A stretch of DNA of 64,000 nucleotides from Streptosporangiales bacterium. GTDB lineage: Bacteria > Actinomycetota > Actinomycetes > Streptosporangiales > WHSR01. The stretch covers positions 1 through 64,000 of the forward strand of contig WHSR01000014.1 of assembly GCA_009379995.1 (NCBI GenBank), given 5' to 3'. Positions 1-64,000 of the stretch are shown here, one piece after another; position 1 is the first letter of the stretch, and every line of letters begins with the position of its first letter. The notes under the pieces are model-generated. The model saw nothing but the letters and a program-made list of their open reading frames with translations, ran no database searches and was not told where the DNA came from. The position numbers and the translations under genes were made by a program.

Positions 1-1227
1 CTTGATGGACGCGACCACCGGCCGGATGTTGATCAGGGTCTGCGGCGTGATCGCCTCGACGTCCTGGGTGGTCATCCGCTCCCGGACGACCCGCTCCATG
101 CGGGCGAGACCCAGGCGCACCTGGTTCTGGATCAGCTCACCGACGGTACGGAGCCGGCGGTTGCCGAAGTGGTCGATGTCGTCGGTCTCGATCGGCACCG
201 CGACGGAGCCGGCCTTCATCTCCTCCTCGCCGGCGTGCAGCCGGACCAGGTAGTCGATGGTGGCGACGATGTCGTCCTCGGTGAGGGTCCCGTCCGACAG
301 CGGCAGGTCGAGGCCGAGCTTCTTGTTGACCTTGTAGCGCCCGACCTTGGCCAGGTCGTACCGCTTCGGGTTGAAGTAGAGGTTCTCCAGCAGGGTCTGC
401 GCCGACTCCCGCGTCGGCGGCTCGCCGGGCCGCAGCTTGCGGTAGATGTCGAGCAGCGCGTCGTCCTGGCTGACGGTGTGGTCCCGCTCCAGGGTCACCC
501 GCATCGACTCGTACGAGCCGAACCGATCGAGGATGCGGGCACTGTCCCAGCCGAGCGCCTTGAGCAGCACGGTCACGCTCTGCTTGCGCTTACGGTCGAT
601 ACGGACACCGACGTTGTCGCGCTTGTCGATCTCGAACTCGAGCCACGCCCCGCGGGACGGGATGATCTTGCAGTTGTAGATGTCCTTGTCGGACGTCTTG
701 TCGACCTGGCGGTCGAAGTAGACGCCCGGGGAGCGGACGAGCTGCGAGACCACGACGCGCTCGGTGCCGTTGATGATGAACGTGCCCTTGGGTGTCATGA
801 GCGGGAAGTCGCCCATGAACACCGTCTGGCTCTTGATCTCACCCGTCGAGTTGTTGATGAACTCCGCCGTCACGAACATCGGGGCGGAGTAGGTCATGTC
901 CTTGTCTTTGCACTCCTCGACGGAGTACTTGGGCGGCTCGAACCGGTGTTCTCGGAACGAGAGGGACATCGTGCCGGAGAAGTCCTCGATCGGACTGATC
1001 TCCTCGAAGATCTCCTCGAGGCCGGACTGGGTAGGTATGTCGCGCCGGCCGGCCTTCTCCGCCTCCGTCAGCCGGACCTGCCACCTGTCGTTGCCGAGCA
1101 GCCAGTCGAACGACTGGGTCTGCAACGCGAGCAGGTCCGGAACCTCGAAGGGTTCCACGATGGAGGCGAACGAGACGCGGGGCGGACTAGGGATTGCAGT
1201 CGCAGAGGCGTTGCGCGAAGCAGCCAA
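1..1227 (-). CDS. rpoB: RNA polymerase beta subunit, N-terminal part (cut by window edge)
   Basis: This is the catalytic beta subunit of RNA polymerase; only the first 409 codons are present. The N-terminal region carries the actinobacterial stretch SFDWLLGN, and the last visible residues are PVVASIK, which in RpoB leads into EFFGTSQ. The rifampicin-binding region lies beyond the edge. The start is taken as TTG at 1227 (LAASRNAS...) because GGAAGGA sits seven bases upstream and no ATG gives the expected N-terminus. In this cluster rpoB normally follows rplL directly, but here a whole mce operon lies between them. Confidence 0.97.
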
Positions 1228-1320
1228 CAGGTGTCCTTCCGGGGCTCGCGGCGGACGAACTACGCACACGCCAGACGACCCCCGAGGTGTAAGGGTCGTC
1301 GAAGGGCAGCGCAAAGTGGC

Positions 1321-1350
1321 AGTGTAGCCCCGACACTACACTGCTGTCGA
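1321..1350 (-). promoter_or_regulatory. Candidate rpoB promoter
   Basis: On the minus strand TCGACA (1345-1350) and TACACT (1321-1326) are separated by 18 bases, about 95 bases upstream of the rpoB start. The -10 lies inside an 8-bp inverted repeat, CAGTGTAG at 1320-1327 and CTACACTG at 1336-1343, which could be an operator or only chance overlap. A separate rpoB promoter is expected, because the upstream operon is an unrelated transporter. Confidence 0.5.
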
Positions 1351-1463
1351 ATAGAACGCTAGTGCGTTGGTCACAGTCCCTCGCAGGATCGCTCTTTCTG
1401 GTCTCAACGTCAAGAGGCCACCCCCGTATTTCGTGTAAGAGGGACCTCTTGTCGGGATCTTGT

Positions 1464-1479
1464 CCTCCCCCTAGGGAGG
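1464..1479 (-). terminator. Short hairpin just after the last mce-operon gene
   Basis: CCTCCC (1464-1469) pairs with GGGAGG (1474-1479) directly behind the stop codon at 1481-1483. There is no U-run after it on the minus strand, so it is at best a weak terminator. A second small dyad, AAGAGG/CCTCTT, lies at 1437-1450. Confidence 0.35.
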
Positions 1480-1480
1480 G

Positions 1481-2041
1481 CTACAGGGCCTCCACCTTGG
1501 AGACGAGCCACTTGTCGTCGACCTTGGTGAGTGTCATCTGCACCCGGTTCTGGTCGAGCTTCACCTGGGAGTCGCCCTCGCGCTCCCGGGCCTGGTTGAC
1601 GAAGAGCAGGACGACTACCTGGTCACGCCCGGCACTGACCACCGAGGCACCCCGAACCTGGGCTTCCACCACCGCCTTCTGCTCCGTTGCGGTCGGCGTC
1701 AGCGCCGCCGAGGCCGTCTTCGTGTACTGCTGCCGGAACTCTCCGGTGGTGTCGGCCTTGGCCCGGGCGATGTCCTCCTCCAGCGTCCGGTAGTCGTAGG
1801 AGAGGATCTCCGTGGCGTGCGACCGCGCGGCGGACAGCGCATCCGTCCGAGCCTGCGCCAGCGCATCCAGCCGTCTCGACTCGAAGAAGAGCGCGAGCAC
1901 CCCCGCGGCGAGGGCAAGCGCCAGCACGACCGCCACGACGACCACCCGGGTCCGCAACGCCATCGCTTCGAGCGAGCGTCCGCTGACGGCGCGGGAGCTC
2001 GACCGCAGCGCGCCGCCGATCCTGTCGATCACAACGGTCAT
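1481..2041 (-). CDS. Mce-associated membrane protein
   Basis: This 186-residue protein has one membrane helix near residues 32-52 and then an extracytoplasmic domain of the Mce-associated (Mas) type. Such proteins are encoded behind mceF and are thought to stabilise or complete the Mce lipid importer at the cell envelope. The ATG at 2041 overlaps the upstream stop as ATGA, which favours it over the longer frame beginning at 2071. It is the last gene of the mce operon. It resembles its upstream neighbour in layout (helix, then YDYRTLEEDI against LDYRTVDQDV), which suggests an old tandem duplication. Confidence 0.85.
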   Translation of the reverse strand: MTVVIDRIGGALRSSSRAVSGRSLEAMALRTRVVVVAVVLALALAAGVLALFFESRRLDALAQARTDALSAARSHATEILSYDYRTLEEDIARAKADTTGEFRQQYTKTASAALTPTATEQKAVVEAQVRGASVVSAGRDQVVVLLFVNQAREREGDSQVKLDQNRVQMTLTKVDDKWLVSKVEAL

Positions 2042-2559
2042 CCCACATAGCCAATCTTCGAGACGAGCCACCGTTCCCCGTGCCGCTCCAGCCCCATGGA
2101 CAGCCGGTAGTGCCGGGACAGCGGCTGCTTCGACTGCTCGCCGCGCACCGTCTGGTCGGCGACCACCAGCACCTCGGCGGAATCGTCGTCGATGGAGACG
2201 ACGCCCGCGGACTGGACCTGGCCCTGCGAGGTCGACTTGGCCTGGCTCATGAACTTCTCCAGGTCGGCGGTTCGGCTCGCGAACTCATCCCGGAACCTAC
2301 CGGTCGCGCCGTTCAGAACGCGGTTGACGTCCTGGTCGACGGTCCGGTAGTCGAGGGTGAGCAGGTTGATGGCTTCCTGCCGGGCAGCGTGCAGCGCTGC
2401 CTGCCGCTCCGCCTCCGCCTGGTGCTTGTCGTAGACCTTCAGGCCCAGCACCACGCTGGCCGTCGCCAGGCCGACCACAACGGCTGCGAGCAGCCAGAAC
2501 AGGATGGCCGGAAGACGAGCGCTCAGCCCGCCAGCGGACCGAGCAGAAGCCACTTCCAT
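2038..2559 (-). CDS. Mce-associated membrane protein
   Basis: This 173-residue protein has one membrane helix at about residues 16-42, followed by a soluble domain with the LDYRTVDQDV motif typical of Mce-associated proteins. It is probably a periplasmic/envelope accessory subunit of the Mce importer. The start at 2559 overlaps the 3' end of mceF by 37 bases. A GTG at 2553 is an alternative that hardly changes the protein. It is coupled to the next gene by a 4-base overlap. Confidence 0.85.
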   Translation of the reverse strand: MEVASARSAGGLSARLPAILFWLLAAVVVGLATASVVLGLKVYDKHQAEAERQAALHAARQEAINLLTLDYRTVDQDVNRVLNGATGRFRDEFASRTADLEKFMSQAKSTSQGQVQSAGVVSIDDDSAEVLVVADQTVRGEQSKQPLSRHYRLSMGLERHGERWLVSKIGYVG

Positions 2560-3899
2560 GAGTCCTTTCCCAAGACACGTTTCTGGCCCCCCATGGAACC
2601 CATGACATAAGTGTTGCCGTTGGGGCCTATGACACGGCCGGTAATCGGATCGTAGCCGGCCACGTACGGGGCGTCGCCCGAGGCCGCCGGGCCTGCACCC
2701 TGGGCGTCCACCTGCCCGGCGCCGCCCAGACCGGCACCGCCTCCCGATTGCCCCGCGGCGCCGCTCGGCATCCCGGGGGAGGGCGCGTTGCGCGCGCCCC
2801 GAACCGCGATCTTGCTGTCCTTCGGCTCCGCGCAGCGGGCCTTGTTGTTGGCGGGGACCTCGGAGGTGTTCTGCGGGTAGCGGCGATCGGTCCCCTCGTA
2901 CCCCTTCGTACAGGGGGGCGGCTCGTTGACGTTGACCACGAGGCCGAAGTGGGCGGTGCCGTCGCCGGGCGCCACCGAGTACGACCCGGCGACGACCATC
3001 GGATAGGCCACGAAAACCTGTCGCAGGCCGGGCAGCCGCATCTCGATGATCTGGCCGACGGTCGTCAGGTTCCCCAGCAGGACCGGTAGCGTCGGCCGGA
3101 CGTCGGTGAGCAGGCCCTCCAGCTCCCCCGCGGCGGGTATCCCGTTGTCCAGGGTGCGCCGCAGATCCGGGTCGCTCTCCCGGATCTGCCCGGACAGCGA
3201 CTCCAGGTGGGTCGCGAAGGTACGGATCGAGGACTCCTGGGCACGCTGGGTGTCCAGCACCGTCTTACCGTCGTTGATCAGCGCGACCGTCTCCGGCAGC
3301 GACGAGTCCGCCTCCTCGATCAGCTCGTTGCTGGATTCGACCAGCTGTCTCAGCTCCGGGCCGGTGCCCGAAAAGGCGCGGTCCAGCTCGTCCAGGGCCA
3401 CCCGGAGGTCATCCTTGGGCAGTGAGGTGACCAGCTCGTCGACGTTGAGCAGGACGGTGGACGTCTGGATCGGGACCTTGGTGTTCTCCCGGGGTATGAC
3501 GCTGCCCGCCTCCAGGTACGGACCGGAGCGACGGTTCGGCCGCAGGTCGAGGTACTGCTCGCCGGCCGCCGACCGGAACGCGACGACCGCCGTGAGGTCG
3601 TCCGGGATCGGCGTCCTCCGCTCGAGCTCGAGCGTTGCCCGCGCGCCGCGCTGAGCCAGGTCGATGGAGCTGACCCGGCCGACGGCGACGCCGCGGTAAG
3701 AGACCTCGGCGTTCTCGAAGAGCCCGGCGGTGCGGGGCAGGTCGACGGACACCGTGTAGTCGGTGTCCAGCCCCAGCCCGGGAATGACCTCGCCCACGGG
3801 GTCGGCGAGGCCCACGTACCGGATGCCGGTGTAGGAGATGCCCAGCGCGGCGATCAGCAGGAACACCAGCAGCTGGATTCGGACGCCACGGCTGATCAT
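2523..3899 (-). CDS. mceF: Mce family protein, MceF position
   Basis: This 458-residue protein is the sixth MCE subunit of the operon. A membrane anchor at about residues 9-27 is followed by the MCE/MlaD beta-barrel domain (about 38-115, with AEVSYRGVAVGRVSSI). A long helical stretch and a Gly/Ala/Ser-rich C-terminal tail follow. MCE proteins form a hexameric tunnel that moves lipids or sterols to the YrbE permeases. The ATG overlaps the mceE stop by four bases (ATGA), so translation is probably coupled. The substrate cannot be told from sequence. Confidence 0.93.
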   Translation of the reverse strand: MISRGVRIQLLVFLLIAALGISYTGIRYVGLADPVGEVIPGLGLDTDYTVSVDLPRTAGLFENAEVSYRGVAVGRVSSIDLAQRGARATLELERRTPIPDDLTAVVAFRSAAGEQYLDLRPNRRSGPYLEAGSVIPRENTKVPIQTSTVLLNVDELVTSLPKDDLRVALDELDRAFSGTGPELRQLVESSNELIEEADSSLPETVALINDGKTVLDTQRAQESSIRTFATHLESLSGQIRESDPDLRRTLDNGIPAAGELEGLLTDVRPTLPVLLGNLTTVGQIIEMRLPGLRQVFVAYPMVVAGSYSVAPGDGTAHFGLVVNVNEPPPCTKGYEGTDRRYPQNTSEVPANNKARCAEPKDSKIAVRGARNAPSPGMPSGAAGQSGGGAGLGGAGQVDAQGAGPAASGDAPYVAGYDPITGRVIGPNGNTYVMGSMGGQKRVLGKDSWKWLLLGPLAG

Positions 3900-5062
3900 G
3901 ACCCGTCCCCCAAGAGCAGGTCGCCGATGCCGCCGGACCCGGAACCCTTCTTGCCGGGCGACGCCGATCCGGGGGCCAGCAGCGAACCACCCCCACCGTT
4001 CTCGTCGGAGTCGTCGCCCGGCACCAGGCCCTCGACCGGCTCGGAGACCGGGTTCAGCGCGGTGTCGGAGAGCAGGTTGTTGAGAAGCATGTCGAGGTTC
4101 AGGTCGACGGTCACCCGGAGGTTGGTGTAATCGCCGTTGATCCCCGCGGGGGTGGTCCGCGGGAACGGGAAGGTCAGCAGGATCTCCAGCGACTCAGGCA
4201 GATCGTTACCGGACTCCACCAGCTTCCTGAGGGTGGGCTCGAGGGCTCGCAGATTGGCGACGAGATCCTGCTGAGACTGCCGGATCACCCGCGCACCGAC
4301 CTCGCCGAGATCGTCCAGCGCCACAAGCATCCTGGTCAGGTCCGCGCGCTGCTCGGCGAGGATCTTCACGGCCGGGGTGATCTGGTCGACGGCGTCGGCC
4401 AGCGTCTGCTTCTGCTGTTTCAGCGTCCGCGACAGCCGGTCCAGCCCTTCGATCGCCCGGACGATCTCCGACTTCTGCCGGTCGAGCGAGCCGACGAACT
4501 CGTCGAGCCGGTGCAGCACGCTGCGGATCTTGTCCTCCCGGCCGGAGAGCGCCGCGTTGAGCTCCCTGGAGATGGTCTGGATCTGCTGCAGGCCGCCCCC
4601 GTTCAGCAGCAGCGAGAGCGCCGACAGAACCTCCTCGACCTCCGCGAGCCGGTTCGTCCGGGACAGCGGGATCACGTCGCCCTCGCTCAGCTGGCCGCTG
4701 GCGGACTCGGCGGTTGGCCGGCGCAGGGCTACGAACTTCTCACCCAGCAGGCTGGTCTGCTCCACTCTGGCTACGGAATTGTCGGGCAGCCGTACGTCGC
4801 CGCGGAGGATGCAGGTCACCTTGGCGTGCCAGCCCTCGAGCTCGATCGCCTCCACCTGGCCGACGGTGACGTCGTCCACCTTGACAGAGGACCGCGGCAC
4901 CAGATCCAGCACGTTCTCGAAGTGGATCACCACCCGATAGGGGTTGTCGCCGAGATCGCCGCCGCCCGGCAGCGGCAGGTCGTACACGCCACGGAAGCCG
5001 CAGCCGGACAGCGTCAGCACGGCGACCAGCGCGGCGACCGCGAGGCGGATCGGTGTGTTCAT
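3896..5062 (-). CDS. mceE: Mce family lipoprotein, MceE position
   Basis: This 388-residue protein begins with a lipoprotein signal peptide ending in LSGC, with the lipidated cysteine at residue 21. That is the classic feature of the fifth MCE subunit. The MCE domain follows at about residues 43-120 (HFENVLDLVPRSSVKVDDV), then a long coiled-coil-like helical region. It probably anchors the outer part of the lipid-import tunnel to the membrane. It overlaps its neighbours on both sides by four bases. Confidence 0.94.
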   Translation of the reverse strand: MNTPIRLAVAALVAVLTLSGCGFRGVYDLPLPGGGDLGDNPYRVVIHFENVLDLVPRSSVKVDDVTVGQVEAIELEGWHAKVTCILRGDVRLPDNSVARVEQTSLLGEKFVALRRPTAESASGQLSEGDVIPLSRTNRLAEVEEVLSALSLLLNGGGLQQIQTISRELNAALSGREDKIRSVLHRLDEFVGSLDRQKSEIVRAIEGLDRLSRTLKQQKQTLADAVDQITPAVKILAEQRADLTRMLVALDDLGEVGARVIRQSQQDLVANLRALEPTLRKLVESGNDLPESLEILLTFPFPRTTPAGINGDYTNLRVTVDLNLDMLLNNLLSDTALNPVSEPVEGLVPGDDSDENGGGGSLLAPGSASPGKKGSGSGGIGDLLLGDGS

Positions 5063-6300
5063 CGGCCCCCTCCCGGAAGGACCCCGCCGAGGGTCGGATC
5101 GGGCTCGGCAGTGCCCGGCACCGCGGCCTCCCCGCTCCCGCCGTTGCCGTAGGCGTCCGGCGGGAGCGGCTCGATGTTGGCGTCAGTGCTCGTGGCCGAG
5201 GTCAGCGGGGACAGGTCGAGTCCAAGCGGGAAGTCTTCCTTCTGCGCCAGCGCGTTGAGTGGGCCGAGTAGCGGCTCGCACTGGCTCGGCGGCATGCCGA
5301 GCGAGTACACCAGCGAGCAGAGGAACATCACCGGGTCCTGGAGTTGCCCGTTGAAGTTCGCCCGAGTGTCCAGGGTGGCCCCGGTCGGGTTGTAGGCGTT
5401 CGCGAGGTTGGACACCGCGAGCGGGGCGGTGTCCAGGACCTTGGCGAGGTTGCGCTGCTCGTTCACCAGCACCTTGGTCACGGTCTCCAGGTCCTCGATG
5501 TTCGCCTTCAGCTCGTCGCGGTTGTCCCGGACGAACTTGGTCACCTCGGCGAGCGCTATCGACAGGTTCTTCAGCGCCGCGGCCAGTTCGTCCCGCTCGG
5601 CGTCGAGCTGCACCGAAACGTCGGCCAGGTCCTCGTTGAAGGCACGGACCTGGTTGTCGGCCTGGGCCAGTGCCGTGGTGAACTGCTGCAGGTTGCGGAC
5701 CGTGCCGAACAGGTCCTCCCGGCTGTCGCTCAGCGTGGAGGCGGCGTCGGAGAGGTTCTCCACCGCCGCGCGGGTGTTGTTGCCTTGACCCTCCATGTTG
5801 TCGGCGGTGACCTCAAGCAACCGGGACAGCGAGCCGTTCCGGTTCGCGCCCCGCGGCCCCAGCGCGTCGGACAGCTCGTTCATCGAGGCGAAGATCTCGT
5901 CGATCTCGACCGGGACCGCCGTGCGGGACACCGGGATCGTGGCCCCGTCCTGCAGCGCCGGTCCACCCCGGTAGATCGGGGTGAGCTGTACGTACCTCCC
6001 ACTGACCACGGACGGGGACAGCACAACCGCCTTGGCGTCCGCCGGCACCTTCTGCTCCGCGTCGTAGGTCATCTCCACCCGCACCGTCGAGCCCTGCGGC
6101 ATGATCTTGGTGACCTCACCGATCTTCACCCCGAGCACCCGGACCTCGGACTGCTCGTACAGGCCGACCGTGCGGTCGAAGTACGCGGTCAGCCGGGCGG
6201 TGCCGTTGCGGGCCAGCAGCACCCCGACGGTCCCGGCGACAAGGGCGGCCGCCACGACCACCGCGCCGACACGAAGCACGAACGAGGACCTGATCGGCAT
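5059..6300 (-). CDS. mceD: Mce family protein, MceD position
   Basis: This 413-residue protein has an N-terminal membrane helix (about 8-30), an MCE domain (about 38-115, with SEVRVLGVKIGEVTKI), a helical region and a low-complexity C-terminus. The C-terminal part contains two cysteines (CSLVYSLGMPPSQC) that could form a disulfide outside the cytoplasm. Its start abuts the mceC stop at 6300. Confidence 0.93.
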   Translation of the reverse strand: MPIRSSFVLRVGAVVVAAALVAGTVGVLLARNGTARLTAYFDRTVGLYEQSEVRVLGVKIGEVTKIMPQGSTVRVEMTYDAEQKVPADAKAVVLSPSVVSGRYVQLTPIYRGGPALQDGATIPVSRTAVPVEIDEIFASMNELSDALGPRGANRNGSLSRLLEVTADNMEGQGNNTRAAVENLSDAASTLSDSREDLFGTVRNLQQFTTALAQADNQVRAFNEDLADVSVQLDAERDELAAALKNLSIALAEVTKFVRDNRDELKANIEDLETVTKVLVNEQRNLAKVLDTAPLAVSNLANAYNPTGATLDTRANFNGQLQDPVMFLCSLVYSLGMPPSQCEPLLGPLNALAQKEDFPLGLDLSPLTSATSTDANIEPLPPDAYGNGGSGEAAVPGTAEPDPTLGGVLPGGGR

Positions 6301-7451
6301 CAGTCACCCACCCCCAACAGGCCACCGAGGCCGCCGCCATCGTCGTCGGGGCTTTGCGATGGACTCGGCGATCCCGGCGGCGACGACGAAGGGCCGGCGC
6401 TCGCACCGGGCTCACCGGGTCCGCCGGCGTTGCCCGAGTTGCCGCCGCGTTGGCCGGCCCCCGGCTGCGACTCCGTGGCGCCCGGCAACTGCACCGACGC
6501 CGGCACCGGCGCCAGGTTCTGCAGGTACGTGTCGAACCAGCGGCCGCTGCCGATGGTGTCGGTGAACATCCGGATGAACGGCGCCAGCAGCTCCAGCGAT
6601 CGGTCCAGGTTGCGCTGGTTACGCACCAGGATGTCGACGACGTCGTTGAGCCGCTGCAGGGCGGGCTCGAGATCGGCCTGGTTCTCCCGGACCAGCGCGC
6701 GGAGCTGCTGGGCCAACGCGATGGTGTTGATCAGCACCTGGTGGATGACGGCCCGCCGGGCACGTACCTCCTTCAGCAGGAGGTCGCCGTCGGCAAGCAG
6801 CTTGGTGAACTCCTGGTTGCGGTCGGCGAGCACCTTCGTGACGCCCTCGGCGTGCGACAGCAGCTCCCGCAGCTGCTGGTCGCGGGACGCGACCGTCTGG
6901 GAGAGCCGGCGGAGTCCGCGCAGCGACGCCCGGACCTCCTCCGGGGAGTTCTTGAACGTCTGAGACAGCGTGTCGAAGGCGCCGGCCAGCTGCCGGGTAT
7001 CGATCTCGTCGATGGTCGTCGACAGCTGCTCCAACGCGGGCAGCACGTCGAACGGCGAGTGGGTCTGGGCCAGCGGGATCTGCCGGTCCGACGGCCAACT
7101 GCCCGGCCCCTCCGGCATCAGCGCCAGGTACTTGTGGCCGAGCAGCGTACGGATCTTGATCGCCGCCCGGGTCCGCGTGCCGAACTCGGTGCCTCGATCC
7201 ACCCGGAAGTCGACCCGTACGTGGGTTCCCTCCAGGTCCACACCGCTGACCTCGCCGACCTTCACCCCCGCGATCCGTACCTCGTCGCCCTCGCGCAGCC
7301 CGGCGGCCTCGCTGAAGGCTGCCGAATAGCCGGTGCCGCCGATGGCGGGCAGCCGGTCGATGCTCAGCGACAAGACGAGCACCGTCGCGGCGACGACGAG
7401 GCCTATCGCCCCGAGGGGAACCGGGTTCATCTCCCGGAACGACCGTCTCAT
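6300..7451 (-). CDS. mceC: Mce family protein, MceC position
   Basis: This 383-residue MCE protein has a membrane anchor at residues 12-30 and an MCE domain with the motif DEVRIAGVKVGEVSGV. A helical stretch follows, and the last 60 residues are rich in Gly, Pro and Ser. It is one ring subunit of the predicted lipid-import tunnel. Its start lies 16 bases after the mceB stop, one of the few non-overlapping junctions in this operon. Confidence 0.93.
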   Translation of the reverse strand: MRRSFREMNPVPLGAIGLVVAATVLVLSLSIDRLPAIGGTGYSAAFSEAAGLREGDEVRIAGVKVGEVSGVDLEGTHVRVDFRVDRGTEFGTRTRAAIKIRTLLGHKYLALMPEGPGSWPSDRQIPLAQTHSPFDVLPALEQLSTTIDEIDTRQLAGAFDTLSQTFKNSPEEVRASLRGLRRLSQTVASRDQQLRELLSHAEGVTKVLADRNQEFTKLLADGDLLLKEVRARRAVIHQVLINTIALAQQLRALVRENQADLEPALQRLNDVVDILVRNQRNLDRSLELLAPFIRMFTDTIGSGRWFDTYLQNLAPVPASVQLPGATESQPGAGQRGGNSGNAGGPGEPGASAGPSSSPPGSPSPSQSPDDDGGGLGGLLGVGD

Positions 7452-7467
7452 GATGCGTTACCCATGT

Positions 7468-8490
7468 TCACGATGGATTGCAGCGCGGGGTCTGGTTGCG
7501 GACCTGTGGCAGGCGGTACGAACCGGTGGGCAGCTGCACCTGCGCGTCCAGGCCGCACAGGTAGAAGTTGAACCACGAGCCGTACGACGCCGTCCGGTTG
7601 ATCATGTTGAGCTTCCCGGGCAGCCTGTTCAGCCAGCCGTCGATGATCTCCTCGTTCTTGTCCAGCGTGGTGGACAGCTTGAGCAGCTGCTCCACGTCGG
7701 CGTCGATGGCCGGGCGGCTCTCCCGGAGCAGCCCCTGGGTCGCCCCGGCCAGGTCGTTGATGTTGACCAGGGCGTCGCCGATCGCGTCGCGGTCCGCGGA
7801 AAGGCCGCTGACCAGCGTCTGCAGCTGGGCGATGAGTTGGGACAGCCGTTCGTCCCGCTCGTTCAGGGTGGCCAGCACCTGATTCAGGTTGTCGATCAGG
7901 CTGCCGATCACCGCGTCCCGGTCGGCGAGGGTGTTGGTCAGCGAGGCAACGTGCGCCAGCAGGCTGTTCACCGTGCCGGCCTCACCCTGCAGGACCTGGA
8001 TGATCTCGTAGGCCAGCCGGTTGACCTGTTCCGGGGACAGCGCGCGGAACAGCGGCTTGAACCCGTTGAGCAGCACTGTCAGGTCGAGCGGCGGCTGGGT
8101 CTGGGCCATCGGGATCATGCCGTTGTCCGGCAACCGGGTGGCCGGTCCGCCGGGGCCCTCGTACAGCGCCATGTAGCGCTGGCCGACGAGGGTGCGGTAG
8201 CGGATGGCGGCCCGGGTGCTCTTACCCAGCGGGACCTCATCCTGCACGGTGAACGTCACCAGCGCCTTGTCCCGCTGGTAGACCTCGATGTCGGTAACCT
8301 CGCCGACCCGCACACCCGCGATCCGTACGTCGTCGCCGTCGATGAGCCCGGTGACGTCGCTGAACGCGGCCCGATAGCTACGGGCGTCGAGGAACTGCGC
8401 GTCGGCGATCGTGACGGACAGCAGGCCCGTCGCGAGGGCCGTGATCACCATGAAGATGGTGAGCTTGACGCCGGCGGAAGCGGTCCTCAT
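7468..8490 (-). CDS. mceB: Mce family protein, MceB position
   Basis: This 340-residue MCE protein starts MRTASAGVKLTIFMV. The ATG at 8490 overlaps the mceA stop as ATGA and is preferred over the longer frame starting at 8586, whose extra residues are just antisense-like filler. It has a membrane helix at about 8-28, an MCE domain with DDVRIAGVRVGEVTDI, then a helical region. The C-terminus contains YLCGLDAQVQLP, a pattern common in MceB proteins. Confidence 0.93.
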   Translation of the reverse strand: MRTASAGVKLTIFMVITALATGLLSVTIADAQFLDARSYRAAFSDVTGLIDGDDVRIAGVRVGEVTDIEVYQRDKALVTFTVQDEVPLGKSTRAAIRYRTLVGQRYMALYEGPGGPATRLPDNGMIPMAQTQPPLDLTVLLNGFKPLFRALSPEQVNRLAYEIIQVLQGEAGTVNSLLAHVASLTNTLADRDAVIGSLIDNLNQVLATLNERDERLSQLIAQLQTLVSGLSADRDAIGDALVNINDLAGATQGLLRESRPAIDADVEQLLKLSTTLDKNEEIIDGWLNRLPGKLNMINRTASYGSWFNFYLCGLDAQVQLPTGSYRLPQVRNQTPRCNPS

Positions 8491-9842
8491 TCCACGTTCA
8501 CCGCCATTCCGCGCGCCATCGGTCCCCACAGCAGGGTCATCAGATCCGGCACCTGGTCCGGCGGGGTGCCCAGGATCGGCCCCCACAGCGTGTCCACCAG
8601 TTGCTGCTCCTCCGCCGTGCCGGCGTAGCCCATGGTCGCGCTCTGCAGGGAGGTGCCACCCGCGCCGCCGTTGCCTCCGGAGGCATCCGGTTGGGAGCTT
8701 CGGGTGGGTGGGAGACTGGCAGCGCCCTGGTCGTACCAGGGGTTGTCCTCGGTACCGTCGATGATCTGCTGGCCGGGGAAGGGCACCTCCGGGTTGGGCA
8801 GCCCGTGGCAGTTGGGTCCGCGGTGGTCGCCGTACACCGGCGCGTCGATACCCGGCTTGTACGGGGGTCGCGGCTTGACCAGCTCGAGGGTGATGTGCAG
8901 CTCCGGCGACCGGCCGCCGAACGCGTCCTCCAGGCGCGGCTGCAGGTTGTTGAGTCCCTTGAAGAAGCAGGGCAGCTGCGGAGAGTACTCCGCCAACAGC
9001 GCGGTGGTCGGCCGCGTCACCTCGCCCAGCTGGATGATGCGGTCGCCGTTCTCGACCAGCACCGCCTCGCCGGTCCGACTGAATCCGGTGACGTCGCGCA
9101 GGAAGACGTCGATCGTGTCCTCCTTTTCCACCACCGTGCCGCTGGTGACTATCAGGTTGCGCAGCAGGCCGAGCAGGTCGGGTGCGACGTCGGAGTAGAC
9201 GTCGCTGACGTCGGCGAGCGCGGAGATGTCGTGCGCGACGGTCGGCAGATGCGGGTTGAGCTGCCGAAGGTAGGAATCGAGGCGCTCCAGGTTCTCCCCG
9301 ATGCGCTCGCCGTTCCCCTCCAGCGCGGTGGCCAGGGCGGTCAGGGTGGCGTTCACCTTCTGCGGCTCCAGCGTCCGCAGCAGCGGCATCAGGTCGTCCA
9401 GGATCCTGGTGATCTCGGCCGTCGCGACCGAACGGTCCTGCGTGATGACCTCACCCGTCTCGATCGGCTCCGGTGACGGGGACTTCGGCATCACGAGGTC
9501 GACGTACTTCTCGCCGAAGACCGTCTTCGGCAGCAGCCGGGCGGTCGTGTTGCCGGGGATGTGCCCGACCTGCTTCGGGTCGAGGGAGAGGGTGAGGATC
9601 GCACCCCGCCCCTGGGAGGCGATGTCGCGTACCTCGCCGACGGAGACGCCACGGACCTTCACATCCGACCGGGGCAACAGCTGCAGGCCCGCGCTGTCGG
9701 TGTGCGCCTTGACGAGGACCATCGGGGTGAACCGGTCCTGGTAGATGGCGATCGACAGCCCGATGAGCAACGAGACGACCACGAGGAAGATCAGGCCGTA
9801 GAGCATGTATCGCAACCGGGTGAGCGCCAGCATCCTCCTCAC
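8487..9842 (-). CDS. mceA: Mce family protein, MceA position
   Basis: This 451-residue protein is the first MCE subunit of the operon. It has a membrane helix at about residues 12-33, an MCE domain (SDVKVRGVSVGEVRDI), a helical tunnel region and a variable tail. The track start is a GTG at 9842. An ATG three codons later (9833) has GAGGTG at a better ribosome-binding distance and may be the true start. It follows yrbE4B directly. Confidence 0.92.
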   Translation of the reverse strand: MRRMLALTRLRYMLYGLIFLVVVSLLIGLSIAIYQDRFTPMVLVKAHTDSAGLQLLPRSDVKVRGVSVGEVRDIASQGRGAILTLSLDPKQVGHIPGNTTARLLPKTVFGEKYVDLVMPKSPSPEPIETGEVITQDRSVATAEITRILDDLMPLLRTLEPQKVNATLTALATALEGNGERIGENLERLDSYLRQLNPHLPTVAHDISALADVSDVYSDVAPDLLGLLRNLIVTSGTVVEKEDTIDVFLRDVTGFSRTGEAVLVENGDRIIQLGEVTRPTTALLAEYSPQLPCFFKGLNNLQPRLEDAFGGRSPELHITLELVKPRPPYKPGIDAPVYGDHRGPNCHGLPNPEVPFPGQQIIDGTEDNPWYDQGAASLPPTRSSQPDASGGNGGAGGTSLQSATMGYAGTAEEQQLVDTLWGPILGTPPDQVPDLMTLLWGPMARGMAVNVE

Positions 9843-9843
9843 C

Positions 9844-10719
9844 TCATCCCGCGAGCCGTACGGTCGTCGTCGTTCCCCAGATGGCCAGGCTCAGGAAGAA
9901 GTCGGTGACGTTGATCGCCACGATGACGGTGCGCACCGCCCGGCCGACGGCGACACCGACCCCAGCGGGCCCGCCCGTCGCATGGAAGCCGTAGTAGCAG
10001 TGGATGAGCATCACCACCAGCGCGAAGATCAGCACCTTCCCGAACGACCACAACACATCCTGAGGCGGTAGGAACAGGTGGAAGTAGTGGTCGTAGGTGC
10101 CGGGTGACTGTCCGAAGAACCAGGTGACGATCAGCCGGGTGGACAGGTACGAGGACAGCAGCCCGACCACGTACAGCGGGATGATCGCGATGAACCCGGC
10201 GATGATGCGCGTCGTCACCAGAAACGGCACCGACGGCACCGCCATCACCTCGAGGGCGTCGATCTCGTCGTTGATGCGCATGGCGCCGAGCTGCGCGGTG
10301 AAGCCGCAGCCCACCGTCGCCGACAGCGCCAACCCCGCCACCAGCGGGGAGATCTCCCGGGTGTTGAAGTACGCGGAGACGAAACCGGTGAAGACCGATG
10401 TGCCGACGGTGTCCAGCGCGTTGAAGCCCTGCAGTCCCACCTCGGTACCGGTGAAGAAGGTCATCAGACCGACGATCACAACGGTGCCGCCGACGACGGC
10501 GAGGCCGCCGGTGCCCAGGCTCACCTCGGCCAGCAGCCGCAGCACCTCGCGCTTGTACCGGAGTAGCGCACGGTAGGTCCAGCCGAAGGCGCGCCCGTAG
10601 AAGGACAGTTGATGACCGAGGTCGGCGAGCCCGTCCAGGGGGTACTGCGCCGCCCGCCCCAGCGCCCGAACCGGGCGGGGATAGCGAACCGGGGTCCTGG
10701 CCGTCTCCTCTGCCATCAA
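9844..10719 (-). CDS. yrbE4B: MlaE/YrbE-type ABC permease, YrbE4B position
   Basis: This 291-residue integral membrane protein of the MlaE/YrbE family forms the inner-membrane channel of the Mce lipid importer together with its partner upstream. It has five or six hydrophobic segments and the conserved cytoplasmic stretch AQLGAMRINDEIDALEVM, which contacts the ATPase. The ATG overlaps the yrbE4A stop by four bases. Confidence 0.95.
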   Translation of the reverse strand: MMAEETARTPVRYPRPVRALGRAAQYPLDGLADLGHQLSFYGRAFGWTYRALLRYKREVLRLLAEVSLGTGGLAVVGGTVVIVGLMTFFTGTEVGLQGFNALDTVGTSVFTGFVSAYFNTREISPLVAGLALSATVGCGFTAQLGAMRINDEIDALEVMAVPSVPFLVTTRIIAGFIAIIPLYVVGLLSSYLSTRLIVTWFFGQSPGTYDHYFHLFLPPQDVLWSFGKVLIFALVVMLIHCYYGFHATGGPAGVGVAVGRAVRTVIVAINVTDFFLSLAIWGTTTTVRLAG

Positions 10720-11522
10720 AGCCCCTTCGGCGGCACGACCTGCAGGTAAACCGCGGTGAGAACGAAGTTCACGAAGAACAGCAGGACGAACGTGATGACC
10801 ACCGACTGGTTCACGGCGTCACCGACCCCCTTCGGCCCGCCGCCCGCGGTGAGACCCTTGTACGAGGCGACGAGCGCCGCCAGCGCGCCGAACACCACCG
10901 CCTTGATCTCCGCCGCGTACAGGTCGGGAAGCTGCGCGATGATCGTGAAGGAGGCCAGGTACGCGCCGGGCGTGCCGCCCTGGACGAGGACGTTGAAGAT
11001 GTACCCGCCGACCACCCCGACCACTGAGACGAGGCCGTTGAGGAAGACCGCGACCAGCATGCTGGCGAACATCCGCGGCACTACGAGGCGATAGAGCGGG
11101 TTGATGCCCAGCACCTCCATCGCGTCGATCTCTTCGCGGATCTTCCGCGACCCCAGGTCGGCGCAGATCGCCGAGCCGCCCGCGCCGGCGATCAGCAGCG
11201 CCGTCACCACCGGCGCGGCCTCCCGCACCACCGCGAGCACCGAGGTCGAACCGGTGAAGCTCTGCGCGCCGAACTCCCGGAAGAGGTTGCCGACCTGCAG
11301 GGCGATGACCGCACCGAACGGGATCGAGACCAGCATGGTCGGCAGGATCGTGACGCTGGCGATGAACCACGCCTGCTGGATGAACTCCTTCCACTGAAAC
11401 GGGCGGCGGAACATCACCCGGAAAGTGTCCAGGCACATCGCGACGAAGTTGCCCGGCGCGGACAGTCCGGAGGCCACCGGGCGAGGCGTCGTCAGCCGAT
11501 TGGCCCGACGGTCCTGGGCCAT
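10716..11522 (-). CDS. yrbE4A: MlaE/YrbE-type ABC permease, YrbE4A position
   Basis: This 268-residue membrane protein is the first permease of the Mce importer. It has the family coupling motif ADLGSRKIREEIDAMEVL and several membrane segments from residue 60 to the C-terminus. A hydrophilic N-terminal 25 residues precede the first helix. Its start shares one base with the ATPase stop at 11522, which indicates tight translational coupling. Confidence 0.95.
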   Translation of the reverse strand: MAQDRRANRLTTPRPVASGLSAPGNFVAMCLDTFRVMFRRPFQWKEFIQQAWFIASVTILPTMLVSIPFGAVIALQVGNLFREFGAQSFTGSTSVLAVVREAAPVVTALLIAGAGGSAICADLGSRKIREEIDAMEVLGINPLYRLVVPRMFASMLVAVFLNGLVSVVGVVGGYIFNVLVQGGTPGAYLASFTIIAQLPDLYAAEIKAVVFGALAALVASYKGLTAGGGPKGVGDAVNQSVVITFVLLFFVNFVLTAVYLQVVPPKGL

Positions 11523-12670
11523 TACTGCTCACCCCCGCGGGGCGGATCCCGGAACCACGGGAACTCCCCGCGGTAGGGGTCGTCCTGCGGAGGCTGCTGC
11601 CCGTAGGACCCGTACGGCCGGGTCTCGGAGGACCGGGGGTCGGAAGACTCGGTACGCGGACCGGTGCCCGAGCGCACGCCGCCGGCGGCGTAGTTGTGCC
11701 GATACCACTCCTCGGCCCAGTTACGGCCACGCTCGTCGATGAAGGACCCGGGCGGCGGGGCAAGCCCGTGCTCGCGCAGCCATGCGCCGGGCGGGTGCAT
11801 CGTCGGCCGCGGCGCGCCGCCGCTCGGCATGAGCTGGGGCGGAATCGGCAGCAGGTGACCGTTGTCAGCACCCTGGGCCTCGGCCTCCGCCTCCAGTTCG
11901 GAGACGTCCTTCTCCTCGCTCATCCCGATCGGTCCGTGCCGGCGGGCGGAGAGGAACTGCCGCACCGCCGGCTCGGTGCTGGACAGCAGCATCTCGCGGG
12001 GCCCGAACATCACAAGCTCGCGCCGGAACAACAGCCCGATGTTGTCCGGCAGGGTCCGCGCGGTGTTGACGTCGTGGGTGACGATGAGGAACGTCGCGCC
12101 GGTCTCGGTGTTCAGGTCGACGATGAGCTGGTTGAGGTAGGCGGTGCGCACCGGGTCGAGCCCGGAGTCCGGCTCGTCGAAGAGGATGATCCGCGGGTCG
12201 AGCACCAGCGCCCGGGCCAGGCCGGCCCGCTTGCGCATACCGCCGGAGATCTCGCCGGGCAGCTTTTTCTCCGACCCGAGCAGGCCCACCATCTCCATCT
12301 TCTCGCCGACGATGCGCTTGATCTCCGCCTCGCTGGCGTTGGTGTGCTCCCTGAGCGGGAAGGCGATGTTGTCGTAGACGTTCATCGAGCCGAACAGCGC
12401 GCCGTCCTGGAACAGCACGCCGAACAGCTTGCGCGTCTCGTACAGGTCGTGTTCGGAGAGGCGGGGAAGGTCCCTGCCCTCGATCCAGATATGACCGCGG
12501 TCCGGCTTGAGCAGTCCGACAAGCGTCTTGAGGAAGACGGACTTGCCCGTACCGGACGGCCCCAGGAGGACCGAGATCTCACCCTCGGGGAGGGTGAGCC
12601 CCACATCCGCCCAGATCACCTGCCGGCCAAAGGACTTCGTGAGCCCCTCGACCTTGATCTCGACGCCCAC
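11522..12670 (-). CDS. mceG: Mce-system ABC ATPase (Mkl/MceG type) with long C-terminal tail
   Basis: This ATPase drives the Mce lipid importer. It has Walker A GPSGTGKS at residues 37-44, signature ISGGM at 141-145 and Walker B IILFDEPDSGLD at 161-172. The ABC domain ends near residue 250. A further 110 or so residues are Pro/Gly/Arg-rich and probably disordered, longer than is usual for the family. The mycobacterial homologue mkl also lies between rplL and rpoB. It is first in an operon that runs through to 1481. Confidence 0.95.
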   Translation of the reverse strand: MGVEIKVEGLTKSFGRQVIWADVGLTLPEGEISVLLGPSGTGKSVFLKTLVGLLKPDRGHIWIEGRDLPRLSEHDLYETRKLFGVLFQDGALFGSMNVYDNIAFPLREHTNASEAEIKRIVGEKMEMVGLLGSEKKLPGEISGGMRKRAGLARALVLDPRIILFDEPDSGLDPVRTAYLNQLIVDLNTETGATFLIVTHDVNTARTLPDNIGLLFRRELVMFGPREMLLSSTEPAVRQFLSARRHGPIGMSEEKDVSELEAEAEAQGADNGHLLPIPPQLMPSGGAPRPTMHPPGAWLREHGLAPPPGSFIDERGRNWAEEWYRHNYAAGGVRSGTGPRTESSDPRSSETRPYGSYGQQPPQDDPYRGEFPWFRDPPRGGEQ

Positions 12671-12755
12671 TCGTCACCTTTCGTCCATCCGGAATGCCCC
12701 GGGCTCAACGAGCGAGTAGCCACGAGGTCACGGTCGACCACTGGCCGAAGAAAAT

Positions 12756-12790
12756 GTGTGACCCACGGTAGCGAGTACCGTGGGTCACAC
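12756..12790 (-). terminator. Rho-independent terminator after rplL
   Basis: GTGTGACCCACGGTA (12756-12770) and TACCGTGGGTCACAC (12776-12790) form a perfect 15-bp stem with a 5-base loop. On the minus strand the stem is followed by ATTTTCTT. It should end transcription of rplJ-rplL and insulate the mce operon. Confidence 0.9.
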
Positions 12791-12837
12791 GAGCGGTTTT
12801 CGGTTACTTGACGGTCACTGTTGCCTGGCGGTCACCG

Positions 12838-13233
12838 TCACTTGACGGTCACGGTCGCGCCGGCGCCCTCCAGGGCGGCCTTGGCCTTTTCGGCGGTCTC
12901 CTTGTCGACCTTCTCCAGCAGCGGCTTCGGCGCACCCTCGACGAGGTCCTTGGCCTCCTTGAGACCCAGGCTCGTCAGGCCGCGAACCTCCTTGATGACC
13001 TGGATCTTCTTGTCGCCGGCCCCCTCGAGGACGACGTCGAACTCGGTCTGCTCCTCGGCCGCCGCGGCCTCGGCCGGCGCGCCGGCCGCCGCACCCGGTG
13101 CGGCCGCGACGGCGACCGGGGCGGCCGCCTCGACCTCGAAGGTCTCCTCGAACTTCTTCACGAACTCCGACAGCTCGAGGAGCGTCATCTCCTTGAACGC
13201 GTCAAGCAGCTCGTCGGTGCTGAGCTTGGCCAT
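12838..13233 (-). CDS. rplL: 50S ribosomal protein L7/L12
   Basis: This 131-residue stalk protein recruits translation factors to the ribosome. It has the N-terminal dimerisation region ([19 protein letters not shown]), an Ala/Pro-rich hinge at about residues 40-65, and the C-terminal factor-binding domain ([20 protein letters not shown]). It ends ATVTVK. The end of the gene (GTGACCGTCAAGT) is repeated about 25 bases after its stop, at 12805-12817. It follows rplJ by 21 bases. Confidence 0.98.
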
Positions 13234-13254
13234 GTTTTCCTTTCCTCCTGCTGA

Positions 13255-13890
13255 TCAGTCGTCGCCCTTGCCGACACCCTGCTGCTCGGGGACATCCTGC
13301 TCGCCGACGTCCGGGGACGCCACCTCCTGCGTCGCTTCGCCTGCCGGCTCGCTCGTCCCCTCGCCGCCTTCGGCCTCGGCACGCTTCGCGCGTAGCGCCT
13401 CCGCGAGCTGGGCGGCCTGGGTGGGCAGCGCGTTGAAGAGCGACGCCGCCTTGCTCATCGGCGCCTTCATGGCGCCGGCCATCTTCGCGAGGAGTACCTC
13501 CCGCGACTCCAGATCGGCGAGCCTGGTGATCTCCTCGGGCGTCATCGCCTTGCCCTCGAGGATGCCACCCTTGATCACCAGGGCCGGGTTGGTCCTGGCG
13601 AAGTCCCGCAACCCCTTGGCGGTCTCGACCGGATCTCCCTTGACGAACGCGACAGCCGACGGACCCTCCAGCAGGCCCTGCATCTCATCCGCCAGACCGG
13701 CGTCCCGGACCGCGAGCTTGGTCAGGGTGTTCTTCACCACGGCGAACCGAGCGTTCTCGCCGAGAGAACGGCGCAGCTCGCCCAGCTGGGCCACGCTGAG
13801 CCCGCGGTAGTCGGCGAGCACGGCGCCGTTCGAGCTCTCGAACTCCTCCGTGAGCTCGGCGACCGCGGCTACCTTCTCCGCCTTCGCCAT
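13255..13890 (-). CDS. rplJ: 50S ribosomal protein L10
   Basis: L10 anchors the L7/L12 stalk to the ribosome. The start ATG at 13890 ([10 protein letters not shown]) has AAGGAGG at ideal spacing. The long upstream frame extension to 14094 runs through the leader and is rejected. The product is 211 residues with an acidic, Glu/Gly-rich tail of some 35 residues beyond the usual end. It is cotranscribed with rplL and normally autoregulated by the L10-L12 complex binding its leader. Confidence 0.97.
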
Positions 13891-14110
13891 GCGCCTCCTT
13901 TCGTAACCCACGCCGACGAAGGTCCCGACAAACAGAAAACGCCCCGGCGCAGGCGCACGGGGCGTCGGCGGGCCTGGAGGCACACGGCGTCTCAGCCCAT
14001 CGGCTCTCGTCACCTGCGCGGGCCGCCCGCTCTCGCGGGACCTTCGGCCACCCCCGCCATGTGGGCTTGGGTGACGACCGGCGGTCTTCGGCAAACGTGA
14101 GCATACGTAC
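13891..14110 (-). promoter_or_regulatory. rplJ leader region (candidate L10 leader)
   Basis: This is a gene-free, G+C-rich stretch between the toxin gene and rplJ. It contains several dyads, including CCCGCGAG-like arms near 14025-14040 and the attenuator-like hairpin listed separately. In many bacteria L10 binds a structured leader here to repress rplJL. The position fits, but the fold was not tested. Confidence 0.45.
13939..13965 (-). terminator. Attenuator-like hairpin in the rplJ leader
   Basis: ACGCCCCG (13939-13946) pairs with CGGGGCGT (13958-13965), with an inner GCGC stem. On the minus strand it is followed by TTTTCTGTTT, about 45 bases before the rplJ ATG. That is the layout of a rho-independent attenuator controlling rplJL. 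Confidence 0.65.
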
Positions 14111-14136
14111 GGGTGGCCGTGCTGGCAAAATCGCGG

Positions 14137-14529
14137 TCAGCCGCTCCGGACGAAGGACCGGAGGATATCGGCGATCTCCTTGACCTCTTCGAGTTCACCC
14201 GCCGCAACCGAGACGACCAAGTCGTACGCCGCATCCTCGGCCGGCTGCAAGCGGACGTCGTTCTTGCGCAGGAAGACTGTGGTCACCAGCCATGCGGCAC
14301 GCTTGTTGCCGTCGATAAACGGGGGGTTGACCACGAGTGACTGGAGCGGTGCCGCAGCCTTCTCGACGAGGTCGGGATAGGCCTCCTGCCCGAACATCGC
14401 CGCCTGCGGGCGATGGATCGCCGAGTCCAGCAAGCCCGCGTCTCGAAGAGGCGGCGGGTCTTCGGGTGAGCGTTCGCACGCGACGGCGGCAAGCTCCAGC
14501 GCCTGCTCTACGCTCACATAACGGGTCAT
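14137..14529 (-). CDS. Doc/Fic-type toxin with altered catalytic motif
   Basis: This 130-residue protein matches the Doc branch of the Fic family: RPQAAMFG, then the Fic core NPPFIDGNKRAAW at residues 68-80. Doc toxins phosphorylate elongation factor Tu and stop translation. The core motif of active Fic/Doc proteins is HxFx(D/E)xNKR or NHPxxDGNKR. Here the residue in the catalytic His position is a proline (Pro69), so the protein may be inactive or act differently. It starts one base after the antitoxin stop. The pair sits between rplA and rplJ, on the same strand. Confidence 0.88.
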   Translation of the reverse strand: MTRYVSVEQALELAAVACERSPEDPPPLRDAGLLDSAIHRPQAAMFGQEAYPDLVEKAAAPLQSLVVNPPFIDGNKRAAWLVTTVFLRKNDVRLQPAEDAAYDLVVSVAAGELEEVKEIADILRSFVRSG

Positions 14530-14530
14530 T

Positions 14531-14665
14531 TCATTTGCCCATCCGTCGGGCGAGATACTCCTCGACGGCAGACCTCACCACCTGCTGCATGCTCCGACCC
14601 TCGGCATCAGCTTGCCGCCGGAGCGCCTCGGTCTGCTCGTCGCTGAGCCGAAGCGTCATAGCCAT
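14531..14665 (-). CDS. Ribbon-helix-helix antitoxin
   Basis: This is a small 44-residue protein: MAMTLRLSDEQTEALRRQA, then a helix ending EEYLARRMGK. It is a typical ribbon-helix-helix (CopG/Arc-like) DNA-binding antitoxin: a beta strand (MTLRLS) and two helices. Its stop is followed after one base by the toxin ATG. It should neutralise the Doc-like protein and repress the pair through the palindrome just upstream. Confidence 0.85.
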   Translation of the reverse strand: MAMTLRLSDEQTEALRRQADAEGRSMQQVVRSAVEEYLARRMGK

Positions 14666-14689
14666 ACCCGAGATGGCACCCGGGCTCGA

Positions 14690-14702
14690 TACCAAAGTGG
14701 TA
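14690..14702 (-). promoter_or_regulatory. Candidate operator of the toxin-antitoxin pair
   Basis: TACCA-AAG-TGGTA is a perfect inverted repeat in the 40-base gap between the rplA stop and the antitoxin start. Ribbon-helix-helix antitoxins usually repress their own promoter through short palindromes in this place. It suggests the pair is controlled separately from the ribosomal operon. Confidence 0.55.
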
Positions 14703-14705
14703 CCG

Positions 14706-15437
14706 CTAACTCGCGGCGGCGCCGGCCTCCTCGAGGTCCGCGGCCAGGTTGCGGGTGCGGTTGGGGTCGACCGGGATGCCCGGCCCCATCGTGGAGGTGA
14801 CGGTGACCTTCCTCAGGTAGCGGCCCTTCGCGGCGGACGGCTTGAGCCTGATCACCTCTTCGATCGCGGCCTGGTAGTTCTCCACCAAGGCGCGGTCGGA
14901 GAACGAGGCCTTGCCGACCCGGAAGTGCACGTTGCCCTGCCGGTCGACGCGGAACTCGATCTTGCCGCCCTTGATGTCGGCCACAGCCTTGCCGACGTCC
15001 GGCGTCACCGTGCCGGTCTTGGGGTTGGGCATCAGGCCGCGCGGGCCCAAGACGCGGCCGAGCCGGCCGACCTTGGCCATCATGTCGGGGGTGGCGACGC
15101 AAGCGTCGAAGCCGAGGAAGCCGTTCTGCACTTCTTCGATCATGTCGTCCGACCCCACGTAGTCGGCACCCGCCTCGCGCGCCTCGTCGGCACGGGGGCC
15201 GGTGGCGAACACCAACACCCGGGCGGTCTTGCCGGTGCCGTGCGGAAGGTTGACGGTGCCCCGGACCATCTGGTCCGCCTTGCGGGGGTCGACGCCCAGC
15301 CGCAGTGCCACCTCGACGGTGCCGTCGAACTTGGTGGGCGACGTCTCCTTGGCCAGCCGCATGGCCTCGCCGGGGCTGTACAGCCGGGTGCGGTCGACCA
15401 GCTCGGCGACCCGGCGGTAGTTCTTGCTGCGCTGCAT
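14706..15437 (-). CDS. rplA: 50S ribosomal protein L1
   Basis: This 243-residue L1 protein binds 23S rRNA at the L1 stalk and often its own mRNA. Conserved parts are [10 protein letters not shown] at the start, [11 protein letters not shown] in the middle and [11 protein letters not shown]-like [11 protein letters not shown] near the end. The ATG at 15437 is chosen over a GTG two codons earlier because GAGGAG lies six bases before it. It is followed by the toxin-antitoxin pair instead of directly by rplJ. Confidence 0.97.
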
Positions 15438-15496
15438 GTTCACTCCTCGTGGAGGTTGGTGGTACGGGTCAGCGCGGACCCTCCCACACGCTTACC

Positions 15497-15526
15497 TTCC
15501 CGTGATCTTGCAGAAGATCACGGGAA
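15497..15526. repeat. Hairpin between rplK and rplA (family CCCGTGATCTT)
   Basis: TTCCCGTGATCTT (15497-15509) and AAGATCACGGGAA (15514-15526) form a perfect 13-bp stem with loop GCAG. No U-run follows, so full termination is unlikely; it may tune rplK/rplA levels or be a processing site. The same core CCCGTGATCTTGCAG recurs in the terminator at 29548-29610, and a shortened form occurs at 23772-23793. Confidence 0.75.
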
Positions 15527-15548
15527 ACGGGTGCCGGGGTACGGCAGG

Positions 15549-15983
15549 TCAGTCGTCCTTGACAGTGACGCCCATGGAGCGGGCAGTCCCGGCGATGATC
15601 TTCTCTGCCGCCTCGATGGTCGCCGTGTTGAGGTCCGGCATCTTCGTCTGCGCGATCTCTCGCACCTGATCGCGGCTGAGCGCCGCCACCTTGGTCTTGT
15701 GCGGCTCGCTGCTGCCCTTCTCCAGGCCTGCGGCCTTCTTGATCAGGTCGGTGGCCGGAGGGGTCTTCGTGACGAAGACGAACGACCGATCCTCGTGGAT
15801 CGTGATCTCCACCGGGATGATGTTCCCGCGCTGGGACTCCGTCGCGGCGTTGTACTGCCTGCAGAAGTCCATGATGTTGACGCCGTGCGGACCCAGCGCG
15901 GTGCCGACGGGCGGCGCAGGGGTCGCCTGCCCAGCGGGAAGCTGGACCTTGACGACGGCGGCGACCTTCTTCTTCGGAGGCAT
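15549..15983 (-). CDS. rplK: 50S ribosomal protein L11
   Basis: This 144-residue L11 sits at the GTPase-associated centre of the ribosome. It has the expected [17 protein letters not shown] motif in the N-terminal domain and the C-terminal RNA-binding domain ([10 protein letters not shown], then MGVTVKDD at the end). It follows nusG after 31 bases and precedes rplA. Confidence 0.98.
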
Positions 15984-16014
15984 GCTTCTTCCGGGTTCTC
16001 GTCAGGGGTACGTA

Positions 16015-16731
16015 CTAGATCTTCGAGACCTGGTTGAACGACAGCTCGACCGGGGTCTCCCGGCCGAAGATCGACACCAGGACCTTGAGCTTCTGCGCCT
16101 CCGCGTTGATCTCGCTGACCGTCGCGGGAAGCGTGGCGAACGGGCCCTCCATAACGGTAACCGACTCGCCGACCTCGAAGTCTACCTTCCGGAGCTCCTC
16201 CTCCTTCTTCTTCTCCTCCGGCTCGGGAGCAAGGAGCGCCGCCACCTCGCCCACGCTCAGCGGCGAGGGACGGCTGGACAGACCGACGAAACCCGTCACC
16301 CCGGGTGTGTTGCGTACCGCCGCCCACGATTCGTCGGTGAGGACCATCCGGACGAGGATGTACCCGGGCAACACCTTCTCGGCCACCTGCTGGCGCTTGC
16401 CGCCCTTGACCTCGGTGACCTGATGCGTCGGCACCTCCACCTGGAAGATGTAGTCCTCCATGTTGAGGGATCCGGTGCGGCTCTCGAGGTTGGCCTTCAC
16501 GCGGTTCTCGTACCCGGCGTACGAGTGCACCACGTACCAGTCGCCGGGGAGGGCCTGCAGGTGCCGCCTGAGCTCCTCGACCGGATCGGACTCGATCTCC
16601 TCGATCTCCTCACCGGCCTCGGGCTCCGTGTCGGTGGTCTCCTCCTCGGCGGACTCCAGGGCCGCCTCCTCCGACAGCATGCCCGGGCCCTCGGGAGGCT
16701 CGTCGGTGGGCACTGGGGACGACTCGGACAC
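16015..16731 (-). CDS. nusG: Transcription termination/antitermination factor NusG
   Basis: This 238-residue NusG binds RNA polymerase and links it to Rho or the ribosome. An acidic N-terminal extension (about residues 1-60) is typical of actinobacteria. The NGN domain follows ([18 protein letters not shown], about 66-83), and the KOW domain is near the C-terminus ([19 protein letters not shown]). It lies between secE and rplK in the standard order. Confidence 0.98.
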
Positions 16732-16791
16732 GGCGTTTGCCTTCTCTATCTCATGGGTGTTTCCGGCGGGCCGGAGTACGTGCGCACGAAC

Positions 16792-17034
16792 TCAACCGAA
16801 GACTTTGATCACCAGCTGGCTGAAGCCAAAGTCCAGACCGGAGACGATCCCGACCATGATGAGGACGAACACGAGGGCCACGCTGGTGTATGTGACGAGC
16901 TCCCTGCGGGTCGGCCAGATGACCTTGCGCAGCTCGGCTACTACCTGACGGTAGAAGAGAGCAGGGGAGGTACGCCCCCCTCCTGGGGTCGGGCGCCCTC
17001 TCGTCGGGGTGCCCCCCCGCGTCTGCGTCGCCAT
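16792..17034 (-). CDS. secE: Preprotein translocase subunit SecE
   Basis: This 80-residue SecE has the amphipathic motif ELRKVIWPTRRELVTYT, followed by one membrane helix to the C-terminus. It stabilises SecY in the protein-export channel. The start MATQTRGG at 17034 is chosen. The open frame continues upstream to 17172 but runs through tRNA-Trp, so the longer form is wrong. The N-terminal 30 residues are Gly/Arg/Thr-rich. Confidence 0.96.
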   Translation of the reverse strand: MATQTRGGTPTRGRPTPGGGRTSPALFYRQVVAELRKVIWPTRRELVTYTSVALVFVLIMVGIVSGLDFGFSQLVIKVFG

Positions 17035-17083
17035 ACCCTCACCTGACTCGGTCGTGATCGTCGCATGTGCGGACTGCACTCCG

Positions 17084-17156
17084 CAGGGCAGGAGGGACTC
17101 GAACCCCCAACCGCCGGTTTTGGAGACCGGGACTCTGCCAATTGAGCTACTGCCCT
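17084..17156 (-). tRNA. tRNA-Trp (anticodon CCA)
   Basis: The minus strand folds as a 73-base cloverleaf beginning AGGGCAGTAGCTCAATTGG. The anticodon stem-loop is CGGTCTCCAAAACCGG with anticodon CCA, the T-arm is GGGGGTTCGAGTCCC, and the discriminator base is G. It lies just before secE, as in other actinobacteria. Confidence 0.97.
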
Positions 17157-17336
17157 TTGTCGTGACCGCCAAAGCTTACATGCCCCGGCGACATCCGGAG
17201 TCTACGTGGCCGAGGCCGTGGACGTCGAACGGGCGGCGTGTTTGTGGACTCGATGACGCGGCTGTGTGGACTCGGCGGCGCGACCCGCCGTTATCGGTTG
17301 GCGGCCGCGCTTTGCTTCATGGAAGCATGAGAAGCC

Positions 17337-18548
17337 ATGAGAACGGCCACAAGGAGCCCCCGAGGGATCTCCGCACGCATCGCCGGCATCACCGAATCGG
17401 CCACCCTCGCGGTCGACGCGAAGGCCAGAGCGTTGAAGGAGGCAGGCCGACCGGTCATCGGCTTCGGCGCGGGCCAACCCGACTTCCCGACGCCCCAGCC
17501 CATCGTCGAGGCGGCGGTCGAGGCCTGCCGCAATCCGCGTTACCACGGCTACACGGCGCCGGCGGGTCTGCCCGAGCTCCGCGAGGCGGTGGCGGCGAAG
17601 ACCAAGCGGGACTCCGACTACTCGGTGGAGCCGAGCCAGGTGCTCATCACCAACGGCGGCAAGCACGCGGTGTTCGCCGCGTTCACCGTCCTCCTCGATC
17701 CCGGCGACGAGGTGCTGCTGCCGGCGCCGTACTGGACGACGTACCCGGAGGCGATCAGGCTCGCCGACGGCCGGGCCGTCGAGGTGCACACCGACGAGTC
17801 CACCGGTTACCGAGCGACCATCGAGCAGCTGGAGGCGGCACGGACCGAGCGGACCAAGGCCCTGCTGTTCTGCTCCCCGTCCAACCCCACCGGTGCGGTC
17901 TACTCGCCCGACGAGGTCGCGGCGATCGGCCGCTGGGCGGTCGAGCACGGCCTGTGGGTGGTCTGCGACGAGATCTACGAGCACCTGGTGTACGGCGACG
18001 CGACGTTCTCGTCGATGCCGGCGCTCGTGCCCGAGCTGGCCGACGGGTGCGTGGTGGTCAACGGGGTGGCGAAGACGTACGCCATGACCGGATGGCGGGT
18101 CGGGTGGCTGGTGGGTCCGAACAATGTCGTCAAGGGCGCGACCAACCTGCAGTCGCACACCACGTCCAACGTCTGCAACGTCGCCCAGGCGGCGGCCGTC
18201 GCGGCGGTCTCCGGTGACCTGTCGGCGGTGGCCGAGATGCGCGCAGCGTTCGACCGGCGGCGGAAGACGATCGTCCGGATGCTGGCCGAGGTTCCCGGCG
18301 TCGTGTGCCCGGAACCGGAGGGCGCCTTCTACGCCTACCCATCGGTGAAGCAGGTGCTCGGCCGCACGATCCGGGGACGGACCCCGCAGACCTCGCTCGA
18401 GCTGGCCGAGCTGATCCTGGAGGAGGTCGAGGTCGCCGTCGTGCCGGGAGAGGCGTTCGGCGCCGGAGGCTACTTCCGGATGTCGTACGCGCTCGGCGAC
18501 GACGACCTCGCCGAGGGTGTCACCCGGATCGCCGAACTACTGGGCTGA
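17337..18548 (+). CDS. aspC: Aspartate/aromatic-type aminotransferase (class I)
   Basis: This 403-residue PLP enzyme of aminotransferase fold type I most likely moves the amino group between aspartate and 2-oxoglutarate. Visible sites are the substrate loop [11 protein letters not shown] (43-53), the cofactor-contacting SPSNPTGA (N183), D211 in CDEIYEHL, the Schiff-base lysine K246 in [14 protein letters not shown], and the C-terminal arginine in YFRMSYA. It lies upstream of, and divergent from, the secE block, a common place for this gene in actinobacteria. Related prephenate aminotransferases cannot be excluded. Confidence 0.92.
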
Positions 18549-18562
18549 GGGCGCGAGGCTGT

Positions 18563-18628
18563 CCGCCGAGATCTATGTTGCGGGGGCCCAAACCGGACAA
18601 GACGGTCCCACAACATAGATCTCGGCGG
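18563..18628. repeat. Palindromic repeat, copy A
   Basis: CCGCCGAGATCTATGTTG (18563-18580) is the exact reverse complement of 18611-18628. The inner arms are imperfect, and the loop on the minus strand reads TTGTCCGGTTT. It is one of three dispersed copies in this window and lies in reverse orientation to copies B and C. It falls between aspC and the adenosine deaminase gene, so it could also work as a terminator for aspC. Confidence 0.9.
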
Positions 18629-18737
18629 GGGAATCGGCCGGCGGTGCGTCCCGGGATGCGCGCCTGTTTTCGCTTGCGTCCCCTACGTACGCGTGGGCGC
18701 CCGGCAAGGTTGTCGGTCGGTACGGCAAGATCTCGTC

Positions 18738-19814
18738 ATGGCACGTCCGGTCGCCTCGCTGCCCAAGGCGCACCTGCACCTGCACTTCACCGGCGCCATG
18801 CGCCACTCGACGCTGGTGGAGCTGGCCGGCGAGCACGGGGTGCACCTGCCGGACGCGCTGGTGCGGGACTGGCCGCCCACGCTGTGGGCGACCGACCAGC
18901 GCGGATGGTTCCGGTTCCAGCGGCTGTACGACGTCGCCCGTTCGGTGCTCCGCACCGAACGTGACGTCCGGCGGCTGCTCCGGGAGGCTGCGGAGGACGA
19001 GCGGGCGGACGGCTCGGGCTGGCTGGAGATCCAGGTCGATCCCACCGGTTACGAACGCCGGCTGGGCGGGCTCACCGCGACCGTCGAACTCATCCTGGAC
19101 GCCGCGGCGCAGGCCGAGCGGGCCACCGGGGTAGGCATCGCCGTCATCATCGGGGCGAACCGGACCCGCCATCCGCTCGACGCGAAGACGCTGGCGAGGC
19201 TCGCCGGACAGTACGCGGGCAGTGGCGTGGTCGGATTCGGCCTGTCGAACGACGAGCGGCGCGGCTTCGCCGACGACTTCGCCGGGGCGTTCCGCATCGC
19301 CCGGCGGGCCGGCCTCCTTGCCGTGCCGCACGGCGGCGAGCTGGCCGGGCCGGAGAGCGTGCGCGCCTGCCTCGACCGGCTCGGTGCCGACCGGGTGGGC
19401 CACGGCATCCGGGCGACGGACGACCCGGCGCTGATCGGCCGGGCCGCCGCCGCCGGGGTGACGTTCGAGGTCTGCCCGACCTCGAACGTCGCCCTTGGCG
19501 TCGCATCTGATCCGGCGGACGTGCCGCTGCGCCGGCTCCTGGACGCCGACGTCGCGGTGGCGCTCGGCGCGGACGACCCTTTGTTGTTCGGCGACCGACT
19601 GGCCCGCCAGTACGAGATCGCCCGGGACGTACACGGCCTGCCCGACGAGGCACTCGCCGAGCTGGCCCGCTGCTCGATCCGGGGCTCGGCCGCCCCCGAC
19701 GACGTCAGGAAACGGCTACTGGCGGGCATCGACGCCTGGCTCGCCCTGCCGAGCGACCCAGCCCGAGCGACTAACTCGCTTTCCGCCAGAACCCCTGGTC
19801 CTCCAGGTGACTGA
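18738..19814 (+). CDS. add: Adenosine deaminase family protein
   Basis: This 358-residue amidohydrolase probably deaminates adenosine or a related purine nucleoside. The metal-binding HxH is in AHLHLHFTG (residues 11-19). The residue after it is F-T-G where adenosine deaminases have L-D-G or L-E-G. Other sites are PHGGEL (catalytic Glu), GHGIRATDD, SNVALG and GADDPLLF (metal Asp). The altered substrate loop means the true substrate may differ. The start ATG at 18738 gives the expected N-terminus; the open frame goes back to 18693. The 3' end overlaps the converging GntR gene by 44 bases. Confidence 0.85.
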   Translation: MARPVASLPKAHLHLHFTGAMRHSTLVELAGEHGVHLPDALVRDWPPTLWATDQRGWFRFQRLYDVARSVLRTERDVRRLLREAAEDERADGSGWLEIQVDPTGYERRLGGLTATVELILDAAAQAERATGVGIAVIIGANRTRHPLDAKTLARLAGQYAGSGVVGFGLSNDERRGFADDFAGAFRIARRAGLLAVPHGGELAGPESVRACLDRLGADRVGHGIRATDDPALIGRAAAAGVTFEVCPTSNVALGVASDPADVPLRRLLDADVAVALGADDPLLFGDRLARQYEIARDVHGLPDEALAELARCSIRGSAAPDDVRKRLLAGIDAWLALPSDPARATNSLSARTPGPPGD

Positions 19815-20475
19815 CCAGCAGGTCGCCCGCGTGCACGATGTGCTCGTGCATCGCCTTGCGCGCCGCGTCCGCGTCCTTGGCGCGCAGGGCGGCGAGGATG
19901 ATTCGGTGATCCTCCAGCGACGCCTCGATCCAGCCCTGAATCGTCCCGTAGAACCGCCGGGGCGCGTACCGCACGACGGTGCCGAGCATCCAGGTCAGCT
20001 TGGGCGAGTCGGCCGCGACGTTCAGCACGCGGTGGAACCTGTGGTTGTGGTCCTCGATCGCGTCGACGTCGTTGCCCTCCGCCGCCTTGGCCATGCCCTC
20101 CTGGAGTCCCTCCAGCTCGTCCAGGTCGCCCGGCGAGATCCGCTCGGCGGATCGGGCCGCCAGCTCGGCGGCGATGCTTGCCTGGACGAAGAAGAGGTCC
20201 TCGACGTCCTGCCGGGACAGCGACGCCACAACGAACCCACGGCGCGGCTCCAGATGGACGAAACCCTCACCACGAAGGGAGAGCAGCGCCTCCCGCACCG
20301 GTGTCGCACTGATGCCGAGGTCGCTCGCCACCTTCTCCAGACGGAGGAACTCGCCCTGCCGGACCTGTCCGGACATGATCAGTTCCCGGATGTACGTCGC
20401 GACCTCGTCGCTCAGCTGCGGGCGCCGGCCCAGTCCTGCGGTGCCCACGATCTCACGCGGAACAGCCATCATCAC
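19771..20475 (-). CDS. GntR family regulator, FadR/FCD subfamily
   Basis: This 234-residue transcription factor has an N-terminal winged helix (about 20-85; LEKVASDLGISATPVREAL) and a C-terminal FCD ligand-binding domain. The domain carries the metal-site pattern DHNHRFHR (near 147-154) and later histidines. FCD regulators usually sense small organic acids. The frame begins at a GTG with two ATG codons right after it, so the exact start is uncertain by one or two codons. Its target may be the acyl-CoA ligase gene beyond the long gap, or itself. Confidence 0.9.
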   Translation of the reverse strand: MMMAVPREIVGTAGLGRRPQLSDEVATYIRELIMSGQVRQGEFLRLEKVASDLGISATPVREALLSLRGEGFVHLEPRRGFVVASLSRQDVEDLFFVQASIAAELAARSAERISPGDLDELEGLQEGMAKAAEGNDVDAIEDHNHRFHRVLNVAADSPKLTWMLGTVVRYAPRRFYGTIQGWIEASLEDHRIILAALRAKDADAARKAMHEHIVHAGDLLVSHLEDQGFWRKAS

Positions 20476-21057
20476 ACCCCCCCAAGCCTGAAAAGGCTCA
20501 GTTCATATTGTATGTCGCCGCAATATAGCGGTTCCCGGAACCGCACGTTGGTAACTCGAGGGACAAAACCAACGAGCCGCGCCGATGCCCCCGGCCGGCT
20601 AAGGGAGTCGCGTTCGAAAAGCCCTTCAGAGGCCGCCGGCTCATGCATCCGAATCTCCCCGATCGAAGTAACCAAAATGACGTACCACCAGCGTACGAGG
20701 ATGCCGGGCCAATCGTGCGACGCCTCCGGGAGGCCACACATGCGCCCTGGTGAGCGACGTTGCCTGGCGAACACGAGACACATCTAAGTACACCTGACTT
20801 TGGCCGAGCAACGGGCGGCCGACACTCGGTGGCGACCGAAATCCCACACACATCTCAAGAGTGTTTCAGCCCCGGCTCCCACGCCGACTCACCTGCCGAT
20901 GCGGGCATGTCTGAGATTGTTACCCACAGTAACCTCCAGGGACGGCGCCGAACGGCATCGCCGCCGCGGCCGCCCCAACCGCTATGTCGAGCACTGGTCC
21001 GGCAGGCACGGGAGCCGAGCACCGCTGGTCAGGAGATATTTTATATTAGCATCCCGG
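20476..21057. other. 580-base region without a convincing gene
   Basis: This region lies between the GntR gene and the end of the acyl-CoA ligase gene, and open frames here lack coding character. It holds several dyads: ATATTG/CAATAT (20505-20526), GCGGTTC-CCG-GAACCGC (20528-20544) and GTTAC-CCACA-GTAAC (20919-20933). An AT-rich run (GATATTTTATATTAG) lies at about 21034-21048, unusual for this genome. It probably contains the GntR promoter and operators. A decayed gene or an unannotated small RNA is possible. Confidence 0.6.
20505..20526 (-). promoter_or_regulatory. Candidate operator upstream of the GntR gene
   Basis: ATATTG (20505-20510) and CAATAT (20521-20526) are inverted arms with a 10-base spacer, 30 bases before the GntR start. 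A second palindrome, GCGGTTC-CCG-GAACCGC, is adjacent at 20528-20544. Autoregulation is usual for FadR-type regulators; which palindrome is bound cannot be decided from sequence. Confidence 0.35.
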
Positions 21058-22671
21058 TCAGGGTGCCTCCCGCAACAGCTCCGCGGCACGGTCGCGCAGC
21101 TCGACCCGGCGGATCTTCACCCCGTTGGCGCTGCCGACGGTCGGGAAGGCGGAGAGCCGCACGATGCGCCGGGGCACCTTGAAGGCCGCGAGTCTGGTCC
21201 GGCAGCGAGCGATCAGGTCCTCCTCGTCGAGCCGCGCCGAACCGTCGCCGACGACGAACCCGACGGGCACCGTGCCGGTCGGCAAGGACACCCCGACCAC
21301 CTGCGCCCCGCCGACGCCGGGCAACCCCTCGAGGAACTCCTCGATCTCCCGCGGGTGTACGAGGAACCCGCCGAGCCGCAGCGCGTCACCCAGCCGGGCG
21401 AGGTAGACGAACCCCTTTCCGCCTCCCTCCAGGTAGCCCAGGTCACCGGAGCGGACGAACCCGTCCTCGGTGAGCGTTCTCCGCCGCGCCCGCTCATCGC
21501 CGAGGTAGCCGGCGAGGATGTTCGGGCCGCGGATCTCGAGCTGCCCCGACTCGCCGGGGCCGAGCAGCCGGTCGGTTTCCGGGTCGCGGACCCGTACCTC
21601 GATCTCGTCGGCGACCGGGACCCCACCGCCGAGTGCCCGGCGTTCGGCGCCCGTCCCGGGCGCCTGATAGCACATCAGCGCCTGTACCTCGCTCGAACCG
21701 TACGTCTGGAAGAAGTGCGCACCCAGCCGGTCACCGGCGTCGACCAGCGCACGGGGGTCGCCGGAGAAGTTCGCGAATGCGGCCTCGCGCAGCGAGCCGA
21801 GCCGCTGCGGGTCGGACGCGGCGAGGATACGGCGCAGCATCTCGTCGGCACCGTTGGTGTGGGTGACCCGGTGCCGTTCGATCAGCCGCGCCGCCTCGTC
21901 GCCGTCGAAGACGGGCATCAGCACCGCGGCCGCTCCGCCGGCGAGCGTGCCCAGCAGCGTGTCGAAGCCGAAGACGCCGCACAGCGGCAGCATGCACAGC
22001 ACCCGGCAGTCCGGCGCGCCGTACCCGAAGGCCGAGGCGACGTGCCGGGCATGGGTGGCCAGCGCCGCCTGATCCAGCAGCACGAGCTTGGGCGCCGAGG
22101 TGGTGCCGGAGGAGGTGAAGACGTTGCACGGGGAATCACCGGTGACGCGCAGGTCGGCGGCCGGCGCCGGCGCCCCGCGTCGGGTGCCGGCTCGACGCAG
22201 CGCGTCGAACGGCACCGTACGCAGGTCCGCGGGCGCTTCGGGTGGGCGGGCCGACGACCCGACCAGGATCAGGGTGTCCAGCGCCGGCAGCGCCCGGCGG
22301 TCGAGGCCGGCCACCATCGAAAGGAAATCGACGTTCTTGACCTCCGGACACAGGACCAGTGCCCGCGCGCCGGACCGGCTCAGTATGTCCTGTGCCTCGT
22401 GGGCGCGGAAACGGGTGTTGAGAGCCACCGCTATGGCGCCCAGGCGGGCGAGCGCGAAGCATGTCTCGACGTACTCGGCGCAGTTCGGCAGCCAGAGCGC
22501 GACCCGATCCCCCGGGCCTATCCCCGCCTCGACCAGCCCCTCGGCCACCGAGGCCGCCCGGTCCCGCAGCTGGCGGTACGAGACGACCTCCTCGGCGGTC
22601 ATCAGGGCCGGCGCGGCACCGTCCCTATCGGCTCTCTCGTCCAGCAGGCGCACGAGGGTCGAACCACGCAT
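21058..22671 (-). CDS. Fatty-acid/acyl-CoA ligase (AMP-forming)
   Basis: This 537-residue ANL-superfamily enzyme activates a carboxylic acid as the AMP ester and joins it to CoA. Motifs are the P-loop-like TSSGTTSAPKLVLL (near 187-200), the adenine-binding YGSSEVQALM, SGDLGYL with the hinge further on, and the C-terminal lysine in SANGVKIRR. The layout resembles FadD3 or FadD17-like ligases for sterol or short acids, but the substrate cannot be assigned. It is monocistronic, downstream of murB on the same strand. Confidence 0.9.
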   Translation of the reverse strand: MRGSTLVRLLDERADRDGAAPALMTAEEVVSYRQLRDRAASVAEGLVEAGIGPGDRVALWLPNCAEYVETCFALARLGAIAVALNTRFRAHEAQDILSRSGARALVLCPEVKNVDFLSMVAGLDRRALPALDTLILVGSSARPPEAPADLRTVPFDALRRAGTRRGAPAPAADLRVTGDSPCNVFTSSGTTSAPKLVLLDQAALATHARHVASAFGYGAPDCRVLCMLPLCGVFGFDTLLGTLAGGAAAVLMPVFDGDEAARLIERHRVTHTNGADEMLRRILAASDPQRLGSLREAAFANFSGDPRALVDAGDRLGAHFFQTYGSSEVQALMCYQAPGTGAERRALGGGVPVADEIEVRVRDPETDRLLGPGESGQLEIRGPNILAGYLGDERARRRTLTEDGFVRSGDLGYLEGGGKGFVYLARLGDALRLGGFLVHPREIEEFLEGLPGVGGAQVVGVSLPTGTVPVGFVVGDGSARLDEEDLIARCRTRLAAFKVPRRIVRLSAFPTVGSANGVKIRRVELRDRAAELLREAP

Positions 22672-22708
22672 AGTGGATCCACGATACGTTCCACTGCCGG
22701 CACGGCGA

Positions 22709-23767
22709 CTAGAGCGAGAGGCCCACGAGGACGGGCTCGCTGGTTAGCTCCACCCCGAATCTGTCCCGTACGCCGGCACGGACCTCCCGGGCCAGCGCGA
22801 CGAGCTCGGCGGTCGTGGCGGAGTCCGGGTTGGTCAGCGCCAGCGTGTGCTTGGTGGAGATGCGGGCACGGCCCTTCGCGTACCCCTTACCGAACCCGGC
22901 GCGCTCGATGAGCCACGCGGCCGGAACCTTGACCCGGCCGCCCCTCTCGCCGAACCGCGGAAACCCAGGCGCCCGCCGTTCCAGCTCGGCGGCCCGCTCC
23001 GGGGTGAGTACCGGGTTGACGAAGAACGAACCGACGCTGCGGGTGTCCGGGTCGGCCGGATCGAGCACCATTCCCTTGCTCCGGCGCAGCGCGAACACGG
23101 CGTTCCGGGCGTCGGCGAGCGGCACCCGCTCACCCACCTCGACCCCGAGCACGCGGGCCAGCTCTGCGTAGCGGATCGGGCTGCCGAGCTGCCCGCGGCC
23201 CAGCGCCAGCGTCACCTCCAGGACCACGTAGCGGTCGGAGCCCTTGAAGACGCTACTGCGGTAGGTGAAGCCGCACTGCGCCGCGTTCAGGGTCACCACC
23301 TCGCCGGTCCGCCGGTCCAGCACGCGGACGGCGACCAGCGTGTCGCTGATCTCCTGGCCGTACGCGCCGACGTTCTGGATCGGGGTGGCGCCGAGGAGGC
23401 CAGGGATACCGGACAGGCACTCCACCCCGACGAGCCCTTCGGCGACACACCTGGCGACGAACGGCTCCCACTCCTCGCCCGACTGGGCGCGAACCAGCAC
23501 ACCGTCCTCGGTACGGGAGACCGAGACACCACGGGTCGCCACCCGTACGACAGTGCCCGGGTACCCCTCGTCGGCGACGACGACGTTGCTGCCGCCGCCG
23601 AGCACCAACACCGGCTCCCCTGCCCGGTCGGCGCGGGTCACCGCCGCCACCACCTCGTCGGCCGAGGTCGCCTCGACGAAGCGCCGCGCCGGGCCGCCCA
23701 GCCGCAGCGTGGTGTACGGGGCGAGCGTCACCCGCTCGCGGACATAGGGCTCAAGCACGCGCTCCAT
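22709..23767 (-). CDS. murB: UDP-N-acetylenolpyruvoylglucosamine reductase
   Basis: This 352-residue FAD enzyme reduces the enolpyruvyl group to make UDP-N-acetylmuramic acid, in the cytoplasmic stage of peptidoglycan synthesis. It has the N-terminal TTLRLGGPARRF motif, the FAD-binding VLGGGSNVVVADEGYPG, and the C-terminal active-site region with SVGSFFVNPV. The ATG at 23767 (MERVLEPYV) is chosen. The longer frame starts at a GTG inside a CCGTGATCTTGGCAAGAT hairpin element. Confidence 0.96.
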   Translation of the reverse strand: MERVLEPYVRERVTLAPYTTLRLGGPARRFVEATSADEVVAAVTRADRAGEPVLVLGGGSNVVVADEGYPGTVVRVATRGVSVSRTEDGVLVRAQSGEEWEPFVARCVAEGLVGVECLSGIPGLLGATPIQNVGAYGQEISDTLVAVRVLDRRTGEVVTLNAAQCGFTYRSSVFKGSDRYVVLEVTLALGRGQLGSPIRYAELARVLGVEVGERVPLADARNAVFALRRSKGMVLDPADPDTRSVGSFFVNPVLTPERAAELERRAPGFPRFGERGGRVKVPAAWLIERAGFGKGYAKGRARISTKHTLALTNPDSATTAELVALAREVRAGVRDRFGVELTSEPVLVGLSL

Positions 23768-23794
23768 TGTCGGCCATCTTGCCAAGATCACGGC

Positions 23795-24751
23795 CTAGGA
23801 GGGGAGCCGCAGGTCCTCGCGGCCACGGAACCGGGCCAGCAGCCGGTCGTAGTTCCGCTTGGACTCCCGGTCACGGTAGGCGTGATCGGTGTCGTGGTAG
23901 CCGCGGTGGCGGGCCTGCCGAACCGGCAGCTCGCCCTCGGGTACGACGAGCCGGCCGAGGCCGGCATCCCGCAGCGCGAGGGAGAACTCCAGGTCGGCGT
24001 TGCGATAGAAGCGCGCCTTCCTCGGCAGCCCGCCGACCCCCGTCGCCGCGTCCCGGCGAACCGCGAACAGGTACCCCAGCAGCGCCTCCACCTCGCCGGG
24101 CCCGGCGTCGTGGAAGCCGCGCCAGTCGTCGTCGACGGCCACACCGCGCCAGCCGGCCCCGACCACCGAGGGATCGTCGAAGCAGCGCAGCAGTGGGGTC
24201 AGCGCGTCACCCTCGAGGATCGTCGAGGTGTCCGCCAGGATGTGGATCTCGGCGGTGTCGGAGGCCAGCAGCGCGTTACGGGCACCGCCCCACCCCGCCG
24301 GGGCGGCGACGTGCCACTCTTCCACCCGCCCCGGATGCTCCGTCGCGAGCTCGTGCAGCGCGTCGCCGGCGCCGTCGACGTTCGCCTGGTCGAGGGCGGC
24401 CACGGCCACGTCGCCGGGCGCGTGCGCCAACAGCGCTCGAACGCAGGACCGCAGGTCGTGCGGCCAGCCCTCGACCAGCAACGCCACGGTGGCCCGGCGG
24501 GTCGGCGCCTCGCCCGTCCGGTCCGGGAGTCCACCGATCGTGGGGTGGACGCGGTACGGCGGTGTACGAGTCGACACCGGCGCAAGCTCGTACCCGCCCG
24601 GTGCGTCCCGCACCGTCCAGCCCAGCGCGGCGATCCGGTCGCGCAGCGCGTCGGCGGCCGGGAAATCTCGGCCGGCCCGGGCGGCGGCGCGACGGTCGGC
24701 CAGCTCCCTCACCTCGGGGGGCGGATCGCTCATCACCGCCCAGTCTGCCAT
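23795..24751 (-). CDS. CysRS-tail-like domain fused to a GT2-like glycosyltransferase domain
   Basis: This is a 318-residue protein. Residues 10-50 (ADRRAAARAGRDFPAADALR, then DRIAALGW) look like the last domain of cysteinyl-tRNA synthetase, including the DALRDR motif. The rest resembles a family 2 glycosyltransferase: a VALLVEGW strand, HILADTSTILEGDALTPLL with a D-x-(D/S)-like site, WGGARNALLA, and RNADLEFSLALRDAGLG. No full CysRS core is present. The role is unknown: possibly a sugar transferase of the cell envelope, given murB next door. The start may be M7 (24733). Confidence 0.65.
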   Translation of the reverse strand: MADWAVMSDPPPEVRELADRRAAARAGRDFPAADALRDRIAALGWTVRDAPGGYELAPVSTRTPPYRVHPTIGGLPDRTGEAPTRRATVALLVEGWPHDLRSCVRALLAHAPGDVAVAALDQANVDGAGDALHELATEHPGRVEEWHVAAPAGWGGARNALLASDTAEIHILADTSTILEGDALTPLLRCFDDPSVVGAGWRGVAVDDDWRGFHDAGPGEVEALLGYLFAVRRDAATGVGGLPRKARFYRNADLEFSLALRDAGLGRLVVPEGELPVRQARHRGYHDTDHAYRDRESKRNYDRLLARFRGREDLRLPS

Positions 24752-24819
24752 CGTTGCCGGTTCGCGGGACTGCCCAGATCACGTTCTCACAACGACGCCA
24801 GGCCGCCGTCGAACCACCC

Positions 24820-24867
24820 TTGACAGTCCGTTTGGGGCGGAGTCATCGTTTCGTGGGAGCGCTCCCA
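24820..24867 (+). promoter_or_regulatory. ceb operon promoter with CebR-type operator
   Basis: TTGACA at 24820-24825 is a good -35, with a weak -10 near 24843-24849. Just downstream, 24854-24867 reads TGGGAGCGCTCCCA, a perfect palindrome (16 bp with flanking G and C). It is identical to the known CebR (LacI family) binding box that controls cellobiose genes in Streptomyces. A bound repressor would cover the start of transcription. Confidence 0.9.
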
Positions 24868-24890
24868 CACAACCACGAAGGGATACGGCG

Positions 24891-26204
24891 ATGAGGACAT
24901 ACCTGCGCCGCGGCCGGAAACGGGCCGTCGGCGTCCTGCTCGTCGCCGGCGTTCTCGCTGCCGCTGCCTGCTCGGGGGGCGGCGGCAGCGGGGGCGGCGG
25001 TGAAGCAGGAGGGAAGATCACACTCACCATCGACACGTTCGGCACGTTCGGGTACGAGGAGCTGTACAAGCAGTACGAGGCCAGCCACCCGAACATCGAC
25101 ATCAGGCCACGCAACATCGTCCGGCTCGAGGACTACCTGCCGCGGCTGGAGCAGTACCTCGCCACCGGCAGCGGGGCCGGCGACGTGGTCGCCCTCGAGG
25201 AGGGCATCATCAACCGACTGCTGGCGCAGCCGGACGCGTTCGTGAACCTGCTCGACCACGGCGCCGGTGAGCTGGAGGGCAACTTCCTGTCCTGGAAGTG
25301 GCAGGCGGGCATGACTCCGGACGGCAAGCTCATCGGCCTCGGCACGGACATCGGCGCCATGGGCATGGTCTACCGCAAGGACCTGTTCGAGAAGGCCGGC
25401 CTGCCGACCGACCGGGAGAAGGTTGGCCAGCTCTGGACCACCTGGGACGACTTCATCGAGACCGGCAAGAAGTTCGAGGCGGCCAACGTCGACGCGAAGT
25501 TCGTCGACTCGGCCACCAACGTCTACAACACGATCCTGTGGCAGGAGGCCGGCAAGGCCAGCAACTACACCTACTTCGACACGAACAACAACTTGGTCAT
25601 CGACACGAACCCGGCGGTCAAGACGGCCTGGGACACCAGCGTCGAGATGGCCCAGGCGGGCCTATCCGCGGAGCTGCGGACGTTCGACGATCCGTGGATC
25701 TCCGGCTTCCGGCGGGATAGCTTCGCCACCGTCGCCGCGCCGGCCTGGATGCTCGGCCAGATCCAGGAGTTCGCCGGCGAGGAGAAGGCCGGCCTGTGGG
25801 ACGTCACCACCGTTCCCGGCGGCGGCGGAGTCTGGGGCGGCTCCTGGCTCGCGGTGCCGGCGCAGAGCGAACACCCGGCGGAGGCCGCCGAGCTGGCCAA
25901 GTTCCTGACCAACCCACAGGGCCAGATCGCCGCGTTCAAGGCGCGCACCAACTACCCGTCGTCTCCGCAGGCGATCGAGGACCCGGCGGTGCAGAACTTC
26001 AAAAACGAGTACTTCAGCAACGCACCGGTCGGCGAGATCTTCGGCGAGAGCGCCAAGGGTCTGCGCCCGGTCTACCTGGCTCCGGACAACCAGCCCGTGC
26101 GCGAGCGGGTGGAGGAGGCACTTCGCGCGGTCGAGGCGGGAGACCTCTCTTCCGACGCGGGTTGGCAACGGGCGGTGCGGGACGCCCAGAGCGAGGCGGG
26201 TTGA
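24891..26204 (+). CDS. cebE: Cello-oligosaccharide-binding lipoprotein (CebE type)
   Basis: This 437-residue solute-binding protein of an ABC sugar importer begins with a lipoprotein signal peptide. The likely lipidated Cys27 in LAAAACSGG is followed by a Gly/Ser linker. The fold is that of family 1 sugar-binding proteins (YEELYKQYEASHPNID; DIGAMGMVYRKDLFEKAG). Specificity for cellobiose/cellotriose is inferred from the CebR box and the downstream beta-glucosidase. It is first in the operon, and the ATG lies 24 bases after the operator. Confidence 0.9.
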   Translation: MRTYLRRGRKRAVGVLLVAGVLAAAACSGGGGSGGGGEAGGKITLTIDTFGTFGYEELYKQYEASHPNIDIRPRNIVRLEDYLPRLEQYLATGSGAGDVVALEEGIINRLLAQPDAFVNLLDHGAGELEGNFLSWKWQAGMTPDGKLIGLGTDIGAMGMVYRKDLFEKAGLPTDREKVGQLWTTWDDFIETGKKFEAANVDAKFVDSATNVYNTILWQEAGKASNYTYFDTNNNLVIDTNPAVKTAWDTSVEMAQAGLSAELRTFDDPWISGFRRDSFATVAAPAWMLGQIQEFAGEEKAGLWDVTTVPGGGGVWGGSWLAVPAQSEHPAEAAELAKFLTNPQGQIAAFKARTNYPSSPQAIEDPAVQNFKNEYFSNAPVGEIFGESAKGLRPVYLAPDNQPVRERVEEALRAVEAGDLSSDAGWQRAVRDAQSEAG

Positions 26205-26213
26205 CGACCAGCG

Positions 26214-27197
26214 ATGGGCGTTGACCTCCGTCCGACCCGACAGCGCCCCCGGCCGGCCGCGACAACGCGGCCGGCCGGGGCCACCGAACGCGCCCGATGG
26301 CGGAGCCGAATCGACCGGCTGGACGTCAAGGCTTCGCCGTACCTCTACATCGCGCCGTTCTATCTGGTCTTCGCCGTGTTCGGGCTGTTCCCCCTGGGCT
26401 ACACGCTGTGGGTCTCCCTGCACGACTGGGAGCTCATCGGGAAGGGACCGTTCATCGGGCTGGCGAACTACGCCCAACTCCTGGGGGACCCGTACTTCTG
26501 GAACTCGATCCTCAACACGATAGGCATATTCGTGGTTGCCACGGTGCCGCAGCTGGTGCTGGCGCTGATGCTGGCGAATGCGCTCAACCGATGGCTGCGG
26601 CTGCCGACCTTTTTCCGGATGGGTGTGCTGCTGCCGATGGTCACCTCGGTCGCGGCGGTCGCGATCGTCTTCGGCCAGCTCTACGCCCGCGACTTCGGGA
26701 TGATCAACTGGCTGCTCGGCCTGGTCGGCGCGGAGAACGTCGACTGGCGGGGCAGCAAGTGGGCCTCCTGGATCGCGATCTCGACAATGGTCGACTGGCG
26801 GTGGACCGGGTACAACACACTGATCTACCTGGCCGCGATGCAGGCGATCCCGCGTGACCTGTACGAGGCGGCGGCCATCGACGGCGCGTCGCGGCGCCGC
26901 CAGCTCTGGCAGATCACCGTGCCGATGATCCGTCCGACGATCATCTTCACGGTCATCATCTCCACCATCGGGGGCCTGCAGCTGTTCACCGAGCCGGTGC
27001 TGTTCGAACGCAGCGGACACATGGCCGGTGGGACGCTGCGGCAGTTCCAGACCGTGACGATGTTCATGTTCGAGAACGCGTTCCGCGACCACGACTACGG
27101 GTACGGCGCGGCGATCGCATGGATGATCTTCTGCCTGATCCTTATCGCCTCGCTCGTCAACTTCCTGATCATCCGCCGCCTCGGCGGGACGAAGTGA
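26214..27197 (+). CDS. cebF: ABC sugar permease (CebF type)
   Basis: This 327-residue membrane protein has a basic N-terminal cytoplasmic segment of about 40 residues and six predicted helices. The EAA loop YEAAAIDGASRRRQLWQI docks the ATPase. It is one half of the transmembrane channel for cello-oligosaccharides. No ATPase gene is in the operon; Streptomyces uses the shared MsiK ATPase for this transporter, and the same is likely here. It starts 10 bases after cebE. Confidence 0.92.
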   Translation: MGVDLRPTRQRPRPAATTRPAGATERARWRSRIDRLDVKASPYLYIAPFYLVFAVFGLFPLGYTLWVSLHDWELIGKGPFIGLANYAQLLGDPYFWNSILNTIGIFVVATVPQLVLALMLANALNRWLRLPTFFRMGVLLPMVTSVAAVAIVFGQLYARDFGMINWLLGLVGAENVDWRGSKWASWIAISTMVDWRWTGYNTLIYLAAMQAIPRDLYEAAAIDGASRRRQLWQITVPMIRPTIIFTVIISTIGGLQLFTEPVLFERSGHMAGGTLRQFQTVTMFMFENAFRDHDYGYGAAIAWMIFCLILIASLVNFLIIRRLGGTK

Positions 27198-27207
27198 GAG
27201 GTACACC

Positions 27208-28119
27208 ATGAGCGCCATCACCGGGGTCCGGCCGACGGCGGCACGAGCCCCGTCGGAGCGACCACGGCGCCGGTCAGGTGGCGGCGCCGCGACGCGCCTG
27301 TGGCGGGCCAGCCCGCTGACCTACATCACGCTCGTCCTGACCATCGCCCTCTCGGCGTTCCCGATCTACTGGATGTTCGTCGTCGCCACCCGTACCAACG
27401 CCGTCGTCGGCGACGTGCCACCGCCGCTGCTCCCCGGCGGCAACCTGGGCGAGAACGTCGGCCGGCTGCTCGCCGCCAGGGACGCGAACTTCGCGAAGGG
27501 CCTGCTCAACTCCGCCATCGCCGCGAGTGCGGTGGCGCTCTCGACTGTGTTCTTCGCCTCGCTCGCCGGGTTCGCGTTCGCCAAGCTGCGGTTCCGCGGC
27601 CGGAACGCCCTGCTGCTGGTGGTCTTGGCCACGATGATGGTGCCGGTGCAGATGGGCATCATCCCGCTGTACATGATCATGGTGCGGCTCGGCTGGGCCG
27701 GCGAGCTGCAGGCGGTGATCGTGCCGTTCCTGGTGACCGGGTTCGGCGTGTTCATGATGCGCCAGTACGCCAGCCAGGCGGTACCCGACGAGCTCATCGA
27801 GGCCGCCCGGGTCGACGGCTGCTCCACCTTCCGCATCTACTGGAACGTGGTGCTGCCCGCGCTGCGGCCGGCGGCCGCGGTGCTGGGGTTGTTCACGTTC
27901 ATGCAGACCTGGAACGAGTTCATGTGGCCGCTGGCCGTGCTCAATCCGGACAACCCCACCGTCCAGTACTCGCTCAGCCAGCTCGCCAGCGCCTACTTCA
28001 ACGACTACACGCTGATGTTCGCCGGGACGCTGCTCTCCACCATCCCGTTGCTCATCGTCTTCTTCGTGTTCGGTCGGCAGATCATCGGAGGAATCATGGA
28101 AGGTGCGTTGAAGGCGTGA
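27208..28119 (+). CDS. cebG: ABC sugar permease (CebG type)
   Basis: This 303-residue membrane protein, the second half of the channel, has six helices and the EAA loop [16 protein letters not shown]. Several residues at the N-terminus are disordered and basic. The end overlaps the bglC start (GTGA), so the glucosidase is probably made in step with the transporter. Confidence 0.92.
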
Positions 28120-29534
28120 CCACACACGAGGCTCAGCCGAAGACCCGGGTCGCAGTCCCGGACCGCGCCAGCCCGCCGTTCCCCGCGGACTTCCACTGGG
28201 GCGCGGCGACCGCTGCCTACCAGGTGGAGGGCGCCGCCCAGGAGGACGGGCGCGGCCCGTCCATCTGGGACACGTTCAGCCACACGCCGGGCAAGGTGCT
28301 CGGCGGGGACACCGGCGACGTGGCGGTTGACCAGTACCACCGCTACCGGGATGACGTCCAGCTCATGGCCGCGCTGGGGCTCACCGCGTATCGGTTCTCC
28401 ATATCGTGGCCGCGCGTGCGGCCGGCCGGGTCCGGCCCGAGCAACGAGCGCGGGCTGGACTTCTACCGCCGGCTGGTGGACGAGCTACTGGCGGCCGGCA
28501 TCGAGCCCTGGCCGACGCTCTACCACTGGGACCTTCCCCAGGCGGTGGAGGACGCCGGCGGCTGGCCGGAGCGCGAGACCGCGTACCGGTTCGCCGAGTA
28601 CGCCCAGCTCGTACACGACGCGTTGGGCGACCGGGTGAAGTCCTGGACGACCCTCAACGAGCCGTGGTGCTCGGCCTTCCTCGGCTACGGCTCGGGCGTG
28701 CACGCGCCCGGACGCCGTGACCCGGACGCCGCGGTACGTTCCGCCCACCACCTGCTGCTCGCGCACGGCCTGGCGGTCGAGGCGCTGCGCAGCCGGCGGC
28801 CGGACACACTGCGGGGCATCAGCCTCAACCTCTACCCGGTGTCCCCGGAGACCGACGCCGAGGAGGACCGCGACGCCGTCCGCCGCATCGACGGGCTGCA
28901 GAACCGGCTCTTCCTCGACCCCATCCTGCTCGGCCGCTACCCGGACGACGTGCTGGCCGATCTCGCCCAGCGGGTCGACCTCGGGCACATCAAGGACGGC
29001 GACCTGGCGACCATCGCGGCGCCGGTGGACATGCTGGGGATCAACTACTACAGGCGATACGCCGTTTCGGGTCTTCCCGGCCCGGTCACCCACTCACCCG
29101 AATGCTGGCCCGGCAGCGAACACGTCAGGTTCGTACCGCACGGCCTGCCCAGCACCGTCATGGACTGGGAGATCGACGAGTTCGGGCTGTTCGAGGTGCT
29201 GTACGGGCTGCACCGGGACTACCCCTGCCCGCCGCTGTACGTGACCGAGAACGGTGCCGCCTTCGACGACGAGCTGACCGCCGACGGCACCGTACGCGAC
29301 ACCCAGCGGATCGCCTACCTGGACGCGCACCTGCGGGCCTCCCACGCGGCGATCCGGACCGGCGTGCCGTTGCGCGGCTACTTCGCCTGGTCGCTGCTGG
29401 ACAACTTCGAATGGGCGATGGGGTACGCGAAGCGGTTCGGCCTCGTGTACGTCGACTTCCCCACCCAGCGGAGGATCCCGAAGGACAGCGCCTGGTGGTA
29501 CGCCGGGGTGATCCGGCGGGGCGGCCTGCCCTGA
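28116..29534 (+). CDS. bglC: Beta-glucosidase, glycoside hydrolase family 1
   Basis: This 472-residue cytoplasmic GH1 enzyme splits imported cellobiose into glucose. The acid/base Glu182 is in TLNEPW and the nucleophile Glu378 in YVTENG. The [15 protein letters not shown] signature is near residue 26. The start is GTG at 28116, overlapping the cebG stop, which gives the family's N-terminus; the open frame runs much further upstream only because of base composition. The operon ends at the strong hairpin at 29548. Confidence 0.95.
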
Positions 29535-29547
29535 GTCCCTAGCTCTC

Positions 29548-29610
29548 TTGCCCGTGATCTTGCAGAAATTCAAACCGGCGGGTTTTGAATTTCTGCAAGA
29601 TCACGGGCAA
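29548..29610. terminator. Long bidirectional terminator between bglC and the MaoC gene
   Basis: The 27-base arms 29548-29574 and 29584-29610 are perfect reverse complements (TTGCCCGTGATCTTGCAG... and its partner), with a 9-base loop. The genes on both sides converge on it. The outer half shares the CCCGTGATCTTGCAG core with the hairpin at 15497. The inner half is AT-rich (AAATTCAAA). Confidence 0.85.
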
Positions 29611-29627
29611 AGGGGAGCTAAGGCAGG

Positions 29628-30053
29628 CTACGCGAGCTGGACGACGGCGCGGGCCCTGGTGAGGATGGTGGCGTCGCCGGCCTTGGCGGTGATCGCTACC
29701 GCCACCTTGCCGTCGCCGAGCTTCTCCTCCACCTTCCCGCCCACCTGGATGGTCGCCCCCTCCTCGTCGGGTACGACCACCGGGGCGGAGAACCGGACGC
29801 CGTACTCGACCACCGCACCCGGGTCGCCGGCCCAGTCGGTCAGCAGCCGGCCCGCCTCGGCCATCGTGTACATGCCGTGTGCGATCACGTCCGGCAGCCC
29901 GACGGCCTTGGCGAACCGCTCGTTCCAGTGGATCGGGTTGAAGTCGCCGGAGGCACCCGCGTACATCACCAGGTTCAGCCGCTGCACCGGGTAGGTCTGC
30001 GCCGGGATCTCGGCACCGACCTCGACCTCGTCGTACTTCGGCCTGGTCGCCAT
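29628..30053 (-). CDS. hadB: MaoC-like dehydratase (HadB-like catalytic subunit)
   Basis: This 141-residue hot-dog-fold protein has the hydratase-2 motif SGDFNPIHWNERFAKAVG. Asp37 and His42 are the expected catalytic pair. With the upstream subunit it should form a (3R)-hydroxyacyl-ACP/CoA dehydratase for fatty-acid synthesis, as HadAB does in mycobacteria. It starts 12 bases after its partner and ends at the bidirectional terminator. Confidence 0.9.
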   Translation of the reverse strand: MATRPKYDEVEVGAEIPAQTYPVQRLNLVMYAGASGDFNPIHWNERFAKAVGLPDVIAHGMYTMAEAGRLLTDWAGDPGAVVEYGVRFSAPVVVPDEEGATIQVGGKVEEKLGDGKVAVAITAKAGDATILTRARAVVQLA

Positions 30054-30065
30054 GTCGTCGCCTCC

Positions 30066-30515
30066 TCAGCCCTCGGCGCCGCGCTCGACAAGGGACGAGT
30101 ACGCCGTGCAGACGTGCTCGCCCTCGGGCGTGGCCAGCTCCACCTTGGTGGTCATCAGCTCGTTGCGCCCCGCGGTACGGATGTCCTCGACGGTCGCGGT
30201 CGCCAGCAGCACGTCCCCGGCGTGGATCGGCCGGGTGTAGACGAACCGCTGCTCGCCGTGCACGACCCGGCCGTAGTCCAGGCCGAGATCCGGATCCGCG
30301 ACGGCGCGCCCGCCGGCCGCCATCGTGATCGCGATCGCGAAGGTAGGCGGGGCTATGACGTCCGGATGGCCGAGCGCGCGCGCCGCCTCCTGGTCCCGGT
30401 ACGCGGGGTTGGGATCGCCGATCGCATTGGCGAACTCCTTGATCTTCACCCGGCTGACCTCGTACGGCTCGTCCGGCGGATAGGACCGCCCGATGAAGTC
30501 ACGGTTGAGTGCCAT
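30066..30515 (-). CDS. hadA: MaoC-like dehydratase (HadA-like non-catalytic subunit)
   Basis: This 149-residue hot-dog protein (MALNRDFIGRSYPP) is the partner of the next gene. The position of the catalytic His is taken by Tyr in GDPNPAYRDQEAA, as expected for the substrate-binding, non-catalytic HadA subunit. The ATG at 30515 overlaps the stop of the SDR gene (TGATG), which favours it over the TTG just before. Confidence 0.9.
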   Translation of the reverse strand: MALNRDFIGRSYPPDEPYEVSRVKIKEFANAIGDPNPAYRDQEAARALGHPDVIAPPTFAIAITMAAGGRAVADPDLGLDYGRVVHGEQRFVYTRPIHAGDVLLATATVEDIRTAGRNELMTTKVELATPEGEHVCTAYSSLVERGAEG

Positions 30516-31327
30516 CAACCCATCGCTCCCAACTGTCCTCCGGCTACGGGGATGGTGACCCCGCTGACGAAATCGGCGTCCGAGGAGACGAGGAACGCAT
30601 GAACGTTCGCGACGTCCTCCGGTTGGCCGGGGCGGCCCAGGGCTATCAGCATCACCGCCATGTCCCGCAGGTTCTGCGGGATGCCGATGTCGGAACCCTC
30701 CTCCTTTGGCGCGGTGAGGCGGGTCTCGATGAAGCCGGGAGCCACCGCGTTGACGTTGATGCCGAACGGGCCCAGCTCCCGGGCAAGTGTCTTGGTGGTG
30801 GCGATGACCGCGCCCTTGGCCGCCGTGTAGTTGTACTGACCGACGTTGCCGGTCATCGCGGCCGAGGAGGAGGTGAAGTTGATCTTACGGTGGTAGGCGA
30901 CCTTCCCCTGCTCGGCGATCTCCTGCTTGGCCACGTCCCGAAGGTACGGCATGGCCGCGAGCGTGGTGTGGTACGCGGTCCGGAGGTTGACGTCCAGCAC
31001 GAAGTCGAGCGTTTCGTCGTCCATCCGGTGGAACATCCGGTCCCGGGTGATACCCGCGTTGTTGACGACGATGTCGAGCTTTCCGAAGCGCTCCACAGCG
31101 GTCCGCACGAGGCGCTTGGCGGCATCGAGGGAGATAGTGTCGTCGGTGCTCACGGCCGCCTGGCCGCCGTCCCGCCCGATCAGCTCGGCGGTCTCGTTCG
31201 CCGGCTCGGGGTCGACGTCGTTGACCACGACGGCGGCACCGTCCCGGGCGAGCCGTACCGCGGTTGCCCTACCGATGCCCCGGCCGGCGCCGGTGACGAC
31301 GGCGACCCTGCCCTCCAGCCGACCCAT
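30515..31327 (-). CDS. Short-chain dehydrogenase/reductase, FabG/HSD17B4-like
   Basis: This 270-residue SDR has the cofactor motif TGAGRGIG (12-19), NNAG (89-92), and the active-site Ser154, Tyr167 and Lys171 (YNYTAAK). It probably interconverts 3-ketoacyl and 3-hydroxyacyl thioesters. The tail extends with PVAGGQLGAMG. It lies between rpmG and hadA, which are adjacent in related genomes, and overlaps hadA. A reductase next to the matching dehydratase makes a two-step fatty-acyl module. Confidence 0.9.
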   Translation of the reverse strand: MGRLEGRVAVVTGAGRGIGRATAVRLARDGAAVVVNDVDPEPANETAELIGRDGGQAAVSTDDTISLDAAKRLVRTAVERFGKLDIVVNNAGITRDRMFHRMDDETLDFVLDVNLRTAYHTTLAAMPYLRDVAKQEIAEQGKVAYHRKINFTSSSAAMTGNVGQYNYTAAKGAVIATTKTLARELGPFGINVNAVAPGFIETRLTAPKEEGSDIGIPQNLRDMAVMLIALGRPGQPEDVANVHAFLVSSDADFVSGVTIPVAGGQLGAMG

Positions 31328-31372
31328 AGGGGGACGTTAACAGAACGCCGTTCGGTTCGGTGCGGGCAGGGA

Positions 31373-31543
31373 CTAGCGCGTTTCCCGGTGGGCCTGGTGC
31401 CGCCGGCAGTTCGGGCAGTACTTCCGAAGCTCGAGCCGGTCGGGGTTGTTCCGCCGGTTCTTGCGGGTGATGTAGTTGCGGTGCTTGCACTCCTGACAGG
31501 CCAGCGTGATCTTCGGCCGAACATCGGTGGTCTTGGTTGCCAC
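31373..31543 (-). CDS. rpmG: 50S ribosomal protein L33
   Basis: This 56-residue L33 has a zinc ribbon: CQEC at residues 15-18 and CPNC at about 44-47. It is the zinc-containing form. It begins at GTG 31543 ([19 protein letters not shown]) with AGGAGGGG ten bases before. The upstream in-frame ATG at 31615 lies inside tRNA-Met and is rejected. It lies in the usual rpmG-had neighbourhood. Confidence 0.95.
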
Positions 31544-31585
31544 GGTGGAGTGCCCCTCCTGGCTGGCTGAATGCGTGGTCCTGCG

Positions 31586-31658
31586 TAGCGGAGGCCGGAC
31601 TCGAACCGGCGACACAGCGATTATGAGCCGCTTGCTCTGCCTCCTGAGCTACTCCGCC
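31586..31658 (-). tRNA. tRNA-Met (anticodon CAT, elongator type)
   Basis: The 73-base cloverleaf begins GGCGGAGTAGCTCAGGAGG. The anticodon stem-loop is AGCGGCTCATAATCGCT with anticodon CAT, and the T-arm is CCGGTTCGAGTCCGG. The first acceptor pair is G-U as read here. It lacks the three G-C pairs of an initiator anticodon stem. Confidence 0.94.
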
Positions 31659-31758
31659 CCCGGCCGCCGATCGACGGGCGACCGGTAATCAGGGTAGCGG
31701 AACGCGCCGACGGTTCGGCAGTGCCGATCGGCGATACCCGTCGGCGCGTTTACCGCAG

Positions 31759-31831
31759 AGCCCCCTTACGGACTCGAACCGTAGACCTTCTCCTTACCAT
31801 GGAGACGCTCTGCCGACTGAGCTAAGGGGGC
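31759..31831 (-). tRNA. tRNA-Thr (anticodon GGT)
   Basis: The 73-base cloverleaf starts GCCCCCTTAGCTCAGTCGG. The anticodon arm is TCTCCATGGTAAGGAGA with anticodon GGT, and the T-arm is TACGGTTCGAGTCCGTA. The tRNA-Thr, tRNA-Met, rpmG order is the usual one in actinobacteria. Confidence 0.95.
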
Positions 31832-31981
31832 ATGGCGAGACAGCAAGAGTGGAGCATACCCGCCGTCCCGCGCAACTCGAAATCGACTGCCGGTCTTCCC
31901 GGTGACCCGTACGCTTTCGCACACAGAGGCAGCGGAGTACCATACATCACATAAAATCTTTAATAGGGGGGTTCGTGGCTC

Positions 31982-32071
31982 ATGAGTCCGATCGGCGCGT
32001 CGGGGGGGTATGAGCAAGGGAGGACGCACAGAGCCGGCAATCGGGAGCGCTTCGAGGTGGACCCGTCGTGA
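31982..32071 (+). CDS. Possible 29-codon leader ORF before the acyl-CoA dehydrogenase
   Basis: ATG at 31982 opens a 29-codon frame (MSPIGASGGYEQGRTHR...) whose TGA overlaps the GTG start of the next gene. A G-run (GGGGGG) lies upstream at a wide distance. It could couple translation or be chance. An AT-rich stretch at about 31948-31966 looks like the promoter region. Confidence 0.25.
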   Translation: MSPIGASGGYEQGRTHRAGNRERFEVDPS

Positions 32072-33225
32072 CCCGACTATCCGAGGAAGAGCAGGCCATC
32101 GTCGAGGTGGTGGCGGAGTTCGTGGACCGGGAGGTCCGTGAGCGGGTCCGCGACCTCGAACACGCCAACGCCTACCCAGAAGACCTCATCGAGCAGATGA
32201 AACGGATGGGGGTCTTCGGGCTATGCATTCCGGAGCCGTACGGAAGCGTCGGGGTGTCGGCGTCGTGCTTCGCCCTGGTGACCGAGGAGCTGTCCCGGGG
32301 CTGGATGAGTCTGGCCGGCGCCATGGGTGGACATTCCGTCGTGTCCCACCTGCTCACCCGCTTCGGCACGGAGGAACAAAAGAAGCGCTACCTACCTCGG
32401 ATGGCCACCGGCGAACTGCGCGCCACCATGGCGCTCACCGAGCCGGGCGGCGGCTCCGACCTGCAGCACATGCGGACGATCGCCCGCCGCACCGGCGACG
32501 CGTACGTGGTCAACGGGACCAAGACCTGGATCACCAACGCCCGGCGATCCGGACTCGTCGCGCTGCTGTGCCGGACGGATCCGCAGGCCCAGCCGCCGCA
32601 CCGCGGGATCAGCGTGCTGCTGGTGGAGCGCGAGACCGGCTACACCGTCTCCCGCGACCTGTCCAAGCTCGGCTACAAGGGCGTGGAGAGCTGTGAGGTC
32701 GTCCTCGACGACGTCGAGGTGGGCTCGGACGCGCTGCTGGGCGGCGAGGAGGGCCATGGGTTCGCGCAGATGATGCGCGGCCTGGAGGTGGGGCGCATCC
32801 AGGTGGCCGCCCGCGCCGTGGGCGTGGCCCGGGCGGCGTTCGAGGACGCGCTGCGCTACGCGCAGGAGCGGCACAGCTTCGGCCGGCCCATCTGGCAGCA
32901 CCAGTCGGTTGGCAACTACCTTGCCGACATGGCTACCCAGCTCAGTGCCGCTCGGCTGCTGATGCTGGACGCGGCCGAGCGGCTCGACTCCGCCGGGCGC
33001 TGCGACCTCGAGGCGGGGATGGCCAAGCTCTTCGCCTCCGAGGCATGCATGCAGATCGCCCTCAACGCCATGCGCATCCACGGCGGCTACGGGTATTCGA
33101 CCGAGTTCGACATCGAACGGTACTTCCGCGACGCCCCCTTGATGATCATCGGCGAGGGGACCAACGAGATTCAGCGCAACGTGATCGCCAAGCAACTCGT
33201 CAGCCGTCACCCGGTCGCCGGCTGA
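32068..33225 (+). CDS. Acyl-CoA dehydrogenase
   Basis: This 385-residue FAD enzyme makes the first double bond of acyl-CoA breakdown. It shows the family blocks MALTEPGGGSDLQHM, TWITNARRSG, RIQVAARAVGVARAAFEDAL and, at the end, GEGTNEIQRNV with the catalytic base Glu363. The GTG start at 32068 has GAGGTGG seven bases upstream. It leads a four-gene operon with a hydratase/isomerase, a DUF35 protein and a thiolase-like enzyme. The substrate is unknown. Confidence 0.93.
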   Translation: MTRLSEEEQAIVEVVAEFVDREVRERVRDLEHANAYPEDLIEQMKRMGVFGLCIPEPYGSVGVSASCFALVTEELSRGWMSLAGAMGGHSVVSHLLTRFGTEEQKKRYLPRMATGELRATMALTEPGGGSDLQHMRTIARRTGDAYVVNGTKTWITNARRSGLVALLCRTDPQAQPPHRGISVLLVERETGYTVSRDLSKLGYKGVESCEVVLDDVEVGSDALLGGEEGHGFAQMMRGLEVGRIQVAARAVGVARAAFEDALRYAQERHSFGRPIWQHQSVGNYLADMATQLSAARLLMLDAAERLDSAGRCDLEAGMAKLFASEACMQIALNAMRIHGGYGYSTEFDIERYFRDAPLMIIGEGTNEIQRNVIAKQLVSRHPVAG

Positions 33226-33250
33226 GGAACGAGGAGGGGGAAGCCGACAC

Positions 33251-34072
33251 ATGGGCGAGGCCGATCCCCGCGTCTTGGTCGCCGACCAGGAGCGGGTGAG
33301 AACTGTCACGATCAACGTGCCGGCCAAGCGCAACGCCATCGACGTCGTTACCAGGGACGAGCTGGCTCAGGTGCTCGCCGAGGCGATGGACGACCCGGAG
33401 GTACGTGCGCTGGTACTGACCGGCGCCGGGGGCACCTTCAGCTCCGGCGGCGACGTGTCCCAGATGCCGCGCGGGAAGACCGCCGGCGAGGCCCCTGGCG
33501 AGACCGGTGGCGAGGGCGCGTCCGGCGCCCGGGCCCGCCTGGAGATCATGGGGACGGTGGTACGCCACCTCGTCGCCGGGCCCAAGCCGGTGGTCGCGGC
33601 CGTAGAGGGGTACGCCTTCGGCGCGGGCCTGTCCCTCGTGGCGGCCTGCGACCATGTCGTAGCCGCGCGGAACGCCCGCTTCTGCTGCGCGTTCGGCCGC
33701 GTCGGGCTGCTCGCCGACGCGGGGGCGCTGTGGACGCTGCCGCAGCGCGTCGGCTTGGGGGCCGCCAAGGAACTGCTGATGTTCTCCGACGTCATCGACG
33801 CCGAGCGGGCGCACGCCCTCGGGCTGGTGGACCACGTCACCGAGCCGGGAGACGCGCTCCGGGCCGCCGGCGAGCGTGCCGCGCGGCTCGCCGACGCGGC
33901 CCCGCTGCCCATCGCGAAGACCAAGGAGATGCTCGCCCGCTGGCCGCTTACCGTCGACGAGGTGCTCGACGAGGAGGTGAGCACCCAGGCACGGCTGTGG
34001 GCCAGCGCGGACTTCGCAGAGGGCGCCGCGGCGTTCCTCGAGCGCCGCGCGCCACGGTTCGAAGGGAAGTGA
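33251..34072 (+). CDS. Enoyl-CoA hydratase/isomerase family protein, PaaG-like
   Basis: This 273-residue crotonase-fold enzyme has an oxyanion-hole segment GAGGTFSSGGDVSQM. The region AFGAGLSLVAACDHVVAARN, then FGRVGLLADAGALW, lacks the two glutamates of true crotonases. It instead has the Asp of PaaG-type isomerases (ADAG). It may hydrate or isomerise an enoyl-CoA. It follows the dehydrogenase by 25 bases and overlaps the DUF35 gene by four. Confidence 0.88.
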   Translation: MGEADPRVLVADQERVRTVTINVPAKRNAIDVVTRDELAQVLAEAMDDPEVRALVLTGAGGTFSSGGDVSQMPRGKTAGEAPGETGGEGASGARARLEIMGTVVRHLVAGPKPVVAAVEGYAFGAGLSLVAACDHVVAARNARFCCAFGRVGLLADAGALWTLPQRVGLGAAKELLMFSDVIDAERAHALGLVDHVTEPGDALRAAGERAARLADAAPLPIAKTKEMLARWPLTVDEVLDEEVSTQARLWASADFAEGAAAFLERRAPRFEGK

Positions 34073-34491
34073 GACCGATAACGGCAGAGGGGGCTAGCGA
34101 GGCGGTTCCGGGACGGACCTACGCGGCGGGCCTCGCCGAGGGAAGGCTGCTGTTTCAGGAGTGTGGGGACTGCTGGCGCGCGGTCTTCTTCCCGCGGGTG
34201 GCCTGCCCGCACTGTGGCGGCCGTGCGCTGCGCTACCGGGAAAGCCGCGGTTTCGGCACGGTCTACGCCACGACCTCGGTGTATCGCCGGTCCGGGGAGC
34301 CGTACGACGTGTCGCTGATCGATCTCGACGAGGGGTTCCGGATGATGTCACGGGTGGACGGTCCGCCCGCCGAGGACGTCGAGGTGGGCATGCGGGTCCG
34401 CTTCGCGGTGGAGACCGTCGACGGCGAGCCGGTCGCCGTGTTCCGTCCGGCGGCGAACGGGGACGGACCGACGACCGGGGCGCGGCGATGA
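34069..34491 (+). CDS. DUF35 zinc-ribbon/OB-fold protein
   Basis: This 140-residue protein has a rubredoxin-like zinc ribbon (CGDCWRAVFFPRVACPHCG) and an OB-fold (GTVYATTSVYRRSGEPYDV). DUF35 proteins bind thiolase-like partners; in steroid degradation the DUF35 part of ChsH2 is needed by the Ltp2 aldolase. The start GTG at 34069 overlaps the upstream stop, and the ATG of the thiolase overlaps its own stop. Such tight coupling supports a complex. Confidence 0.9.
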   Translation: MRPITAEGASEAVPGRTYAAGLAEGRLLFQECGDCWRAVFFPRVACPHCGGRALRYRESRGFGTVYATTSVYRRSGEPYDVSLIDLDEGFRMMSRVDGPPAEDVEVGMRVRFAVETVDGEPVAVFRPAANGDGPTTGARR

Positions 34492-35663
34492 CCGGGACCG
34501 ACCAAGTGGGCGGGCCGACGAAGGGGCGGATCGCGGTAGTGGGGGTGGCCGAGTCGGACCTGGGGAAGGTCACCGACGGACTCACCCCGCTGGACCTGGC
34601 CGCCCAGGCGGCCGGCGCCGCCCTCGCCGAGGCCGGCCTGACCAAGGACGACGTCGACGGGCTGTTCAGCGCGTCCTCGTACCACCCCAACGCCACCCTG
34701 GAGGTCGGCGAGTACCTGGGGATCCGACCCCGCTACAGCGACGGCAGCAGCATCGGCGGCAGCTCGTTCGTCTCCCACCTGCTGCACGCCGCGGCGGCGA
34801 TCGAGGCCGGGATGTGCGAGGTCGCGCTGATCGCGTACGGGAGCACCCAGCGTTCCGACGGCGGCCGGTTGATCACCCCGTCCCGGCCGATGCCGTACGA
34901 GGCGCCGTACCATCCGCGCTTCCCGGTGAGCATGTACGCGCTCGCCGCGTCGCGGCACATGTACGAGTACGGCACCACCCGGGAGCAACTGGCCGAGGTG
35001 GCCGTCGCGGCGCGGGAATGGGCCCGACTCAACCCCAAGGCGTTCCTGCGCGACCCGCTCACCGTCGAGGACGTGCTGGCCTCGCGCATGGTGTCCAGCC
35101 CGCTGACCGTGCGCGATTGCTGTCTGGTCACCGATGGCGGCGGCGCGGTGGTGGTGACGAGCGCGGAACGCGCCCGGGATCTCCGGGGCGACCCGATCTA
35201 CCTGCTCGGTGGCGGCGAGGCGCACCACCACCGCAACATCTCGCAGATGCCGGACCTCACGGTCACCGCGGCGGTCGACTCGGGCTCGCGTGCGTTCGCC
35301 GCGGCCGGGCTGCTGCCCGAGGACGTCGACGTCGTGCAGCTCTACGACGCGTTTACCGTCAACGTGCTGCTGTTCCTGGAGGACCTCGGCTTCTGTGAGA
35401 AGGGCGAGGGCGGTGCGTTCGTCTCCGGCGGTCGCATCGCTCCGGGCGGCGAGCTGCCTGTCAACACCAACGGCGGCGGCCTGTCGTACTGCCATCCCGG
35501 CATGTACGGGATCTTCGTTGTCATCGAGGCGGTACGGCAGCTGCGCGGCGAGGGAGGCGACCGGCAGGTCGCAGGCGCCCAGGTGGCGCTGGCGCACGGC
35601 AACGGCGGTGTGCTGTCCAGCCAGGTGACCGCGCTGCTCGGTACCGCCGCCGCGCTCGGCTGA
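34488..35663 (+). CDS. Thiolase-like/lipid-transfer protein without nucleophilic cysteine (possible acyl-CoA aldolase)
   Basis: This 391-residue thiolase-fold protein has the end stretch NTNGGGLSYCHPGMYG and AHGNGGVLS. At the place of the thiolase nucleophile it reads SIGGSSFVSHLL, with no cysteine. That is what is seen in Ltp2-like proteins that cleave by retro-aldol reaction with a DUF35 partner. It is therefore probably not a thiolase. It is last in the operon. Confidence 0.85.
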   Translation: MTGTDQVGGPTKGRIAVVGVAESDLGKVTDGLTPLDLAAQAAGAALAEAGLTKDDVDGLFSASSYHPNATLEVGEYLGIRPRYSDGSSIGGSSFVSHLLHAAAAIEAGMCEVALIAYGSTQRSDGGRLITPSRPMPYEAPYHPRFPVSMYALAASRHMYEYGTTREQLAEVAVAAREWARLNPKAFLRDPLTVEDVLASRMVSSPLTVRDCCLVTDGGGAVVVTSAERARDLRGDPIYLLGGGEAHHHRNISQMPDLTVTAAVDSGSRAFAAAGLLPEDVDVVQLYDAFTVNVLLFLEDLGFCEKGEGGAFVSGGRIAPGGELPVNTNGGGLSYCHPGMYGIFVVIEAVRQLRGEGGDRQVAGAQVALAHGNGGVLSSQVTALLGTAAALG

Positions 35664-35696
35664 GCTCGCCCCGGACGGGCGTGTTAGATTCCCGGC

Positions 35697-36053
35697 ATGT
35701 CCAGCCCTGCCGAGGTCCCGCGGGACGAGGTGGCCGCGGCCCTCGCGGCCCGGCGGGAGCTCGGACCCGACTTCGAGCCCGAGGTCATCGATTCGCTGGT
35801 GGACCGGATCGACAGGGTGATCGACGCCCGGGTACAGGCCCGGCTCGCCGAGTCGTTCGAGGACAGCAAGAAGAAGACGGCCGACGACGACGGCGCGATC
35901 TGGCTCGCCCTCGGATCGTTGGGCTTGGGCATCCCGATCACCGCGATATCGGGCGGGACCGGCGGTGTGTGGGGCATCATCGCCGTCTGGAGCGGCATCG
36001 CAGTCGTCAACCTCGCGTACGCGATAGGACGGGTGGGCCGCGGCAGGCGTTAG
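35697..36053 (+). CDS. Small membrane protein of unknown function
   Basis: This 118-residue protein has a hydrophilic, helical N-terminal half (residues 1-65, rich in Asp, Glu and Arg) and two membrane helices (about 67-86 and 88-109). It ends in a basic tail, GRVGRGRR. The charge pattern suggests a cytoplasmic N-terminus. It has its own short upstream gap of 33 bases after the thiolase-like gene and may share that transcript. I do not recognise a family. Confidence 0.75.
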   Translation: MSSPAEVPRDEVAAALAARRELGPDFEPEVIDSLVDRIDRVIDARVQARLAESFEDSKKKTADDDGAIWLALGSLGLGIPITAISGGTGGVWGIIAVWSGIAVVNLAYAIGRVGRGRR

Positions 36054-36081
36054 CTCAGATCGCGGGCGTTCGGAGCTCCGT

Positions 36082-36516
36082 TCAGCCGTCGAGGATCCGG
36101 CCGCCGTCGTGCACGCGGACGAACGGTCCGTCCGGACGCAGCGCGTCGTGCGTCCGTACCGCGTAGATATCCGTCATGTAGCCGTCGACCTCGTCCGGCC
36201 GAAGCCAGAGGATCTCGCTCACCTCGTCGGTGGGGCCTGCCCGCCCACCGACCGGCCGGCAGCGAAAGACGAGGACGACGATGCCGCGGGAGAGGTTCTT
36301 GTAGACGCCGGTAAGGACCTCCGGCTCGACGAGGAGACCGGTCTCCTCCTTCACCTCACGGCAGAGGCCCTCGGTGACGGCTTCCCCCAGCTCCAGCACG
36401 CCGCCCGGGGGTTCCCAGATGCCGTTGTCCCTGCGCCTGGTCGCCAGCACCCGGCCGTCCGAACCGATGATCACCCCGACCACAGCGACGGAATGCCTGG
36501 GGAGCTCGTGGGCCAT
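36082..36516 (-). CDS. Nudix hydrolase
   Basis: This 144-residue Nudix enzyme has the box GGVLELGEAVTEGLCREV, followed by KEETGLL, a full match to GX5EX7REUXEEXGU. It hydrolyses a nucleoside diphosphate linked to another group; the actual substrate is unknown. It is divergent from the MarR gene, with 92 bases between. Confidence 0.92.
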   Translation of the reverse strand: MAHELPRHSVAVVGVIIGSDGRVLATRRRDNGIWEPPGGVLELGEAVTEGLCREVKEETGLLVEPEVLTGVYKNLSRGIVVLVFRCRPVGGRAGPTDEVSEILWLRPDEVDGYMTDIYAVRTHDALRPDGPFVRVHDGGRILDG

Positions 36517-36590
36517 GTGGTGAGTTCCTCCATGTGTCGGGCAGCGCCGCGGCGGTCATCGTAGCGAACCGATTCTGCCAAGCGGCGGCC

Positions 36591-36601
36591 GCATGATATG
36601 C
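36591..36601 (+). promoter_or_regulatory. Small palindrome before the MarR gene
   Basis: GCAT-GAT-ATGC lies eight bases before the MarR start and within the short divergent region with the Nudix gene. MarR proteins usually bind palindromes here. The dyad is short, so support is weak. Confidence 0.3.
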
Positions 36602-36608
36602 ATGAGTT

Positions 36609-37157
36609 ATGAATGATTCTTCGCCCGCGGCCTCTCGTACCGCCAACCTGCTCGGCGCGGCGGCGCTCGCCATCGGTGAACGGATGCTGGCCGCCGCGAC
36701 CGGCGTGGCCGGCGTCAGCACCAGCGGTTCGGCCGCCCTCGTCAGGCTGGTCGCCGAGCCCGGCATAGGGGTCACCGAACTCGGCGAGCGAATCGGGCTC
36801 AGCCAGCCGGCGGCCGCGCGGATGATGGACAGCCTGGCCGCGCACGGCCTGGCCGAACGGCGGCCGGGAACCAGCGGCCGGTCGGTGGCGGTGCATCCGA
36901 CCCGCAAGGGCCGCGCCGCCGCACGGAGGGTGTTGCAGGCACGCCAGGGCGAGCTGGGTGGCCTGATCGAGCGGCTGAGCCCAGAGGAGCGGGAGTCCCT
37001 GACCAACGGGTTGGAGAAGATACTGGACCGGCTGTTCGACGAGGTCGGCTCGGAGTACGTGCTGTGCCGGCTGTGCGACACGAGGCTATGTCTGACCGAG
37101 GGTCAACTCTGCCCGGTAGGTCAGGCAGCGCTGGACCGCGGGGGCGGCAGTGGGTGA
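36609..37157 (+). CDS. MarR family regulator with C-terminal cysteine cluster
   Basis: This 182-residue winged-helix regulator has its HTH at about 55-115 (GVTELGERIGLSQPAAARMM; KKG-like TRKGRAAARR). The last 35 residues contain the cluster CRLCDTRLCLTEGQLC, with four cysteines, fit for binding a metal or sensing redox state. It overlaps the DMT transporter gene by eight bases and so probably controls export by that pump. Confidence 0.9.
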   Translation: MNDSSPAASRTANLLGAAALAIGERMLAAATGVAGVSTSGSAALVRLVAEPGIGVTELGERIGLSQPAAARMMDSLAAHGLAERRPGTSGRSVAVHPTRKGRAAARRVLQARQGELGGLIERLSPEERESLTNGLEKILDRLFDEVGSEYVLCRLCDTRLCLTEGQLCPVGQAALDRGGGSG

Positions 37158-38040
37158 GGTCCTCGCGCTGACGGCCGCGGCCTGCTACGGCGTCACCCAT
37201 TTCGGGAATGGCCTGCTCGCCCGCCGGGCCAACGGTGTGGCGGTTGCGGTGTTCGCCCAGGCGGGCGGGACGGTGCTGATCCTGATCCTCGCCTTGGCAG
37301 TGCCGGGTGGCACCGCCACCGGCCCGGCCCTCGGCTGGGGAGCGCTGTCCGGCGTCGCTACCGGGCTGGGCATGGCGTTCCTCTACCGCGGGCTCGGCCG
37401 GGGGCGGATGAGCGTCGTGGTGCCGGTCAGCGACGTCAACGCCATGACGATCCCGGTGTTCGTCGGTATCGCGCTGCTCGGTGAGCGACCGTCCTCGCCC
37501 GCCGTATTCGGCATCGGCGTCGCCCTCCCCGCGATCTGGCTGATCTCTCGCGGAGGCCGGGCGAACGCGGAACCACGGCTTCGGGCCGCCCGCACCGCCG
37601 ACGGACCGGGAACGCCGGCCCGTACCCGCCGGGCGGCCGGCGTTACCGACGGCCTGCTCGGCGGGGCCGGCATCGCCCTCACCTGGGTGGCGCTGGCCGA
37701 GGTGCCGGCGGGCACCGGACTGTGGCCGCTGGTGTTGAGCAGGGTGGTGTCGGTGGCCGCCATCATTCCGCTGGTTACAGCGACCCGGACGTCGCTGCGG
37801 CTGCCCGCCAGCGTCACCGCGCCCGCGGCGGTGGTGGGCGCGGTGGGCACTGTCGCCACCCTGCTGTACATGCTCGCCGCCCGTGAACAGCTCCTCGCCG
37901 TCACCTCGGTGCTCTCCGCCCTCTATCCGGCGATCCCGGTGCTGCTCGCGCTCGGTCTGCTGGGCGAGCGCATCACCGCCGCGCAGACGGTGGGCCTGGG
38001 ATGCGCGGCGGCGGCCATCTCCCTCATCGCCCTTCCGTAG
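37150..38040 (+). CDS. DMT/EamA family transporter
   Basis: This 296-residue membrane protein has ten predicted helices in two EamA repeats. Each has the typical boundary (FLYRGLGRGRMSVVVPVSDVN in the first; YMLAAREQLLAVTSVLSALYP in the second). It is a probable exporter of a small metabolite. The GTG start lies inside the MarR gene's end. Confidence 0.88.
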   Translation: MGEVLALTAAACYGVTHFGNGLLARRANGVAVAVFAQAGGTVLILILALAVPGGTATGPALGWGALSGVATGLGMAFLYRGLGRGRMSVVVPVSDVNAMTIPVFVGIALLGERPSSPAVFGIGVALPAIWLISRGGRANAEPRLRAARTADGPGTPARTRRAAGVTDGLLGGAGIALTWVALAEVPAGTGLWPLVLSRVVSVAAIIPLVTATRTSLRLPASVTAPAAVVGAVGTVATLLYMLAAREQLLAVTSVLSALYPAIPVLLALGLLGERITAAQTVGLGCAAAAISLIALP

Positions 38041-38113
38041 CGCCGACGGCTCCCGATAGGCAGCTTGACAGTGCCCATGACCAGTTACACCGACATTTCG
38101 GGCAGGTTTGTGG

Positions 38114-39283
38114 TCACGAGCTCTGTGAGGCGTCGGAGACGGTGTGGTCCGGGCGGTCCGAGTGGTGCGGGACCGGGCGGTCCGGGCGGTACGGGGTCAG
38201 GTCCAGCGGCGCGTCCCGGCCCAGCGCGAGGTCGGCGGCGAGGGCGCCCAGGTAGGGGCCGAGGGTGAGCCCGATCGGGCCCAGTCCGGTGGCGACGACG
38301 AGCCCGTCCAGGCCGTCGATGCCGCCCAGCAGCGGCGCCCCGTCGGGGGACAGCGGACGGAACCCAACCCGTACCTCCGCCACCGTCCCGTCGTCCAGCC
38401 CGGGCGCTATCGCGAGCGCATCGGTCAGCACCTTGTGCAGACCCCGGGCGGTGACCCGGTGGTCGAAGCCCACGCCGGACTCCCGGGTCGCGCCGGCGAC
38501 CACCCGCCCGCCGGGGAACGCCAACAGGTAGTGCTCGTAGAGGGTACGGATGATCGGCCAACTCCCGGTGTCGTGGCCCGGCAGATCCAGGTGCAAGATC
38601 TGGCCGCGCTGCGGGAACACCGGCAGCGCCACCCCGATCGGCTCGCACAGTGCCCGCGACCAGGCGCCGCCGGCCACCACGACGGCGTCCGCGCCGATGG
38701 TCTCGCCGTCCACCGCCACGCCGGTGACCCCGCTTCCGGCCACCGTCAGGCTCGCCCCGCCGGAGCGCCGCTCGGCACCGTGCGCCGCCGCCGCCTGCGC
38801 CAGCGCGTCTCGCATCCGCCTGCCGTCCACCCGGACGACCCCGCTCACGTACAGCCCGGCCAGATCGTCCCGCAGCACCGGGAAGGCGCCGGCCGGCTCG
38901 CCCGGGGCAAGACGTTCGACCTCGCCGAGCCCCACCATCTGCGGCTGTTCGCGCAGCCGCAGCAGGGCGTCGTGCATCTCGTCCAGCATCGGGCCGTCCT
39001 CGGCCACTGTGATGCCGCCCACCGGGACGTACCCGGTGTCGTCGACGCCGGCGGCGACGAGCGCCTCGACCAGCCGCGGGTAGTGCTCGGCGGCGCCGAG
39101 GCCGAGCGCCGTCATGCTCGGCGGCGTGCCCCGCAGCAGCCACGGGAAGACGACCCCGGCGCCGGCGGCGGTGGCCTGCCCCTGGTCGGCCCCGTCCACG
39201 GTCAGCACCTCGGCGCCCTCCGCGGCAAGGTGGTAGGCGATGCTGGCGCCGACGATCCCGCTCCCGACAACGATCACACGCAT
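38114..39283 (-). CDS. FAD-dependent amine/amino-acid oxidoreductase (DAO family)
   Basis: This 389-residue flavoprotein begins MRVIVVGSGIVGASIAYHLA (GxGxxG dinucleotide fold). It has the DAO-family pattern throughout (PVGGITVAEDG; VRVGFRPLSPDGAPLLGG near the end). It probably oxidises a secondary amine or D-amino acid, similar to glycine oxidase. The start is ATG 39283; the very long open frame continuing to 40774 is a composition artefact. It is divergent from the disulfide reductase gene. Confidence 0.88.
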   Translation of the reverse strand: MRVIVVGSGIVGASIAYHLAAEGAEVLTVDGADQGQATAAGAGVVFPWLLRGTPPSMTALGLGAAEHYPRLVEALVAAGVDDTGYVPVGGITVAEDGPMLDEMHDALLRLREQPQMVGLGEVERLAPGEPAGAFPVLRDDLAGLYVSGVVRVDGRRMRDALAQAAAAHGAERRSGGASLTVAGSGVTGVAVDGETIGADAVVVAGGAWSRALCEPIGVALPVFPQRGQILHLDLPGHDTGSWPIIRTLYEHYLLAFPGGRVVAGATRESGVGFDHRVTARGLHKVLTDALAIAPGLDDGTVAEVRVGFRPLSPDGAPLLGGIDGLDGLVVATGLGPIGLTLGPYLGALAADLALGRDAPLDLTPYRPDRPVPHHSDRPDHTVSDASQSS

Positions 39284-39478
39284 GGAGATCACTCTGCCGC
39301 ATAGGTACGACGAGAGCACAGACATAAGCTGTGGCTGCCTCGTGCTTCGACGCCACCGGCCGCCCGAGCGAATAGTGTCAGCACTCGGACAGTTCGGGTC
39401 GGCTCTCGGCGTGGCAACCGCGTTGTCCGGGGAGTCAGCGAGCAGCACACAGCAGCACACGGAGGAGAGGAGCTCGCC

Positions 39479-40867
39479 ATGGCTGTCGAGGACGTCGACG
39501 TGGTCGTCGTCGGCATGGGACCCGGCGGTGAGGATGTGGCCGGCCGCCTGGCCGAGGCCGGGCTGTCGGTGATCGGCGTGGAGGCGAAGCTGCTCGGCGG
39601 CGAGTGCCCGTACTGGGGCTGCGTGCCGAGCAAGATGATGATCAGGGCGGCGGATCTGCTCGCCGAGACCCACCGGGTCCCGGGCATGGCCGGTACGTCC
39701 ACGGCGGCGCCGGACTGGACCCCGGTGGCCCGGCGCATCCGGCAGGAGGCCACCGACACCTGGGACGACAAGGTGGCGGTCGACCGGTTCGTCGGCAAGG
39801 GCGGGCAATTCGTACGCGGCAGCGGCCGCATCACCGCTCCCGGCGAGGTCACCGTCGCGGTGGCCGACAAGGGCGACGGGCAGGGCGATCGGGTGTTCCG
39901 GGCCCGCCGCGGCATCGTGCTGGCGACCGGCACCGAGCCGGCGGCACCCCCGATCGACGGGTTGGCCGGCACGCCGTATTGGACCAACCGGGAGGCGATC
40001 GAGACCGAGGTAGTCCCCGAGTCGCTGATCGTGCTCGGCGGCGGCGCGATCGGGTCCGAGCTGGTCCAGGTCTTCGCCCGCTTCGGCGCGCGGGTGACGG
40101 TGGTGGAGGCCGTCGACCGGCTCCTTCCCGGCGACGAGCCGGAGGCCGGCGCGCTGCTGGCCGAGGTGTTCGCCCGCGAGGGCATCGAGGTGCACACCGG
40201 CGCCCTGGCGACCCAGGTCCGGCACGACGGGGATCGGTTCGACCTGACCTTGAAGGACGGCACCGAGCTGTCCGCGGAGCGGCTGTTGGTCGCCACCGGC
40301 CGCCGCGCCGACCTCGCCGCGTTGGGTGTCGGGGCCGTCGGCATCGACGAGAGCGGCAAGGCGATCCCGGTGGACGAGCACCTGCGGGCGGCGACCGGCG
40401 TGTGGGCGCTCGGCGACGTGACGGGCAAGGGCGCGTTCACCCACATGGCCGTCTACCAGGCCGGCATCGTCGCCGCCGACATCCTCGGCGAGCGCACACC
40501 GTCCGCCGAGTACCACGCGGTACCCCGGGTCACCTTCACCGACCCCGAGATCGGCGCGGTCGGACTCACCGAGGGCCAGGCCCGCGAGCTCGGGCTGCGG
40601 GTACGCATCGGGTCGGCGCCGGTCCCGTCCTCGGCCCGTGGCTGGATCCACAAGGCGGGCAACGACGGGTTCATCAAGCTGGTCGAGGACGTCGACCGCG
40701 GGGTCCTCGTCGGCGCCACCTCCGCCGGACCGAACGGCGGCGAGGTGCTCGGCGCGCTGTCGGTGGCCGTCCACGCCGCGGTACCCACCGACCGGCTACG
40801 ACAGATGATCTACGCCTATCCGACCTTCCACCGGGCGATCGAGGACGCCCTCCGGGAGCTCGGGTAG
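39479..40867 (+). CDS. Pyridine nucleotide-disulfide oxidoreductase (MerA/Lpd-like)
   Basis: This 462-residue FAD/NAD(P) oxidoreductase has an FAD motif (VGMGPGGEDVAGRLAEAG, residues 11-28), the redox pair Cys43/Cys48 in GGECPYWGCVPSK, a second dinucleotide fold (VLGGGAIGSELV) and the C-terminal dimer motif YAYPTFHRAIEDAL. It lacks the heavy-metal domain and the C-terminal Cys pair of true mercuric reductases. The substrate is probably a low-molecular-weight disulfide or quinone. GAGGAGAGG precedes the ATG. Confidence 0.88.
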   Translation: MAVEDVDVVVVGMGPGGEDVAGRLAEAGLSVIGVEAKLLGGECPYWGCVPSKMMIRAADLLAETHRVPGMAGTSTAAPDWTPVARRIRQEATDTWDDKVAVDRFVGKGGQFVRGSGRITAPGEVTVAVADKGDGQGDRVFRARRGIVLATGTEPAAPPIDGLAGTPYWTNREAIETEVVPESLIVLGGGAIGSELVQVFARFGARVTVVEAVDRLLPGDEPEAGALLAEVFAREGIEVHTGALATQVRHDGDRFDLTLKDGTELSAERLLVATGRRADLAALGVGAVGIDESGKAIPVDEHLRAATGVWALGDVTGKGAFTHMAVYQAGIVAADILGERTPSAEYHAVPRVTFTDPEIGAVGLTEGQARELGLRVRIGSAPVPSSARGWIHKAGNDGFIKLVEDVDRGVLVGATSAGPNGGEVLGALSVAVHAAVPTDRLRQMIYAYPTFHRAIEDALRELG

Positions 40868-40896
40868 ACCCCCCGGCCCCCGGGCCGTGACTCCCG

Positions 40897-41076
40897 TCAG
40901 ACCGGGGGCTCGAGCCCGGAGCGCCAGCCGTCACCGTCGCAGAGCTGGCAGATCTCCTCGACGAGCATGGTCCCGAACTGGCCGTTGATCATCGCGGCGC
41001 GGGGCACCCGCCGTACCCCCAGTCCGCGGCAGATCGGGCACAGCGTGTTGACCGGCCGCTCGCTCCCCTCGCTCAT
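40897..41076 (-). CDS. Small CxxC zinc-ribbon protein
   Basis: This 59-residue protein starts MSEGSERPVNTLCPICRGLG. It has two CxxC knuckles, CPIC and CQLC, each followed by G-rich turns (CDGDGW) as in the DnaJ zinc domain. It is probably a small zinc-binding accessory protein. The longer frame to 41109 adds eleven residues without support. The 3' end faces the disulfide reductase gene. Confidence 0.75.
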   Translation of the reverse strand: MSEGSERPVNTLCPICRGLGVRRVPRAAMINGQFGTMLVEEICQLCDGDGWRSGLEPPV

Positions 41077-41106
41077 GTCTGCGAACCTATCGCAATCGAT
41101 CGCGCC

Positions 41107-41177
41107 CACCCCGCCGAGATCTATGTTGCGGGGGTCGTTTTGTCCGGTTCAGTGCCCCACAACATAGATCTCGGCGG
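41107..41177. repeat. Palindromic repeat, copy B
   Basis: CCCCGCCGAGATCTATGTTG (41107-41126) and its exact reverse complement at 41158-41177 enclose an inner CGGGG/CCCCA pairing and the loop TTTTGTCCGGTTCAG. It lies in the gap between two minus-strand genes. It is the longest of the three copies. Confidence 0.9.
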
Positions 41178-41180
41178 GGC

Positions 41181-41849
41181 CTACCCGGCGCCCGCCACCG
41201 GAAGGCCGGCGAGCTTCCACTCGAGGAACCCGTCCTCCAGCCGGCGGGCCCGCCGTCTGTTCCGGTGGAGCAGCCGGACGGCGTCGTGGGCGAACACGCA
41301 GTACGCACCGCGGCAGTAGGCCACGACGAGGACGGAGTCCGGTATCTCGTCGAGCCGGGCGGGCAGCTGGTCCAGGGGGACGGAGATGGCACCGGGGATG
41401 TGCCCGGCCTCGTACTCGACGGCGGGGCGGACGTCCAGGACGGTGACCTCGCCCGCCCGGGCGCGGGCGAGCAGCTCCTCGCGGCCGACCTGCTCGACGT
41501 CCTCGCCGAGGTAGGCGGCGGCAGCGCGGTCGGCCTCGGCCCGGTGCGCGACGCCGGTGGCCCGTAGCGCGGCGAGCAGGGCGGCGACGTCGTCGCCGGC
41601 GAGCCGGTAGTAGACACGCGTCCCGTCTCGGCGACCGGCCACCAGCCCAGCGTCGCGCAGCCGCTGGAGCTGGGCGGAGGTGTTGCCGACCCGGGCGGCG
41701 GCGGTCTCGGCGAGCTGCTCCACGCTGCGCTCCCCCTGGGCGAGCAGGTCGAGCAGCTCCAGCCGCAGCGGGCTGGCCAGCGCCTGGCCCACCCGGGCGA
41801 ACTCGCTGAGCAACGACGTCTTGGCCTCGTGCTTGGTCTCGCTTGACAC
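41181..41849 (-). CDS. ArsR family regulator fused to a rhodanese domain
   Basis: This 222-residue protein has an ArsR winged helix at about 18-95 (SPLRLELLDLLAQGERSVEQ; NTSAQLQRLRDAGLV) and a rhodanese domain at about 120-218. The rhodanese active-site loop is YCRGAYCVFA with Cys179 and Cys184. No metal-binding cysteines are seen in the HTH part. The rhodanese could sense persulfide or polysulfide. It is divergent from the methyltransferase gene. Confidence 0.92.
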   Translation of the reverse strand: MSSETKHEAKTSLLSEFARVGQALASPLRLELLDLLAQGERSVEQLAETAAARVGNTSAQLQRLRDAGLVAGRRDGTRVYYRLAGDDVAALLAALRATGVAHRAEADRAAAAYLGEDVEQVGREELLARARAGEVTVLDVRPAVEYEAGHIPGAISVPLDQLPARLDEIPDSVLVVAYCRGAYCVFAHDAVRLLHRNRRRARRLEDGFLEWKLAGLPVAGAG

Positions 41850-41860
41850 GCGTTGATTCT

Positions 41861-41874
41861 ATTATTCAAATAAT
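41861..41874. promoter_or_regulatory. Candidate operator between the ArsR-rhodanese and methyltransferase genes
   Basis: ATTATT-CA-AATAAT gives 6-bp inverted arms in a short AT-rich divergent region. It lies right before the ArsR start and 20 bases before the ribosome-binding site of the leader. ArsR-type proteins bind AT-rich palindromes of this kind. Confidence 0.5.
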
Positions 41875-41894
41875 CCTTAGATATAAGGAGAATC

Positions 41895-41924
41895 ATGATG
41901 CGTCGCGTTGGGGTGCACCAGTGA
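41895..41924 (+). CDS. Nine-residue leader peptide (MMRRVGVHQ)
   Basis: AAGGAG is followed by AATC and ATG, then nine codons and a TGA. That stop overlaps the GTG start of the methyltransferase gene (GTGA). The methyltransferase has only a weak site of its own. The short frame therefore likely brings ribosomes to it (translational coupling). Attenuation is possible, but no run of a regulating codon is seen. Confidence 0.5.
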   Translation: MMRRVGVHQ

Positions 41925-42553
41925 ACAGGGCTCCGGAGACCGCCGACGAACGGGCCCTCCACTGGGACACCGTCTACGAAAGCCGCGGCACCGAGGGTGT
42001 GAGCTGGTACCAGCCGGCCGCCTCGGTGTCGCTGGAGCTGATCGACGTCCTGGACGTTCCCCGCCACACGGCCGTCGTCGACGTCGGGGGCGGCGCCTCC
42101 CGTCTCGCCGACGGTTTGGTCGAGCGGGGATTCACCGACATCTCCGTACTGGACGTATCGAAGTCAGCACTCGACGCGGCCCGTGGACGCCTCGACCCCG
42201 ACGCGCCGGTGACCTGGCTGCACGAGGACGTGCTCGACTGGCGCCCGGGGCGTCGCTTCGGTCTCTGGCACGATCGCGCCGTTTTCCACTTCCTCACCGA
42301 GCCCGAGCACCAGGCCGGCTACCTGGCCGTACTCCGTTCGGCGATCCGGCCCGGCGGCGCGGTCGTTCTTGCCACCTTCGCTCCCGACGGACCCGAGTAC
42401 TGCTCGGGCCTACCCGTGGCCAGGTACTCGGCGCGGCAGCTCGCCGAGACACTCGGCGAGGACTTCCGGACGGTGGGGGTCAGACGCGAGGAACACACCA
42501 CACCGACCGGCGCCGTCCAGGCCTTCACCTGGGTGGCGGGCCGAATCGGCTAG
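41921..42553 (+). CDS. Class I SAM-dependent methyltransferase
   Basis: This 210-residue enzyme has motif I VDVGGGASRLADGLVERG near residue 47. The preceding ALHWDTVYESRGTEGVSWYQ is typical of thiol/small-molecule methyltransferases, and motif II is HEDVLDWRPG. It is divergent from the ArsR-rhodanese regulator and probably controlled by it. A role in sulfur, selenium or arsenic methylation is possible but not shown. GTG 41921 is the chosen start; the longer frame from 41843 overlaps the regulator start. Confidence 0.85.
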   Translation: MNRAPETADERALHWDTVYESRGTEGVSWYQPAASVSLELIDVLDVPRHTAVVDVGGGASRLADGLVERGFTDISVLDVSKSALDAARGRLDPDAPVTWLHEDVLDWRPGRRFGLWHDRAVFHFLTEPEHQAGYLAVLRSAIRPGGAVVLATFAPDGPEYCSGLPVARYSARQLAETLGEDFRTVGVRREEHTTPTGAVQAFTWVAGRIG

Positions 42554-42558
42554 GCACG

Positions 42559-43386
42559 TCATGCGACGGCGCCGAGACGACGCCGGATCAGCCGAGACAG
42601 CAGATCGACGGCGAGGATGAGCGCCAGCACGGCAAGCACCAGGGTGGACAGCTCGTCGTAGCGAAACAGCGTGAGCGACACCGCGAGCTCCTGCCCGATC
42701 CCGCCGGCCCCGACGAAGCCGAGCACCGTCGAGGTGCGTACGTTGCACTCCCACTGGTACAGCAGCAGCGAGGCCAGGTTGGCACGCGCCTCCGGCACCA
42801 CACCGAGCAGCGCTACGGACGTACGGTTCGCCCCGACGAGCCGCAGCGCCTCGATCGGACCTGGCTTGACCGCCTCCAGTTGCTCGGCGCCCAGCTTGGC
42901 CAGCATCCCTGCGCCGTGCAGGGCCACCGCCAACGCGCCGGCCGCCGGACCCGGACCGATCATCGCCACGAACAGCAGCGCCCACAGCAGGTCCGGTACG
43001 CCCCGCAGGAACGCGGCGCTCAGCCGTACCGCCCCGCGCACCGGAGCGGGCGCCTCGACGTTGCGCGCCAGCAGCACCGCGAACGGCATCCCCACGATCG
43101 CCGCCAGCAGCAGCCCGGCGAGCGAGATCTGTGTGGTCTGCACGATCGCGCCGCCGATGGTGGCCAGGAACTCACCGGACAGATCGGGGGAGAGGAATCC
43201 GCTGAGCAGTTCGCGTGCCCCGTCGCGGCCCGCCACCAACTCGCCAACGCTCAGCCCGGCGCCGTGTACCGCCCACACCAGCACGGCGATCGTCGCGATG
43301 CCAACACCCCAGCGCGCGGGACGGGCGCCCGGACCCGGTACCGGAGCCGCCGTCCTAGGCGGGGCGGGACTCTTCGTCGAAGTCAG
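42559..43386 (-). CDS. phnE: Phosphonate-type ABC permease PhnE (likely CTG start)
   Basis: This is an integral membrane permease with about six helices and the EAA-like loop ALRLVGANRTSVALLGVVP. The only GTG start (43284) falls inside the first helix (WGVGIATIAVLVWAVHG). A CTG at 43386 overlaps the phnC stop as CTGA, has AGGAG five bases before it, and opens a frame (LTSTKSPAPPRTA) with no stop into this helix. That gives a normal 275-residue length. It is the last gene of phnDCE. Confidence 0.82.
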   Translation of the reverse strand: MTSTKSPAPPRTAAPVPGPGARPARWGVGIATIAVLVWAVHGAGLSVGELVAGRDGARELLSGFLSPDLSGEFLATIGGAIVQTTQISLAGLLLAAIVGMPFAVLLARNVEAPAPVRGAVRLSAAFLRGVPDLLWALLFVAMIGPGPAAGALAVALHGAGMLAKLGAEQLEAVKPGPIEALRLVGANRTSVALLGVVPEARANLASLLLYQWECNVRTSTVLGFVGAGGIGQELAVSLTLFRYDELSTLVLAVLALILAVDLLSRLIRRRLGAVA

Positions 43387-44096
43387 ACCTTCTCCTGTTG
43401 ATAGATCTTCGCCGAGATCGTCTCGTCGATCGGCGGCCCGTCGTGGACGACGCGCCCCTCGCGCAGCGCCACGACCCGCGGGAACGTAGCGGCCACCGTG
43501 AGGTCGTGCGTCGCGGCGATCACCGTCGCGTCGGCCTCGTGCAGGGCACGTACGGCCTCGGCGGACGTCACCGGGTCCAACCCGGTCGTCGGCTCGTCGG
43601 CGAGCAGCAGCCCCGGTGCGGGCAGCAGCGCACGGATCAGCGCCACCCGCTGCCGCTGCCCACCGGACAGCTGGCTCGCCCGCGCGGAGAGGCAGTCGAC
43701 TACCCCGTGCCGTGCCGCCAGCTCGGCGAACCGATCCGCGTACCCGCTAGGTGCCCGGCCGGACAAGACCTTGCACCAGTCCCGCAGCCGCCACCCGGCT
43801 ACCGTGCCCATCAACGCGTTGAGCCGCCCGGACACACCGAGAATGAGATCGTCGCCCTGCCGGAGGAAACCGGCGTTCCGCCGTATCTCTCTGGTCGATC
43901 GCCCGTACGGGTCACGTCCGCCGACGCGCACGGTGCCCACCGCCGGGACCGCTCCGAGCAGGGCGCGCAGCAGCGTGGACTTGCCCGCTCCCGACGGCCC
44001 CAGCAGAGCGACCCGCTCGCCGGCATCGACCTCCAGGTCCACCCCGTCGAGCGCGAGGAGACCGCGGTCGGCGAACTCGACGGTGAGGTCCCGCAC
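43383..44096 (-). CDS. phnC: Phosphonate-type ABC ATPase PhnC
   Basis: This 237-residue ATPase has Walker A GPSGAGKST (33-41), signature LSGGQRQRVALIRAL (about 143-157) and Walker B LLLADEPTTGLDP. It energises uptake together with PhnD and PhnE. The frame begins with a GTG (VRDLTVEFADRG) 14 bases after the phnD stop. No ATG is available nearby in this frame. Confidence 0.9.
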   Translation of the reverse strand: MRDLTVEFADRGLLALDGVDLEVDAGERVALLGPSGAGKSTLLRALLGAVPAVGTVRVGGRDPYGRSTREIRRNAGFLRQGDDLILGVSGRLNALMGTVAGWRLRDWCKVLSGRAPSGYADRFAELAARHGVVDCLSARASQLSGGQRQRVALIRALLPAPGLLLADEPTTGLDPVTSAEAVRALHEADATVIAATHDLTVAATFPRVVALREGRVVHDGPPIDETISAKIYQQEKV

Positions 44097-44110
44097 ATAG
44101 ACGTCGATGG

Positions 44111-45013
44111 CTACTCCACCTCCACCAGCCCGAGCTCGCTGCCCCGCTCGCGTATTTCGTCGTAGTCGGCCGCGCTCACCCTCTCGTAGCGCTTGGCCCT
44201 CATCAGGTCGAGCAGTTTGGGGTCTTCTATTGTGGTGAAGGCCTTGGTGATCCGTTCGGCGGCCCGGTCACCGAGAGCGGTCCGCATGACCCACGGGTAA
44301 CCCTGCACCTCCCGCTGGGCGATCACTCGGAGTTGCCCCTTGGGTACCGTGTCCTCCTTCTCCAGCCGGTGCAGGATCCGCAGCTCCACGCCGCCCGCGT
44401 CGACCTTGTCGCCAAGCACCGCCAACGCCGTGGCGTCGTGACCCCCGGTGAAGTCGACCCGCTCAAGTGGCGGACACAAATCGACTTCCCTGTCGTCGCA
44501 GCGGGCGCCGGCGTCCACAAGCATGATCCGCGGGTACAGGCTCCCCGATGTCGAGCTGACGTCGCCGAACGCGAAGGTCCTGCCGCCGCGGACGATGTCG
44601 GCGATGTCGGTGTAGCCGGAGTCGCGGCGGACCACTATCGCCGAGATGTACTTCGTCGTCCCGGTCTCGTGGTCGATCTCGGTCACCAGGGGTGTCAGAT
44701 CGACCTGCTGCTCGGCCTGCGCGTACGTGAGGCCGCCCAGGTAGGCCATGTCGATCCGGCCGCCCACCAGCGCCGCCACCACGCCCGCGTAGTCGGAGGC
44801 GACGAACAGCTCTACGTCGACGCCCAGCTCGGACTTCATGTGCTCGGCGAACGGCTGATACTTGGCCTTCTGCTCCTCGGGAGCGATGTTAGGGATCAGT
44901 CCAACCCGTAGCGTCGCCGGTACGCCGTCGCGGGTCTGACGTTCCTCCGCGGCCGGTGCTCCGCACGCCGTCAGGGCGAGAGCCGTGAGCAATGCGACGA
45001 CTGCCTTCCTCAT
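44111..45013 (-). CDS. phnD: Phosphonate-type substrate-binding lipoprotein PhnD
   Basis: This 300-residue solute-binding lipoprotein (LTAC lipobox, Cys17) belongs to the PhnD/PtxB group (PF12974 type). It shows LRVGLIPNIAPEEQ, then ASDYAGVVAALVGGRIDMAYLG, and the anion-binding DVSSTSGSLYPRIMLV. Substrates of this group include phosphonates, phosphite and related oxyanions. It carries two cysteines in CDDREVDLC. It is divergent from the AhpD-like/radical SAM pair across 182 bases. Confidence 0.9.
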   Translation of the reverse strand: MRKAVVALLTALALTACGAPAAEERQTRDGVPATLRVGLIPNIAPEEQKAKYQPFAEHMKSELGVDVELFVASDYAGVVAALVGGRIDMAYLGGLTYAQAEQQVDLTPLVTEIDHETGTTKYISAIVVRRDSGYTDIADIVRGGRTFAFGDVSSTSGSLYPRIMLVDAGARCDDREVDLCPPLERVDFTGGHDATALAVLGDKVDAGGVELRILHRLEKEDTVPKGQLRVIAQREVQGYPWVMRTALGDRAAERITKAFTTIEDPKLLDLMRAKRYERVSAADYDEIRERGSELGLVEVE

Positions 45014-45145
45014 GTACCTCCGCCTTCACTCAGATGCTGCTCGGCAGTCGGATGCAACCACGATCACCCGCGTCTCCGTAAGCGGTCGGCCGATTACCAA
45101 GTTGTGACGTCGTACGACCTGGCGCCCGGCGGGGGTGTTTCGCGG

Positions 45146-45164
45146 CCCTAAGGTCGGCCTAGGG
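45146..45164. promoter_or_regulatory. Dyad in the phnD / AhpD-like divergent region
   Basis: CCCTA (45146-45150) and TAGGG (45160-45164) flank AGGTCGGCC, about 32 bases before the AhpD-like start. It may be an operator shared by the two divergent operons. The arms are short, so support is weak. Confidence 0.3.
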
Positions 45165-45195
45165 TTGGATGCGGATTGATGGCGGGGGAGGCGGG

Positions 45196-45750
45196 ATGCC
45201 GACCGTACGGTTGATCGGCGCCGAGCAGGCGCCGCTGCTCGCGCGGCCGTTCTACGCGAACGGGGATCCGGGGCCGATAGTGGCGTCGCTGGCGCAGGTG
45301 CCCGAGTTGCTCGACGTCGCCATACCCTTCATCGGCACAGCCCTTGGTCCCTCCTCGATCTCCTGGCGGGCCAAGGAGCTGGTGATCGTCCGCACGTCGG
45401 CGCTGCTGGAGTGCCGGTACTGCGTACAGACACATACCGCGGTGGCACTGGACGCCGGGCTGAGCCGCGAGGAGATCCTCGCCCTGCGCGGGGAGGCGCC
45501 GATCGACTCGGTCTTCCGCGACCCCCGTGAGCTCGCCTTGCTGGGCTGGGTGGACGCGGTAGCGAACGGGCGCGGCGCGATCCCCGGCCACACCACCGAC
45601 GCGATACACGGGCTGTGGGACGACCACGAGGTGGTCGAGCTGACGATGCTCGTCGGGGCGACCATGATGCTGAACCGGTTCGCCACCGCGCTGCAACTTC
45701 CCGTCGCCGAGGACACCGTCCACCGCCTGACCGAGGAGGACCTGCTGTGA
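45196..45750 (+). CDS. Carboxymuconolactone decarboxylase/AhpD-like protein
   Basis: This 184-residue alpha-helical protein has the AhpD active-site pattern LECRYCVQTHT, with Cys73, Cys76 and His80. Such proteins act as thiol peroxidases or in related redox chemistry. The ATG at 45196 (MPTVRLIG) has GGAGGCGG close upstream and is preferred to an ATG at 45169. Its stop overlaps the radical SAM start (GTGA), implying a joint function. Confidence 0.88.
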   Translation: MPTVRLIGAEQAPLLARPFYANGDPGPIVASLAQVPELLDVAIPFIGTALGPSSISWRAKELVIVRTSALLECRYCVQTHTAVALDAGLSREEILALRGEAPIDSVFRDPRELALLGWVDAVANGRGAIPGHTTDAIHGLWDDHEVVELTMLVGATMMLNRFATALQLPVAEDTVHRLTEEDLL

Positions 45751-46574
45751 GCGCGATCGCCGAGGCCGTCGCGGACGGCAAGCTGCCGGGCCGGGTGTGG
45801 ATGTACGCCGACTACCACTGCAACCTCGCCTGCACGTACTGCCTCACCGAGTCGGCGCCGAAGTCGCCGCATCGCGTGATCGGCCGCGAGCGGATGCTGG
45901 AGATCGCCGACGAGGCGGCCGAGCTCGGCTTCACCGATCTCGGTGTCACCGGCGGAGAGCCGTTCCTGCTGCGGTGGCTTCCCGAGACGCTCGCCTCGAT
46001 GTCGGAACGCCTTCCGGTTCTGGTACTCACCAACGGAACGCTGTTCACCCGGCGACTCCTCGCGTCACTGGCCCCACTGGCGCACCGCGATGTCGCCATG
46101 CAGATCTCCCTCGACCGCCCCGACCCCGACGACAACGACGAGATGCGCGGCAAGGAGAACTTCCGCAAGGTCGTCGAGGCCGTACCGAGGCTGGTGGACC
46201 AGGGGATCGAGGTACGCATCGCCACCACCGTCGAGTCCATCGAGGACTCGGAACTGGACCGGCTGTGCGCGCTGCACCGCGAGCTCGGCATACCGGACGA
46301 AGACCACATCATCCGGCCGATCGTGCGCCGCGGCCGTGCCATCGACCACGATCTCGGCGTCGTCGCCCAGCAGATCGACGTGCCGGCCGAGCTGACGGTC
46401 ACCGTGGACGGCGCGTTCTGGAGCCCGTTCGGGCCGACCGTGCACGACGGCGTGGTGGACACCGACCTGCTGATCACCCGCACCACCCGGCCGTTGTCGA
46501 CGCCGGCGAACGCGCTGCTGCGGCTGGTCGGCGAGCGCCCGGAGGGCAGCGACGTCTCGCTGAACATTCGTTGA
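45747..46574 (+). CDS. Radical SAM protein of unknown function
   Basis: This 275-residue enzyme has the iron-sulfur motif CNLACTYC (Cys25, Cys29, Cys32), then GVTGGEPFLL for SAM binding. No further cysteine cluster marks a SPASM or Twitch domain; the C-terminal part is short. GTG 45747 overlaps the upstream stop. It is coupled to the AhpD-like gene and divergent from phnDCE. I cannot name a known pathway with this set. Confidence 0.88.
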   Translation: MSAIAEAVADGKLPGRVWMYADYHCNLACTYCLTESAPKSPHRVIGRERMLEIADEAAELGFTDLGVTGGEPFLLRWLPETLASMSERLPVLVLTNGTLFTRRLLASLAPLAHRDVAMQISLDRPDPDDNDEMRGKENFRKVVEAVPRLVDQGIEVRIATTVESIEDSELDRLCALHRELGIPDEDHIIRPIVRRGRAIDHDLGVVAQQIDVPAELTVTVDGAFWSPFGPTVHDGVVDTDLLITRTTRPLSTPANALLRLVGERPEGSDVSLNIR

Positions 46575-46620
46575 GCGTGATCACTACGGCGTCCGGTCGG
46601 GCGCTTTGCTCACATGCCGG

Positions 46621-48093
46621 TCAGCGGGACGAGCGCAGCAGCCTCGGCGGCGTGAACCTGGTGAACGCCGGCGGCATGACGGCCTCCTCGAAGGTGCCGA
46701 AGTCCAGGACCTTGTGGTAGCCGCTATCGAATCCGCTGGCTGCGGCGTTGAGCCGCCGAGGGCCGAGGTCCGGCCACCGGCCGCGCTCGATGCGCCGTAG
46801 GAGGGCCCGGAGGGTGACGATTTCCTCGGCGGCGTTGAGCGAGCAGTGCTGGCCGCGCTCGACGTAGAGCTGGCGCAGCCGGTCGGGGTGGCCAACGCGG
46901 CGGACCTGTTCGGCGTACCACCGCTCCTGGTCCGGGAGGGCCCCGGCGTCGCCGGTGGTGTGCAGGGTGATGGTCGGTACCGGAATGGTGCCGCGGGCGA
47001 CGGCGTAGCGGTACATGTAACGGACCGCGGCCGGGTCGGGGCCGATCCGCGGGGCGGCGGCGAGCCGGTCCAGGTCGGCGCGCAGGTCGAGCCCGGCCGC
47101 CCGGTACGCCTTCTTGACCGGGTCGCGCTGGTCGGATCGGGCGAGCTGGCGGCGGTAGTCGACGCCGACGTTGAAGGACGGGTTGCCGCCGGCGCGGCGC
47201 TCGATATCCAACCGCCCGCTCGGCCCTGTACCGAAGATGTACGCGTTGTGGATCCACGCCGCCTGTTGGCGGATCCGCTCGGTCGGGTCGGTGGGTCGCG
47301 GCTGATGCGCCGAGTACCAGCCGGTGACGTTGCTGAACGCGGCGACCAGCGCCAGCCTGGCCCGGCCCTGCGGCGTGGTGAGGGCCTTCTCGACGGCCTG
47401 CAGGAGGGCCTGGGTGCTGCCCTCCGGGTCGCTGGCGCGGACCAGCTCGATGTCCTGCCCCGGGGCAAGCAGGGTCTTCACGGCGAAGGTCATGTCCAGC
47501 GCCATGTTGAAGGTCGCGTGCACGTCGTACTCGCCGCAGACGGTCGCCACCCCGTCGAACCGGTGCGGGTTGCGCTCGGCCAGCAGGACCGCGATGGTGG
47601 CGCCCATCGACGTCCCGGTCGCGACGGTGCGACGCGGCCGCCCGACATTGGCCTCGAACCAGTTCAGCAACGCGATCTGGTCGCGCAGCGCCGGCTCGTA
47701 CAGGTAGCCGGTGCCGTCGCCGGTGAACTTCGACGCGGCCAGCGCGTAGCCGTGGTCGAGCAGCCACGTCGCGGTCTCCGACCGGTTCGCCAGGAAGATC
47801 TCCGGCGGCGGGGACCCCGGTGGGAAATACCCGTGGCTGAACAGCATCAGCGTGCCGTTCCACCGCTCCGGCACCTCGACGCGGAACTCCGCCCCGTCGA
47901 TCGTCCCCGTATAGGAACGCCGCTCCCCCGCGACCGGTGCCGCCGCCGACCCTCCCGCCCCTTCCGCGCCGGCGGCCGGCCCGCCGGCGAGCAGGCCGAG
48001 GAGGAGGCCGACGAGGAGCGCGGGGAACCCGACGGCCCGCAGTCCTCGACGCAGGCTCGATCTCTGTCTCGTTCGGGGACGGGTCCGGTTCAT
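46621..48093 (-). CDS. Secreted alpha/beta-hydrolase
   Basis: This 490-residue protein has a signal peptide (basic start, hydrophobic core around residues 22-38, GPAAGAEG cleavage zone). It has an alpha/beta hydrolase core with the nucleophile elbow GTSMGA (Ser near 163) and a late His in ERGQHCSL. It is probably an extracellular esterase or peptidase. It stands alone between the radical SAM gene and a divergent hydrolase gene. Confidence 0.85.
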   Translation of the reverse strand: MNRTRPRTRQRSSLRRGLRAVGFPALLVGLLLGLLAGGPAAGAEGAGGSAAAPVAGERRSYTGTIDGAEFRVEVPERWNGTLMLFSHGYFPPGSPPPEIFLANRSETATWLLDHGYALAASKFTGDGTGYLYEPALRDQIALLNWFEANVGRPRRTVATGTSMGATIAVLLAERNPHRFDGVATVCGEYDVHATFNMALDMTFAVKTLLAPGQDIELVRASDPEGSTQALLQAVEKALTTPQGRARLALVAAFSNVTGWYSAHQPRPTDPTERIRQQAAWIHNAYIFGTGPSGRLDIERRAGGNPSFNVGVDYRRQLARSDQRDPVKKAYRAAGLDLRADLDRLAAAPRIGPDPAAVRYMYRYAVARGTIPVPTITLHTTGDAGALPDQERWYAEQVRRVGHPDRLRQLYVERGQHCSLNAAEEIVTLRALLRRIERGRWPDLGPRRLNAAASGFDSGYHKVLDFGTFEEAVMPPAFTRFTPPRLLRSSR

Positions 48094-48282
48094 CGTCGTG
48101 TCCTCCCACGTGGCGGTCGTCCATGGGTCGGGTCGGAGCGGACGACGGTCGCCAGGTAAGACCAGCCCGACGGCGAAAATTCATCGGTCAGATGACCGCC
48201 ATGCGCGCCGGGGCCGCGATGAGTTTCGCGTCGTCCAGCAGTCCAACCCCCGAGTGACCTGTTCCATCGAGATGGGAGACCC

Positions 48283-49077
48283 GTGATGACGACGGTCAGC
48301 GACACGACCGGACGGCGGTCGACCGCCGGCTACGCGCATGTGAACGGCCTGGACATGTACCACGAGGTACACGGCACGGGCCGGCCGCTAGTGCTGCTGC
48401 ACGGTGGTCTGCTGACCATCGACCTCTCGTTCGGCGCCGTACTGCCGGCGCTCGCCGCGTCGCGGCGGGTGATCGGTGTCGAGCTTCAGGGCCACGGCCA
48501 CACCGCCGACACCGACCGGGAGCTGACGCTGGAGTATCTGGCCGGCGACGTCGTCGCGCTCCTCGACCACCTCGGGGTCGACCGTGCCGACCTGTTCGGT
48601 TTCAGCCTCGGCGGGTTGGTGGCGCTACAGCTGACGATGAGCTACCCGGAGCGGGTTGACCGGCTCGTCCTCGCCGCCACGCACTACCGGCCCGACGGCT
48701 ACCACGCCGAGATCCGGAGTCCCGACGCGCAGCCCGGCTCCGGGAGGATGCCCACCGAACGCGACTTCCAGGAGATGCACGAGGCCTATGCCCGGGTCGC
48801 TCCCAACCCGGATCACTTCCACGCGTTCATGGCCAAGGCCTCGGCAGCGGTCGACGCGTTCCAGGGATGGCCGGCCGACAGCCTGCGCGAGATCACCACG
48901 CCCACCCTCCTCGTGGTCGGAGACACCGACTTCGTACGGCTCGAGCACGCAGTGGAGATGTACGAACTCATACCCGGCTCACAGCTCGCGGTGCTCCCCG
49001 GCACCACCCACATGGACCTGATGCGCCGCAGCGACCTCGTCGTCCCGATGGTCGAGTCGTTTCTACCCTCTCGGTGA
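48283..49077 (+). CDS. Alpha/beta-hydrolase, cytoplasmic
   Basis: This 264-residue hydrolase has HGGLL near the oxyanion hole, the nucleophile elbow GFSLGGLVAL (Ser about 107) and the final His in PGTTHMDLM. The first codons are GTG ATG, so the start is 48283 or 48286. GGGAGAC precedes. The substrate is unknown. Confidence 0.88.
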   Translation: MMTTVSDTTGRRSTAGYAHVNGLDMYHEVHGTGRPLVLLHGGLLTIDLSFGAVLPALAASRRVIGVELQGHGHTADTDRELTLEYLAGDVVALLDHLGVDRADLFGFSLGGLVALQLTMSYPERVDRLVLAATHYRPDGYHAEIRSPDAQPGSGRMPTERDFQEMHEAYARVAPNPDHFHAFMAKASAAVDAFQGWPADSLREITTPTLLVVGDTDFVRLEHAVEMYELIPGSQLAVLPGTTHMDLMRRSDLVVPMVESFLPSR

Positions 49078-49098
49078 CACCCGTGACACGCTTGCCGC

Positions 49099-49605
49099 AT
49101 GTCCGTGCGCAAACCGACAGTCGCAGCCTTCTTCGCCGGGTGTGCCGTCGCCACGGCGGCACGGGCCGCGCTCCCACACGTGCTCTTGGTCAAGCTCCGT
49201 CGCGACCTGCACGCCCTCAACGCCGGCGACCATCGGCCGCTGCTGGCCAACTACGCCGACGACGCGGTGCTCCGCTTCCACGAGGGCACCCACCGCTGGT
49301 CCGGCGAGTACCGCGGCAAGCCGGCCATCGAGCGATTTCTGCGCAACTTCACCGCGGCCGGGCTACAGGGCGAGATCCGCCAACTGTACGTGGCCGGTCC
49401 GCCCTGGCGGATGACGCTGATCGCACGATTCGACGACCACGCCACCGGGCCAGACGGGCAACAGCTCTACCGCAACCGCACGGTCCTGCTCGTCCGCTCC
49501 CGCTGGGGCCGCATCGTCCACCACGAGGACTTCTACGAGGACACCGAGCGCATCCAGACGTTGGAGACTCGCCTCCGCTCGCTGGGCATCCAGCCGATCT
49601 CCTGA
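49099..49605 (+). CDS. SnoaL/NTF2-like protein
   Basis: This 168-residue protein has a hydrophobic N-terminal stretch (about 6-30), then a cone-shaped NTF2-like fold typical of SnoaL-like proteins (HALNAGDHRPLLANYADDAV, WSGEYRGKPAIERFLRNF). Such folds act as isomerases, cyclases or ligand binders. It lies 21 bases after the hydrolase and may be in its operon. Confidence 0.8.
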   Translation: MSVRKPTVAAFFAGCAVATAARAALPHVLLVKLRRDLHALNAGDHRPLLANYADDAVLRFHEGTHRWSGEYRGKPAIERFLRNFTAAGLQGEIRQLYVAGPPWRMTLIARFDDHATGPDGQQLYRNRTVLLVRSRWGRIVHHEDFYEDTERIQTLETRLRSLGIQPIS

Positions 49606-49606
49606 A

Positions 49607-50314
49607 TCACCGGCCCTCGCGGCCGACCGAATCGAGCAGCAGGTCGAGCCCGAACTGGTACTGGTCATCGGCCGCGAAGAGACCGTCGGCGGCGAAGCGG
49701 CGGAGGTAGGGCGCCGCCTCCGCGGCGAACGGGATCACACCTGGATCGATGCCCGCGAACGGGTCCGGACGGGGATCGATACGACCGCCGGGCGGGAACC
49801 CGGCCTGGTTGAGTATGAAGCCGAGGGTGTAGTTGTAGATCGCGTACCAGGTGCGGACGGCACGCTCGACGTCGACGTCCGCCTCCCGCAGGGCACCGAG
49901 GACGGCGTCGGTCACGGCGAGCACCGCCCGGGGGGCCGCCGTGGCGGGCCGGGCGAAGATGGGGACCGCGTGCGGGTGCTCGGTCAGCACACGGCGCAGC
50001 TCGAACGCGACCTCGCGTACCCGTCGCCGCCATGGCAGCGACGCCGGCGGCAGCCGCATCTGCATGAGGATCAGGTCGGCCACCCCGCGAAGCAGGTCGT
50101 CCTTGTCCGACACATGCCGGTAGAGGGCGCGCGGTGTCACCCCGAGGCGGCCGGCCAGCGCGCGCATGGAACCGGCCTCCAGCCCGCCCTCGTCGATCTC
50201 GGCCAGCGCGGTCTCGAGCACCAAGGCCCGGGTCAGCCGCCGCCTCGGCATCGCTGCTTCGACGCCGAGAACGTCACCCACCCGGATCGTCTGCAGCTTG
50301 ACGTCTCCCACCAT
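49607..50314 (-). CDS. TetR family regulator
   Basis: This 235-residue regulator has its HTH at about 25-70 (LETALAEIDEGG, MRALAGRLGVTPRALYRHV) and a TetR C-terminal domain of the TetR_C/AcrR type. The start ATG 50314 (MVGDVKLQTIRVG) is chosen; MPRRRLTR at 50251 is possible. The open frame to 50401 crosses the promoter. It is divergent from a small membrane protein gene. Confidence 0.88.
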   Translation of the reverse strand: MVGDVKLQTIRVGDVLGVEAAMPRRRLTRALVLETALAEIDEGGLEAGSMRALAGRLGVTPRALYRHVSDKDDLLRGVADLILMQMRLPPASLPWRRRVREVAFELRRVLTEHPHAVPIFARPATAAPRAVLAVTDAVLGALREADVDVERAVRTWYAIYNYTLGFILNQAGFPPGGRIDPRPDPFAGIDPGVIPFAAEAAPYLRRFAADGLFAADDQYQFGLDLLLDSVGREGR

Positions 50315-50322
50315 CGAGATAA

Positions 50323-50337
50323 GTATACACTGTGTAC
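50323..50337. promoter_or_regulatory. Candidate TetR operator
   Basis: GTATACA-C-TGTGTAC is a 15-bp near-perfect inverted repeat with one mismatch. It lies between the TetR start (50314) and the small membrane protein start (50373), where it could repress both. Confidence 0.6.
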
Positions 50338-50372
50338 GTAAGTCCACGCCGTATACTTCGGAGCTGATTCGC

Positions 50373-50636
50373 ATGGGATTGACACCGGGCCAGCAGCGCA
50401 AGGCACAGCGGGCCGTACACCTCGCCGTCGCCGGCTTGCTCCTCGTCTACGTGTACGCCCCACCGGTGGCAGGGCTGGTCCACCTGATCCGGTGGGTGGC
50501 CTTCCCGGCGCTTGTCCTGACCGGGCTGGCGATGTGGCAGGCACCTCGCATCCGCCGAGCCCTCGGGCGGCGCAGGAGTGGCCGCCGACCGGGCCTCGCC
50601 GAGACGGAGGCGCGTGCGGTTACGGTTGGCCGATGA
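50373..50636 (+). CDS. Small membrane protein, likely TetR target
   Basis: This 87-residue protein (MGLTPGQQRKAQRAVHLAV) has two membrane helices (about 15-33 and 38-58) and a very basic C-terminal tail (RRALGRRRSGRRPG). GGAG precedes the ATG. No family is recognised. It is divergent from the TetR regulator behind the shared operator. Confidence 0.7.
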   Translation: MGLTPGQQRKAQRAVHLAVAGLLLVYVYAPPVAGLVHLIRWVAFPALVLTGLAMWQAPRIRRALGRRRSGRRPGLAETEARAVTVGR

Positions 50637-50649
50637 CGCTCGGAGATCT

Positions 50650-50935
50650 TTGACGGTGGAGTCGTGGCAGGCCGCCGTCAACGCTGCCGACGAGGAGCGA
50701 CTGATCGCCTTGTCGGCGGAGGACGTCGAGGTCGTCGGGCCCCGCGGTGCCGGGCGGGGTCACGGCCTGTTGATCGAATGGCTTGATCGTGCCGGCTTGG
50801 CGGTGACGCCCCTGCGGTGGTTCTGCGGCGCGGGACGGCCGCGTTGTCCAGATCGAGCGACATGACGACCTCGAGGCCGCTCTCTCCGCCGCCGGTCTCA
50901 GCGTGGACGACGAGGTCGTCGGGCGCGGTCGGTAG
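50650..50935 (+). pseudogene. NTF2-like gene broken by internal deletion
   Basis: The N-terminal part (LTVESWQAAVNAADEERLI, then EDVEVVGPRGAGRGHG, and RWFCG) is read in one frame from a TTG. After 50830 the coding character moves to another frame: RDGRVVQIERHDDLEAAL, then SAAGLSVDDEV, ending at TAG 50933-50935. The middle sheet of the usual 120-residue NTF2-like protein is missing. The best explanation is an internal deletion that also shifted the frame. Confidence 0.75.
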
Positions 50936-51046
50936 CGCCACCGGGCACCGCACCGCCGACCCCGTCCCACCGCCAGGGGGGATCCGGGGGCGACTCCGGG
51001 TTATCACCGATGTGCGCCCGCGCTGAAAGCGGGCATCGTTGATGGC

Positions 51047-51241
51047 ATGACCAAGACGTTGACGAGGTCGCGGCAGAACCGAATGATCGCCGGGGTCTGC
51101 GGAGGGCTGGCCGAACGCCTGGGGTGGAAGCCGAGGACGGTGCGGCTGCTGTTCGTACTGTCCTGTCTGCTGCCGGGCCCGCAGTTCGTGATCTACATCG
51201 TGCTGTGGATCATCATGCCAATGCCCAGCCGGGACTACTGA
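51047..51241 (+). CDS. PspC domain protein
   Basis: This 64-residue protein belongs to the PspC family: a basic N-terminus, MIAGVCGGLAERLGWKPRTV, and one hydrophobic segment ending IYIVLWIIMP. It is probably a membrane stress or envelope protein. It stands alone, with AT-poor flanks. Confidence 0.92.
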   Translation: MTKTLTRSRQNRMIAGVCGGLAERLGWKPRTVRLLFVLSCLLPGPQFVIYIVLWIIMPMPSRDY

Positions 51242-51250
51242 TCTTCTGGC

Positions 51251-52222
51251 TCACGGCCAGTGCCATGTCTTGAGCGCCTCCGGCAGCGGCAGCAGGGCGG
51301 CAACCGAGTCGATGCTGCTCGCGAGGGCGACCGCGCCGAGAAGCGACACCACCACGCCGCCGATCACGCGCGCGTCCAGGATCTCGTGCTCCCGGTTGAG
51401 CAGTGTGCTGAAGAACAGGCGGAAGACGACGGACAGCCGTTGGATCGGTGTGACCACGGTGACCGGGGCGATCGCCAGCGCGGCGAAACGGAACATCTGG
51501 GAGAGGAACACCCAGAAGCCGGAGGCCAGGAACCATTTGGCGTTGGTCCGGTCGACGGCCCGTACGTGCGCGAGGCGGCCCGGTAGCAGCAGAACCAAGC
51601 CGAAGGCGAGCGTCGCCGAGAAGTAGGAGACGAGGCCGCCGGCCATGCTGGCACCCGATCCGGCAAGCCCCGCCTTCACCAGCACGGGGCTGACGCCGTA
51701 ACCGGTGGCGGACAGGAGGGCGAAGGTGTAGCCCTCCCGCAGCTTCGGCTCGAACGCGGATGCGCGCGCGGCGCGCCGGCGACTCCCGAGGGCTGCGATC
51801 GTCGGCCCGCCCACGACGAGCGCGAGGCCGAGGATCTTGACCGGCGTCAGCGTCTCCCCCAGCCACCCGATGGCGAGGGCGAGCGCCACCGCTACGTTGA
51901 CCTCCTGCACGGGCCCCGCGAGGTTACTTCCGAGTGCCTTGGTCGCCCGGTAGTTGCAATAGCGTCCCCACACGAAGTGCACGACGCCGGCGAGCGCGAG
52001 GAATGTGAGCGCGCGGGCGTCGAAGCCGACGAGCGCGCCGAACTGGCCGAAGAGCAGCGTCGCGATGGCGAACAGCGGCACCCCGATCGGGACGGTGATG
52101 GCGAGCGCCTGCGACACGGTGCCGGAGATGACCCCGCGGCGGACGGTGGCGTTGTTCAGTCCGAAGGTGGCCGCCGAGAGGACGGCGAAGAGAGCTCCAA
52201 GCACGAAAAGTGCATTATGCAC
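51251..52222 (-). CDS. DMT/EamA family transporter
   Basis: This 323-residue membrane protein has ten helices in two EamA repeats (ALAGVVHFVWGRYCNYRATKAL in the first half; RFAALAIAPVTVVTPIQ in the second). It is a probable metabolite exporter. Its promoter region abuts palindromic repeat copy C. It converges with the PspC gene. Confidence 0.87.
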   Translation of the reverse strand: MHNALFVLGALFAVLSAATFGLNNATVRRGVISGTVSQALAITVPIGVPLFAIATLLFGQFGALVGFDARALTFLALAGVVHFVWGRYCNYRATKALGSNLAGPVQEVNVAVALALAIGWLGETLTPVKILGLALVVGGPTIAALGSRRRAARASAFEPKLREGYTFALLSATGYGVSPVLVKAGLAGSGASMAGGLVSYFSATLAFGLVLLLPGRLAHVRAVDRTNAKWFLASGFWVFLSQMFRFAALAIAPVTVVTPIQRLSVVFRLFFSTLLNREHEILDARVIGGVVVSLLGAVALASSIDSVAALLPLPEALKTWHWP

Positions 52223-52294
52223 GTAACTACGCCGAGACAGCTAATCCTCGGCGTGTCGACGGGGACGCGCCTCCGCGCCCCGCGCGGCGCACCA

Positions 52295-52362
52295 CCCGCC
52301 GAGATCTATGTTGTGGGGGTCGTTTGTCCGGTTCGGACCCCCACAACATAGATCTCGGCGGG
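52295..52362. repeat. Palindromic repeat, copy C (most perfect)
   Basis: The arms 52295-52321 and 52336-52362 are 27-base exact reverse complements starting CCCGCCGAGATCTATGTTG. The loop of 14 bases contains TTTGTCCGGTTC. It lies between the divergent EamA and enolase-superfamily genes. It is the reference copy for the family. Confidence 0.92.
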
Positions 52363-52404
52363 AGCGTAACGTTTCCTGCCGTGCCGCTGCCGTGAGGAGA
52401 GCGC

Positions 52405-53511
52405 GTGAAGATCACCCAGGTGGAGACGATTCCGCTGTCCGTACCGCTGCCGCGGACCTACGCGGGCTCGCACTACTCCATGACCCACCGCGCCACGCTG
52501 ATCACCCGGGTGCACACCGACGACGGCTTGGTCGGCGAGACGTACAACGGCGACGAGGACGTCCATCAGGCGAGCATCCAGCGGATCATCTCCGAGGACC
52601 TGGCACCCCGGCTGATCGGCAAGGATCCGCTGCGGGTCGAGGCGCGGTACGAGGACATGGTCCCGGCGACCTTCGACATTCTCGGGTACCGACGCCTACC
52701 GATCATGGCGGTGGCCGCCGTCGACTCGGCGCTGTGGGACATCGTCGGCAAGGCCGCCGGTCTGCCGCTGGCCACGATCTGGGGCGGGTACCGTACCGCG
52801 GTGCCGATCATCGCCATCGGCGGCTATTACGGGACGTCGACCGCCGAACTCGCCAAGGAGGCCGAGGAGTACGTCGAGCTGGGCTTCGCGGGCTGCAAGT
52901 TCAAGGTCGGCGGCGCGTCGCCCGAGGAGGACCACCGAAGGTTCGCGGCGGTACGCCGGGCGGTCGGCGAGGACTTCCTGCTCATGGCGGACGCGAACCA
53001 GGGCTACACGGTCGAGGAGGCGATGACCTTCTGCCGGCTGGTCGAGCCGCTGGGGCTGCGCTGGTTCGAGGAACCGGTGCACTGGTACAACGACCGGCTC
53101 GGTATGCGCGACGTACGGTTCCGGGCCGGTGTCCCGGTCTGCGCGGGCCAAAGCGAGATCGGCCGGGCCGGCGCCCGGGACCTGATCGCCGACGGCGCCA
53201 TCGACGTCTGCAACTTCGACGCCTCCTGGTCGGGTGGGCCCAGCGAGTGGCGCCGCGTCGCCGGCCTGGCCGCCTGCTACGGCGTACAGATGGCCCACCA
53301 CGAGGAGTCCCAGGTCGGCGCGCACCTGATCGCGTCGGTGCCGCACGGCACGTACGTCGAGGCCTTCCACCCCGACCGTGACCCCATCTTCTGGCACCTC
53401 AACGCGGACCGTCCGCCGCTGGCCGACGGCGAGTTCGCGGTACCGGACGGACCCGGGCTCGGTATCCGGTTCGATTGGGAATGGGTCGGCCGCTACCGCG
53501 TCGATACCTGA
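52405..53511 (+). CDS. Enolase-superfamily sugar-acid dehydratase (mandelate racemase type)
   Basis: This 368-residue protein has metal ligands Asp196 (MADANQGYT), Glu222 (WFEEPV) and Glu251 (GQSEIG), the catalytic KxK at 165-167 (CKFKVGG) and a late His-His-Glu (AHHEESQ, 298-301). That layout fits dehydratases or epimerases of acid sugars. The mutarotase next door suggests a rhamnonate/fuconate type. It starts 42 bases after repeat C. Confidence 0.87.
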   Translation: MKITQVETIPLSVPLPRTYAGSHYSMTHRATLITRVHTDDGLVGETYNGDEDVHQASIQRIISEDLAPRLIGKDPLRVEARYEDMVPATFDILGYRRLPIMAVAAVDSALWDIVGKAAGLPLATIWGGYRTAVPIIAIGGYYGTSTAELAKEAEEYVELGFAGCKFKVGGASPEEDHRRFAAVRRAVGEDFLLMADANQGYTVEEAMTFCRLVEPLGLRWFEEPVHWYNDRLGMRDVRFRAGVPVCAGQSEIGRAGARDLIADGAIDVCNFDASWSGGPSEWRRVAGLAACYGVQMAHHEESQVGAHLIASVPHGTYVEAFHPDRDPIFWHLNADRPPLADGEFAVPDGPGLGIRFDWEWVGRYRVDT

Positions 53512-53540
53512 CCGCGAGCCAAACGGGAGGGACGCCAGTC

Positions 53541-53855
53541 ATGGAACGGGCCTGCTTCACCTTCGAGATCTATCCCGGCAAGGAGGCCGAGTACCAGCGT
53601 CGCCACGACGAGATTTGGCCCGAGATGGTCGAGGCGCTCAAGGCGTCCGGCTTCTCGAACTACACGCTGTTCCGGCGGGGTACCACCATCCACGCCTACG
53701 TCGAGTGCCATCCAGACCGGGACACCGCCTTCGCCGCGATGGGAGCGACCGAGGTGAACAGGCGCTGGTCGGCCTGGTTCGAGGATGTGATCGTCCGGCT
53801 CACCGACGAGGACGGCAATCCCTTCTGGGCCGACGAGGTCTGGCACCTCCAGTGA
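53541..53855 (+). CDS. rhaM: L-rhamnose mutarotase-type protein
   Basis: This 104-residue ferredoxin-like-fold protein of the RhaM family begins MERACFTFEIYPGKEAEYQR, with RRHDEIWPEM and the YVECHPDRD segment. It interconverts sugar anomers. The ATG at 53541 is 29 bases after the dehydratase stop, with GGGAGGG upstream; the open frame to 53475 is not used. No rhamnose kinase or aldolase is nearby. Confidence 0.88.
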   Translation: MERACFTFEIYPGKEAEYQRRHDEIWPEMVEALKASGFSNYTLFRRGTTIHAYVECHPDRDTAFAAMGATEVNRRWSAWFEDVIVRLTDEDGNPFWADEVWHLQ

Positions 53856-53926
53856 CGGAACGCACGAAGCCGCCGCCCGCCCTGCGTCCGCTGTCCTCGC
53901 CAAGCTCGCGATAATCTAGTCATACG

Positions 53927-54247
53927 ATGAGCGACAACGAAAAGCCGAGCGCGAAGAAGCTGGGCCCAGAAGAAGCGGGCATCCTGGCGTACCTGACCGG
54001 AGATAACGAGTCCGGCGATAAGCAGGACTCACCCAGCTCGCCGCCGCGACGTGCGCGCCGCAGCAGTACGTCCCGAAAGCCGCGCGTCACATACGACCGG
54101 GAATTTCCGGTGGAGACACGTAATCGCTACGACGGCACCCATGAGGGACTACGGGACCGGGCGCTGCAAGAGGCCATAAAACGCGGCGTCGATCCCGCCA
54201 CGGTGCGCGCCACCGGACCGGGAAGCTTCGAATTCGACGTCAGCTGA
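53927..54247 (+). CDS. Small hydrophilic protein of unknown function
   Basis: This 106-residue, highly charged protein has a disordered N-terminal half (EEAGILAYLTGDNESGDKQD, then SSPPRRARRSSTSRKPRV) and a more folded end (YDREFPVETRNRYDGTHEGL; ALQEAIKRGVDPATVRATG). Its codon usage is less GC-biased than that of its neighbours (AAA, CGT, AAT), which could mean recent arrival. No family is recognised. Confidence 0.65.
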   Translation: MSDNEKPSAKKLGPEEAGILAYLTGDNESGDKQDSPSSPPRRARRSSTSRKPRVTYDREFPVETRNRYDGTHEGLRDRALQEAIKRGVDPATVRATGPGSFEFDVS

Positions 54248-54253
54248 GGGTCG

Positions 54254-54553
54254 TCAGGTCGGCGCGGCCACCCTCGGGGACTGTCTGGCCAGGATCACCA
54301 CGCCCCAGGCCATCATTGCCAGCGTGACGACCTCGACGCCGATGCCCCACGGCGATGCTCACCAGCGGATCCCCGATGGTGATGACGGCGACCGGGGCGG
54401 CGAGGGCTGACGCAACAGCTCGATCAGCCTGATCGGAGGCAGGGTCTCCCCCGTACCCAGCCGCTTGGCCGCCCCGTGTCGCGGGACCGCCGCGAGCGCG
54501 TTGAAAAGGGCCGCGCCAAGCGCGGCCAGAAGCGCCACGGGGAGCATGTTCAT
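54254..54553 (-). pseudogene. Decayed DMT/NIPA-like transporter
   Basis: The N-terminal part reads MNMLPVALLAALGAALFNAL, then AAVPRHGAAKR and IRLIELLRQP, as at the start of a DMT permease. It then stops being coding-like in that frame. Two more frames hold the end of such a protein: LAAPVAVITIGDPLVSIAVG, and VEVVTLAMMAWGVVILARQS followed by PRVAAPT. About two thirds of the usual protein is missing. At least two frame changes separate the three pieces, so the gene is dead. Confidence 0.7.
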
Positions 54554-54630
54554 GCCCCCTCTCGTACCCGTGCGTCGCGGGATCACCGGGTACCCGCCGG
54601 GAGCTCCGCCGGGCCGTCGGCGCCCTCCCG

Positions 54631-55458
54631 TCAACCGACTAAGGACCGGCGGGTGGCCCGGCGCCGACCCCGGTCGGTCATCTCGGCGAGCGAGCCGCGC
54701 AGCCCGTGGATCGACTCGAGCCACCAGGTGGCCCCGACGTCGGCATAGGCGCGGGGAAGCCGGCGGTCGCCCGCCGCCGAGACCCCTGTCAGCGCGACGT
54801 CGTAGGAGCGCGACGGGGGCGCAAGGCGCCCGATCCCCGCGCCGAGCTCTGCGGGGGAAACCCGCATGTGGCCGGCTGGATCGTCACCGCCGACGATCCA
54901 GCCGTCCCAGCGGGCGGCCCGTCGTTTGGCCGCGTCGCTGTCCCCGCCGATCCAGATCGGCACCCGCGGGCGCTGCACCGGCAGCGGGGCAAGCGTCACA
55001 CCCTCCACCGTGTAGTGCCGACCGTGGTGGTCGACCGGACCGCCGGACCACAGCGCGTCCACCACCTCGAGCGCCTCGTCCAGCTTGGCCGCGCGCCCGC
55101 GTGCGTCGTCGGGCTCACCGAACGCGCTGAACTCCGCGGGCACGTTGCCCAGCCCGGCGCCGAAGGTCACCCGCCCGCCGCTGAGCTGGTCGAGGGCCGC
55201 GACGGCGTTCGCAACCACCTGTGGTCGGCGGCGGGGCAACGCGGTGACCCCCGTACCCAGCCGCAGCCGCGAGGTCGCCTGTGCGACGGCGGCGAGAGTC
55301 ACCCACGGGTCGGCCGACGGCATGCCTACCGCGAACCCCAGATGGTCCCAGACGAACAGCGCTTCCCACCCAGCCGCCTCCGCGACCTGTGCCAGCTCGA
55401 CCACCCGGCGCGGGTCGGCATAGTCGCCCAGGGTGCACACGCTGAGCCCATACCGCAC
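54631..55458 (-). CDS. LLM-class (F420-type) flavin-dependent oxidoreductase
   Basis: This 275-residue TIM-barrel oxidoreductase (VRYGLSVCTLGDYADPRRVV) has the luciferase-like segments WDHLGF, RLRLGTGVTALPRR and IWIGGDSDAAKRRAARWDG. In actinobacteria most such proteins use F420; the cofactor cannot be settled here. The GTG at 55458 is chosen as start; the long open frame beyond (to 55974) overlaps the DinB gene. It lies downstream of the DinB-like gene. Confidence 0.87.
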   Translation of the reverse strand: MRYGLSVCTLGDYADPRRVVELAQVAEAAGWEALFVWDHLGFAVGMPSADPWVTLAAVAQATSRLRLGTGVTALPRRRPQVVANAVAALDQLSGGRVTFGAGLGNVPAEFSAFGEPDDARGRAAKLDEALEVVDALWSGGPVDHHGRHYTVEGVTLAPLPVQRPRVPIWIGGDSDAAKRRAARWDGWIVGGDDPAGHMRVSPAELGAGIGRLAPPSRSYDVALTGVSAAGDRRLPRAYADVGATWWLESIHGLRGSLAEMTDRGRRRATRRSLVG

Positions 55459-55513
55459 GCGCCTGATGGTCGCACCGAGGTACGACACTTCCGTGGTTCG
55501 ACGGCGACCCGCA

Positions 55514-56056
55514 CTACCCGGCCGTCCTGGCGACCGCTGCTTCGACCGTGCGTTCCAGTTGGTTGAGGTGGGCGAGGTCGTGCCCGCCGACCTTGCTGAC
55601 CATGCGCCGCACGTCCTCGCTGCCTTGCTCGCCGTGGATCGCCCGACGTTCCCAGTCCTCGGCGGCGAGGCTTCGGAAGAGGGCGAGGTTGGCGGCGCGC
55701 AGCGCGGCGAAGCTGTCCAGCAGGACCGCCGGCGCGGGGCGGGCGAGCAACGAGAACGCCTTCTCGTTGTAGCCGGGATAAGAAGGGGTGTCCTCGGTAA
55801 GCGCGAGCCGGATGCGGAAGCCGTATACCACGTCGACGTCGAAGAGGTGGCCGACGACCTGATAGGCGTTCCACTCACCCTCGCCGAGCGGGGTGAACCA
55901 GCCGGTGTCGTCGAGCGGCGTGCACAGGCGTCGAGCCTGCTCGGCGGTCCTGGCGTAGACCTCCACGGGGTCACGGTCGCCGACCGTGGCCAGCAGGGCG
56001 GTCACGTACGCGGCCGGTTCGCGGGTGGCGTCCGGGATGGGGATTTCGTCAACCAT
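55514..56056 (-). CDS. DinB superfamily protein
   Basis: This 180-residue four-helix protein of the DinB/YfiT fold has metal-site histidines spread through GHLFDVD, HGEQGS and GGHDLAHLNQLERTV. Members work in thiol transfer or stress responses. It is divergent from the GlxA-type regulator. It may share a transcript with the LLM gene 55 bases away. Confidence 0.85.
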   Translation of the reverse strand: MVDEIPIPDATREPAAYVTALLATVGDRDPVEVYARTAEQARRLCTPLDDTGWFTPLGEGEWNAYQVVGHLFDVDVVYGFRIRLALTEDTPSYPGYNEKAFSLLARPAPAVLLDSFAALRAANLALFRSLAAEDWERRAIHGEQGSEDVRRMVSKVGGHDLAHLNQLERTVEAAVARTAG

Positions 56057-56126
56057 GTCACGAGCGTCGCGCGCCCGGGCGCCCGGCGGAAGCGACAGGA
56101 ATGTCGCTTATCGCTAGATTCTTGCC

Positions 56127-57116
56127 ATGCACGTTGTGGCCGTCGCCGTCACGGCCGGGATGCCGATCTTCGAGCTGGCGGTGCCGTGCGAGGTATTCGG
56201 GACCGTTCGCCGGGATCTGGTCGACCCGTGGTACGAGTTCCGGCTGTGCACCGTCGAGCCCGGACCGACCCGGGTCGCCCGGGGCTTCCAGGTCGAGACT
56301 CCGTACCGGGCGGCGGACCTGGTCGCGGCGGACACCGTGATCGTCCCGGCCTGTGCGAACGTGCACGACGCGCCGCCGCCCGCGCTGCTGGATGCGGTGC
56401 GAGCGGCCCGGGCCAGGGGCGCCCGGATCGCGGCGATCTGCTCGGGCACGTTCGTACTCGCCGCCGCCGGCCTGCTGGACGGGCGGCGGGCCACCACCCA
56501 TTGGATGCACGCGGCCGAACTGGCTCGCCGTTACCCCGAGGTGACGGTCGACCCCGGCGTGCTGTACGCCGAGGACGGCGGCATCTTCACCTCGGCCGGC
56601 ACCGCCGCCGGCCTGGACCTATATCTGGAGCTGATGCGCCGCGACCACGGCACCGCTGTCGCCAACGCGTTGGCCCGTCGGATCGTGATCCCGCCCCATC
56701 GGGACGGCGGACAGGCCCAGTACGTGGAGATGCCGGTACCCGCCGCCAACGGCGACGGGCTCGCCAAGGTGCTGGACTGGGCGCTGGCGCGGCTCGACCA
56801 ACCGCTGACGATCGCCGACCTGGCGGGTATCGCGCACGTCAGCCCGCGCACCCTGGCCCGCCGCTTCCGCGGGGCGCTGGGCGTGAGCCCGCTGCAATGG
56901 GTGCTGTCCCAACGCATTCGGCGTGCCCAGCACCTGCTGGAGGCCACCGACGAGCCGGTGGAGAGGATCGCCACGCTCGCCGGGTTCGGCGGCCCCGCCA
57001 ATCTGCGTCGGCATTTCACCCAGGCGGTGGGGGTTTCTCCTGCGGCCTACCGCCGAACCTTCCGCGGCGCGAACGGTACCCCTAGCCCGCATCCGGTTAG
57101 TCCAGCACGGCACTGA
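56127..57116 (+). CDS. GlxA-type regulator (DJ-1/PfpI domain plus AraC HTH)
   Basis: This 329-residue regulator has an N-terminal DJ-1/PfpI domain (Cys105 in AAICSGTFVLAAAGL) and a C-terminal AraC-type double HTH from about residue 220 (IADLAGIAHVSPRTLARRFR; IATLAGFGGPANLRRHF). It may control the divergent DinB and LLM genes. The substrate or signal is unknown. Confidence 0.92.
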   Translation: MHVVAVAVTAGMPIFELAVPCEVFGTVRRDLVDPWYEFRLCTVEPGPTRVARGFQVETPYRAADLVAADTVIVPACANVHDAPPPALLDAVRAARARGARIAAICSGTFVLAAAGLLDGRRATTHWMHAAELARRYPEVTVDPGVLYAEDGGIFTSAGTAAGLDLYLELMRRDHGTAVANALARRIVIPPHRDGGQAQYVEMPVPAANGDGLAKVLDWALARLDQPLTIADLAGIAHVSPRTLARRFRGALGVSPLQWVLSQRIRRAQHLLEATDEPVERIATLAGFGGPANLRRHFTQAVGVSPAAYRRTFRGANGTPSPHPVSPARH

Positions 57117-57124
57117 CTTGAACG

Positions 57125-57904
57125 ATGCAGTTCGGGGTCGCGGGCTCAGAGCGCCGGCTGGTTCGAGCGTATGTGGATGAGACCGGCGACCGGGGCACAG
57201 GAGTAAAGGCGACGCGGTTCTTCGGAATGTGCGCGGTGGTGGTCGCGGACGAGGATGACCGAGCCCTCCGCGCGGTTACCCGCGAGTTACGTACTACGTT
57301 GAAGGTTCCGGCTGGCAAGGGCCTGCACTGGCGAGACCATGTCAAGACTTTCGCACGGCACCAGTACGTAACGTCTCGATACGCCGCACTGAACACCATC
57401 GTCATCAACTACGTCCTCTTCGAAAAGGCCGCGATCCCTACCCAGTCCGAACTCGCCAAAGATCAAGTTGTCTTCTACAACTACGCCGCCGGCCTTCTGC
57501 TTGAGCGCATCGTTCTCACAGCCAAGGACTGGCCTGGCGAACCACGAGATGTCGTCGCGACCTTCGCCCACGTCCGCGGCTTCGACCACGAAGAGACACT
57601 CCGATACTTCGAGGTCAAGCAGCAACGGCCACCCGGCTGGATGCCCTGGAACCTGTTACGGAGCCGACCAACCTTCGCAGACATCAACAGCAGCGACGGG
57701 CTGCAGGCCGCCGACCAGTATGCAGGGATGCTGAACCAGGCGATTCGACCCAACGAGTTCGGGCAGTACGAGCCACAGCACCTTGTAGCTATCTGCCACC
57801 AGATACGCCGTAGGAGTGGCCAGGCGTGGGGCTACGGCTTCAAAGTAATGGCGCTGCCAGGATGCATGGAGGCATTCCCCTGGTGGCCTCAAACGCGCAT
57901 CTGA
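57125..57904 (+). CDS. DUF3800 domain protein
   Basis: This 259-residue protein has the DUF3800 acidic pattern: YVDETGD (Asp18, Glu19, Asp22) near the start and SSDGLQAADQYAG (Asp191, Asp197) near the end. The family is thought to have an RNase H-like fold and is common in mobile and defence loci. Codon usage is more AT-rich than the rest. The ATG lies nine bases after the regulator stop. Confidence 0.85.
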   Translation: MQFGVAGSERRLVRAYVDETGDRGTGVKATRFFGMCAVVVADEDDRALRAVTRELRTTLKVPAGKGLHWRDHVKTFARHQYVTSRYAALNTIVINYVLFEKAAIPTQSELAKDQVVFYNYAAGLLLERIVLTAKDWPGEPRDVVATFAHVRGFDHEETLRYFEVKQQRPPGWMPWNLLRSRPTFADINSSDGLQAADQYAGMLNQAIRPNEFGQYEPQHLVAICHQIRRRSGQAWGYGFKVMALPGCMEAFPWWPQTRI

Positions 57905-58110
57905 TCGGCGAGGGCCCGTGAGGGCCCGGGGCGCCTCAACCGAACGGTGCCGGAAGGGTCTGGCAGCAGACCTGGCGTGCTCCCCGCGACCTCCACGGGC
58001 TCTCAGTGTTTGAGTATATCGCAACTCCACCCAGCCGGCACGGGATAGAACAGGTGCCCGCCCACAAAGCGCGAGGTCAAAGCGTTGATTCAAGGCCAAG
58101 GCCGGCCCGT

Positions 58111-58126
58111 CCCGGGCGATCCCGGG
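58111..58126. terminator. GC-rich hairpin between two convergent genes
   Basis: CCCGGG (58111-58116) and CCCGGG (58121-58126) are self-complementary, with loop CGAT; outer GCCCG/CGGGC arms extend the stem with a bulge. It sits 28 bases past the symporter stop, between converging genes. The lack of a U-run makes it only a probable terminator. The rest of the 57905-58153 gap shows nothing else. Confidence 0.4.
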
Positions 58127-58153
58127 GCCGGGCGGCCAGTTGGCAGTCGACGG

Positions 58154-59764
58154 TCAGTGGTAGACGGCGCTCTCCGCACCCGCGCCGGTCAGCGAACGGA
58201 CCTCGATCTCGGCGTACTTCGCCGTGTTCCGCTCCCTGCTGAGCACGGTGCCGAGCCAGCCGCACAGGAAACCGAGCGGGATGGAGATGAGCCCGGGGTT
58301 CTCCAGCGGGAACCAGGAGAAGTCGGCGTTGGGGAAGAGTGCCTCCTCCGACCCGGACACCACCGGCGAGAAGGCGACCAGAAAGACTGCCGACGCGATG
58401 CCGCCGTAGATCGCCGAGACGGCGCCGGCGGTGTTGAACCGCTTCCAGAACAGGCTGTAGAGGATCGCGGGCAGGTTGCCGGACGCAGCGACAGCGAAGG
58501 CCAGCGCGACGAGGAACGCCACGTTGAGCCGCTGCGCCAGGATGCCGAGGACGATCGCGATCGCGCCGATGACCAGGGCGGCGTAGCGCGCGACCTTGAG
58601 CTCCTCGCCCTCGGTGAGCCTGCCCTTCTTGAACACGTGTCCGTACAGGTCGTGGGCGAACGACGAGGAGGACGCGAGCGTCAGCCCGGCCACCACGGCG
58701 AGGATCGTGGCAAACGCGACCGCCGCGATGATCGCCAGCAGCACCGTGCCGCCGACATCGCCGAACATGAGCTGCCCGATTCTTTCGGCGAGCTGCGGGG
58801 CCGCGGTGTTGCCCGCCTCGTTCTGCGCGGCGATCTCCTCGCTGCCGACCAGTGCGGCCGCGCCGAAGCCGAGCACCAGGGTGAGCAGGTAGAACGTCCC
58901 GATGATGCCGATGCCCCAGATGACCGACTTCCGGGCGTCCCGTGCCGTCGGGACTGTGTAGAAGCGGATGAGGATGTGCGGAAGCCCCGCGGTGCCGAGC
59001 ACCAGGGCAAGGCCCAGGCTGATGAGGTCGAGCCTGCCGACGAGACCCTCCTCCGGGGTCGCGTAGGCCTGGCCCGGCCGCAGGAAGGCCTCACCCACGC
59101 CGCTCTGTGCGGCGGCGTCGCCGAGCAGCGAGGAGATGTTGAACCCGTACCTGCCGAGCACCAGGAGCGTGACCAGGATCGCGCCGCTCATGAGCAGCAC
59201 GGCCTTGACGATCTGCACCCACGTGGTGCCCTTCATGCCACCGACCGTCACGTAGGTGATCATCAGCGCACCAACCAGGGCGATCGTGGCCGCCTTCGCT
59301 GCTTCACTGGTCACGCCGAGGAGCAGAGCGACCAGCGCGCCCGCGCCGACCATCTGCGCGATCAGGTAGAAGATCGACACAGTGATCGTCGAGACGCCGG
59401 CGGCGGTACGGACCGGGCGCGGGCTCATCCGGAACGCCAGCACGTCGGCCATGGTGAACCGGCCCGAGTTCCGTAGGAGCTCGGCGACCAGCAGCAACGC
59501 CACCAGCCAGGCGACGAGGAAGCCGATGGAGTACAGGAAGCCGTCGTACCCGTTGAGGGCGATGAGCCCGGCGATGCCGAGGAACGACGCGGCCGACATG
59601 TAGTCGCCGCCGATCGCGAGGCCGTTCTGCGCCCCGGAGAAGGAGCGCCCGCCCGCGTAGAAGTCGGTGGCGTCCTTGGTGTGCCGGCTAGCCCATACGG
59701 TGATGGCGAGGGTGGCGGCGACGAAGAGCAGGAAGAGGGTGATCGAGAGGGCCTGCTGGCTCAT
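58154..59764 (-). CDS. Sodium:solute symporter, ActP-like (acetate/monocarboxylate)
   Basis: This 536-residue SSS-family transporter with about 13 helices begins MSQQALSITLFLLFVAATLA. Family signatures are GGDYMSAASFLGIAGLIALN, TVGGMKGTTWVQIVKAVLLM and LGTAGLPHILIRFYTVPTAR. With a DUF485 partner it matches the YjcH-ActP layout of acetate uptake. The ATG 59764 overlaps the DUF485 stop (ATGA), so the longer frame to 59971 is rejected. Confidence 0.92.
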   Translation of the reverse strand: MSQQALSITLFLLFVAATLAITVWASRHTKDATDFYAGGRSFSGAQNGLAIGGDYMSAASFLGIAGLIALNGYDGFLYSIGFLVAWLVALLLVAELLRNSGRFTMADVLAFRMSPRPVRTAAGVSTITVSIFYLIAQMVGAGALVALLLGVTSEAAKAATIALVGALMITYVTVGGMKGTTWVQIVKAVLLMSGAILVTLLVLGRYGFNISSLLGDAAAQSGVGEAFLRPGQAYATPEEGLVGRLDLISLGLALVLGTAGLPHILIRFYTVPTARDARKSVIWGIGIIGTFYLLTLVLGFGAAALVGSEEIAAQNEAGNTAAPQLAERIGQLMFGDVGGTVLLAIIAAVAFATILAVVAGLTLASSSSFAHDLYGHVFKKGRLTEGEELKVARYAALVIGAIAIVLGILAQRLNVAFLVALAFAVAASGNLPAILYSLFWKRFNTAGAVSAIYGGIASAVFLVAFSPVVSGSEEALFPNADFSWFPLENPGLISIPLGFLCGWLGTVLSRERNTAKYAEIEVRSLTGAGAESAVYH

Positions 59765-60090
59765 CGGGCGTCCTCCTCCACCTTGTCGCGCACCCTGTCG
59801 GCCAGCCCGTCCAGCCTGCTGCTTGCGTGCCGGGCGTACAGCCATGCGATCAGGAACGTCGAGACGAACTGCAGCAAGCCGAACACGAGCGCCACGTTGA
59901 TGTGCCCGAACAGCGTGGCGCCCATGAAACCGCGCGCCCAGCCGGACAGCACGACGTAGAGCAGGTACCACGCCAGGAACACCACTGTCGCCGGGAAGGC
60001 GAAGGCGCGGAACCGCCTGCGCAACTCCTGGAAGTCAGTACTGCCCTGGACGCGTTCGTAGACGGTTCCTTCGTCGCGGGTACTCGTCAC
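59761..60090 (-). CDS. DUF485 membrane protein (YjcH-like)
   Basis: This 109-residue protein has two membrane helices (about 33-52 and 63-85) and the DUF485 consensus (RRRFRAFAFPATVVFLAWYL; GHINVALVFGLLQFVSTF). It is a usual partner of ActP-like symporters, with which it overlaps by four bases. Upstream is a 163-base gap holding two direct repeats for a LytTR regulator. Confidence 0.9.
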   Translation of the reverse strand: MTSTRDEGTVYERVQGSTDFQELRRRFRAFAFPATVVFLAWYLLYVVLSGWARGFMGATLFGHINVALVFGLLQFVSTFLIAWLYARHASSRLDGLADRVRDKVEEDAR

Positions 60091-60135
60091 CGATCCTCCT
60101 GACGACGTGATTGGTGGTCACGCACAGTCACGGAC

Positions 60136-60141
60136 AGGCTA
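60136..60141 (-). promoter_or_regulatory. Possible -10 of the DUF485-symporter promoter
   Basis: TAGCCT on the minus strand lies about 46 bases before the DUF485 start. No clear -35 is visible, as expected for an activator-dependent promoter. Support is weak. Confidence 0.3.
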
Positions 60142-60213
60142 GGGGCCGTAGCCCTCGGCGACGAGGCGCAGATCGGCGAGCCGTCCGCCTGGGGCGATCA
60201 CCGTGGGCGGCGT

Positions 60214-60246
60214 GCGACGAACGGTCGGTCCAGCGCGACGAACGGT
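60214..60246 (-). promoter_or_regulatory. Two LytTR-type direct repeats upstream of the DUF485-symporter genes
   Basis: On the minus strand ACCGTTCGTCGC occurs twice, with the 9-base cores at 60217-60225 and 60238-60246. Each core, ACCGTTCGT, fits the LytTR consensus (T/A)(A/C)CGTTN(A/G)(T/G). Cores are 21 bases apart (12-base spacer), i.e. on the same DNA face. It lies 8 bases behind the stop of the other symporter and 124 bases before the DUF485 start. Confidence 0.75.
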
Positions 60247-60253
60247 GGGGCGA

Positions 60254-61753
60254 TCAGGACCGCCGGGGACGCCAGTCGCCGCGATCGACGTCCAGCGCCT
60301 CGGGTGCGTGCAGCCGCACCATCGTGCGCGCCACGCCGGCCGGGATCCGGCCAGGGGTCAACAACGACGTCGCCACCATCACCCCGAACGCGATCGGCAC
60401 CGTCCACGCCGCGGGCTCGGCGAGCAGGGCGCCCTGCCAACCGTCCAGCGGGCCGCTCGCGATCGTCCATATCACCGCGCCGCAGGCCAGGCCGCCGCCG
60501 ACCAGCAGCCCGGCGAGCGCTCCGGTCTCGGTCAGCCGCCGCCACCAGACGCCGAGCACGAGAAGCGGGCAGAACGAGGATGCCGCCACCGCGAAGGCCA
60601 GCCCGACGACGTCGGCGACCGGAAGCGAGCGGGCGGCGGCCGCCAACGCCAGCGGCACCACGACGGCGATCAGCGTCGCCAGGCGGAACGACCGGACTCC
60701 CCCGCCCAGGATGTCCTGGGCGAGCACGCCGGCGACCGAAACGGTGAGTCCGGACGAGGTGGAAAGAAACGCGGCGAACGCTCCGGCCGTCACCAACGCG
60801 CCGAGCAGATCGCCGGCCATCCCGCCGATCACCCGGCCGGGCAGCGTCAGCACAACCGCGTCGCCCCCACCCGTCGCCGCCAGATCCGGCGCGTAGATCC
60901 GGCCGAGGGCCCCGTACAGCGCCGGCAGCAGGTAGAACATGCCGAGCAGCGACAGCACGGCCAAGGTGGTACGGCGGGCGGCGCGGCCGTCGGGGTTGGT
61001 GTAGAAGCGCACGAGCACGTGCGGCAGGCCCATGGTGCCCAGAAAGGTCGCCAGGATCAGCGAGTACGTCGCGTACACCGGGTGATCGCGGCTCCCCTCC
61101 AGGGGCAGCAGCCAGTCCTGGTCGGCGATGCCGGGCGCGCCGTCCGCTCGCCACGCGAGCAGCAGGAACACCACGGGAACGGCCAGGGCGGTGAGCTTGA
61201 GCCAGTACTGGAAGGCCTGCACGAAGGTGATGCTGCGCATGCCGCCCGACAGCACGTTCACGGTCACCACCGAGGCGACGAGCAGGCCGCCCATCCACAC
61301 CGGCACGTCGACCAGCGTGCGCAGCACCAGCCCGGCGCTCTGGAACTGCGGCATGAGATAGAGCCAGCCGATGAGGATGACGAGCACGCTCGCGGTGCGC
61401 CGTACCCTCATCGACTCCAGCCGCGCCTCGGCGAAGTCGGGCAGCGTGTACGCGCCGGAGCGGCGCAGCGGGGCGGAGACGAGGACGAGCAGGATGAGGT
61501 AGCCACCGGCCCAGCCGACCGGAAGCCAGAGCATGTCGGCCCCGTGCACCAGGACGAGGCCGGCGATGCCGAGGAAGGAGGCCGCCGACAGGTACTCGCC
61601 GCCGATCGCCGAGGCGTTCCACAGCGGGGAGACGGTCCGCGAGGCCACGTAGAAGTCCGAGGTGGTACGGGACAGCCGCAGCCCGAACGCCCCGATGAAC
61701 ACGGTCGCGGCGACTACCAGCAGCACGGCGGCGAGCTCGTACGAGCTGCTCAC
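60254..61753 (-). CDS. Sodium:solute symporter, second copy
   Basis: This 499-residue SSS transporter begins with GTG (VSSSYELAAVLLVVAATVF). It shares the pattern GGEYLSAASFLGIAGLVLVH, LSGGMRSITFVQAFQYWLKL and LGTMGLPHVLVRFYTNPDGR with the 58-kb copy, but is shorter. It lies downstream of lytR and a small membrane protein, and overlaps the latter's stop by four bases. It probably takes up a monocarboxylate. Confidence 0.9.
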   Translation of the reverse strand: MSSSYELAAVLLVVAATVFIGAFGLRLSRTTSDFYVASRTVSPLWNASAIGGEYLSAASFLGIAGLVLVHGADMLWLPVGWAGGYLILLVLVSAPLRRSGAYTLPDFAEARLESMRVRRTASVLVILIGWLYLMPQFQSAGLVLRTLVDVPVWMGGLLVASVVTVNVLSGGMRSITFVQAFQYWLKLTALAVPVVFLLLAWRADGAPGIADQDWLLPLEGSRDHPVYATYSLILATFLGTMGLPHVLVRFYTNPDGRAARRTTLAVLSLLGMFYLLPALYGALGRIYAPDLAATGGGDAVVLTLPGRVIGGMAGDLLGALVTAGAFAAFLSTSSGLTVSVAGVLAQDILGGGVRSFRLATLIAVVVPLALAAAARSLPVADVVGLAFAVAASSFCPLLVLGVWWRRLTETGALAGLLVGGGLACGAVIWTIASGPLDGWQGALLAEPAAWTVPIAFGVMVATSLLTPGRIPAGVARTMVRLHAPEALDVDRGDWRPRRS

Positions 61754-62115
61754 CGGCGGTCCACGAGCTCGGCGAAGTCCTTCTCGGTGCGCTCGGCCTG
61801 ACGCACGTACCACCAGGCGCAGCCCACGAACATCGGGTAGATGAGTCCGGCGAGGATCACCCAGGGCAGCGGCACGCCGAGCAGCCGCAGCTCCCGCAGC
61901 CCGGGTATCAGCAGGAACAACGCGGGCAGGCCACCGACCACGCAGGCCAGGACGGTGCACACGAAGAGCGAGAGCCGCAGCTGGGACCGCACCAGCGAGC
62001 GCATGTAGACCTCGCCCAGCCGGGTCTGTTCGTCGATCTCGCGGGTGGCCGGATAGCGCGGCCGGGTCGCGGCGCGGGTGCGCGGGCTGGTGACGACGAC
62101 GCGGCGCTCGCTCAT
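61750..62115 (-). CDS. Small membrane protein, symporter partner
   Basis: This 121-residue protein has a basic N-terminal third and two membrane helices (about 48-70 and 81-101), then a charged tail (WYVRQAERTEKDFAELVDRR). Its layout and place directly before a symporter parallel those of the DUF485 protein. It overlaps lytR by four bases. Confidence 0.82.
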   Translation of the reverse strand: MSERRVVVTSPRTRAATRPRYPATREIDEQTRLGEVYMRSLVRSQLRLSLFVCTVLACVVGGLPALFLLIPGLRELRLLGVPLPWVILAGLIYPMFVGCAWWYVRQAERTEKDFAELVDRR

Positions 62116-62867
62116 GGCTCCGGCCCGCGGCGGGAGCTACGGACGAGAAGGTCGCGCAGCTCACGGGTGTGCCGGCGGCTGACCGGGAGCTCGGTGCCGC
62201 CGACCGACACCGTGCAGCGGCCGGAGTCCAGGCGCAGCTGCTCGATGTGCTGGACGGCGACCAGGTAGCCGCGGTGCACCCGGACGAACCCGGCGCCGCG
62301 CCAGCGCTCCTCCAGCGTCGCCAGCGGTACGCGGACGAGATGACTGCCCGAGGCCGTGTGCAGCCGTGCGTAGTCGCCCTGCGCCTCGACGTAGTGGATC
62401 TCGGCCACCTGGACGAACCTGGTCACTCCCCCGGACAGCTCGACGGGAACCGGCTCCGGCTCGGTCCGGCCAACGGGCCCCGATGCGACGCCCTCGGCGA
62501 CCCTGCGCACCGCCTCGGCGAGCCGCTCCGACCGCACCGGCTTGAGCAGGTAGTCCTCCGCCTTGACCTCGAAGGCGTCGACAGCGTGCTCGTCGTACGC
62601 GGTCACGTACACGATCTTGGGAGGGGTGGCGAACTGCGCCAACAGCCGTCCCAGCACGATCCCGTCGAGCCCCGGCATCCGGATGTCCAGGAACATCGCG
62701 TCGACCGGCCGCCCCTCGGCCAGCGCGCGGTCGAGGCGGCGCAGCGCCGCGGCGCCGTCCCGGGCCGTGTCCACCTCGTCGATGCGGGGATCGGCGCGCA
62801 GCAGGTACGCGAGGTCGTCGAGTGCGGGCAGCTCGTCGTCGACCGCGAGGACGCGAAGGCCGGCCAT
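62112..62867 (-). CDS. LytTR-family response regulator
   Basis: This 251-residue regulator has a receiver domain (Asp10, Asp11, phospho-acceptor Asp61 in AMFLDIRMPG, Lys in YLLKPVRSERL) and a LytTR DNA-binding domain from about 145 (IHYVEAQGDYARLHT; FVRVHRGYLV). It acts with the upstream sensor. The two repeats at 60214-60246 are likely targets. It is similar in type to BtsR/YpdB regulators of carboxylate uptake. Confidence 0.93.
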   Translation of the reverse strand: MAGLRVLAVDDELPALDDLAYLLRADPRIDEVDTARDGAAALRRLDRALAEGRPVDAMFLDIRMPGLDGIVLGRLLAQFATPPKIVYVTAYDEHAVDAFEVKAEDYLLKPVRSERLAEAVRRVAEGVASGPVGRTEPEPVPVELSGGVTRFVQVAEIHYVEAQGDYARLHTASGSHLVRVPLATLEERWRGAGFVRVHRGYLVAVQHIEQLRLDSGRCTVSVGGTELPVSRRHTRELRDLLVRSSRRGPEP

Positions 62868-62936
62868 GGTGAATCAGAGGGTGGTGAATCGCCCACGAGA
62901 AGTCAATACGCTCACACCCCAGGAGGAGAGAGCGGG

Positions 62937-64000
62937 CTACGCCGCGGAGACGCCGGGACGGTACTTGGGCACCCGGAGGCTCACCTTCATCCCCGACTCC
63001 ACCGCCGTCTCGACCACGAGGCCGTACGCGTCGCCGTAGACCTGGCGCAGCCGCTCGTCCACGTTGGCCAGGCCGACGCCCATCCCCTGCGGCCCCTCCC
63101 CGGAGAGGACGCGCCGCATCCCCTCCGGATCCATGCCTACCCCGTCGTCCTCGACGCTGATCAGGCACTCCGCGCCGACGTCCTCGGCCACGATGGTGAT
63201 CCGCCCCACGCCCGACTTGCCCTCCAGCCCGTGCCGCACGGCGTTCTCCACCAGCGGCTGCAGGCACAGGAACGGCAGGGCCACCGGCAGCACCTCGGGC
63301 GCGATCCGCAGCGTCACCTGCAGCCGGTCGCCGCCGAAGCGGGCGCGTTCGATCAACAGGTAGCGGTCGATGCCGCGCAACTCCTCGGCGAGCGTGGTGA
63401 AGTCCGCGTTGCGGCGGAAGGAGTAGCGGGTGAAGTCGGCAAACTCCAGCAGCAGCTCGCGGGCCCGCTCCGGGTCGGTGCGGACGAACGAGGCGATGGT
63501 CGTCAGGGAGTTGTAGATGAAGTGCGGGGAGATCTGCGCACGAAGCGCCCGTACCTCGGCCTCCATCAGCATGCTGCGGGACCGGTCGAGCTCGGCGAGC
63601 TCAAGCTGGGCGTCCACCCAGCGGCCGACCTCCTCGGCCGCTCGCACCAGACCGGCGGACGCCTGCGTGCCGTACGCGACGAGGGTGCCGACGACCCGGT
63701 CGTCGGTGGTGAGCGGAACCACGACCGCGTAGCGCACCGGGCAGTCCAGGTCCTCGCAGGCCACCGCGTCCGGACCGAGCACCTGGGTACGGCCACCGGT
63801 CAGGGTGTCCTTCGCGTGCGCCAGGGCTGCCCCGGCGTGGCGCTCACCCGCACCCTCCCAGGCGAGCAGTCTCTCCGCGTCGGTGATCGCCACTGCCGCC
63901 GAGCCGAGCAGCGCCCACAGGTGTCGCGCGGACTTCTCCGCCCCGTGCGCGGTCAGCCCGGACCGTAGCGGGGGCGCGGCGAGCGACGCAGTGTGCAGGG
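62937..64000 (-). CDS. LytS-type sensor histidine kinase (5' end outside window)
   Basis: This is the C-terminal 354 residues of a sensor kinase. A GAF-like domain (ITDAERLLAWEGAGERHAG; YAVVVPLTTDDRVVGTLVAY) comes first. The LytS/YehU-type histidine motif follows (ISPHFIYNSLTTIASFVRTD), then the ATP-binding region (VEDDGVGMDPEGM). Upstream codons to 64000 remain open, so the N-terminus is missing here. It would phosphorylate the LytTR regulator 69 bases downstream. Confidence 0.92.
   Translation of the reverse strand, partial: LHTASLAAPPLRSGLTAHGAEKSARHLWALLGSAAVAITDAERLLAWEGAGERHAGAALAHAKDTLTGGRTQVLGPDAVACEDLDCPVRYAVVVPLTTDDRVVGTLVAYGTQASAGLVRAAEEVGRWVDAQLELAELDRSRSMLMEAEVRALRAQISPHFIYNSLTTIASFVRTDPERARELLLEFADFTRYSFRRNADFTTLAEELRGIDRYLLIERARFGGDRLQVTLRIAPEVLPVALPFLCLQPLVENAVRHGLEGKSGVGRITIVAEDVGAECLISVEDDGVGMDPEGMRRVLSGEGPQGMGVGLANVDERLRQVYGDAYGLVVETAVESGMKVSLRVPKYRPGVSAA

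Follow-up and report, generated by a model that had tools for sequence, protein, structure and literature searches.

The window analysed here, a stretch of 64,000 nucleotides from a Streptosporangiales genome, carries a short direct repeat between two symporter genes. All genes of the locus lie on the minus strand, in the order sensor histidine kinase, LytTR response regulator, small membrane protein, SSS-family symporter, repeats, DUF485 gene and the gene of a further SSS-family symporter, MctC. Thermomonospora is a member of Streptosporangiales, and the order of the window genome includes this genus; the placement in Micromonosporaceae suggested by an earlier note on this DNA is thus not right. 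No Rfam family was found in the window at E≤1.

Of the kinase gene (62937–63998, minus strand), the window contains the final 353 codons; the full frame runs from contig position 64124 to 62937. The protein matches Pfam His_kinase and HATPase_c and was assigned to the PF06580 catalytic class with 81.2 bits, and its H201 motif ISPHF is invariant. A weak GAF-like region precedes the His-kinase domain, with one hydrophobic or transmembrane segment ahead of it. No 5TM-5TMR_LYT receptor domain was found in the 353 kinase residues scanned, and a single hydrophobic segment lies in the other 42. The name LytS given to this protein earlier is therefore appropriate for the kinase class and not for a multi-pass membrane receptor of the LytS/BtsS type. 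A C-x4-C pair (as CEDLDC) lies in the GAF-like region (about columns 160–175 of alignment A2, about 63750–63780 in the window); it is conserved in most homologues and in part of a paralogous group, is missing in a few, and is a possible redox or metal site of the sensor.

The response regulator (62112–62867, minus strand) carries a receiver domain (Response_reg, PF00072, 70.6 bits) and a LytTR domain (PF04397, 75 bits), both scoring over the cut-off. The phospho-acceptor Asp D61 and Lys K109 of the receiver are invariant in 22 aligned homologues. It contains the one LytTR domain found in the genome, the assembly of which is 94% complete, and it lies 1.9 kb upstream of the repeats in transcription order. 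A comparison by sequence with solved LytTR structures gave no match to AgrA. Downstream follow a small membrane protein (61750–62115, minus strand), a DUF4212-like partner of the symporter next to it by a PF13937 match of 22.2 bits, which is under the curated cut-off of 30, and this second symporter itself (60254–61753, minus strand; Pfam SSF, 152 bits), the nearest named family of which is TIGR03648 with a score under its cut-off. Both genes follow the regulator in all loci with a close regulator ortholog in which the contig continues. Beyond the repeats, the DUF485 small membrane protein (59761–60090, minus strand; PF04341, 107.9 bits) is the first gene of the presumed target operon, followed by the symporter gene at 58154–59764 (minus strand), which matched the MctC equivalog NF058657 with 838.4 bits against a cut-off of 670. 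It is thus a predicted MctC-type carrier of monocarboxylates, with acetate, propionate and pyruvate as substrates by family annotation.

The repeat unit GCGACGAACGGT is present at 60214–60225 and again at 60235–60246, beginning 8 bp past the point where the upstream symporter gene ends and leaving 124 bp to the DUF485 start codon. On the minus strand, which also encodes the flanking genes, the same stretch reads ACCGTTCGTCGC-N9-ACCGTTCGTCGC. Nikolskaya and Galperin reportedly defined a 9-bp LytTR consensus, WMMGTTNRK, in 2002, and a LytTR operator is expected to consist of two such direct repeats separated by a spacer of 10–13 bp. The minus-strand pair matches WMMGTTNRK-N12-WMMGTTNRK with zero mismatches, and no other stretch of the window does so. 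Both the two identical 12-mers 21 bp apart and the fit of their 9-bp cores and 12-bp spacer to the LytTR consensus, as proposed from first inspection, were thereby confirmed. A search of the 5.8-Mb genome for ACCGTTCGT-N12-ACCGTTCGT revealed no second site with less than two mismatches.

Each repeat is short, which is the only point in favour of the pair being a chance repeat or a functionless relic. Identical 12-mers at 21 bp occur nowhere else in the 64-kb window and are expected 0.02 times per simulated window, the consensus pair was found in 0 of 100 shuffles, and a chance origin was rejected on these grounds. Conservation of the array to which the pair belongs extends across the order and to at least four other families, and these comparative data already contradict a relic. 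The probability of this explanation is hence close to nil.

Conservation was assessed in 40 loci with close regulator orthologs and 20 with more distant homologues. In 33 aligned loci, the window included, 152–165 bp separate the pair from the downstream DUF485 start, which was set by protein alignment. When the 76-bp array was modelled from sequence alone (R1), the window genome gave one match (55.1 bits), located before DUF485-mctC, the next best being 19.6 bits. In a search of 121 genomes of the order, with the orthologous regulator called at a best E≤1e-100 and the array at E≤1e-6, an array was found in 57 of 57 genomes with the orthologous regulator versus 1 of 64 without it, and in this lone genome the array belongs to its own paralogous system. 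The 57 are not independent events, since the genomes are relatives of one another and 30 of the co-occurring loci went into building the model.

Relocated operons provide a control whose outcome cannot be put down to relatedness. DUF485-mctC lies about 10–28 kb from the regulator in six genomes (G082, G086, G092, G049, G076 and G090) and on another contig in two more (G012 and G093), and the array accompanies DUF485-mctC in every one of these cases. No site was detected upstream of DUF485-mctC in genomes lacking a close regulator ortholog (L182, L185, L191–L193, L195–L198 and L200–L206). In four loci with about 50%-identical regulators adjoining DUF485-mctC (L169, L170, L184 and L190), no recognisable site was found before DUF485, and the DNA specificity may have shifted in these genera.

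Absence of the repeats from orthologous loci had been named as a finding that would speak against the proposed link; they are present there, and the co-occurrence together with the relocated cases ties them to the cognate LytTR regulator and the DUF485-symporter operon. By this co-occurrence, the repeats can be regarded as a candidate conserved LytTR operator. The proposal that the system activates both symporters was not supported, as the single array of the genome precedes DUF485-mctC and none was found before the operon of kinase, regulator and symporter; a second operator before the kinase operon was also looked for in the orthologous group and not found.

Column conservation first suggested that further repeats follow the pair. 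The strong distal half-sites 1 (60235–60246) and 2 (60214–60225), both ACCGTTCGTCGC on the minus strand, are separated by 21 bp and conserved in the 33 aligned loci. Two weak proximal half-sites were located by PSSM scans, half-site 3 (CACGGTGATCGC, 60194–60205, minus strand) at register +41 in the window and +42/43 in relatives, and half-site 4 (ACGGCTCGCCGA, 60173–60184, minus strand) at +62 in the window and +63/64 in relatives. A half-site profile was built from copies 1 and 2, leaving out the locus being scored, and run over every offset; of 208 others, exactly +63 (z 4.5) and +42 (z 3.7) scored highest. In the window, half-site 4 scores above the 99th percentile of background and half-site 3 only near the 95th.

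The register had been noticed by eye before the profile scan, so that checks in a paralogous system and in other families carry more weight. Many genomes of the order, the one under study not among them, contain a paralogous kinase-regulator pair with an array after the regulator or the symporter gene, and 30 such loci show offsets of 0, 21, 43 and 64. When the profile from the DUF485-mctC group was applied to this system, the next best offsets were +64 and +43; in other families they were +63 and +43, or +42 alone. The pair seen at first reading is thus real, and the conserved unit appears to be an array of four half-sites and not the pair alone. The modular make-up of the site, two strong distal and two weak proximal half-sites in a 21-bp register, is the new finding here. 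LytTR operators with three repeats are known, which makes the four-site array a variant and not a new kind.

Promoter position follows the same register. A putative −10 box of the DUF485-mctC promoter, TAGCCT, is placed at 60136–60141 (minus strand) by the TAnnnT consensus; like all −10 boxes discussed here, it is a consensus call and a candidate. In the window it is separated from the start of half-site 4 by 43 bp, one helical turn less than the 53–54 bp of most relatives. Among 76 loci with such a candidate, its distance from half-site 1 is 115–118 bp in 66, 104–107 bp, again one helical turn less, in six including the window, and 95–96 bp in four. The last four lack the fourth half-site (mean score −15 versus about +6), although three come from a single genus and the other has a weak third half-site as well. 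Because these loci are without the fourth half-site, the −10 box would appear to keep a fixed distance of 53–54 bp, or one turn less, from the last half-site, and loss of one half-site would move it by 21 bp. Such fixed spacing is the geometry required if an activator is to touch the polymerase from the array's proximal end.

It might be argued that only the two strong half-sites matter and that the proximal repeats are conserved for another reason, as the site of another regulator or as a promoter element. The weak half-sites score far under the strong ones with the half-site profile, and half-site 3 of the window is marginal, as this explanation would have it. It is nevertheless unlikely, since the 21-bp register recurs in three sets of loci and loss of the fourth site coincides with a −10 box shifted by exactly 21 bp.

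Taken as a four-half-site LytTR operator, the array has in the repeats its high-affinity distal pair, which very probably serves to switch on DUF485-mctC. This reading draws on the sequence, its conservation, its register, the fixed promoter geometry and the co-occurrence with the regulator; from these, we infer binding and its dependence on phosphorylation, cooperativity, the ligand, and that the effect is activation and not repression. The kinase would sense a signal, probably acetate or a related monocarboxylate, and the phosphorylated LytTR regulator would bind the strong distal pair first. As suggested by the fixed promoter geometry, this pair might nucleate the complex and the weak proximal pair might be filled cooperatively. 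The regulator bound to the array could then contact RNA polymerase at the DUF485-mctC promoter, and monocarboxylate uptake would be switched on.

The same operator and regulator could also act in the opposite sense, the regulator repressing DUF485-mctC and the signal relieving repression. A LytTR repressor, CoxC, is known, and the three direct repeats that it binds overlap with the −35 box (PMC11347149). In the present array, any −35 box would lie well downstream of the end of the last half-site (43–54 bp from the start of this half-site to the −10 box), the position is that given for LytTR activators in the same paper (PMC11347149), and the helical phase to the −10 box is conserved, so that repression by the regulator is considered very unlikely. 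A Crp/GlxR-like palindrome, GTGA-N7-TCAC, is located at 60107–60121 (minus strand); all 32 orthologous upstream regions have its counterpart GTGA-N6-TCAC, 26–40 nt ahead of the start codon, the window having one extra base. The palindrome sits downstream of the −10 box in all relatives and for this reason would be expected to repress, as a second input besides activation by the LytTR regulator.

Regarding the signal, an array precedes DUF485-mctC also in families f6, f19, f21 and f28, and in f6, f21 and f28 the operon bearing it continues with acs. Acetyl-CoA synthetase ending the same operon in other families favours acetate. Acetate or a close monocarboxylate would be the most economical signal, and pyruvate or lactate is a possible alternative. 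Of the earlier proposal of acetate or pyruvate uptake, carboxylate uptake is retained on account of the MctC equivalog and of acs in the operons of other families, without the part concerning two symporters. Further LytTR arrays were observed before acs (L167 3823; L233 6004, from Streptomyces), phosphoketolase (L168 3879), a second mctC (L164 4610), MFS carriers of the lactate/oxalate type (L097 3053, L232 5946) and one of the metabolite-H+ type (L235 6275).

The paralogous branch has a different downstream region. At its loci (L238–L256 and L099–L111; for example L240 3035–3370, plus strand), the −10 box lies at 115–117 or 107 bp, and no clear reading frame was found between it and a convergent nfo gene. 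The roughly 200 nt after this −10 box fold into hairpins with runs of 5–7 G in the loops. Of two alignments, the first showed compensatory changes at 13 of 43 pairs and the second at 11 of 30, the L240 RNA folds 5.9 s.d. better than shuffles, and several loci have a U-run terminator. This structured RNA is a possible small RNA, and a search against Rfam gave no family above threshold. Scr3920 RNA was considered as a relative and rejected: it shares one G6-loop hairpin at a chance-level score, and none of 20 of its loci has a LytTR array upstream. Since Scr3920 is almost restricted to family f20, this family was equated with Streptomyces.

The G-rich loops are complementary to the C-rich loops of 6C RNA, and one true 6C RNA lies elsewhere in each of eight of eight genomes tested, G000 included. 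Pairing of the two RNAs is, on this complementarity, a hypothesis only. The wider proposal, a class-wide actinomycete acetate network of modular 21-bp arrays in which the Streptosporangiales paralog drives a G-loop RNA able to titrate 6C RNA, is speculative and rather improbable as a whole. If true, a two-component signal could titrate 6C RNA via a structured small RNA.

Among characterised systems, BtsS/BtsR-btsT and YpdA/YpdB-yhjX of E. coli use two direct repeats with an 11–13 bp spacer (PMC5552118; PMC4847170). They share with the present locus a LytTR response regulator, direct repeats and control, here predicted, of a carboxylate transporter, and among NCBIfam families the window regulator matches BtsR best, with 139.6 bits against an equivalog cut-off of 246. 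The half-site is ACCGTTCRTCGC here and not GGCATTTCAT as in BtsSR/YpdAB, the array has four half-sites instead of two, the sensor type differs, and the transporter belongs to the SSS family instead of CstA or MFS. Because the regulator scores under the BtsR cut-off and half-site, sensor and transporter differ, the system resembles BtsSR and YpdAB and is a non-member.

Tandem sites of the AgrA type likewise share WMMGTTNRK and the 12-bp spacer, whereas the present array differs in its target genes, its extended 12-bp half-site and its second proximal pair. The operators of RcoM1 and CoxC, LytTR proteins of CO regulation, contain three LytTR direct repeats (PMC11347149) and thus also more than two evenly spaced ones, but differ in half-site and in their one-component sensors; the present array has two strong and two weak sites, with the promoter position tied to the last. 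In actinomycetes, a review of Streptomyces coelicolor lists SCO1220, an orphan regulator of the LytTR type, but gives no gene name for it, and a literature search, with subscription literature largely outside it, found no paper tying LytTR to acetate or monocarboxylate uptake.

Closest in target genes is CrbS/CrbR of Pseudomonas and Vibrio, a two-component control of acs, actP and a DUF485 protein (PMC5715377). The same gene set would be under two-component control in both cases, yet CrbR is LuxR-type and recognises an imperfect inverted repeat, in contrast to a LytTR regulator with a direct-repeat array, and CrbS has a fused SLC5 symporter domain where the present operon has a separate symporter gene. 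By analogy to a split CrbS, the second symporter could serve as a co-sensor instead of transporting a substrate. With a defined operator, a candidate regulon (mctC, acs, phosphoketolase and MFS carboxylate carriers) and a promoter geometry, regulator, target and signal become directly testable, and the system might be the LytTR-based equivalent of the CrbS/R acetate switch, in which unrelated parts serve the same genes.
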